Assembly (NCBI RefSeq): GCF_041146795.1
Contig: NC_135170.1
Location: 31,545,533-31,609,532, forward strand
DNA: 64,000 nt
Direction of reading: 5' to 3'
Source of the DNA: Maylandia zebra
Lineage: Eukaryota > Chordata > Actinopteri > Cichliformes > Cichlidae
Both the position numbers and the translations under genes were made by a program. This document shows positions 1 through 64,000 of the stretch, one piece after another. The notes beneath the pieces were generated by a model. It searched no databases. It was given only the letters and a program-made list of their open reading frames with translations, and had not been told where the DNA came from. The first letter of the stretch is position 1. Each line of letters starts with the position of its first letter.

Positions 1-2046
1 AGAAGATCTTCTCCATCTGTGTCATGCTAATCGGCTGTGAGTAGAAAGGAAAAGGATCAGAAACATGCAACACTTCAGACTTCGAATCATTGAAGTAGAA
101 TCCAGAATATTTTGCTCTAACTCTGAAGCTCATCTTAGAAACTCTGGAGTAATTCAATTCTTCTTGCATATATTCAGTCACTTAGGTGATATTTCCTCAT
201 TTTAATATGAGGAAAATTACAAAGATAATGTCAAACAAATCAGCAAGTTCAAGGAGAATCATGTCAAAATATTAGGTCAGTCACTGTTTGTTAGCTGGTA
301 AAATAAGTCCTCCAAGATCTTACCTGTTTTTATGAGAACAACTTGTACTGTTTACATAAATCCAGTACATCCTGAGCATACATACAGCCTTTGCTAACCT
401 ATTTTTTGATGGTACAGAGATAGACAGGAGAAATATAATCAAATTTATCACAACCCCAGGAGTAAATTGTTTCTGCCTTCTGTTCCATGCAGCTTTGATG
501 TATGCCAGTATATTCGGAAACGTATCAGCCATCATTCAGAGACTTTACTCAGGCACGGCCCGCTACCACACCCAGATGCTGCGGGTCAAGGAGTTCATAC
601 GTTTCCATCAGATCCCAGGAGGTCTGAGACAAAGGCTGGAGGAGTACTTCCAACATGCCTGGTCCTACACAAACGGCATCGACATGAATGCTGTAAGGAA
701 ATGAAAAAACTTTGACTGCTGCCTTCCCCTTATGAGCATGCTTTCAAAGTGCAAACGTCAATGTGCACGTTCAAAGCACCTAACTGAAGTACAAATAATG
801 TGTTACAATTTATAGAAACACTTGCTGTCCTCAAGTTCTCAAACCAGTTTTTCTGCATGTCCAGTGTTTGACCTACACTGGCTGCTTGCCGTATTCTATG
901 CTGCTGCAATGGCCCAGTTTTTGTGTGGTGATCTTTTAATGTCATGTAGTTCTTAAAAGTAGTAATAAGTACAAATCCAGGCTTTGTTTGATGCACTTGC
1001 TCCCAGAAAAAAAAGTTTTCGTAATATTAAAATAAAACCTTTATAACACATTTTATTTCAAACGTTTTCAGAGACTTTTAGGGGCATCTTTGTGTTCATG
1101 GGGGTATAGCTCAGTGGTAGAGCATTTGACTGCAGATCAAGAGGTCCCCAGTTCAACTCTGGGTGCCCCCTCTTCATTTACAGACATTCATTGTTTCCGG
1201 TGTCTCATAGAGAGACCCACTTTTCAGATGTGATGTGCGTCATGTTGCTGGTTGGGACATCCCTGCTAACCAGAGCGCAAGAGCAGAATCAGTGCCTGCC
1301 AATTCAATGAGGGAATAGCTTATCAATTGTAGCTCTCATCCTGCATGCATCAATCTGATACTCTGCTCCCCTCCAGACCTTTTTCATGTGCTTTCACGTT
1401 ACTTCTTTTTTTATGTTACAGAAGCTTAAAAAAGAAACATAATATGAAGACAAAGTTAGATTTCCTATGTCCCATTTGTTTCTTCCTGCAGGTTTTAAAG
1501 GGTTTCCCTGAGTGTCTGCAAGCTGATATCTGCCTTCATTTGAACCGCAGCTTGTTGCAGAACTGCAAAGCTTTTCGAGGTGCTAACAAAGGCTGCCTGC
1601 GGGCTCTGGCCATGCGATTTAAGACCACCCACGCTCCGCCGGGTGACACCCTAGTCCACAGTGGGGATATTCTCACTGCCCTATACTTCATTTCCAGGGG
1701 TTCTATAGAGATCCTCAGGGACGATGTGGTGGTGGCCATACTGGGTGAGCTGCAAGTTGCTAATAAAGAGCTTTTTATTATTACTTGTTAACACTTTAAG
1801 AAAAATCATTTCATTTTCCATTTAGTTAAAATAATTATGACCAGAATACAATTTTCAAGGTTAAACAAAAAAATTCACCTATTTTTGGGCAAAACCAGTT
1901 TAATTTGTTTATATTTATCTGATTATGAAATGTTTTTTAGCTGTTTTATTTTGCAGTCCTGTTTGTTTTCCACTCACTTGTTCTTTCTCTTCCTGCAAAG
2001 TCACAGCCAGAACTGACATTGGCCCTTAGTTCACATCAGCACACAC

Positions 2047-2143
<97 letters not shown>

Positions 2144-5100
2144 GTGTGGCCAGAGGTGTTTGGGCACAGCTCCACTTTCATTCCACAGCGATTGATCATC
2201 AATAGAGCCAGCACTGGCTTATCCAGGCTGCACAGGTCACATCTTTGTGGCTGTACTGCTGTGGATCAGGTCACTGTGGTGCATTCTTTTTTAATAATGC
2301 ATTAAACATTAAACAAGAAAATAAATAAATAAAAGAACTGACATTACCCTGTTATTGCTTATACAAGGATGGGCTTGCCTAATTGAATTTTCCACTACTT
2401 TTGCTGTGATGTATGTAGGAAAGAATGACATCTTTGGTGAACCCATCAATCTGTACGAGAGGTCAGGGAAATCCAGCGCTGATGTCAGGGCTTTGACATA
2501 CTGTGATCTTCACAAGATCCTGAGGGACGACCTTCTGGAAGTGCTAGACATGTATCCTGATTTTTCCAACATGTTCTGGAACAATTTGGAGATCACCTTC
2601 AACTTGAGAGACGTGAGTGCCACCAGGGGGCGTTGTTACACAGCATCCTGCTTGTGATTAGAGTTTAGAGTCATAGATTTATGTCTCAAGATCTATTCTG
2701 TTAGTAAAAACGTAGCAAATCAACTGAGATGTTGTCATCATGACATCATAAACATGCTAAAACTGCATTTTCTGCCCCGGTTTTAATCGGTCCGCTATGC
2801 CTTTCCTCTCTGTGATGAGTGTAACTTTGTGTGGGGTCACGCTTTTCTTTTAATTTCTTTTAAGGGTTAGGGCAGAAATACCTGCCTTTCTCTTTTGGAA
2901 ACAGGAACTTCCAGTTTGCTGATCTCTAGTGCTGTCAAGAAGATAAACTAGAACCATGTCTATCATTTCAAAGTAAATGAATCTATTACATTTTCCAAAA
3001 TGCTCCCATATGACTTCATGACGTTGTTATTTCTTGTTATTTATAACTAATATTTATAACAGTACAATAAATAGAATAGAATTGCCCTTTATTGTCATTG
3101 CATGTGTACAATGAAATTGTGATCAAACATGTATAAAATGTCCATTAAAGACATTTCTTTTCATATATTACTCTGTCAGTCCTGAAATAATCACAGTGGC
3201 TAACTGGAGCCTTCCTGGTTTCTGAGTGTGGTGCCGTTTCAACTTAAAACTAAACGGTTTGGAAAAGCACTTAATGTGAGGGCCCTCCAGACAAACATGT
3301 AAATATAGGCAAAGTGTGCAGGAGGGTTTAGAGGCAGTATTGAAACTGGGGCATTTGAACAACACACTCAGTAAGCATTGTGCCACAGCGCTACAAGTGG
3401 TTACCAGTATCAGAGGTAATCTTAAGTGGTAAAATCATAAAGATCTCACCTAGATTTCTAAATATACTGATGGAAAAGGTGCTGTATGTTTCTTTTAAGC
3501 AGGAGATGTGGTTTGTAATTTTGAATTACTGAAGCTGATCTGTATCAGGTAGATAGAATAAACCAGACAACCCCAGGCAGGGACTCTGAATGTGGCTATC
3601 GTCTGACGAGGCATCGGAGAAGCTCACTGCGTCGGAGAAACAGGCCAGGTGAGTAAGGGACGCGGTCTAACGCCAAATGCTCCTGTATCAACTTATTGTC
3701 TTATTCCTATCTGAGCTGTGACTCTGTGTGGACAGACGGGATGGATCGTGAAGACTCTTACCCAGATCAGTCACGTTCGATGTCAAACCACCACCGGGGA
3801 ACAATGGCAGGATCTCATTGGGAAGACCTCTGCAGCAGTGCTAGTATATGTTCACAGTCTAGTGATGAGGAAATGAAGCCCATAGGACACAGCAAAGGGG
3901 AGTTGTACCCCCATGCGGGTGATACCAGAGACTATCCATCCGCAGTAGTCAACCTTCTGCCTCACAGTGGACCTTCAGCTGGACTCGGCCCGCCTGTAGA
4001 CCTTGGAGGACCTCCATACTCAGGTAAAATCCACTTAAAACACTTTTGGAGGCACAGAGAACACAAAAACTCCACAAATGTAAATTTTTTATTCCATTTT
4101 AATTTGCTTTTTTTGGTTTGAATGCAGCACTGATAGATAAATAAAAAATAACTGTGGAGTAATACATTCGCATATTTTAACAAACATTTTTTCAAGAAAT
4201 GATTGTTCTTTTACTTTTGCACAGCAGCAACCCCTATCAACATGCCAGGCCTGTATAGCTACTGGCCAGACCGCAGAGCAAGTCAGTTTTCAGACAGCCA
4301 GAGGCGGCCATCCTCAGTAAGGGCGAGTTTTCACCCTTCACCCTGTGCTGAAGATCGGCCCAGTGAGCTAGAGTCTCGATTGGAGCTGCTTCAGTCACAA
4401 TTAAACCGGTAAGCTAGACTTATGTTGTTTTAGAATTAAAGAAATAAACAAAAAGGGGGCACCCGGATTTGAACCGGGGACCTCTTGATCTGCAGTCAAA
4501 TGCTCTACCACTGAGCTATACCCCCGGTGCAGAGGCCCCTGGGAGGTGGATGCATTTGTCACTGTTGTCCCAAGGCAGTGTTTGCATTTCAGCTCCACCC
4601 TTTCTGTGTTTGCATATCAGTTTCCAGCTGAGTGCTTACTACATGGGGCTATTTTGCATGTGTGTGAGAGAAAAGGAGGAGTAAGAACAAAATAAACAGA
4701 GATAAGAAAGGGTCAGGGGTGAGACTGAAAATGTCCATCATGTATGTTTTCTTTTAACTGCCTGCCTGCTTCCACGTGAATGATCGTGATGATTCTATAG
4801 CGACAGATAGAGAAAAGTGTGTTAACACTCATAATGCTTTATAGAAGTGTTCTGACCAGGATCAAATCATAGAAATCAAAGAAAAAATGTGTGAAAGAGT
4901 CTTGAAGCCATATATCTTTATCTTCTTGTCTTGTCCAGACTGGAGACCCGTATGACTGCAGACATTAATGTGATCCTGCAGCTCCTTCAGAGACAGATGG
5001 CTCTGGTGCCTCCGGCCTACAGCGCTGTGTCCCCCAGCCCTCACCCACCTCATCCCACCACACTGTACAGCACGGGCACACCCACAATCCACACCGTCCC

Positions 5101-5942
5101 TCCAAAGCAGCCACCACAGATCGACAGCACTGCCTCATTACTCCAGGTGCTTTACTTATCATATGCTATGTGCAATAAGATTGCTCCTCTATAGTCATTA
5201 CTTTTTTTGACACTTTTGCCAGAAAAACTATTTAAGCAATTCAATTCAGTTCATCAGAGTTGAAAAAGAAAACAAGAACTTAAGACATCCATAATCCTGA
5301 AAGGAAAAAGAATAACAGAGATATCTGATAAATCTACAAGTCGAACGATGATTGTTATCTCCAGGTTTCAAGATAACAGACTGCCTTTTCGCCCCAATCA
5401 TCATTTATGTCTTGCATTATCTGTAGCAAGAGATCAGTTAATGCAGGATCTTTCTTCCTTGCTTTTGGATTCAGAGCACTTTTTTTGAGCCCAAAACATC
5501 CATAATATTAAACTATTTTTTAAAATTAGACTCTAAAAAAGATTCTGACCTTTGTGTCCCGCAGAACATCAGTCAGGCCGTTTATTTAATATAATTAAAT
5601 TATACACTACATACATCTAATCTTGTATGAACTAATACTTCTCTGTCTTTCCAGAGTCCAGACTCTGACTGCAAGCACAAATCCAAGGATTCCCTGTCCA
5701 GCGGGATCCATCTAACTGTGGCATCAGATGACACCATGTCCATGTCACCAGAGGCAGACCGACCACATCTACCCTCTGTCGACCTCACTCCTCCTCAGAT
5801 CTTCTGCTCTGGAGACCAAGAGCCTTCAGGACTTCTGTGCGGCATCCAGCGCTTCCCCTCTCTCCCGGAGCACCTGGAGATCTCCACAGAAATGCAGGAG
5901 ATCCAGAGGCATGTGTCTGATCCTGTCCTGCCGGGCAGCTAG
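1..5942 (+). CDS. kcnh6: ERG-type voltage-gated potassium channel, C-terminal half (partial, 5' end outside window)
   Basis: Pore-forming subunit of a rapid delayed-rectifier K+ channel (ERG/Kv11) in the plasma membrane. Exons read in one continuous frame: 1-36, 493-692, 1492-1744, 2419-2612, 3549-3648, 3736-4023, 4225-4408, 4939-5146, 5655-5942; all junctions are GT-AG and phases match. The first two exons give the end of S6 ([20 protein letters not shown]) and the C-linker; 1492-2612 encode the cyclic-nucleotide-binding homology domain ([23 protein letters not shown]). A variable Ser/Pro-rich linker follows, then the C-terminal coiled coil ([18 protein letters not shown]) used for ERG tetramer assembly. 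The protein ends VSDPVLPGS. The family is certain from sequence; kcnh6 rather than kcnh2 or kcnh7 rests mainly on the neighbour dcaf7, as in human 17q23. tRNA-Cys genes sit in two introns. PAS domain, S1-S5 and pore lie upstream of the window. Confidence 0.85.
1100..1171 (+). tRNA. tRNA-Cys (GCA), variant copy in a kcnh6 intron
   Basis: A 72-nt cloverleaf with acceptor stem GGGGGTA/TGCCCCC and anticodon GCA in the loop of GACTGCAGATC. It differs from the other two copies in the window only in the T arm: stem CCCAG/CTGGG (a G-C pair replaced by A-U, so pairing is kept) and loop TTCAACT instead of TTCAAAT. The internal B box is therefore weaker, and no run of four T follows at once (TCTTCATTTAC), so RNA polymerase III output may be poor. 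Confidence 0.9.
2048..2142. repeat. (TG)n microsatellite in kcnh6 intron
   Basis: About 47 uninterrupted TG dinucleotides between the exons ending at 1744 and starting at 2419. The reading frames across it are simple Cys-Val or Thr-His runs and are not genes. Confidence 0.97.
3061..3125 (-). repeat. Teleost LINE 3'-tail fragment
   Basis: The stretch holds the motifs TAGAATAGAATTG, CTTTATTGTCATTG and ACAATGAAATTG. This is the typical tail of CR1/Rex-type fish LINEs. A related tail is seen at 10675-10735. Assignment is from memory of the motif only. Confidence 0.45.
4454..4525 (-). tRNA. tRNA-Cys (GCA) on the opposite strand in a kcnh6 intron
   Basis: Reverse complement gives a complete 72-nt tRNA-Cys: acceptor GGGGGTA/TGCCCCC, D arm TAGCTCAGTGG, anticodon GCA, T arm CCCGG TTCAAAT CCGGG. 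A T-rich run (TTTTGTTT) follows on the minus strand and can serve as RNA polymerase III terminator. It lies between channel exons 4225-4408 and 4939-5146, antisense to the host gene. Confidence 0.95.
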
Positions 5943-6197
5943 AAGAGCTATCACTGACCCTCACACCCTACAGCCTGGTACTTTGGACAGTACAGCCATA
6001 TTTTCCCCACATCGGTACTTCCTTCCCATTTAAACCTCCTCTCCTGTTCAGATGCTGCTGTGGAGCGTGGGATGCCTTGCCTTTCACATCACAGAGGGTA
6101 CACAGTGTCTCGAGTTTCTCAAGCACAGACCGAACAATGCCCTCAAGGCTGCTGTAGTTTTGTGCTCCAGCATCCCATCACTCCCAAAGTCCTGTGC

Positions 6198-6203
6198 AAT
6201 AAA
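6198..6203 (+). terminator. Likely poly(A) signal of kcnh6
   Basis: AATAAA about 255 bp after the stop codon at 5940-5942. It is the first canonical hexamer downstream; use of later sites cannot be excluded. Confidence 0.5.
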
Positions 6204-8229
6204 GAGCAGGATGGTGCACTGACATCTACAGGACATGCCAAGCAGTCACTGGATCTCAAAGCTACACCAACCGCTCCTACATGGAGGCGTCCTTGAAGAG
6301 AAGTGAAATGACAAGAAAGAATTAAGAGGTTTCACGTTTGAAGAATTATCTGCAGTCACTTTGTGTAAGAATTGCACATTTAGATTTGAACATAGAAAAC
6401 TATAATCAGCTATTTGGAAATGAAATTATTTTCATATTGCAAATATTTATAGGTACATTCAGGACCATGCACTTAGTAAATGTAACAACTGTGAGTGGTT
6501 TAGGTTCAGTGTTTTGTCGTTGTTGTGTATGTTTAAAAATATCAAAAAGTCGTACAATAACTGTCTCACACACCGTGAAGGATGACGATTTATGGCAGAC
6601 GTAGGAGAAAGCGTCGTTTTCATCTCATATTTCCTGTTGCAGCATTTTGATGTGAATGAAAACGTGTCAAGCGTGTCATGAGAAAATATTAGAATATACA
6701 CAATGAAGCAGCACAGAACAAAACAAAAAACGCCAAAGTTTCATGTACATTTAAATATAGCTCTTACAGTTTTGTTTTTGGTCACGAATGCTTTGATTGC
6801 TCCCGTTTCTGTGTTTGTTTATCCGCTCACCTCAGACGTGTGTCGACTATTTCTCAAAGCAGCGTGGTCACACGGTGTCGTAACGCTCCTGATGTGTTTA
6901 TCTGAAAGTGCCAACAATGAAGGACTTGTTCTCTCAGTTATTTTGACTCGCAGTGGACAAACCGCACCCTGGACGCACGTAAAGGGAAATCAGCTTAGTG
7001 GCAATTGAAGTGGATGGTAACTGTCAATCGCATACAGGCGCAGAGACGACGTCTAAATGTGCGCCGAGATGATCTCTCAGTTTCAGCCACGGGGTGAATG
7101 TAATGACCTATTAAGCATTTATAATTCTGTGAAAGGCTTCTTCAAGCACAGATTCCTGTTATTTGTCTTTTTTAGATTAAAGACACACTGCAAAGTTACT
7201 TCCTTTTGTTTTCCAAGTAACTTACCCGAGCGCTGGGATAATAACTGCAATGCCAAATGACACATTGCAAACACTTCAAAATAACAGAACACACTAAAGC
7301 TAAGCTTTTCAATGAATATATAATATATTGTCATTTAGGAGGACGGGTTTTCCTAAATATTGTACACCTCAGCCCGATCAACAAGTTGTAAGAATACGTG
7401 TATAAAAGCAAAAAATCTTGATGTAAATTTGGCCAACCTCACATTCAAGGTCAACTTTTTTTGCACTTCTGCACCGTTTTCAATTAGGCTGATGTTTTCA
7501 GGTCTCTCAAAGGAAGGCCGCTTATGTCCCCTTGCTGTTGTGTCACTTGCAGTGGCAGCTGGATGTCCTCTAATGTGTCAAAACAGCAATCCTGCAAAGC
7601 CAAGGGGAGCAGGTGATGAGGAAGTATGACGCGTGTGGCCAAAGAACTCAGGGCATCACACTAGAACTCCTTGTTGATAGTCTCACACTCGGGACAACTT
7701 TATAGTGCACAACAGGATGAAGCCAGTTTAGTATCCTCCTGGGCTTCCTCTTAACCCGACATGTGAAAAGGAAACTGTCCACTCTTCACATGAAAACTGA
7801 TGAAAAAGCTCAGTTCCTGGAAACCCAGCTTCCGTTGCCAGTGGTGATCCGCCGCTCAAAATTTGGGTCAGTGCAAAAGAAAAGTTCATGTTTAATTTCT
7901 GTGACAAATTTAAAGCATGTGCCCAGCATAAGTGGTCATAACGTGACTTCTAGGGAGTGATCTAAATTTATCAGCTGCACAGAAAGCTGAGTGGAAGAGC
8001 AGATTAGCCCAATTTAAAATTGGAAGGCTGCACCTTTCAGAATTTTCAGGAGGAATAGTAGTAAATTCTTATGAAAAGCAAGTATCAGACCTTAAAATTA
8101 TTGATGGGAAGTGCAATGTTGAGGTTTTTTTGCACTGAAAAAAAAAGCTACCTCTTTTACAAGAACAGTGTTTTTGACCTATCAGGGAACTGACAACTAA
8201 GAAGAGAAAACGACAGTATTGCACCTGTA
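6204..8229. other. Intergenic or long 3' UTR between kcnh6 and dcaf7
   Basis: No exon with family similarity or convincing splice pattern was found. Short open frames here have no recognisable motif. The stretch may be an extended kcnh6 3' UTR or plain spacer. Confidence 0.5.
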
Positions 8230-8301
8230 GGGGGTATAGCTCAGTGGTAGAGCATTTGACTGCAGATCAAGAGGTCCCCGGTTCAAATCCGGGTGCCCCC
8301 T
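8230..8301 (+). tRNA. tRNA-Cys (GCA), intergenic between kcnh6 and dcaf7
   Basis: A complete 72-nt cloverleaf, with the same body as the copy at 4454-4525 (T arm CCCGG TTCAAAT CCGGG), anticodon GCA and discriminator T. It is followed by TCTTTTC, a good RNA polymerase III stop. Third tRNA-Cys within 7.2 kb. Confidence 0.96.
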
Positions 8302-8568
8302 CTTTTCACCCTTCTACCAACACAAACTGAAATTATGTTTATTGGAGAGAGGCAACTGAGCGTAAGGTGAAAATGACCCCGAACTATAAATAGACAGCTC
8401 TGGCTCTCTGAGAACTGCAGGATGAATGTGCTGACAGCAGTAGCTTTCTAAATAGATTAACTCGTGCCATGCAAAGGCAGCAACAGTAAAATGATCTTAC
8501 AAAAGCTGGGGGGCAAAAAAGAAATAAGGCAACACAAGGCTTAGTTTGTAAGACATGGAGGAATACAA

Positions 8569-8574
8569 TTTATT
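8569..8574 (-). terminator. Likely poly(A) signal of dcaf7
   Basis: TTTATT on the plus strand is AATAAA for the minus-strand gene, about 1.06 kb past the stop codon at 9630-9632. The stretch between, 8575-9629, holds no other exon and is best read as the dcaf7 3' UTR. Confidence 0.55.
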
Positions 8575-9629
8575 TGAGTAAATTCCATATTAAACTTTAT
8601 GAAAAGAAAAAAAGACTACGGCATGAACACTTGTCTTACAAACAACTTGAGTTGATATATTTATATGTATGTACAATTTGTCTTGTAATGGCATGCTACA
8701 AGGACATGACCCTTTAATTACTGAAAACAACAACAAAAAAAGAGGCAGACATAAACAGTCAGAAAGTTTTTTCCTCCCATTTTTACAGCTCACGCGTATG
8801 AAAAAAAAAATGCAGCTTTCCAAGCACAACTTTCTACATGTAAAAATAAGACAAAGAGGAGAATAATTGAATAATTGGGGGGTGGTGGGGGCAATAAAAG
8901 GTTGAACAACATTGCTCTGGTAGGTTTTGAGTGCTGCTGTACACGGTTGCTTCACAGCATCGCCAGCCGAACTAAAACACAACATATGATGACACACCAC
9001 TGCAGTGACAACATGAACCCTCTCAGGTTATTTTACATTTTTCGAAAAGTTGCACCAGTCACAAGCTTGAGGCTGGGCACAGTCATCTGAAGAGAGTACA
9101 TACACCCAAATTTAACAGCTTTAATTGCCACAAGGGTAAACAAGACTGCAATATATTAATCCTCGAATTATCGATAAAAAGGTATGCATTCACGAGAAAG
9201 GCTACAACATATTCCTACATATTAGAGAGGCCATCTTCTGGCACCTACAGTAGCTGGTATCAACCTTTAGAAAGGAAACAGATGAAATGTACAAGGAAGG
9301 TAAACCCTTCATGAATATCACACGGCTGGCTACAAATCACACCGAGGAGTACAAAAATCGGACTTTCATACACAGCAGCTCAAAGCACTCGTGTCTCTTC
9401 CAGCTGCTGAACACTACCATGTGAGCAAAATAAATAAGTGCTTAAACACGGTTAATATAACAGTAAAGACATGGAAAAAACATTGTAAACCAGGTTATTG
9501 CGGAGCAGGTGTTTAATATTCCAAACACATTCAGAGAGTTCACTCGACACCTCATCCTCGTCTTGAAAACGTAGGAATGAGAACGGAAAAAAAAGTCCAC
9601 ATCTGAAATGGCGCTCCTTCTCCGTGACT

Positions 9630-12600
9630 TCACACACGCAGGATCTCCAGGCAGTTGTTATAGCAGATGGCGATCCAGTCCGGCTGCGTGGAGGCCCACT
9701 GCACGTTGTTTATCTCGCCTTCGGCGGTGTAGGCCAGGATCGGGTCCTCGATGGCCCGTGGCATCTGTTGGATGTCCCAGATCAGGGCCTGGTGGTCGTC
9801 AGCTTAGAGGAGACGGAAAGAAAAGGGAACAATAAAATGTAAACAATCAATTAATGAATTTTTTTAAAAAAAGAACAGAAAAGGAAACCCGGGAAGCAGG
9901 CAAAGCAGAGATATCGGTGCTGAGGTGGAAATAAAATGTTTAAGTGCTTCCTCTAACATAATTATGCCAGGGCTGGGCAAAATAACTTTAAAGAAAATGT
10001 AACAAAATGAGCACACTGCTAATATTGAATTTTCTTAAAAGCAGCAAAGAACGGTGCACCTTTCTATCCAGACCCTGGCTTAAAGCTGGAAAACTGCTGT
10101 TCTGATCTATTCTGACGTGATGATGTGCGGCAGAGTCATCTTAAATCGTGAATCGAATCTTTGTTATACTTTCTACAGCAATGAACACAACATTTGGATA
10201 ACTGCTGCACTGAATATTTGGCCTATCCACGGGCTTTTTATGACCGATTTTATTAACTTAATCACTGACATACTGACAACAAAGAGAAGGTTGTTTCAGT
10301 TACCACAAAAAAAGAAAAAAAACTAAATGGGAAAGGCAAAGCACTCTTCTTTAAAGAGAAGTCTCGCCCAACACACTTTTAGAAAACTAAAGTGTTTTTA
10401 TTAAATATCGTTTTGTATTTCTGCCCAAACTTATTTTAAGTAGACAAATGTTGGTTTTGGTGTTTAAAGTAAAATCATTACACTTTGTTAAGGTCATGGT
10501 TTACAAGACAAATCAAATCATTTATGCAATATTTCATGTCCTAAAATACGTGAGACTCGGTACAGAAAAACCACCCATAAAGAAACAGCCTGACACTGTC
10601 AAGAAAAGGAATTTCCGATAATTCTAATGTTTGTTATCTCAACCTCACGGTCTGCAAAACATCTACAATAAACTGTAAATAGAATAGAATAATCATTTAA
10701 TTGTCCCACAAGAGGAAATTTGGTAAATAAACCATGCACTATTTCGCTCCATATCCTCATCCAGCAAACATTTTGGCTATAAGGGGAAACCCCCGCTCAC
10801 GGCGTGGGGAGTGAGTGCAACATTCAGTATTTATCTATTTGCATTTTTCCTAAACCAAAATAATTCAAAGAACGGACACAGTTTGCTATTTCAAATTAAA
10901 AATTCTGAAGAAACGAACAAAGACCGATCAAATCTGTTTTTGCATGTTAATCTAGATGTTTTGACATTTAAAAAGAAATCTAAAAAAAAAAGTTTTGTAA
11001 AAAAAAATGTGAAGACAAATAAATGAAAGTGAACTTTGGGTTTTTGCATGCTGTGTCGCTTGTTTTCACTGTTGCTTGGCAGTAGGTAATGCACCTCCCT
11101 TGCTCAAATATGGTCGAAGCTGTTTGCCAAATATCATAAAACCACAAAAATAAAATAGCATGTTATAATCTTTTACATAATGCACCAATTAAACATTTCA
11201 TGGCCCCTAACATCAGAAGCAGGACATACGACTACAGTCAAAAGCCTCAATTATAGCCCGTTACAGACATGGACAGGTGGAGATTTGATGGCCAAATAAT
11301 CATGACTGTTACACTTTTTTGTAGTGTGCTTGAAGTCTGCTGCTTGTGGTAGATGGAGCGTGTTTGTAGTTTGTGGAAATGGAACAACAGTATTTAATGG
11401 GCCAAGCACAACATTTCACAAATTTCCCACTGAAGGATAAAGCCCCACTAAATGGTTAAATTACCCACACGTAGTTTTTTTCATATTGTATATGTCGCTA
11501 TTTGTCTTAAGCATATCAAAATACAAGTGAATGACTTTGTAGCATGAGTCCTGGTTTTCTGTTTCTAAGAAAAGATAAGTTAATATTACAAATCAAAATC
11601 CAGCATATTGGTATCTTACAAGCCTTTAAAAACACAAATATAAACTTCTAGTTAAACACTGAAGTGTGTTATTTTACGTCTTAGCGGTACCTGAGATCAC
11701 ACATCTCCGTGAGTGGTTCTAATTTTACTGAAGGCCTGCTTGCAGTTTGCTTACCTGCGGTGCAGATGTGACATGAGGAGTGCGGTGCCCACGCGATGCC
11801 GTTAACACAAGCGCGATGGTTGTTCAGCCGAGCCACTGGAGTGCAGGGCACGCGTACGTCCAGGATAACCACCTATTAAACAAAAAGATTTCAAATTAAA
11901 TAATAATAAAACTATTTTCCTCAAACAGATAAAATGTGGCCTGATGTTACAAAATGGCTAAGGTCTTTCTGGGAATCTCCTTCTGCTGAGGTATTTAATG
12001 GAAAACTCTGGAAGAGGTACTTTGATAATTACATGCCCCAAAAAATCTAAATGTTACTTTTTTTGCTCCCTAAAACAAACAAACAAAAAAAAGTGTTATA
12101 GTATTTTAAAGCAAACCCACCTCCATGCCGTCCATGGCCATCGTGGCCAGGTAGTTGGGGTCCTGTTTGTTCCAGCAGAGACGGAGGAGCGGGTGGTGCT
12201 GGGGGTCCTCGTAGATGATGGTGCTGTGCTCGAGGTGTCGCAGGTCAAACATGCGGACGGATCCATCGGCTCCAACAGAGGCGAACATGTCTCTACCACC
12301 TCCTGCACGGCTGAACGCGATGTCATACACCTGCAGAGACAAACAGCTGGATTCAATTAAATATTCCTGTGCATACACAGCAACACAGGGATCACCTCTG
12401 GGCTCCAAACACACACACCTCTTTGTCGTGGGCGATCAGCTGGGTCTTCACGTGTCCAGACACAAGGTTAACTCGTCCCAACACCTGGCCGGTTTCCAAC
12501 CCCCAGATTGTGCAGGTGGTGTCAATACTGGAAGTACCTGCAGAAAAAGCAACAAAGCTTAACGATTTCAAAGGTCACAAAAGAAAGAAAAACTACATTC

Positions 12601-15009
12601 AATTTAGTAACTCTTTACAGTTTATGACATACTGGGTTACTTACCAAGTAGATTAGGATCGACTTCATTCCAGTCAAAGGAGGTGAGGGGAGCGCAGAAG
12701 TCTGAGTTCTTGTTGTTATTCAGCAAACATTCAAGACGTGTTTCTGTGTCGCTGACCTGCAACACAAACCCAAGGACTTATACAACAAGTGCTACCAGCT
12801 AATGTGCCACCAGCCAGCCTCCAGGACGAAAAAAATCTTTTAGTCCTTTTACATGCAGTTGTGCATTTCAGCAGCAGACAAGTTAAATAAGGCTGGAAAT
12901 ACCGTTTTTACTTTTGCTATGAAAACATAAAAAAAAAAAAAAGACCAAATGCATCTTCTTAAAAGTCCTCAACAATTCACAAATGTAATATTTCCTGCTT
13001 TTAAAACAGCTGGATATGTTTTTAGCAACTAAAGAGGATTCAATCATGCATTTGTTCCATGAGGTAATAGTTAGAACAGCGGGACACTTTCAGTTCATAA
13101 TAAAGAAGTAAAATGTGGGTCATTGATGTATTATTAATATATTTTTTTTTTAACAACAGCAAAGCTCCATAGCGCAGAGACACAAAATAGCTCTTATTTG
13201 TTAACACAATTGGCTGTCTGATCCTCCAGTTACATTTGTTATCTGCTCATTTTATCTCCTAAGACTTTAACAAGCAGAATCGTGCATTCATTTCATCCCA
13301 GTTAAATTAATGCAAATTCTTCTTCGCCCCACAGGCTCTTACATTTAATCAGGTGACTTACTCCCCGTCTGTTTTAGAGTACAACTTAAAACATAATAGT
13401 AGGTATTAAAAATATTTAATGATCACTCTAAAAGCCAGTAGGTCATAAAGAGATGTCATCTTGATCTCTTCCCTGTTATTCTTCATCTTTCAACTGCTGC
13501 TTTTAGAGCACAGCAGCTCATCTCTCTCCATCTCACCCTGTCTCTAAGCATCCTCTTCTGTCACACCAACCCTCTGCATGTCCTTTCTCATTACATCTAC
13601 GAATCTTCTCTCTGTAGTCCTCCTATTTTACTCCTGTCTAGCAGCTCCATATTCAGGCCTCCTTTGACCAATATTCGCCATCACTCCCTATGGACATGTC
13701 CAAACCATCTCAGCCTTGCCTCTTTAAATCTGGCTCCAAACCACTCAACCTGAGCTTTCCCTCTGATGTACTCATTTCTAATCATGTCTAATCTCACTAT
13801 CACTCTGTAAACCTCCCCTCTCACTCCTCCTATCCTTGTGCTACAAATCACCCCTGAAACTCATCTCCACTCCCTTCCCCCTGCCTGCACTCTCTTCTTC
13901 ACTTCTCTTGCCTACCTATGCTGCTTGCGTCTTCATTGTTACACGTGTCACCCTCTCATTCACTCACATATATTCTGTTTTGATTCTTCTAATAATTTAA
14001 TCTTCTCTAGAACATACCTCCACTTCTCCAGACTCTCTTCCACCTGCTCCCTTCTCTCACTACAGATCACGATATCATGTGAACATCACAGTCCATGGAT
14101 GCGCCTGTCTAACCTCATCTCTCAGCCTGTCCATCACCAGTGCAAACAAGAAGGGGCACAGAGCTGATCCTCACCACTATCACGCTGTACTCATACATGT
14201 CTTCCAACACCCTCGTTCCTGTGTGGTGACCCCTTTGCTCACAACATACTACTCTAACCGTGTCTTGTTTGCCGTTTTCTTTTAAATCACTTTTGGAAAC
14301 TCGCGGTTTTAATTCATATTATCTATTATATTTTACTTGTTCTCTTTGTAGCGTGTTCAGGATTTTCCTATATAAAACACAGTTATCTGTATTCTTACCC
14401 TCCAAATGCGCAGGTAGTCCCCACTGGTGGCCAGCAGGTCTGGATAGACCCCCTTCGTGTCTGGGATCCACATGATCTTGGTGGTGGGGTAAGGGTGGTC
14501 AAATGTGTTCCTGCAGACAAACTCTGAGCTCTCTTCCTCCAGACCCACCAGCTGAACCTGTGCAGGAGGGAAAACATCTCCTGTCATATCAAACAGACGA
14601 CCTGATATATCGGGAATGAAACCAAATGACTGTTCCCAAGGGGGTTCGGAGTTAGAATTATCCATTTATAGTGGCGTTACTAAGGGATATTATTAGTAAT
14701 ACACAACAAAAGACGCGCTGGTTATTAACACATATGCCCACTGTTGTTGTTTTAGTTTTACTGGTAAATAACAACAGATCGGACATTGTTATTGTACGCT
14801 AGGGCAGCTAGCATTAGCATTAATTCGTCAACGCTGCGTTAGCTGCTGGCGGCCCAAACCACACTGCGCACCTTGTTGTTGTATTCCTCCACGAAGCTGC
14901 CGAGAGCCAACCGAAACCGTTTGTCCGGACGGACGCTCCAGTTCATGGCGTACACCGTCCATGGCGCTTCGTATTTGTAGATTTCTTTTCTTTTGCCGTG
15001 AAGAGACAT
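9630..15009 (-). CDS. dcaf7: DDB1- and CUL4-associated factor 7 (WDR68), WD40 scaffold, complete
   Basis: Adaptor that binds DYRK1/HIPK kinases and serves CRL4 ubiquitin ligases; cytosol and nucleus. Seven coding exons in transcript order: 15009-14872, 14557-14399, 12756-12645, 12537-12419, 12330-12121, 11872-11755, 9802-9630. They sum to 1029 nt, giving 342 residues plus stop, the family's usual length. The start is [20 protein letters not shown]; the end is [11 protein letters not shown]-type blades are seen along the whole length, for instance [21 protein letters not shown] and the final [10 protein letters not shown]. Identity to vertebrate DCAF7 is very high by eye, so the gene is under strong constraint. 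Introns carry a LINE fragment (13440-14240). The start codon sits about 1.98 kb from the start codon of the plus-strand coiled-coil gene, so the two are divergent. Confidence 0.97.
10675..10735 (-). repeat. LINE 3'-tail fragment in dcaf7 intron
   Basis: Contains AATAGAATAGAATAATC, then TTTAATTGTCCCACAAGAGG and GGAAATTTGG. On the minus strand this is the usual ending of fish CR1/L2-type LINEs. Confidence 0.4.
13440..14240 (-). mobile_element. RTE-like LINE reverse-transcriptase 3' fragment in dcaf7 intron
   Basis: Read on the minus strand, a decayed frame gives [16 protein letters not shown] near 13710, the signature that follows the reverse-transcriptase domain of RTE/BovB-type LINEs (RLRWFGHV), then matter like [11 protein letters not shown] with many stops. 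It lies in the intron between exons 14399-14557 and 12645-12756. Clade assignment is by motif memory; the copy is dead. Confidence 0.6.
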
Positions 15010-15977
15010 CCCCCCTCGAACTGCAGCCAACACACCAGCGTCAGCGAACTGCGATTTAAGTAGTCCCACAAGCGAAGTTCGACCGCTTCTTTAACTTGTA
15101 TGAACAAATGACGGCAGACACGGCGACAGCGGCTATTTAAATGAGCAAATCTTGTCTGAAAGCAACGTTTACCACCACGTTACTTAACAAAGAGTACCAT
15201 CGCTGGCTTCAACCTGAAGAAAAGGTCAAGTCACACGATATCCAGATGACTTCCGGTTAGTATTTCCAACATAAAAGCCCCTCTACTCTTGAATTTATTG
15301 GCGGTCAGCGAAGAAGCTTAGAGATGCATTACCGCCACCTGCTGGTTGGATGTAAATAGCGGGTGATTAAAAGGTGGAAACTGCTGCTCCCTGTAACGCC
15401 TGTGCTTCTTCCCAGGTTAAACTAAAACGAAACTAAAAGCTAAAACTAGTTGTGAAAAATAATGTTGTTTACTAAAATAAATATTTAAAAAAATAGACTT
15501 TTGAGAAATAATTAAAACTGAAACGATTTTGTGAATGTGGAAACCAAACTGAAACACTAATCAAGTTGTCCAAGTTGAACCAGTGTTTGAAAATGCTGAA
15601 ATAGAGCAAATATTTCCTCATTTTTCTTCCCAAAAATTTCCCGACAAACATACAATCCATCATCTCATCACAAATGCAATTTCCTTTTACATGCGGAAAA
15701 AGTCGAAGAATGTTAGTTACTTTGCCTTTCTGGGGACAGCAACAGTACGTCAATGAGTCTAAATCACCTATGAGTAAATTGTCTTTAGTAATATCATATT
15801 CATAGCTTACATCTATCAAATAATGTATGACATTTGCAACGATTGCTTTCTTCTCACTCGTGTGCTTTTGTTGTACAATGGCATAATAAGGACTACACTA
15901 CATTTTTCATAATGCTTAATCAGCATTCGCACTGATTTGTTAATGTGTAATGTACTGCAGTATTTTTTGTGCAGTTA

Positions 15978-15983
15978 CATATA

Positions 15984-16031
<48 letters not shown>

Positions 16032-16038
16032 TATATAT

Positions 16039-16092
<54 letters not shown>

Positions 16093-16132
16093 ATATATGT
16101 ATGTGTGTGAGTGTGTGTGTGTGTATATATAT
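15978..16132. repeat. Compound (TA)n/(CA)n/(TG)n microsatellite
   Basis: Alternating TA, CA and TG runs upstream of dcaf7. The (CA) blocks face (TG) blocks so the stretch is partly self-complementary and could form hairpins or Z-DNA. Confidence 0.95.
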
Positions 16133-16519
16133 CACTCATAATAATCTGACAATACTATAATATTGGCCATATTATATTTACATTACCACAGGGAGATGAT
16201 TTTAGTCTCATGAACAACATTAGCTAATTGTTATTTACTAACTAATCTTGAAATGACTGTTCAGTACAGAAATGAAGCCCAACAATCATGTTTTACAGTC
16301 CTGTGGTCTCAGCCTCAGATACTCAACTGATCAAAGTGATGTCATGACAAAAATGAATGACCAACAAAACATTTTTTTCTCCTTCATTTATGTCACATCT
16401 CCTTTCTCCTTCATGCATGTAACGTTTCTCGCGATTAGTATCATGGTTGCTAGGCAACCTGAACAGCGAGACGAAGGCTAGACCGTCCCATTTCACAAGC
16501 CTCTCACTTCTGCACTTCT

Positions 16520-16580
16520 TAATAATAATAATACATTTTATTTAAATAGCGCCTTTCAAAGCACCCAAGGACACTGTACA
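16520..16580. repeat. Dispersed-repeat tail
   Basis: ATTTTATTTAAATAGCGCC, then TTTCAAAGCACCCAAGG and ACACTGTACAAC. This resembles the common fish LINE/SINE ending with 'tttatatagcgcctttcaa'. It lies just upstream of the coiled-coil gene's promoter. Confidence 0.45.
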
Positions 16581-16789
16581 ACAGATAAAGATTCTTGTAC
16601 TTATAGTACGCACCGTACGTAGTACACGTAGTGCGCGTACTTCAAGCGTGCAGACCCTGAATTGGGACACAGCCTACGAATTTGGACAGCCTTCGGCGCG
16701 TCGCTGTGACGTAATCGGTCTACAAATGCGGCCTCAGGAGGATGTAGCCCTTGAATTTGGACACGACCAGCGTGTACTTACTCGGCCAT

Positions 16790-16993
16790 CTTGGAACGCA
16801 CCCCGCTCTTTGATCCTTTGATCTTCACAAAGGACCATTCTGACGTCACGGTCGACTTCACGTTCTCTGCTAGTCCTTAAATAGGGAGCTCCTTTAACAG
16901 TTTACATTGGAGCATTTTCAGAAACAGCCAGTTGTTTTAGACAAAGCTAATACGTATTTAACCTGTGACACGGTGCTTTAAACCTTTAAAAAA
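16790..16993 (+). promoter_or_regulatory. Probable promoter of the coiled-coil gene
   Basis: Within 200 bp before the ATG are a YY1-type GGCCATCTTGG, two CTTTGATC (TCF/LEF-like) motifs, a CRE-like TGACGTCA and a TATA-like TTAAATAGGG at about 16877. A TATA box there would start RNA near 16905, about 90 nt before the ATG. Motifs are seen; function is inferred. Confidence 0.35.
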
Positions 16994-19021
16994 ATGCCAC
17001 AGGAGTCATTAAATAACTTATCTTCTGGAAGCGATAGTGGAGATGAGTCACTAAGAATGCAGCTTGAGGCTAGTGAGATGAGACTGTCTCAAATTCACAG
17101 AGACGTAGTGCTTCAATTTGAGCACAACCGTAGAAGAAATGCAAAACAAAGGGAAGAGCTCAAAAATATTAAGAAAGAAAACGCAGATCTCATGCAAGAG
17201 CTCAAAAATAGTTGGAAAGACAATGCAGATCTCAGGGAAGAGCTCAAAAATATTAGGAAAGAAAATGCAGATCTCAAGCAAGAGCTCAGAAATAGTAGGA
17301 AAGACAACTCAGAACTCATGGAAGAGCTAAAAAGTAGTAGGAAGGAAAACGCAGAGCTCATGGAAGAGCTCGAATATAGCAGGAAAGACAACACAGAGCT
17401 CAGGGAAGAGCTCAAAAAAAGTAGGAAAGACAACTCAGAACTCATGGAAGAGCTCAAAAATATTAGGAAAGAAAACCCAGATCTCAATCAAGAGCTCAAA
17501 AATAGTAGGAAAGACAACTCAGAACTCATGGAAGAGGTCGAAAATATTAAGAAAGAAAACGCAGATGTCAGGGAAGAGCTCAAAAATATTAGGAAAGAAA
17601 ACCCAGATCTCAAGCAAGAGCTCAAAAATAGTAGGAAAGACAACTCAGAACTCATGGAAGAGCTCAAAAATACTAGGGAGGAAAACGCAGAGCTCATGGA
17701 AGAACTCGAATATAGCAGGAAAGACAACATAGAGCTCAGGGAAGAGCTCGAAAATAGTAGGAAAGACAACTCAGAACTCATGGAAGAGGTCGAAAATATT
17801 AAGAAAGAAAACGCAGATCTCAAGCAACAGCTCAAAAATATTTGGAAAGACAACTCAGAACTCATGGAAGAGCTCTAAAATATTAAGAAAGAAAACGCAG
17901 ATCTCAGGGAAGAGCTCAAAAATATTAGGAAAGAAAACCCAGATCTCAAGCAAGAGCTCAAAAATAGTAGGAAAGACAACTCAGAACTCATGGAAGAGGT
18001 CAAAAATATTAAGAAGAAAACGCAGATCTCAGGGAAGAGCTCAAAAATATTAGGAAAGAAAACCCAGATCTCAGGGAAGAGCTCAAAAATAGTAGGAAAG
18101 ACAACTCAGAACTCATGGAAGAGGTCGAAAATATTAAGAAAGAAAACGCAGATCTCAGGGAAGAGCTCAAAAATATTAGGAAAGAAAACCCAGATCTCAA
18201 GCAAGAGCTCAAAAATAGTAGGAAAGACAACTCAGAACTCATGGAAGAGGTCAAAAATATTAAGAAGAAAACGCAGATCTCAGGGAAGAGCTCAAAAATA
18301 TTAGGAAAGAAAACCCAGATCTCAGGGAAGAGCTCAAAAATAGTAGGAAAGACAACTCAGAACTCATGGAAGAGGTCGAAAATATTAAGAAAGAAAACGC
18401 AGATCTCAGGGAAGAGCTCAAAAATAGTAGGAAAGACAACTCAGAACTCATGGAAGAGGTCAAAAATATTAAGAAGAAAACGCAGATCTCAGGGAAGAGC
18501 TCAAAAATATTAGGAAAGAAAACCCAGATCTCAGGGAAGAGCTCAAAAATAGTAGGAAAGACAACTCAGAACTCATGGAAGAGGTCGAAAATATTAAGAA
18601 AGAAAACGCAGATCTCAGGGAAGAGCTCAAAAATATTAGGAAAGAAAACCCAGATCTCAAGCAAGAGCTCGAAAATAGTAGGAAAGACAACTCAGAACTC
18701 ATGGAAGAGCTCAAAAATAGTAGGGAGGAAAACGCAGAGCTCATGGAAGAGCTCGAATATAGCAGGAAAGACAACACAGAGCTCAGGGGAGAGCTTGAAA
18801 ATAGCAGTAAAGAAAACGCAAAGCTCTTGGAAGAGCTTGAAAATAGCAGGAAAGACAACACAAAGCTCAGGGAAGAGCTCGAAAAAAGCACGAAAGCGAA
18901 TGCAGAACTCGTGAAAAATGTGGAAAATAATCAGCGCCTACTTAAAGTAGGTTTAGGTCTTGCCACAGTGGCCATTGTTGTTCCTGCAGCTTGCTGGGCC
19001 ATCTCAATGCTTTTCGGCTAA
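16994..19021 (+). pseudogene. Single-exon tail-anchored coiled-coil repeat protein gene, interrupted
   Basis: I do not recognise the family. The start MPQESLNNLSSGSDSGDESL has a good context (AAAAAAATGCC). A Ser/Asp-rich head of about 55 residues is followed by 42 tandem 14-residue units (for example LKNIRKENADLREE), then a C-terminal hydrophobic segment (LLKVGLGLATVAIVVPAACW) ending MLFG, typical of a tail-anchored membrane protein. Each unit is two heptads with L, I/S/Y, N, L at a/d, so an Asn falls at an 'a' position every second heptad, as in parallel dimers. No introns. The frame is cut by TAA at 17876-17878 (a Lys codon AAA in other units) and by three identical 1-bp deletions at about 18013, 18264 and 18473, which together restore the frame before the tail. 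The first 294 codons are open. Either a recent pseudogene, a gene with population-variable repeats, or assembly error in the array. Confidence 0.6.
17159..18919 (+). repeat. 42-bp tandem repeat array, 42 units
   Basis: Units begin at CTCAAAAATAT or CTCGAAAATAG and end at GAAGAG. The array is 1761 bp, which is 42 x 42 minus the three single-base deletions, so there are no other indels. Units fall into classes (NADLREE, NPDLKQE, NSELMEE, NAELMEE, NTELREE) that recur in the same order, showing block duplication of 3 to 6 units. Confidence 0.95.
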
Positions 19022-19089
19022 AGTGAATGTCCCGCTCTGTGGGGTCATGATAATAATCAGAGTTTTGATATCTTAGCAGAAGATATCAC

Positions 19090-19415
19090 CAAAACTTTCT
19101 GAAGTGTAAGAAATATAAATTCATGCTCAATTGAGTCAAAGGCTTTATAGAAGTCCAGGAGAAGGATAAATGAGTCATCAGATATTAATGCTGAGTAGTC
19201 CAGAATATCCAAGACGAGTCTAATATTATTGGAGATGTGCCTGTTTGTCATAAATACAGACTGTCTCATCTACAATATCATTCAAAATATATTTCATTCT
19301 TCTAGCTAGCAATAGAGCTAAAATTTTATAATCATTATATAGGAGGCGTATTGGTCTCCAGTTGTCTATAAAAAGTAGGTCCTTCTTAGGTTTGGGAATT
19401 AAAGTAATAAGTCCT
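19090..19415 (-). mobile_element. Tx1/L1-like LINE reverse-transcriptase fragment
   Basis: Minus-strand frames give LIPKPKKDLLFIDNWRPI, then LLYNDYKILALLLARRMK and LLLDFYKAFDSIEHEF. These are the early reverse-transcriptase motifs of L1/Tx1-type LINEs. A frameshift breaks the middle. The same LINE is present at 22726-23085; the shared part (19215-19415 and 22726-22926) is nearly identical. This copy keeps the downstream FYKAFDS motif. Confidence 0.7.
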
Positions 19416-20121
19416 CCAGTGTGATAATAAAACCAGGGAAAAATGAAACCTGCTCCTATTAAATATTCTTAAGTCTTTTTCTGTATAAATAGTGGTATAT
19501 TTTTTTTTCAAAAGATACAGTAAATAAAGTAGTGTTAGTAGTGGGTGATATCATGTAAACACTGTCATGATTTTATGTAAACATTTTGTCATTTGTAAAC
19601 TATAAATGACATGGATTCTACACTGTAACAGATGTGATGTTCTATAAGGTGGTTTTAATTTAAAAAAAAAAAAGAGGCAAAAATTAGTTTGTTTCTTTAT
19701 TCAATTTTTGAACAGTAGTACTCAGTCAGTACATATTCAGTAAATGCAAATTATTTACATGGCAGTGCACTACAGGCATAAATCTAGACCCCTAGATAAC
19801 ACATTATGGCATTATTAGCAGTGACAACTCCTCCACAATAGCAGGTGGGACTTTTCTTTTTTGAGTTTCCAGGTTTTTAAAGATGTTAAATTGAATAACC
19901 TTGACATTATTGGTATTTTGGATATTAGTGATAAGTCTGGCACCAGGGCAATCTTCTGCTGTGCTGTGCAAGTTGACTGTTGTTTCCTGTGAAATATCAA
20001 CTGGCATTTCCGTGTTGCGGTCAACTGTGTTAGCGGTCTGTGCAAGTTCAGGAGCTGTCTCTGTCTCCATTGAGGCCACTGTTGTTGTGCTAGTGACAGC
20101 AGTGTCCTGGCAAAACCTCAT
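19416..20121 (-). pseudogene. 3' end of a SWIM-zinc-finger-type gene or element, copy A
   Basis: The terminal coding part (KRKVPPAIVEELSLLIMP, stop at 19804-19806) and the 3' UTR down to 19416 match copy B at 23772-24227 almost base for base. Upstream coding here (Thr/Ala-rich, minus strand to 20121) does not match copy B and has no domain I recognise. It abuts LINE sequence at 19415, so it is truncated or rearranged. Confidence 0.45.
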
Positions 20122-20384
20122 TTCTGCACCTGCCGACAGTGAGCATAGGGCAATGACATTATCTACAAAATTACACAGCCTTTGTACGTGCTATGGAGTT
20201 TTTACGTGTTTTGGGGTTTGTACGTGCTTTGTCTCTAGCAGGCACCATAAATATACTTTTATTTATTCACTCCACATAAAATATAATAAATAAATCATAT
20301 AATACAAAAACCAACTATTTACATTTCAACTTTTAACTATTTAAATTTTCAGCTTTTTCCTTTTAACCCTTAGATGCACACGTG

Positions 20385-20586
20385 GGGTCAAAAATGACCC
20401 CATGGGTTGTTTTTCTTCAAAATCTTTAAAATGAAAAGTTGTAATATATTCATATTCCAGGTATTCCTCATAAAATATGTTTGTAACATGAAGCCATTTC
20501 TATTTATTTATTTTTTCATTAATTAAAAAAAAATGCAGTTTTTGTATCACTACCCCACTCTTCCACAAGTGGGGTCAAAAACGACC
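20385..20586. repeat. Pair of short palindromes GGGGTCAAAAATGACCCC, possible piggyBac-like end
   Basis: The palindrome at 20385-20402 recurs at 20573-20586 with one change (GGGGTCAAAAACGACCCC). The first follows TTAACCCTTAGATGCACA, which looks like a TTAA target plus CCCTTAG terminus of piggyBac-type elements. No matching opposite terminus was found, so the element assignment is weak. Confidence 0.25.
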
Positions 20587-20883
20587 CCAAGCAGTTCCTA
20601 TGCAATCTGCTCCTCCCTCTTTTTAAACGAGGCAATAGGAGCTGCTCACATTAAAAACAACTTTATTTAAAAAGTAATTTTACACCTGATACAAACATTT
20701 TAAAAGTCAAACAATACACAAGTTTTAAAGGAAGAAAAATATTTTTAAGAGTTTTTTAAGCTTAGGAATGGTTAATATGTTTAGAAAATTAATATATAAT
20801 ATTTTTCAAATAATTGTCACCCAAATCAACATCATAATAAAAATATAATTAATAAAATATATAATAATGATGATAAGAAGAAT

Positions 20884-21172
20884 AATAACCCATATGGAAA
20901 AGAAATAGTAAAAACTTATATGTGATTACTCATGAAAGTGGCCACTTTCATGAGTAAATCATATAAGCCTTACATGATTTACTCATGAAAGTGGCCACTT
21001 TCTCATTACTTTCATATATTGTTTTAGTAAGTATCCAAAACATACAAGTTTCATTACATAATTTTTCAAGGGATCTTATATCTGTTTTCACTCTTATATG
21101 CTTTTCATACAAGTTTCACACAAGACAGATACAAACTTTATAAGATTTATATATATCTTTTCCATATGGGAA
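20884..21172. mobile_element. Fold-back MITE-like element with internal hairpins
   Basis: The ends are inverted: CCCATATGGAAAAGA at the left, and TCTTTTCCATATGGG at the right. Inside, two hairpins share the core CATGAAAGTGGCCACTTTC; the first has stems 20915-20941 and 20942-20967 with almost no loop. No coding capacity. Class unknown; I recall similar GTGGCCAC-centred repeats as common in fish. Confidence 0.65.
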
Positions 21173-21349
21173 TAACAACAGAAACAGTTTACTTAAAAGC
21201 TCTTCTAACATTAGACTGCTTTTGAAAAGTTTCAATAGTGTCAATACACCATAAGGACAACGCAGATCTCAAGCAAGAGCTCAAAAATAGTTGGAAAGAC
21301 AACTCAGAATGAAGGGAAGAGCTCTAAAATATTAGAAAAGAAAAGAAAG

Positions 21350-21543
21350 TGTGTACTTTATTGGTCCCCGTGGGGAAAATGTCTCTCTGCATTTAACCCA
21401 TTCACTCAGTGAAGCAGTGGGCAGCAGTGTGTAGGGATGGTACCTTGCTCAGGGGTACCTCAGGGTAGCTGTTCAGGGGAATCGAACCCCCGACCTTCCG
21501 ATCATGGGGCCACCACTCTACCTACTGAGCTATCCTTGCCCCT
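21350..21543 (-). mobile_element. tRNA-derived SINE inserted in the coiled-coil array
   Basis: On the minus strand it starts with a tRNA-like head (GGGGCAAGGATAGCTCAG, B box GGTTCGATTCC) and ends in GGACCAATAAAGTACACAC, a tail like that of local LINE 3' ends. It is flanked by AAAGAAAG at 21342-21349 and 21544-21551, an 8-bp target duplication. The head is not a working tRNA: it is part of a longer dispersed unit. Confidence 0.8.
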
Positions 21544-21756
21544 AAAGAAAGAAAACGCAGATCTCAGGGAAGAGCTCAAAAATATTAGGAAAGAAAACGC
21601 AGATCTCAAGCAAGAGCTCAAAAATAGTAGGAAAGACAACTCAGAACGAAGGGAAGAGCTCTAAAATATTAAGAAAGAAAACGCAGATCTCAGGGAAGAG
21701 CTCAAAAATATTAGGAAAGAAAACCCAGATCTCAAGCAAGAGCTCGAAAATAGTAG

Positions 21757-22340
21757 TGTCACAATTCTGGGTCATGTTGACCCAGCTTTCTGTTTTTCAT
21801 GCTTTGGTGTTTTTCTAGATTATGATTTGATTAATCAGTGATACTGTTTTGATTATGCTTATTATTTAGTAGGCTTTGGTCAGTGTCAAGTCTGTCTCTC
21901 TCTGTCTAGTCCGTGTCTTAGTAAAGTGTGTTTTGTTTCCTGTTTTACTTTGAAGGTTCTTGTTCCTGTCTGATGTCAGTGTTCCGGCTTTGCTCTCCCT
22001 GTCTCGTTAGGTCTTATTTCTCCCAGCTGTGTTCCCCTTCTGTCTCTAATTCCTTGATGACTCCCTCAGTATATTTTAAGCCCAGTGTGTCTTTGTGTCA
22101 GTGTCACGTCATTAACGGCTGTTCACCCTCACATCCTCTGTGTGTTCCATTTGCCAGCATGCCAACCTGTCTAGTTATTCTGTTCACCCAGTTTGGTTAT
22201 TCTGTTCACCCAGTTTAGTTAGTGTTTTTCCTTTTCAGTTTCATACCAGCAATAAAGCTGTGTGTTTTGAGTTACTTCCGCTTCCGTGAGTCCTGCGTTT
22301 TGGGTCCTCTCCTCCTGCCTGCCTACACACAGATATGACA
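21757..22340 (+). mobile_element. Solo LTR (584 bp) in the coiled-coil array
   Basis: Begins TGTCACAATTCTGGG and ends AGATATGACA, so TG...CA termini with a short inverted TGTCA/TGACA. It is flanked by the 5-bp duplication AGTAG (21752-21756 and 22341-22345). A poly(A) signal AATAAA lies at 22251-22256, as expected for the R region. No internal retroelement genes follow, so it is a solo LTR left by recombination. It splits one 42-bp unit. Confidence 0.9.
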
Positions 22341-22426
22341 AGTAGGAAGGAAAACGCAGAGCTCATGGAAGGGAATACTATGAGCCTGCGAGCAACCAGC
22401 TCACGCCAGCACAGGCGTTTTATAAA

Positions 22427-22630
22427 ATGCTAGGGATTATCATTGTTACCCCCAGTGCATCCAACATTTCCACACCGCAGCAGAGTTTGCCCACATCACC
22501 ACAACAGCCAGGTTTTTTCACATCACCTTCAGCCAGCCCTGCTCCCTCTTCAACAGGGAAGCGGCAGACACCCCGCCAGCATTCACAGCCCCAGCGAGAG
22601 CCTGGATTTCTTCCTGTACAGTCGGCTAGG
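22427..22630 (+). other. Exon-like open frame of unknown origin
   Basis: A Ser/Pro/Gln-rich frame (ending EPGFLPVQSAR) runs into a good donor GTGAGT at about 22631. No acceptor partner or known domain was recognised. It might be a fragment captured by a mobile element. Confidence 0.2.
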
Positions 22631-22725
22631 GTGAGTGGTGGAGCTACTCTTTTTTTTGGCTCCTGCAGAAATAAAAACTGTTAATTCCGGGCCGGCTTGT
22701 TGTGTAAGCGGCACCAGAAATGAAA

Positions 22726-23085
22726 CGAGTCTAATATTATTGGAGATGTGCCTGTTTGTCATAAATACAGACTGTCTCATCTACAATATCATCCAAAATA
22801 TATTTAATTCTTCTAGCTAGCAATAGAGCTAAAATTTTATAATCATTATATAGGAGGCTTATTGGTCTGCAGTTGTCTATAAAAAGTAGGTCCTTCTTAG
22901 GTTTGGGAATTAAAGTAATAAGTCCTTGAGTAAGGCCAGAGTGCCCCTTTCAATACTTTCATTATAAACCTGCAACAAAAAGGATGCAAGATGAAAAGAA
23001 AATAATTTATAGAATTCAGCCACCAGCCCATCTGTGCCTGGAGATTTGTTGTTTTTAAGAAATTCAATAGATATCAATATATAGA
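22726..23085 (-). mobile_element. Tx1/L1-like LINE reverse-transcriptase fragment, second copy
   Basis: Minus-strand frame gives NNKSPGTDGLVAEFYKLF, VYNESIERGTLALLK, then LIPKPKKDLLFIDNWRPI and FMTNRHISNNIRLV, in the order expected for the fingers region of an L1-type reverse transcriptase. It shares about 200 bp with 19215-19415 but extends further toward the 5' side of the LINE, while the other copy extends further 3'. Confidence 0.75.
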
Positions 23086-23098
23086 AACGCTTTGAAGC

Positions 23099-23356
23099 GT
23101 GATGTCACGGGGGTGGGCGTGGAAAGGATTTTGGCCCGATTCGCCATTTTGGGGGTCTAAACAAAGCGCAAGCGAAAAGGGAGCGAAGGCACACACAACA
23201 GCCACCGTTCATATTTGCTGTGTGGTCGGCTGCAATGTTCGATCGCACGACCGGCAAGAGAATAAGCTTGAAAAGGGTTTCTCTTTTCATTCTTTCCCAA
23301 CCTGGAAGCAACATGAGGCAGCTCGTGTATTGATGTTAGCAAACGAAGCCGTCTAG
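23099..23356 (+). pseudogene. THAP-type zinc-finger exon, probably transposon-derived
   Basis: The frame holds HICCVVGCNVRSHD, then GFSFHSFPTWKQHEA, the start of a C2CH THAP domain (Cys pair, then FHxFP and a Trp). It stops at 23354-23356, before the later Cys-His pair, unless spliced. Upstream is a GC-rich, promoter-like stretch with the palindrome ACGCTTTGAAGCGT. THAP exons are common in P-element- and Kolobok-type transposons as well as host genes; which applies here is not decided. Confidence 0.5.
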
Positions 23357-23771
23357 CCTGGATAGCAGCTGTGAGGGAAGAGAACTGTGAGATATCCAGT
23401 TCTCTTCCCTCTCCAAATATCTGTTGGTGCTCCAGACATTTTCATTCCGGTAAGTTCTAAATATGTTCACTCTTTATAAAAGCCTATTAGTTTTATTTTT
23501 TCGATGCACTCTGAGCTCATAGCAAATTAGAACAAACATCCTACTGAGTGATTTTGCAGAACTACCTTCTATTTATAGAGTTGCTAATTATTTGGCATTA
23601 TTGCAGCAAACCAGTCTATGAAATGGATGAAACATCATGACTGGGTTCCAGCGCTACACAAGGGACCTGCTTCAAACAAACCACCATGCCAATCAGATTA
23701 CTTCTTCCATGTGAGGGTGAAGAGCTGACCCTTCTGGATAAGATGGTGAAGGTTTGCTGCCGTTTGTTGAA

Positions 23772-24567
23772 CAGTGTGATAATAAAACCAGGGAAAAATG
23801 AAACCTGCTCCTGTTAAATATTCTTAAGTCTTTTTCTGTATAAATAGCGGTATATTTTCTTTTTTTCCCCAAAAGATACAGTAAATAAAGTAGTGTTAGT
23901 AGTGGGTGATATCATGTAAACACTGTCATGATTTTATGTAAACATTTTGTCATTTGTAAACTATAAATGACATGGATTCTACACTGTAACAGATGTGATG
24001 TTCTATAAAGTGGTTTTAATAAAAAAAAAAAAAAAGAGGCAAAAATTAGTTTGTTTCTTTATTCAATTTTTAAACAGCGGGACTCAGTCAGTACATATTC
24101 AGTAAATGCAAATTATTTACACGGCAGTGCACTACGGGCATAAATCTAGACCCCTAGATAACACATTATGGCATTATTAGCAGTGACAACTCCTCCACAG
24201 TAGCAGGTGGGATTTTTCTTTTTTGAGGACGGCTCCTTTTACCTTTCAATACGGATGGTCTGTTTATGTTTTGATCAAGAGCCTTTTTTTGGGCAGCTGA
24301 AGAGGAGAAGTCCATCTTATGGCCAACCACTGACTGTATCCTGGTCATATTACCCAGCAAAACCCAGTATGCAGGTTCATCTGTAACAGTCCTTGTGCCA
24401 CAGATCAACACTGTTGCTTCTACATTAAACAGAAGAGCAGGGACATGGGTGCAAGTCTCCGCGACTCCGGCCTTACAGGTGCAGTGGGCGGCTTCAACTT
24501 TCCCTGTGATGCTCACAATGACCCATGGCTGCAATGCTGGTTCATGAAGTCTTTGAGAGTGCAGGAC
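23772..24567 (-). pseudogene. Last exon of a SWIM zinc-finger protein gene or element, copy B
   Basis: A minus-strand exon starts after an AG acceptor at 24567 (VLHSQRLHEPALQPWVIVS) and holds a SWIM motif AHCTCKAGVAETCTHV (CxC...CxH). It ends KRKIPPATVEELSLLIMP with TAA at 24166-24168. The 3' UTR extends to about 23772 and is nearly identical to copy A at 19416-19865. Such SWIM exons are known to me from fish multi-copy proteins with THAP and YqaJ-like domains. Upstream exons are not in view. Confidence 0.5.
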
Positions 24568-25029
24568 CTGAAACACACACAGACAAAGTTAATTTAAAGA
24601 CAAGAACTATGAGCCATGGCTGACATAAATGTGTTTTATCTACTTTATCATAAATGTGACAAAGTATTTAGAAAGTTAGCACATACATATAATTTTTCAT
24701 TTCTTTATGTGCCCATCTATAGAACGCTGCATGTTATAGTGTAAATCTGCCTGTTCTCTGTCAGAAACCTGCCTGCAGAAAATGAACCTAAAGTATGTAA
24801 TGTGTAATGTCATCACTTTAGAGATGGAGAAAGCATAAAGTGACAATTATGAATCACTTAATATGATAAGGAGATTCTGCAGGTCATTAATCAATGTATA
24901 AAATTAAAATAATATGTATTTTTAGTGACACAAGATACAAATATGGAAGCAAGATGTATAATTAGAATTATTTATAATCCAATCGTTCAGTCTGACGTCA
25001 CTAGCCGTGTCTGGGCCTAAACTCTGCTG

Positions 25030-25497
25030 CAGGTCCATATATCAAACGATCACAAAAACTGTCTAAAGTCTTTCATCTTTAATAAAATGATCAGCGTTCT
25101 GCTCTACCAGGTGTAACAATTGAGTTTAACATCCAGGCATCCATGAAAACGGAATTTATGACATTTAACGGAGTTGGAAGTTAGCAGGGAGTTAGCTCGC
25201 TAGCTTCTATCTAAATACAATATAGCATGTCCTGACTGCGGGGTTTTGGAAACAAATTAAAACGTACAGCTCTGTTATCACTTCCAACATAAATGAAGAC
25301 AGAAAACTAAACAGCAGTGATGTTTGTAGGGCTACTGAAGTTGGGCTAGCTGGTATATAATGATGTGCTACGTGACCGCTAGCGACACAGCTATGTTAGC
25401 ATAATATAAACAAGCTAACTTTTTTCCCACTCGATATAAGTTAACGTGAGTGTTCTCGGTGGTCAGGAACAAAGGTAATCGCATAGCAGGATGCTGA
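25030..25497. repeat. Inverted partial copy of the neighbouring hAT element
   Basis: This stretch is homologous in inverted orientation to about 26607-27100, inside the hAT element at 26014-27411 (shared: TATATAATGATGTGCTACGT, CACAGCTATGTTAGCAT, CATTTAACGGAGTT). The two form arms of a large imperfect hairpin with a spacer near 1.1 kb. It lacks recognisable ends, so it is a truncated relic. The flanks 24600-25030 and 25500-26005 hold no gene I can support. Confidence 0.75.
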
Positions 25498-26013
25498 TTG
25501 GCCAATGTCATGTCAGTCACAAATTTAACTATCCAATTGCAGAACTGCAGGTCCTTGAAGGGTAATACAGTTTGAATGAAGCTGGAGGATCTCTATGTAA
25601 ATATCCGACAGAAGCTAGGTCCCCTAACTTTCAGTAGCTGTTGAAAAGATAAAGTCGTGGTATATCAGTGTTTAGAAATACCATTATTACTTTAGGATTA
25701 GTTTAACACAAAGTCAGGGCTGACCCGGGACCATTGCTGTGAGCCACAGTGCGCAGCATAAAGGTCCTTTCACATAGGACGCAGGATGTGCTGCTAATGC
25801 TAACTGCTAACTAAAAGCCAAGGATCCAGAATTTGTTGCGCTGGCTGCTGAGCTCTGTGGGTTTTTGCAGCAGCTCTACCTGTACTAGATGCACCAGCTC
25901 CTTGTCGTTTCTATCTCTAACTTTGTCCTCTACAAGAGTTTCTGGGGTTTTTTGCTGGTTCTTCAAATATTCAATAAAAACATGTTAATTCATAACGGAG
26001 AAAGCGTTGTAAC

Positions 26014-27411
26014 TAGAGCAGGGTGATATGGCCAAAAATATTTATCACGATATATATTTGAAAATTTGCGATAACGATATAACCGACGATATAATTGATG
26101 CGAGACAAAATACAACTCCACAACATTACTAGCGCAAAAAGACAACCTTCCATTTATTTTCACTTAAACAAGAAGCTGGTTTTTATGTACATTAAAGCTT
26201 TATAAAAATGTAACAGTGCAAATGCAAATTCCTTGCTGAAAGTTTAACCAAAAGGCATTTCCAGTAGAAATGGGCTGACATATCCTGAGCATAACCACGT
26301 ATAATATGGTTATATGGTTAAAAAGAGGTGCTTTGCAACATTAAACTGCAGTGTGCAGTACGCATTTTTCGGACCATAAGGTGCACGGGATTATAAGGCA
26401 CATTAAGCGAAACAAAGCAGTCAGATAAATCAAACTTTATTAAATTCATTCTTCTTGCTTCCTCCACTTCTGTACCCTTGATTCATTAATGTTGAATTCT
26501 CTGCAGCTGCTCTATTCCCATGTTGTTGCAGTATATTAATGACTAACCTCGTATTGTGGATGGATTATCTCAGTTGTTCTCCTGACTGAAGTTTGGTCCG
26601 TTTACAGCATCCTGCCATGCGATTGCATTTGTCTCTATCTATCAGGAACCTTCACGTTAACTTTTATAAGTGGAAAAGTGTTAGTGTTCGTCCTCCAGCT
26701 TCACTGTTTATGTTATGCTAACATAGCTGTGTCGCTAGCGATCACGTAGCACATCATTATATACCAGCTAGCCCAACTTCAATAACCCTACAAACGTCAC
26801 TGCTGTTTAGTTTCCTGTCTTCATTTATGTTGGAAGTGATAGCAGAGCTGTACGTTTGATTTTTTCAGAAATCTCTCAGTCAGAACATGCAATATCATGC
26901 TTAGGTAACTAGCGAAACTAGCGAGCTAACTTCCGCTAGCTTCCTGCTAACTTCTAACTCCGTTAAATGTAATAACTTTTGTTTTCATGGATGCCTGGAA
27001 GTTAAACTTTATAGTTACACCTGGTAAAGCAGCAATGCTGATCGTTTTATTAAAGATAAAAGAATTTAGACAGTTTTTAACTCTAAGTGATGCTGCAGTG
27101 TTGTTTGTCCTGTATATTAGTCCGACAAATATGACAATAACAACAGCCGCTTGCATGTTCTGCAAAAAAATGTGCTTTGTTGTGTATCTGACGGACAAAC
27201 ACCAAACCAGTTCCACATCACGGAAGTTGCACCATTTTTACAAACCAATTCTGGTTCATCTGTTTCACTCAACAATCGGCCATGTGCGTATGAAAACAAA
27301 GGCACTGCGCATGCTCGTTTTACTCCCATTCTATCGCGATATTTCATTTTCCTATCGTTGCCTAACATTATACCGGTATTACCGTGAACGGTATAATATG
27401 GCCCAGCCCTA
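26014..27411. mobile_element. Non-autonomous hAT transposon (1398 bp) with 8-bp target duplication
   Basis: The left end is TAGAGCAGGGTGATATGGCC; the right end, reversed, is TAGGGCTGGGCCATATTATA. It is flanked by perfect GTTGTAAC at 26006-26013 and 27412-27419. An 8-bp duplication and CAGGGCTGGGC-type ends are hallmarks of hAT. There is no transposase frame. Inside is a motif (GGACCATAAGGTGCAC, GGGATTATAAGGCACATTAA) common in other vertebrate hAT relatives. Confidence 0.88.
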
Positions 27412-27598
27412 GTTGTAACTATCCCCACTAGTGAAGACTGTCATTTCCACAATACTGCCCCCCTAGGTCCGCAGCGCTGTTAAAAAGGCTGTGGAGGTCC
27501 CTGTATTAAGCACGTAAACCTGTGACACAAAAATCACCAAACTGAGACCACCACAGACTGTTTTCCTTCGTGGTGATGAAGGAAAATGCTGGGCTGGC

Positions 27599-28130
27599 TG
27601 TGGCGTGGGTGTGGTCCTTGGCCAGCTGCAGAGGAGGCGTGACGCAGTGAGCTCCCGGGGCGGCGCAGGGGCGGGGTGAACAGGTGTGCTGGGATCTGAC
27701 AGTGATTGTGTCTCTTTATGTGTTGGCAGTGACAGACGGAGAAGGAACGTGACAGCAGAGAAAGAGAGCGCGGAGTATATGTGTCCACTACAACCCGAGC
27801 TTAATAAAAAGTTCTGCACTGTCAAAAGTCGCTCCGGCTGGTATTTCTTGGGTCCACCGTTACACTGGTGCCGAAACCCAAGAAATACCAGCCGGAGCGA
27901 CTTTTGACAGTGCAGAACTTTTTATTAAGCTCGGGTTGTAGTGGACACATATACTCCGCGCTCTCTTTCTCTGCTGTCACGTTCCTTCTCCGTCTGTCAC
28001 TGCCAACACATAAAGAGACACAATCACTGTCAGATCCCAGCACACCTGTTCACCCCGCCCCTGCGCCGCCCCGGGAGCTCACTGCGTCACGCCTCCTCTG
28101 CAGCTGGCCAAGGACCACACCCACGCCACA
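27599..28130. mobile_element. Palindromic LTR insertion: LTR plus primer-binding site joined to inverted LTR
   Basis: Left part is an LTR starting TGTGGCG (27599) and ending GTTACA (27864), with AATAAA at 27803-27808, followed by the primer-binding site TGGTGCCGAAACCC (27866-27879). From 27876 on the sequence is the exact inverse of 27599-27853, reaching the complement of the LTR start at 28130. Arms are 255 bp with no indel; the loop is 22 bp. The whole is flanked by the 5-bp duplication CTGGC (27594-27598 and 28131-28135). The LTR element family (Gypsy or BEL/Pao) is not decided. Confidence 0.9.
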
Positions 28131-28135
28131 CTGGC

Positions 28136-30200
28136 ATCTATGGCGTTATTTTTGTGCCACTATTCTGAGCGCACGTAAAGAAAAGTGAGCGCACATAGAA
28201 AATTTTTGCAGGTGCAAGTATTGCATTTTGAGGAGAAATTTATTTTGAGCGAAGAAAAGCTAAATTTGAGTGAACAGAATTCATTGCTGCGTGCAAAAAT
28301 GTATTTCAGTGTTTGCTATTATCCATACACATACACAATAGCAGCCCCTCTCGCTCAGTTTTTGCACTTGCTCGCAATGTGTTGCTTGCATAAGTGCTCT
28401 AACGTTTTCGGAGATAGATAGGCATCTAAAAGGGCATTTATTCCCTTCAAGGACCTGAAGCTCCATAAAGCACCCCTCCAATAGTCCTGATTTTGAACTG
28501 TTGTAGTCCTGTTTTAATTCCAGATCAGTTCTGGGTCTGGTTGAATTAGGGCTTAGTCCGCATGTCTTGATACAGCCCCGACTTTGTTCTGCCTTGCTGC
28601 TTTATTAAAAAACTAGTTTAAGGTGTCCTATATATGTGATATATATTCTTCTCCATATGAAGTCATTCTTTTTTGAACAAAACTCAAAACAGAGCCAATC
28701 TTTCAGTCATTTCTAAGCACCCCCCGGCTGGGGCGCCAAAGTAATACCGTAAAATAACAGAAAATAACTTTCTCATAAAAATACAGTTATTTTCAGTGAT
28801 GAAAATAGAGTTTGTTGCACTAATTTTACATGGGATTTTGCCTTTTCCGAGTGCTTTTAGACATTAAATTAGGAACATTTTAATGTGATTAAACAATGAA
28901 ATTACCTATAAGCAAGGTCAATGAATGTGGCAATATGAATAATAATGCTTAAATTTGCAGAAATATACAGTTAACAGTTGGGTTAAATAACATTATTTGA
29001 TGTAAAAAGTTGTATATTCAATTATATTTGAATATATCTACATTATACAGCACAAAATAATTTGATTTATCTTTTAAAATGTGTCAAAAAACTAGAGAAT
29101 GGCTTCATAATTATAACTTCATAACTTTCAGTTTGAATTAAGTGTGCTCCCTGTAAGATTGTGGGTTTTATCTGTCACAAAACACCCAAAGAACCCTTAT
29201 TAAACAAAACCCCTGATTATAATTACATCAAGATTATGTTAATTCTTGATTATGTTGTGTCTGAGCAGTTTGTAGATGTTTATTTTACTTATAAGACAAG
29301 AGACATTGCTTCAATCATTAACATGGATTTTATTGACAAAAAGATAACCCTTCCTGGAACAATCCAAGAACAACTAACACTTATGTATAAACAAAGGCAA
29401 GTAGAAAAAAGAATGTAATGCAAACGCACATTTGAGCACATAAGAAGGGGACGATGCCACCTCGAACGTTCATCTGCCTCCCCACATCTGGAGCAACGAA
29501 AAGGGATATATTTGAGGCACAAAACCTGCAGGTTTAGAAGTAGCTCTAGCTTTCTGAAAGTCTCACATTCAGGGCTGCTGCTGGCAATTTGGGTTCCCTT
29601 GGAGAAATTTGCAAAGTAACCATATGCAAAGAACAACTCGAGTAAAACAAAAGCCTCATTGTTATGTTGATTATACTTAACTGATAAGTATTGATATGTT
29701 GTAAGTTGTCACTTTAACACAAACTTTTACCAAAATAACTGAACGAATGGGACTGTGTTTCGACGACTGTAAATTAAAGGAGTATTTTTTTTAAACTAGT
29801 CTTTTTAGGTACAAAAGCCTGCATGCAAATATAAATTACGCTTGCCATATTATCTGAGGATCTGATGTTTTTATGTTTTATATTATATATTTTATGCTTA
29901 TATATCTATTTGTTTATTTGATTTACTTTTTTATCGTTTAGAAATAAGAGCGTTTTATTGAATCCGTTAAGATTGACGGTAAACGAGAAATATCGTTAAG
30001 ATTAACATGTGGTGTATGACAACTCAGGTTTTAAGTGTAACTGTAGTTGCGCGCTGTGTCCGCCAGGGAGCGGCAGTGTCGATAGACCTTAATGTAGACA
30101 TGCAAACACTTCCGGTTTTAACAATCAAAATAAAAGTTTCATTTTGGAAATGTACAGAAACAAATCCACCACATCCGGTCGCGATACTTTAATTTTGAAA
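28136..30200. other. Gene-poor spacer
   Basis: AT-rich spacer with no supported exon. A few open frames (for instance 29161-29418) have no motif, no splice partners and AT-rich composition. The repeated GAGCGCAC near 28170-28190 may belong to an unidentified repeat. Confidence 0.5.
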
Positions 30201-30297
30201 GGTTTTTCTTGATTTTCAGGTGTACCGTCACCACAAGGGCAGTTCATGCTATTTAATCTACACGAGCACTACTTTTACCGTCACAGGTCGACTTCAG
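30200..30297 (+). promoter_or_regulatory. ccdc47: Probable first non-coding exon and promoter of ccdc47
   Basis: A strong donor (TTCAG|GTGAGC) follows 30297, about 2.5 kb before the coding exon whose acceptor is at 32775-32776. No coding frame fits here, so this would be 5' UTR. The exon's start cannot be fixed by eye. Confidence 0.4.
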
Positions 30298-32079
30298 GTG
30301 AGCTGTTTATTCACTAGTTTATGATAAGTGGGCTTATTTTAAACGTAAAGGAAGTTTTGTTTTCCTCAAATCGTAAGCGGTGTTGTTAGAGACGTGCTGT
30401 CATGCTAGTTAGCTACCGTTAGCATGCTAATGTCAGATTTGCTAGCGGTTAATGAGTGAGTGAAAGCTGGGCGGCGGGGGGGATAGGTTGGGTGATATTA
30501 ATACTGTTTATGCTTTAATTATATAGCCATTACTAGATAAGGCCGCATTTATAGTTTTAACACAAATGTCACTAAAAAGTCAAAGACTTAAATCTCTGTT
30601 TTAGCTGTTAGCGAGTGTTTAGCAGAGATTGGGTCGGTGGCTAAAAGTTACTTGAGCTAAAGAAAGCTCATAGGATTGAAGCTGCTTAAGTTACTCCCGG
30701 CTGGCATGTGTGTCTACAGACGTCTGAAGGTGTAGTTTTATAAGTTTTCTTTAATGATAAAGCGGAGATGCGACAATTAAAGGTACTTTTTTTCATTAGT
30801 CCTTTCTGGTTTCTGTCGCTATACTGGGAGCGCTTCCTCTTTGGGAATTTGTCACCTTAATATCCCACTGTGTGACGAGATTAAACTTCCTTAGAGTTTA
30901 ATCTCAAAGAAAGATGGTGGTTTTAGATTAATACTTCAGTCTTTGGGTTAAAGATCTGCTAAACGTAAGACGCATATGTAAGTTCCTGTGGTCAAGTGTT
31001 GCTGAATCCTAGTAAGTTAGTGGATCTTTTTCTGCTTATCTTGTATTTTTGTTGTTGTTGGAGCTCTGTCTTTGGCATCATTAACTTGATGAACTATACA
31101 CTCGTCAATAATTACTTTACCACACCTGTCCAAAAATATTGTTCTTTATAATATGTTGTTATATGCAGTTATTAATTTTTAATGTACAGTACAACAACCA
31201 CATAAATATTTAATGTCCGATCTCATCGATATAGTTCTCAAACACGCTGGTCATAAAGAATGACATTTCCATACCAGATTGGGGTGCCAGTGGAAACTGC
31301 GTTACTGTTGGCTGAAAACAAAGGAAGAGGAGAGAGGGAAGGAATATTAGGAGACTGCAAGAGAAGGAAAGGCAGGACTGTAGATGTGAGAGTAGGGACT
31401 TGACTGGTTCATAGATGTAGTGAAGGGGGCAGATGTCAACCCCTAAAGGGAGTAGCCAAAAGAAGTATGACCCTTGTCTCTTAGTGGGTGTGGATGGGGA
31501 TGGTCCTAGGTGGTTATAATTAGTGTTATGGTTTTATTTTCTATGCTTCAGTATGTCTGTCTTTATATCTTAACTCTAAAGTTCTCAAGTAAGTGGCCTT
31601 ATGTTCTTCTGTTGGGTGGAGTAAGAGAAAGAGAGAGTTAAACTTTAAAATTTTTAGTATCCGGTTGAGGATATGGTACACTTTGAGGTTGTAAAATTTC
31701 CCTAAAGCCACAGTTCAGTTTATTTCTCACAGAGAAAGAATTAAAAAAACAAAAACAAAATCAGGTTATCTCTTTTGTGTAAATCATTCACGGCGGGCAG
31801 AACTGTGCAAATGACTTATTTTATTTTGTTGTTGTTTGCTTGGAAACCTGCATATTTACATAGCAGTAGATATCAGGGGGAAGATTTCTTTCTTTTGCAT
31901 GTTTCCACATGAAAAACCAAATCTGTCCTGAGAACCAGCTCCATGCATAACATCAAGCTATCCTTAAGAGTAAACCAGCATTATAACTTATAAGCGTATC
32001 ACTAATAAAGCTCTGACACTGCATGTTAAAAGTATAGCACTGTAAGTGTAGTTAGTGATGTATGGAGCTTACAGTTTTT

Positions 32080-32575
32080 GGGTTTTGTGTTGATGCTAAA
32101 CAGTCTTCTGCCTGAGTGGAGGGCAGGGTGTCATAACAGTTTATAGGCTGGGTCAGTGGGTGGGTGGGATCCCTCATAATACAGACCATGAAGGGGAGGG
32201 AGCTACAAATGATCTGGGCAGCTTCCACTATGCTCTGCAGCGGCTTCTTCTCAGCAGCATACCAGGTGGTGATGGGGTGTTGAGGCCAACCTGCCTCAGC
32301 CTCTTGAGGAAATGAAGTCACTGGTAGGCGTCCCTAATGATGCTGCAGGTGCTACTGTTCCACGTCAATTCCCTGGAAATGTGTTCTCAGATGTATTTGA
32401 AGTTGTGGACTGTTTCTACAGCTCCTCCTCTGATGAAAAGGGAGATGGAGTATTGCTCCTCTTCCTGAAGTCCAAGACCAACTTCCTTATCTTCCCCACA
32501 TTGATGCAGAGGTTGTGCTTCCCACACCCATCTATTATATCTTTCACATCCTGCAGATATTCTTTTCTACATTAA
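32080..32575 (-). mobile_element. CR1/L2-like LINE 3' fragment in ccdc47 5' intron
   Basis: Minus-strand frames give LKRLRQVGLNTP and related matter from the C-terminal part of a LINE reverse transcriptase (the region around 'SVVESALTF'). Several frameshifts; dead. The remaining intron, 30298-32079, holds nothing else I can support. Confidence 0.5.
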
Positions 32576-32784
32576 CAAAGGATTTTGCGTATAAAAGTTT
32601 GGCTTTTCACCAGAACTGGTTTTATAAAATGGACAATGATTAAAGAAAAATGCACAGATTTCTGTTAAATGAAGTTACACAATACTCTTTGAGTATTTAC
32701 AAATAAGGTGACATAAGTGGCTTTAATGTTAACCCTTATTTTCCTGTTTGTCGCATCAACATTCTCTCTGATGCAGGTCCCACC

Positions 32785-35700
32785 ATGCAAAGCCTCTATC
32801 TCCTCCTGATACCTGCTCTGCTGCTCCTCTTGGCCATCCCCGTCTCCAGGGGGCGTTACAATGATGATTTTGACGATGGAGAGGACCTAGCAGACTTCGA
32901 TGACAATGACTTTGCCGAGTTTGAGGACATGACCGATGATTCAGCAGCTGAAGCAGAAACCGCCCCTCCGCCTCGGGCTTCACCATCCTTGCAGCCGGAT
33001 GAGGATGAAGATGAAGCCACAGTGGAGCTGGAGGATGGACAGGATGGTTTTGAAGACCCAGACACACAGGTTCATTACCTTCTAACTCTTTACGTCTCAG
33101 TATTTGAACACAGTTTTCATACTAAATCATGTTTGTTTTGATTTATTTTGTTTTCGTATTTTACTAGGATCAAGATATATACAGCAAATATGACCAGGAG
33201 GAGTTTGAGGGGATTGGAGACATGGAGAAGACTGGACACTCCATGAAAGACCCCCTGATAATCCACACGGTAAGCCGGGCTTACTGCTGAAATCTCCTAA
33301 AAAGCAAGTCTGGCATAGTGAGTGGAGCATTCCTAATCCTTAAATATACTTTGCATGTTTGTGAGTCCACTTACTCCTGCGAAATAGGACTGTGAGTGCA
33401 AGGATCCATGCAGATCACTAATTTGACCACACATAAATTCTCCATTTATATGTGGAGAATTTACATTATTGTGCAACAGCTTGACATGCTCTCCAGTCTG
33501 TGGACTTCAAGCAGACTTCAAACAAGTAAAATGGGGATGATGACTTGGATATCTATTGCTAGTCATATAAGTGAAGTGTCCAAATGAATGCATAGATGAA
33601 AGAGAACTCTGCCTAGATGTGGTGTAGCAAAACCTTCCACAGGGGAACTTGTTCTGCCATCAATACTAATCAATGATCATTATCATATGTTAAAAAACAA
33701 AAACACTAAACATGATGTCTTATAATACAGAAAGATCAGCAGTTCAGAAAAGGTTTATGCCAGTCATAAAACTCGGTCAATCCTAAAGACACAGACATCA
33801 ACTTTAATAATCCCACACTGAGGGAATTTACATGATACAGCAGCACAAAGAAGAAAGAAAAATCAATATTATACGTTTAGAAATGGAAAGAAACGACTGT
33901 GTACAAATTAAAAAAATAAAAAAAGCCAAAATACTGCACAAGAGTAATTTGTACTGTATATTAAAGGTTGCTTTATCCAGTAAAATACACTCAGATTTTA
34001 TTTTTATGTGTACATAAAGTGCAGTGGGAGTGATGGTGTATACACTCATACAGTCCCGATCAAAAGTTTAAGGCCACTTGAAAAATGTGGAAAAAAAACA
34101 TATTTTGTATTGTTGGATCTTAACAAGGTTCCAAGTAGAGCTTCAGCATCCAACACGAAGAAATGGGAGTGAGACTAAACTTTTTTTTTTCGAGAGTGCA
34201 ATTTATTGAAAACAACTCTTAAACTGAAACAGGCTGTTTTACAGCTGATCAAAAGTTTAGGACCACATGCCTTTAAAAGGCCAAATCTGTGCAAAAAATG
34301 TGGATTCATTGTAATTTTCTGTCAGGTAGTCACTGTCATGACGTTCTGATGGCAAAGGCAAAAAACTTTACCTTTTGAATGTGGATTGTTTTTAAATTAT
34401 TATTATTTTTTTTACATTTTTCAAGTTGGTCTTAAACTTTTGATCTGGACTGAGTTTTAGCACACGTAACACACCCTATTATGTGTGTGAATTGTACCAT
34501 CTAACTACTGTCAGGAGGAAGGAGCTATGGTGCTCTGTCCTACACAATGGCTGTAACCATTTAATGCTCAAGGAGCTGCTCAGGGCCTCCACATTCTCAT
34601 GCAGGGGGAGAGAGAGGAGCTGTACATCGACCATAATCCTCCTCTCACCACCTCTATGGAGTCTGGGGGACTGGCCAGGACAGAGCTTGCCCTCCTCATC
34701 AGTCTATTGAGTAAAATAGTCTCAGAGTTGCACTGATTTGAGCTAGATTACTAAGTTAGTCAGACTGATACCCTGGCTGTTATTCACCTGTTTCATACAC
34801 AGTAGTGTCTGTGTATGTCTGCAAAGGAATGACCGATCTCAGAAATGTCAAACCAGGTTTGGGGTTATTTAGAAACAGTACAGTCATTCCAGAACAAAAG
34901 TAGCAACCTGTAATATCCCTATTATGTTACAGTCAAAAAGAAATCAACCAAGTTTTCAACCTGAAGATTGTTTTTGTTTTTAAAAATTGCCATTGTTTAA
35001 TAGTTCAGAACATCTTAAAAAAACAAACACAAACTTCAGTAATTCAGGGCAAAAATCACATTTAATCATTATTTTAATAAACAAGCCTCATGTAGTTATT
35101 GAACTAAAAAATTAAATTTAAAGTTTAAGGATAGATTAATTTAAATAAAACATGTACGGCTGAACAAGTGGATGTGTTGGAAGACACAAGGTCATTCTGT
35201 AATCATTAGGCTCAGACTAGCAAGTGTTTTTTGACTGTAAACCAGTCTTTCCAGGGCTGCAGTCAGTCCCCCGCTGGCCCACAGCATGCCTGTGGGTGTA
35301 GATGGGGGCAACAAGAGCCCCAGGCAGCAATGAACTAATCCACCTAGGGAAGAACAGCACAACATCACTGGGGAAACAAAAGCAACAACCAAATGGCACA
35401 ATGTATTAGCAAACAGCTGCAGGCTAATAATGATCCTAAGGAAGGACCACCTGCAAAAACCTTTGACTCACTTCAAGATCAGTGAGGCTTCCAGGTACTT
35501 TTAGGAGTCATTTTGTAGTGAAGTGTAATAAACCTTTAATTTAAAATCTTCTAATTTTATTAAAGATGCTGTTAAATGTTTACATTAAAAACAAGGATAA
35601 TAAAAACAGGCCTTAGAGTGAGAAATTATAAATTAATCTTTATTGTCTTTTTTTTTTTTCTTTAAATTTAATCTTCATTCCTGACTGAGCTGCCATACTC

Positions 35701-38521
35701 TTGGCTGTTTGCTTCTCTGCAGGTTCCTGCACATCTCCAGAACAGCTGGGAGAGTTACTACATGGAGATCCTGATGGTGACAGGCCTGCTGGCCTATATC
35801 ATGAACTACATCATTGGAAAGAACAAAAACAGTCGCCTGGCTCAGGCCTGGTTTAACTCGCACAGGGAGCTTCTTGAAAGCAACTTTGCACTAGTGGGTG
35901 AGTTCTTTCCACACTGCCAGAAAGATGACTCAACAGGCTAGATCTGCTTCCTTGTATTTAGTGTTAATGGTTAGCATGAGGTTAACTGTTGACACTTTGT
36001 AGGTGATGATGGCACCAGTAAAGAAGCGGTAAGCACTGGGAAGCTGAACCAGGAAAATGAGCACATCTACAACCTCTGGTGCTCTGGACGTGTGTGCTGT
36101 GAAGGCATGCTGATCCAACTCAAGGTGTGGGCAATGTGTTCTGATATACAAGTATGAGTATTAGATATATGTATGCTACATGTATCTCATGTTTTTATTG
36201 TCTTTTAAAGTTTCTTAAGAGGCAGGACCTGCTTAACGTTTTGGCCAGGATGATGAGGCCCGCCTGTGACCAAGTGGTACGTTTTCACTTTTTCTTTTCT
36301 CTCCGCTGTATATTGCTGCAGATACACTTTCTAACCAGCCGCATCTGTGGGTTGGTTTTTGTTGTTATTTTTGTTTTGGGGTTTTTTTGCAGCAAGTCAA
36401 AGTGACTCTTAATGATGAGGACATGGATACTTTTGTATTTGCTGTGGGCACCAAGAAGGCCACGGCCCGGCTTCAGAAGGAGATGCAGGACTTGGTGAGT
36501 TTCCTCCTCAAATTGGACATGCAATTTTGAAATTCACTGTTTTTATGCAAATACTGACTTGTGTAGTCTGGATTTTTTGAATTTTTACCAGCTATGCATT
36601 AATATTAAAATAAAAGCCTTGTTTTTATGTATTCCTTTATTTTTTTATTTTATTTTTTATCTCTTTTATCTCAGAGTGAGTTCTGTGGTGATAAGCCAAA
36701 GTCTGGAGCCAAGTATGGGCTCCCAGACTCCCTGGCTATTCTTAGTGAGATGGGCGAGGTTACGGATGGTGTGATGGACAACAAGGTGAAGTCTGGCTCT
36801 CATATCAAAGCAGTGTCATAAAAGAGACTGAATATTCTGAGAATACTCTCTTTAAATCTGTTGCTGTCATTAAAACTCTGTGTTGCCTCCCTTTTTTTTT
36901 TGTCATTTAAGATGGTACATTATATCACCAATCATGCTGATAAGATTGAGTCCATCCATTTCTCGGACCAATTTTCTGGTCCAAAAATTATGCAAGAGTA
37001 AGTAATCATTTACTTTTTCAGATTATAGTTAAGAATTTCTGTCTACTGATGGATTTATTTGATGCTTCAGGGAGGGTCAGCCCTTAAAGCTGCCTGAGAC
37101 CAAGAAGACACTGCTGTTTACATTTAATGGTGAGCATGTCATTTCTGCTACTGTCTTGGACATCGTCATTAAACCTAATTTGATTTCACTGGTGTTTATT
37201 TTAATATATTTTATGTTTTTATATTCAGTGCCTGGCATGGGCAACACCTCTCCCAAAGACATGGACGCTCTGCTTCCTCTCATGAACATGGTGATCTACA
37301 GCATCGATAAAGTCAAGAAGCTTCGTCTGAACAGAGAGGTGTGTACAGTGCACCCACTATTGCAGTGTTTTAATGTTTTAGCTTCTTTTTTAATCATTCT
37401 TGTATGTTTAGGGCAAACAGAAAGCTGATAAAAACCGTGCCCGTGTGGAAGAGAACTTCCTGAAGCAGACTCACGCTCAGCGTCAGGAGGCAGCCCAAAC
37501 ACGGCGGGAGGAGAAGAAGAGAGCAGAGAAGGAGAGGATCATGAATGAAGAGGACCCTGAGAGACAACGTCGTCTGGAGGTCTGCAACAAGAACTTTTCA
37601 GACTGAATACACTCAAAATGATATGATATGGTATGCAGTAAATGTGCTGATGGCTTTAGCTAAAAGAAAAAGAAAAACTGACCAAACATGGTAAAATCCA
37701 CTAGTAAGTGAGTAACTAAAATATTTATATACCACTTTTCATAGACAAAAAACACACAAAGTGCCGGACACAATTAAAAGACAATATCAACAGAGAACCA
37801 TGTTTTAAAAAAAGAACTTAAAAAACATAAATGAAGACCGTGAGAAGAAGACGCCACAGAGTCAGATAAACAGAGCTGGAGTGGTAATCTGCTCCAAAGC
37901 CTTGGTGGCACAGACGGAAAAAGCTCTGTACAAGGGAAAACTAATAGATTTTGCGCTTGGGAGCAAAGACAATAAGCAGCAGTGTGACAAGAAGTCTGGA
38001 CCTTGTCCATTTGGTGTTCTGGTATGCAAGTGTGATTAAAAAGCATGACCTAATGACTGGTTGCAACATCTTTTCAAACTAACTGTCTGTTATTGTAAAT
38101 CAGATTGGTGAAAGTTTGGAAATAACAGCAATCTGAGTGATTGCAGTTAGCCTGAGTTTGAGATGGGTTGCCTCCCATCAGGCAACATCTGCAATCAAAA
38201 GTGGCCAGAGGTTGAGGGAGTTTCATGATCAGCAATTGACTGCTGCAAGTCCATCTCTGAATGCAATCGGCTTTGAATATCTTTTAGATATCTTCAGTTC
38301 AAGTGACTAATATTATCAGTTATAATGTACATTGATGGTGTTGGGGTGTCACAACACTTTTAATTAAGACACTTATACCTTAGCAAGACAGCAAGTGTGC
38401 AAAATCTGCAAAATTCAACTCTCTCATGTGACATTTTCAGGAAGCTGCCCAGCGGCGTGAGCAGAAGAAGATTGAGAAGAAGCAGATGAAGATGAAGCAG
38501 ATCAAAGTCAAAGCCATGTGA
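32785..38521 (+). CDS. ccdc47: Coiled-coil domain-containing protein 47 (calumin), ER membrane protein, complete
   Basis: ER membrane protein of the PAT complex, which helps fold multi-pass membrane proteins, and a calcium-handling factor. Coding exons: 32785-33069, 33168-33269, 35723-35897, 36003-36124, 36211-36276, 36393-36494, 36675-36785, 36912-36997, 37071-37129, 37229-37338, 37412-37579, 38441-38521; total 1467 nt, 488 residues plus stop, close to the human 483. Domains: signal peptide [20 protein letters not shown], an acidic luminal region ([17 protein letters not shown]), one membrane segment ([15 protein letters not shown]), a conserved cytosolic domain, and a Lys/Arg/Glu-rich C-terminal coiled coil ending [10 protein letters not shown]. 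The ATG has Kozak context CACCATGC and lies 8 nt after the acceptor. Phases match at all junctions. Confidence 0.96.
33785..34720 (-). mobile_element. CR1/L2-type LINE 3' fragment, split by a MITE
   Basis: Minus-strand reading of 34453-34720 gives [18 protein letters not shown], a LINE C-terminal motif common in fish; the tail (GGGATTATTAAAGTTGATG) ends near 33785. The two parts are separated by the MITE at 34051-34452, so the MITE came later. Lies in the intron between ccdc47 exons ending 33269 and starting 35723. Confidence 0.6.
34051..34452. mobile_element. Tc1/mariner-type MITE (402 bp)
   Basis: Left end CAGTCCCGATCAAAAGTTTA; right end, reversed, CAGTCCAGATCAAAAGTTTA. About 38 bp of each end pair. 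A second internal copy of GATCAAAAGTTTA lies at about 34248. The left flank ends in TA as expected for Tc1 targets; the right flank (AG) has lost it. No transposase. Confidence 0.85.
37690..38050. repeat. Possible dispersed repeat in last ccdc47 intron
   Basis: TTTATATACCACTTTTCATAG, an AAAGTGCCGGACAC stretch and CTGCTCCAAAGCCTTGG resemble a repeat I associate with fish genomes. No ends or target duplication seen. Confidence 0.3.
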
Positions 38522-39032
38522 AACATCACCACAGGGATGAGGATACAAGCACACATAAAAGCAGTGCTCAGCTCAGACCGTTTTCTTCCAGCTTGTCTCA
38601 CCACGTCCACAGCTCTTCCTTACAAGTCGCTCAAAGCTTCAAACAGACGTTTTGCACCTCTGGATGTGTCGAGCTTAGCTGTTTGTATCACCACCTGCTC
38701 CATGTCAGTGGCTAAATCTTAAAGACTGTGAGTGAATATGAGGACTTTTTTTCACCATTGAATCTGTCACCACTTCTCACGTCAAGATTTTTCCCTGAAT
38801 TTCATGAACGTTGCGTAGCTCAGTGAGCTTTTTAACCTTAGTTTGCAGGGAAGGAATACGCTATTTGGTAATACTCAGACACATTTTTTTAAAGGAATAA
38901 AAGGATTGCTGTGGTTTCATTGGATATATATTAGCATTAATATAATAAATGATACTGTCAAGGACGTTTTAATTTATATATGCAATGTGGTTGATTTCTT
39001 GCAAGTTGTTTCTAATCTTTATCTGAGCAAAA

Positions 39033-39038
39033 AATAAA
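39033..39038 (+). terminator. Likely poly(A) signal of ccdc47
   Basis: AATAAA about 510 bp after the stop codon at 38519-38521. A second AATAAA lies at about 39125. Confidence 0.55.
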
Positions 39039-39844
39039 ATGTACTGGAGTCTGTTGGAAAACTTTGTTTTTAATGGTAAATGACAAGGCAGCTGGTTATG
39101 GGTGTTAGTGTGGTGTGTGTGGGTAATAAAATAGTCTCTCAATATTAAATTGATATACTTCTTTGGGTGGTAGTTGTTGAAAGAGTGAAGGAATAAAATG
39201 GGCACCAGAATACGGGTGGGGCTTAGTGCTAAATTTAACTAGTAGACTCTGTCAGCAGTCTGAGCTACATTTGGTAACATCGGCATGGTCGTGTCTTAAC
39301 AGGCTGAAATATTATAGTCCTGTGAGGCTGGAAGTCATTTGTAATCATGAAGGTGTTTAATAGTTTACTGAATCTGGAGAAATGAAGTGCAGAAATGGAC
39401 TTGTCATTTTGTCAGCTAAAATAATTTAATCCTTGTCTTTGGTAAAATGTTAGTTCCTTTTTTTTTTCTTTTTTTTTTTTTTTAAAGTGTGACAGTCCCA
39501 GATGTTTGTTTAATGAACTCCCCTCTCTGATTAAAGTAACAGAAGGCACTTGTTAGTATTATTGGCAGTTTATTGCTGCCCTTCTTTTAAAGGTGAACTA
39601 GAACTACATCAATTTACTAAATATACAATTCAGCAGCACAAACCAGTTCTTACATACTTTGACAGGTGAGTTCTTTTTCATCTCGAATAAATCAGAGAGA
39701 TAATAGATACTCGTCACACTCTAACACAAAGTCGGTTAAACTTCAGGCAATTGATCTGTCCAGTTAGAAAGCTAGAACCAATATGAATCCATTTCACCTG
39801 CTTTGGGACATTAAAAGTGACAACTGATGCAATGGAGAGTCAAC

Positions 39845-39889
39845 AACCTTTGTGTGACTCTGCCAACCTGGCACAGTCACACAAAGGTT
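39845..39889. other. Perfect 15-bp hairpin in ccdc47-setd1a spacer
   Basis: AACCTTTGTGTGACT (39845-39859) and AGTCACACAAAGGTT (39875-39889) are exact inverse copies around a 15-nt loop. No gene context; may be part of an old element. The rest of 39040-41400 holds no supported gene apart from a LINE end. Confidence 0.7.
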
Positions 39890-40699
39890 CTGGTTCTTGT
39901 AGCAGTCTCAAGAGGTTAGAGGGGCATCAGCCCAGCAGCAGGAATAATATCTGCTCCTTTTTCCATAGAGAATCAGAGGGATCCCTACCAGAACTCTGGA
40001 AAATGCCCTCCAGCCTGGTTCATGTTTGTGACTGGACTCTGAACCTGGCTCCATGGTGGTGACATGAGGTCCTACTAAAAGATCCTGGTATCTTTTAGTA
40101 AGATCTGCAATCACAGTTGTGCCCCATGCAGCTTGATAGATTCACCACTGGCACCCTGTTCTTTACACAGATGAGAACAAGCTCATGCTAAGCACCTTGG
40201 TGTGTTCAAGTGACGGAGTCTAGGAACACCATGGCAAATGTTATGCTGTCCCCAACAACATGGATTTGCAACAGTTTATTCTTCATAACCGGACAGATTG
40301 ATATCCCTGCAGTGTAACCAACTTGGTGTTAATCAACTTATTTAATAAATTATGGAATTTCCTATCCAAAATGTCTTAAGACCAACTTTATTGTCACACT
40401 ATTCAACATTACAAGGCAGGTACTCCAGACGGAGCTTATAAGCATATTTTACATCTGGTTAATTATTGAACTAGGGACAAAAATCTTGAGTGCCCACCTT
40501 GAAGCTTTGGAGATTGTTTAGATCTTCTGTGCCTAAGGTCAGTCCGAATTATTTGAATTTCATGGTTTGTAGCTTATTTACAGCAAGTTGCAGCATCAAT
40601 ATTCCAAGTTGTGCCCACTGGCTGCTGTTCTATCAGAGATGACTTCATGATAAGGAAATCCCATCATTGCTTCTCCTACTTTAGATAACGAAAAAGGAT

Positions 40700-40910
40700 T
40701 TCAAACTCCTGGCTGGGATGCTCAGGGACTTCTATTCTTACACTATAGAAAGCATCCTTAGTCGGAGCATCACGACGTTGATGGTGGCCCTTAGGAGTGT
40801 AGTTACTTCAGTCAAGAGAATGAGGCAGAACTTTTACCTTCAAGCCGCGAGACTGCTAAATGAGACTGCAACTCACACACTGCCTATCTGATACTCAGCT
40901 ACTCAACTGA
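40700..40910 (+). mobile_element. CR1-like LINE 3' end
   Basis: A plus-strand frame gives MLRDFYSYTIESILSRS and NFYLQAARLLNET, the last residues of a CR1/L2-type LINE polyprotein. A 16-G run (40939-40954) follows shortly after. Confidence 0.6.
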
Positions 40911-41399
40911 TAGCTGTTGACCAGCTATCTAACACAATGGGGGGGGGGGGGGGGTGCTGATTGGAATACTTCTCTATTTCGCTTTCTTTTGTACAGCCAG
41001 TCTGGCACTTAAGCACTTCACTACACATTATAGATGTGTAATTGTGTATGTGGCAAGTAATTAAATTCTTCAAGATGTAGCGGTATAAATACACTTAATA
41101 TGTTGAAATAAATTCCTTTAAAGTGTTCACTACAAGTATAATATGAGCCTTGAAAGATTTTAATATACAATAAATTATATTTGACAGTAATTTTGAGGTA
41201 GGTTTGCTTATCAGCCGCTAGAGGGACCTTTGGCCATTTTTTATACTTGCGAATGTAGGAGCAGATTCAAACCAATTTTTAAAAATGCGTAAATTTCACG
41301 CTGAATAAAACAAATGACTTTATTTACATTAACAATTTTTAATGCTGTTGTGTGTACAGTGTTATGTGTCAATGTGAAAGTTCCCTGTATTTAGTTTCA

Positions 41400-41633
41400 G
41401 CTTTGACGAAAGTGCCGGTGAGTAATCGCAGGTTGCATTTTGAACACACTGATGGAGAACAGGCGAGGCTTTCAGGTTAGTTACGCGATGGCCGCTCTCT
41501 CAACAATGTCAGGATTTCGAAGCGAAAACAATGGCTCCGTTGCTCGAACAGGCGCGTTGCTGTTTTGACTAACTGTCGGAATGGTAGCGGTATCGTTTTA
41601 GCTCGTCGGTTTTGCGTTAAAGCCGGGCCGGAG
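41400..41633 (+). promoter_or_regulatory. setd1a: Probable promoter and first non-coding exon of setd1a
   Basis: The stretch is GC-richer than its surroundings and ends in a good donor, GCCGGAG|GTGAGC, after 41633. The next exon begins at 42511, two bases before the ATG. The transcription start is not fixed by the sequence. Confidence 0.45.
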
Positions 41634-42512
41634 GTGAGCCGTTTCTGTTAGGAACTCAGTGTTTTTCTTGTTCGTCTCCCGGGCCTGGCTGGAGCTGCCT
41701 ACACTGTAGCGGCGGGTTGCTACTTTCGGATGAGCGGGCAGTAGGTGTCGAAGAGGAGAGGGGTCTGAATTTAATTAAACTGAAGGTGAAACGAGTCTAC
41801 AGATCCTCGTAGTGAGGCACGTAACTGGTAACATTTTATCGCTGTGGGTTGAGGGACATGAAGAGCACAGTTTTAACTCCTAACGTGATGTTCTTGCTAA
41901 CTAGCATTAGCTTACCGTACCGTTGACTTGCCCTAGCTAAAACGAGAAGGCATAACTAATTTACAATCACATCGCTCTGATCTGAGGTGAGAGAAACGGA
42001 TAGGTGGGCGTTTTACTGAGTGTTTCTGAAGCCCGATTCAATGCGTGGAACGTGAAATCTGTCATGATGCCGGAAAGCAGCAGTTTGCATATTCTAGGTT
42101 AGCCGTTGCTAACAGCAGGTGGCTAGCTGAAGTATATGGTCAGTGACGTAACGGTGATCATTGTTTTGACAGCACACGGCATCATATCCGCGGCTAAGAG
42201 CGTCCCATTTGCTAGTCTGTTTAATTTACTTATTTTACCCATGCAAGAAGAACTACAACTGAAATATAGATGTCCGAAAAGTTGATCGTTAGCAGCTGAT
42301 GTGACGCAGCTCGCTAGCCTGACAGGTTGCCATACAGAGTGCTCATAGTCTGTAATTACTGCAGCACTTTGTATCTGTTTGGCTTAATTCCGCAGGGATT
42401 TTTTAAAGCTTACTTCCCTGTGCTGATGCCCGGTCTTTTTTTTTTCTTCTTCTATCAGTAGCTTCTGCACTGTGTGTGTAATGGTGGTCTTTCTTTGTGT
42501 GACAGTTGTAGG

Positions 42513-62091
<19,579 letters not shown>

Positions 62092-62851
62092 TCAACGCAC
62101 TTCTCTACCACACTTACCAATGGCCAGCCATACCCGTAAACAACCTCCCTTTCCCCATGAGTTCGCTCTCCTAAATGTGTAACTTGAACCACCCCAGTAC
62201 ACTATGCTGCCCCTCCTCATGGCCTCATAGCCGGCCTCACAGTACCTAGGACGTAGACACGCACACACTTGGCACTTTTCACACGCAGTTTTCATTCTCT
62301 AGGCAGTTCCACAAGCTAGTGGGTGATGGATTGGCGTCATCTGGCTCTCGATGCATGACAAGGCCTTTAGCATCAGCTCGTTAGTGGCAGTATTACTGGA
62401 CAAAACCGGGTGCTCCAAGGAAGTTGTTGCGTCAGTCAGGGCATGAAGGATTTGTCTGATTCCATGCCGGCATCCGTTTGAAAGGAGACAATGTGGAGAA
62501 AAAAATAGAAAAGGACAAATGTTTATTGGCACTCTCTCAGACATGGCTTCATTACTCTTTTAAAGTGACGGCATCAGTCAGACATGGGTCATTTTTATGT
62601 TCCTCATGACTTACTTTCAAAAGGATTATATTTTTGTAAATAACTATTGTTAGTAACGACTTTAGTGAAGTGAAACTACAATTTCGGTGTTCATTTCCTT
62701 TGCCATTATCTCTAAGAGCAGCACTTGTTCACGTGTTTGCATGCTGCTGTGGAAGTTGTATTGTGCGTCTCATAACCAGCCTCTGAAATATTGTTTTTTT
62801 TTCTTTATTGGGTGTAGCTGAAACAAATCGGTGGGGGACGCTTTGATCTTT

Positions 62852-62857
62852 AATAAA
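62852..62857 (+). terminator. Likely poly(A) signal of setd1a
   Basis: AATAAA about 760 bp after the stop codon at 62089-62091; the stretch between has no exon and is read as 3' UTR. Confidence 0.55.
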
Positions 62858-64000
62858 AGCAGTCGGTAGGAAAAATGCCGTCCAGAAGTTACTGCTGATT
62901 AGGGCACTTAATAATTCACAAACATGCACAAGACGTGCAAAAATAATATTGTGCATAACTATCTGTAGACTTGGCAGCAAGCAGAGTTGTGCCAGGCTCC
63001 TACTCTCTAAGATTTTCTTTGTGACAATTACAGAAGCCAGGGTGTTTATCCAGATGTGAAGCAGTGCATTTGGATGCCGTCACGTTAATGATAAGGAGGT
63101 CATGTCTGAAAGGGGCTTTCTTTTGTCGGCGTCGTCCAGGAGTCACTCCTCTAGTGTCGAATTCCTTCTGTAACCACGCACCCATACAAATCCGCACAGA
63201 GACGCACACGAATACCAGAAAAATTCAGGGTTTTTAGACTCGCTCACTAAGGGCGTAACTTTTAAGATAAATCACTTCAATCAATTTGGTCTTCAGTTAT
63301 GCAAGATTTCCAAGCCTGAGGGTTGTTTTGGAGCTTTTTTTTAAATTTCATTTCATAGTATTATATTATATTACTATTGCTGTTATTAATGGTATTGTTA
63401 CTTATTTGCATTAGCTGTAAGTATATTACAGTGAAATGAGCTTCAGTGTACCCATCCACTGTCCTCAGTGGCTTTGTGATCCACCAGCCCTATAAATCCT
63501 TTCTCCTCTCTCCACTGTGTGTTACTCTCCTGTTTTGCAACAGTCTGTATGAGAGTAAAGCCGTTTTAACCCACTGTGAAAATGTGTAATTTAGGTTTCA
63601 GCTTACAGTGTGCGTGTTTTTTGTTTTTTTTTTTGTTTTTTTTTGTTTTTTTGTTTTTTTTAAATGCCACTGCTAAACTTTTATATTCCCCTTTTTATGT
63701 TTTTTTTTTTTTTTTTTTTTTTTTGTTCTTCTCCAAACTTATGGATACTGACATAGGTGCTTTTAACAAATTATTTGTGCGCTCTTTGTGGGTTCTTTAT
63801 TCATCTACAATAATTAGGGCTGTGCTTGTGAAATGCAGTTGAGCACATGTCCAGTGGGGGTGGGATCAGAAATTGTCAATGACTGTTTCTATCACCAACA
63901 CAATGGAGGGGGAGTGTATACGTTCATAGCTCGAATCGCTTGTTTGTCAGCGATGATTTGGCACGCTATATCTGCTGTGTCAACAGAGAAGTCGCAAAAG
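62858..64000. other. Spacer downstream of setd1a
   Basis: T-rich runs at 63616-63660 and 63701-63724. I see no exon, tRNA or element end. Confidence 0.5.

Follow-up and report, generated by a model that had tools for sequence, protein, structure and literature searches.

The window, by which we mean the whole stretch of 64,000 nucleotides analysed here, contains a palindrome made of a complete LTR, one C, a primer-binding site (PBS) and an inverted copy of the same LTR (Table 1). The two arms are 100% complementary over 255 bp and enclose a loop of 22 nt. Both outer ends are U3 ends, the inverted arm finishing at the TG start of the LTR, and a perfect duplication of CTGGC flanks the whole. 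Each of these features had been proposed by a sequence-only reading of this DNA and was confirmed when recomputed, except that the inverted arm stops 11 bp inside the 3′ end of the LTR and not 12. A perfect inverted repeat of this length, bounded exactly by the LTR end and by 5-bp duplications, excludes a chance match, so that a chance origin was ruled out. No other long match to the LTR lies within the window, and RNA folding of the LTR together with the PBS was unremarkable (z 0.55).

Table 1. Features of the LTR palindrome, in window coordinates
Feature	Position	Strand	Remark
Left target-site duplication, CTGGC	27594..27598	.	
Complete LTR, 266 bp, TG...CA	27599..27864	+	Identical in sequence to three solo LTRs of the assembly (L004, L005, L006)
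TCTTGGGT in U5, putative template site of the fold-back primer	27846..27853	+	Sole LTR site pairing with ACCCAGGA over its whole 8 nt (7 Watson-Crick, 1 G.T)
Unpaired centre, 22 nt	27854..27875	.	U5 end and PBS start
PBS, TGGTGCCGAAACCC	27866..27879	+	14 nt matching tRNA-Phe; one C between LTR and PBS
AAGA, PBS positions 15-18	27880..27883	+	Identical to what the U5 template encodes
Inverse copy of LTR positions 1-255	27876..28130	-	Terminates at the U3 terminus; complement of 27599-27853
Right target-site duplication, CTGGC	28131..28135	.	

The window has further repeats of other kinds. About 42 copies of a 42-bp repeat occupy 17152-18910, with a second small array downstream at 21547-21756; the repeat overlaps open frames at 16994-17878 (with Pfam matches of coiled-coil type) and at 18366-18914. 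Three similar tRNA-Cys(GCA) genes lie in alternating orientation at 1100-1172, 4454-4525 and 8230-8302.

Parent family and its ordinary copies

The assembly containing the window (962 Mb, 63 contigs) was searched with the palindrome as query, yielding at least 80 matches; 40 of 155 candidates were scored. Unlike the window, the assembly has many long LTR matches among those listed, and the LTR ends that were read belong to single LTRs and to LTRs paired in direct orientation. There are eight young pairs. Their starts lie 4.5 to 4.6 kb from each other, and within each pair the LTRs are identical over the aligned part, which marks the family as young. Its target duplication is 5 bp, perfect in 17 of 19 young single LTRs (the exceptions are L004 and L039).

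The three pol pieces of one element (L049) match, in this order, Integrase_H2C2 and rve, RVT_1, and RNase H. An integrase encoded ahead of the reverse transcriptase is described as the mark of the Gmr1 branch of Ty3/gypsy (PMC8220671). On the domain order of this single element, the parent is a Ty3/gypsy retrotransposon of Gmr1-like arrangement, and a young one. Inverted or odd repeats also occur in DIRS-like and Penelope-like elements, which pair reverse transcriptase with a tyrosine recombinase or a GIY-YIG endonuclease; neither enzyme was found in the parent pol pieces scanned, which matched rve integrase and RNase H instead.

Of the copies read, those of the window palindrome's LTR subfamily (L004-L007, L022, L023) are all single LTRs, three of which are identical, and no full-length member was seen among them. 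Besides recombination, direct insertion of a single LTR is a possibility for these copies.

Four U3-U3 insertions

We searched the assembly for the junction between loop and inverted arm, allowing up to 3 mismatches, with the reversed pattern as control. The matches listed comprised the window, a locus on contig C11 and three others; the reversed control gave three matches too. The three others, each with 3 mismatches, lack any surrounding LTR and were set aside as chance. The C11 locus is what the sequence-only reading had suggested looking for in this genome, a palindrome with a loop ending in the PBS and with 5-bp duplications. It spans 532 bp (C11:9857560-9858091) in flanking DNA unrelated to the window, has its own duplication (ATAAT), and has its junction at the same base as the window, the two centres differing by one base. 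The arms of the C11 palindrome show 12 differences from those of the window that recur in both C11 arms, one of them an inserted base (C against T). Between themselves, before the loop, the C11 arms differ twice: at that inserted base, position 200 (C to T, at a CpG), and at position 250, the junction base. In an alignment of LTRs, the C11 arms come closest to L020 and L041, the LTR pair of one full element, with 2 differences in the first arm and 4 in the second, and the window arms are identical to L004, L005 and L006. The same junction in two LTR subfamilies with unrelated flanks means that the structure formed at least twice, in two independent events.

A solo Ty3/gypsy LTR shares with these palindromes its LTR sequence, its TG...CA ends and its 5-bp duplications, but it runs from U3 to U5, with one end of each kind, whereas the window and C11 insertions are both U3-U3 with a central PBS. 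The likeness to MITEs is also partial. MITEs and other elements with terminal inverted repeats and short target duplications are non-coding and are amplified by a DNA transposase. The palindromes have such repeats and duplications too, but would have been made by reverse transcription and moved by the integrase of the LTR element, not by a cut-and-paste transposase. If the palindrome were nevertheless a mobile unit, an LTR-derived inverted-repeat element copied as such, the shared junction of two copies with separate target duplications would be explained, as would the perfect terminal inverted repeats. Among the matches listed, however, the junction exists in two copies alone, each tied to a different ordinary LTR subfamily to which it is closer than to the other copy, with the differences recurring in both arms; and two further U3-U3 insertions (described next) have other junctions. 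We consider a self-copying palindromic element very unlikely and rejected it.

A census of the family was made with a U3-start pattern (up to 3 mismatches), which gave at least 88 matches, grouped into 74 sites: 10 paired direct, 60 single and 4 convergent (window, C11, C10 and C14). The paired sites are 8 young and 2 older, the latter 3.3 kb apart with their ends partly read. Three pairs of older single sites share flanks and look duplicated, so that independent sites number about 71. Among the matches listed, 29 young sites have exact U3 starts, of which 8 are full elements, 19 single LTRs and 2 U3-U3. These counts cover one LTR family in one genome.

The C10 insertion (C10:25592099-25592344, 246 bp) is U3-U3 with a perfect duplication, ATGCA. 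Its fold-back lies inside U3, the plus strand having stopped near U3 position 140, and GACAGTC pairs there on GATTGTC with 6 Watson-Crick pairs and one G.T, the primer's G being kept. At C14 (C14:6541157-6545630) the LTR is an older one, interrupted by a nested insert of about 3.9 kb, and after it come the PBS and leader (239 nt together) and a 47-bp inverted piece of U3; the fold-back is in the leader beyond the PBS, the microhomology at the junction is short, and the duplication (GTGAG/ATGAG) matches at 4 of 5 positions. Of the four we are least sure of this one. The nested insert itself, read in L115 (C14:6541100-6545700), has TGTA...TACA ends with ATAT on both sides.

At all four sites both outer ends are thus exact U3 termini, abutting a 5-bp duplication that is perfect in the window, C11 and C10 and matches at 4/5 positions in C14; TG...CA termini with a duplication of the family's length are the form of an integrase-type insertion. 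Where the arms can be compared they differ at 0/255 positions in the window and at two in C11, with no difference up to position 108 in C10 or up to 47 in C14. Searches for other inverted arrangements were negative. No inverted U5 pairs within 20 kb were found among at least 38 U5-end matches, with a pattern drawn from the young subfamilies. No inverted LTR piece (E <= 1e-3) was found within about 1.5 kb of the 41 older single U3 starts, a search in which very short pieces are missed, and none beside the 19 young single LTRs, whose flanks were covered to about 400 bp on either side in 15 cases and to at least 1.5 kb in the other 4. An exact-match scan of viral contigs gave no match.

These termini bear on two further explanations. 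Inverted LTR pairs can come from nested insertion, and a nested or inverted insertion that later underwent deletion or inversion would agree with the short microhomology at the C14 junction. Against such a history stand the lack of an internal target duplication, the PBS at the centre and the fact that, at separate sites, each U3 terminus lies exactly at a 5-bp duplication; we regard rearrangement after integration as highly improbable and rejected it. Palindromes are also a known artefact of long reads, produced by an inverted read or a missed hairpin adapter. An artefact would have mirrored the flanks too, whereas the mirror halts exactly at the LTR ends with their duplicated targets in four separate places, and we give this explanation almost no credence.

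The tRNA-templated end and its pairing

PBS positions 15-18 read ACGC in four of the eight young full elements, AGGC in two, AGGA in one and TGGC in one, and the 41 nt downstream of position 18 are identical in 8/8. Whether the tRNA-binding site runs past the 14 nt seen in the window had been left as a check; these elements (L013-L020) show four variable positions followed by constant sequence. Variation of this kind would be expected if an 18-nt tRNA copy meets mismatching element RNA and the mismatch is resolved either way. Copying of the primer usually halts after 18 nt, short of the modified base 58 of the tRNA. As an observation in its own right, the variation at positions 15-18 looks like a footprint of tRNA copying and could be used to map plus-strand stop points in other families.

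The C11 loop has AGGA at these positions (including C11 position 250), and its nearest full element, L020, has ACGC. One other full element, L016, carries AGGA, so the motif by itself is no proof of a fresh tRNA copy. As a test fixed before the result of the tRNA search, we took the tRNA end TCCTGGG as against TCCCGGG. Of at least 64 tRNA-Phe-like 3′ ends in the genome, 53 would give exactly TGGTGCCGAAACCCAGGA, 8 would give GGGA, 1 AGGC (in a stretch not called by ARAGORN) and 2 another end. All 53 are on contig C5, 52 of them clustered at 18.300-18.361 Mb (L065, L066; C5:18.25-18.36 Mb), mostly in steps of 1.09 kb; the part of the cluster that was read has two tRNA-Phe(GAA) genes with a tRNA-Lys(TTT) between them. 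The T stem of the arrayed tRNA-Phe has a T matching the PBS extension AGGA, and the dispersed tRNA-Phe-like ends that were read differ there. Because 8/64 of the ends listed give GGGA and 1/64 AGGC, it is by inference that we name the arrayed tRNA as the primer.

A plus-strand strong-stop product consists of U3-R-U5 and the tRNA-templated PBS, ending 18 nt into the tRNA. At C11, TGGTGCCGAAACCCAGGA is followed directly by AATACC of the inverted arm, and the AGGA there, together with the tRNA ends giving TGGTGCCGAAACCCAGGA, lets the loop be read as a tRNA copy ending at position 18. In the window the AAGA is what the template encodes, which leaves the end of the primer anywhere between PBS positions 14 and 18. 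Either a G.T pair would have been repaired to the template in the window or priming would have been from a shorter end; at C11 the primer's G was kept opposite the template T.

The 3′ end ACCCAGGA pairs on TCTTGGGT with 7 Watson-Crick pairs and one G.T. Priming had earlier been ascribed to ACCC on GGGT, of which the fold-back near the U5 end stands; the 4 nt were rejected as a sufficient explanation, since ACCC has three GGGT sites in the LTR against one for ACCCAGGA. The priming site is probably the 8 bp of ACCCAGGA on TCTTGGGT with its one G.T. An equally good site arose in 90/5000 shuffles of the last 60 nt and in 49/2000 shuffles of the whole LTR, so that one as good as TCTTGGGT is not very rare by chance. 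When seven tails were folded with DNA parameters, the 3′ end was fully paired at TCTTGGGT solely for A and AGGA (-6.3 kcal/mol for AGGA). Two AGGA ends are predicted to form a duplex of -12.2 kcal/mol; in the co-fold of two 36-nt ends GGGA did better than AGGA (-15.6 vs -14.0), by pairing elsewhere.

Origin of the insertions

In all four cases the 5′ end is the U3 start and the 3′ part repeats this start inverted, as would result if the 3′ end of a nascent plus strand were extended on plus-strand DNA to its 5′ end. We put the probability that the insertions arose from such self-complementary priming of plus-strand DNA at roughly four in five. Plus-strand synthesis would start beside the polypurine tract, with the U3 start as 5′ end, and would copy U3-R-U5 and then up to 18 nt of the tRNA-Phe primer, giving a strong-stop DNA ending in ...GAAACCCAGGA. 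This end would pair with TCTTGGGT near the U5 end and be extended to the plus-strand 5′ end, leaving a U3 terminus on both sides. A plus-strand origin is well supported, and the strong-stop origin first proposed for the window gains from C11, where another LTR subfamily has the same junction with AGGA as the arrayed tRNA-Phe would template it. Strong-stop DNA is a natural pausing product, and its end fits 2/4 cases, the window and C11; the fold-backs of C10, inside U3, and of C14, beyond the PBS, fall outside it.

The molecule that would have reached the integrase can be pictured in two ways. In the one we prefer, two plus-strand molecules in one particle would pair at their imperfect palindrome and prime each other, much as in a PCR primer dimer. 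This would yield a linear duplex, mismatched at its centre and ending in U3 on both sides, which integrase would insert with the ordinary 5-bp duplication. Retroelement particles carry two genomes. Two co-packaged genomes have been invoked for HIV-1 (PMC9278108), and a retroviral integrase is able to work on two like ends in vitro: when U5 ends were supplied pre-cleaved, Rev-A gave 26 concerted products with the 5-bp duplication, besides 13 half-site and 4 multiple half-site ones (PMC3790719). Our preference for the dimer, a modest one, is due to its supplying two U3 ends directly and to this like-end integration. It is weakened by the absence, wherever arms can be compared, of any sign of two RNA templates, which dimers formed from different RNAs should sometimes reveal. 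At C14 the loop would measure about 470 nt once the nested element is discounted, and so large a mismatched bubble sits awkwardly with a reciprocal dimer.

In the other, a single strong-stop DNA would fold on itself, be extended to a hairpin and later be opened or copied into a two-ended molecule. This agrees with arms that are identical in the window and, outside the centre, in C10, and nearly so in C11, and with a predicted intramolecular fold in which the 3′ end is paired; self-priming of minus-strand strong-stop DNA has moreover been described for HIV-1 (PMC4668388). A hairpin has one U3 end, however, and a 5-bp duplication needs two ends joined together; two opened hairpins would also be expected to have variable centres, and those of the window and C11 differ by one base. 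We therefore consider the single-molecule route possible but rather unlikely. Of the snapped-back hairpin put forward by the sequence-only reading, the self-complementary priming is retained, hairpin and dimer both being candidate forms of the intermediate. The structure of the insertions, their duplications, the parent family, the tRNA match and the recurrence are shown by the sequences. From these integrated copies, no reverse-transcription intermediate having been observed, we infer that self-priming took place, that it involved a dimer, that integrase acted on the product and, at the window, that the G.T was repaired or the primer was shorter.

Two HIV-1 systems come near to mutual or self-priming of this kind. 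In minus-strand self-priming the 3′ end of a strong-stop DNA likewise folds back and primes itself, as an aberrant by-product that is reduced by nucleocapsid protein (PMC4668388); the by-product there is minus-strand, whereas the DNA here is plus-strand and integrated. In proviruses with asymmetric LTRs the plus-strand strong-stop DNA misuses a template between two co-packaged genomes and is still integrated, but by strand transfer to a normal PBS, with deletions, and 'palindrom' is absent from the main text of that report (PMC9278108). No title or abstract in the literature we searched, on such structures and on self-priming, describes integrated U3-U3 palindromes, most subscription papers being outside the scope of that search. 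The palindrome is an insertion of an LTR element, yet reverse transcription as usually described does not supply integrase with molecules of this type.

The four insertions in one genome suggest an unrecognised route by which elements enter chromosomes, and suggest that the integrase of an LTR element can use two U3 ends in vivo. U3-U3 palindromes are an insertion class that repeat annotation could easily misfile as solo LTRs or drop as assembly errors, and the class is testable in any well-assembled genome. Reverse-transcription intermediates are usually studied in vitro or in infected cells; one here appears fossilised in a chromosome with its tRNA-templated end readable, a natural read-out of where the plus strand stops on the tRNA and of how often strand transfer fails. 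Tentatively, mutual priming may be a regular side path of LTR-element reverse transcription, making integration-competent molecules with two U3 ends that account for about one insertion in twenty in this family. If so, genomes would be seeded with ready-made inverted repeats of the element promoter that could form hairpin-RNA or cruciform loci, and the loops would document the tRNA primer at a stage that strand transfer later erases.
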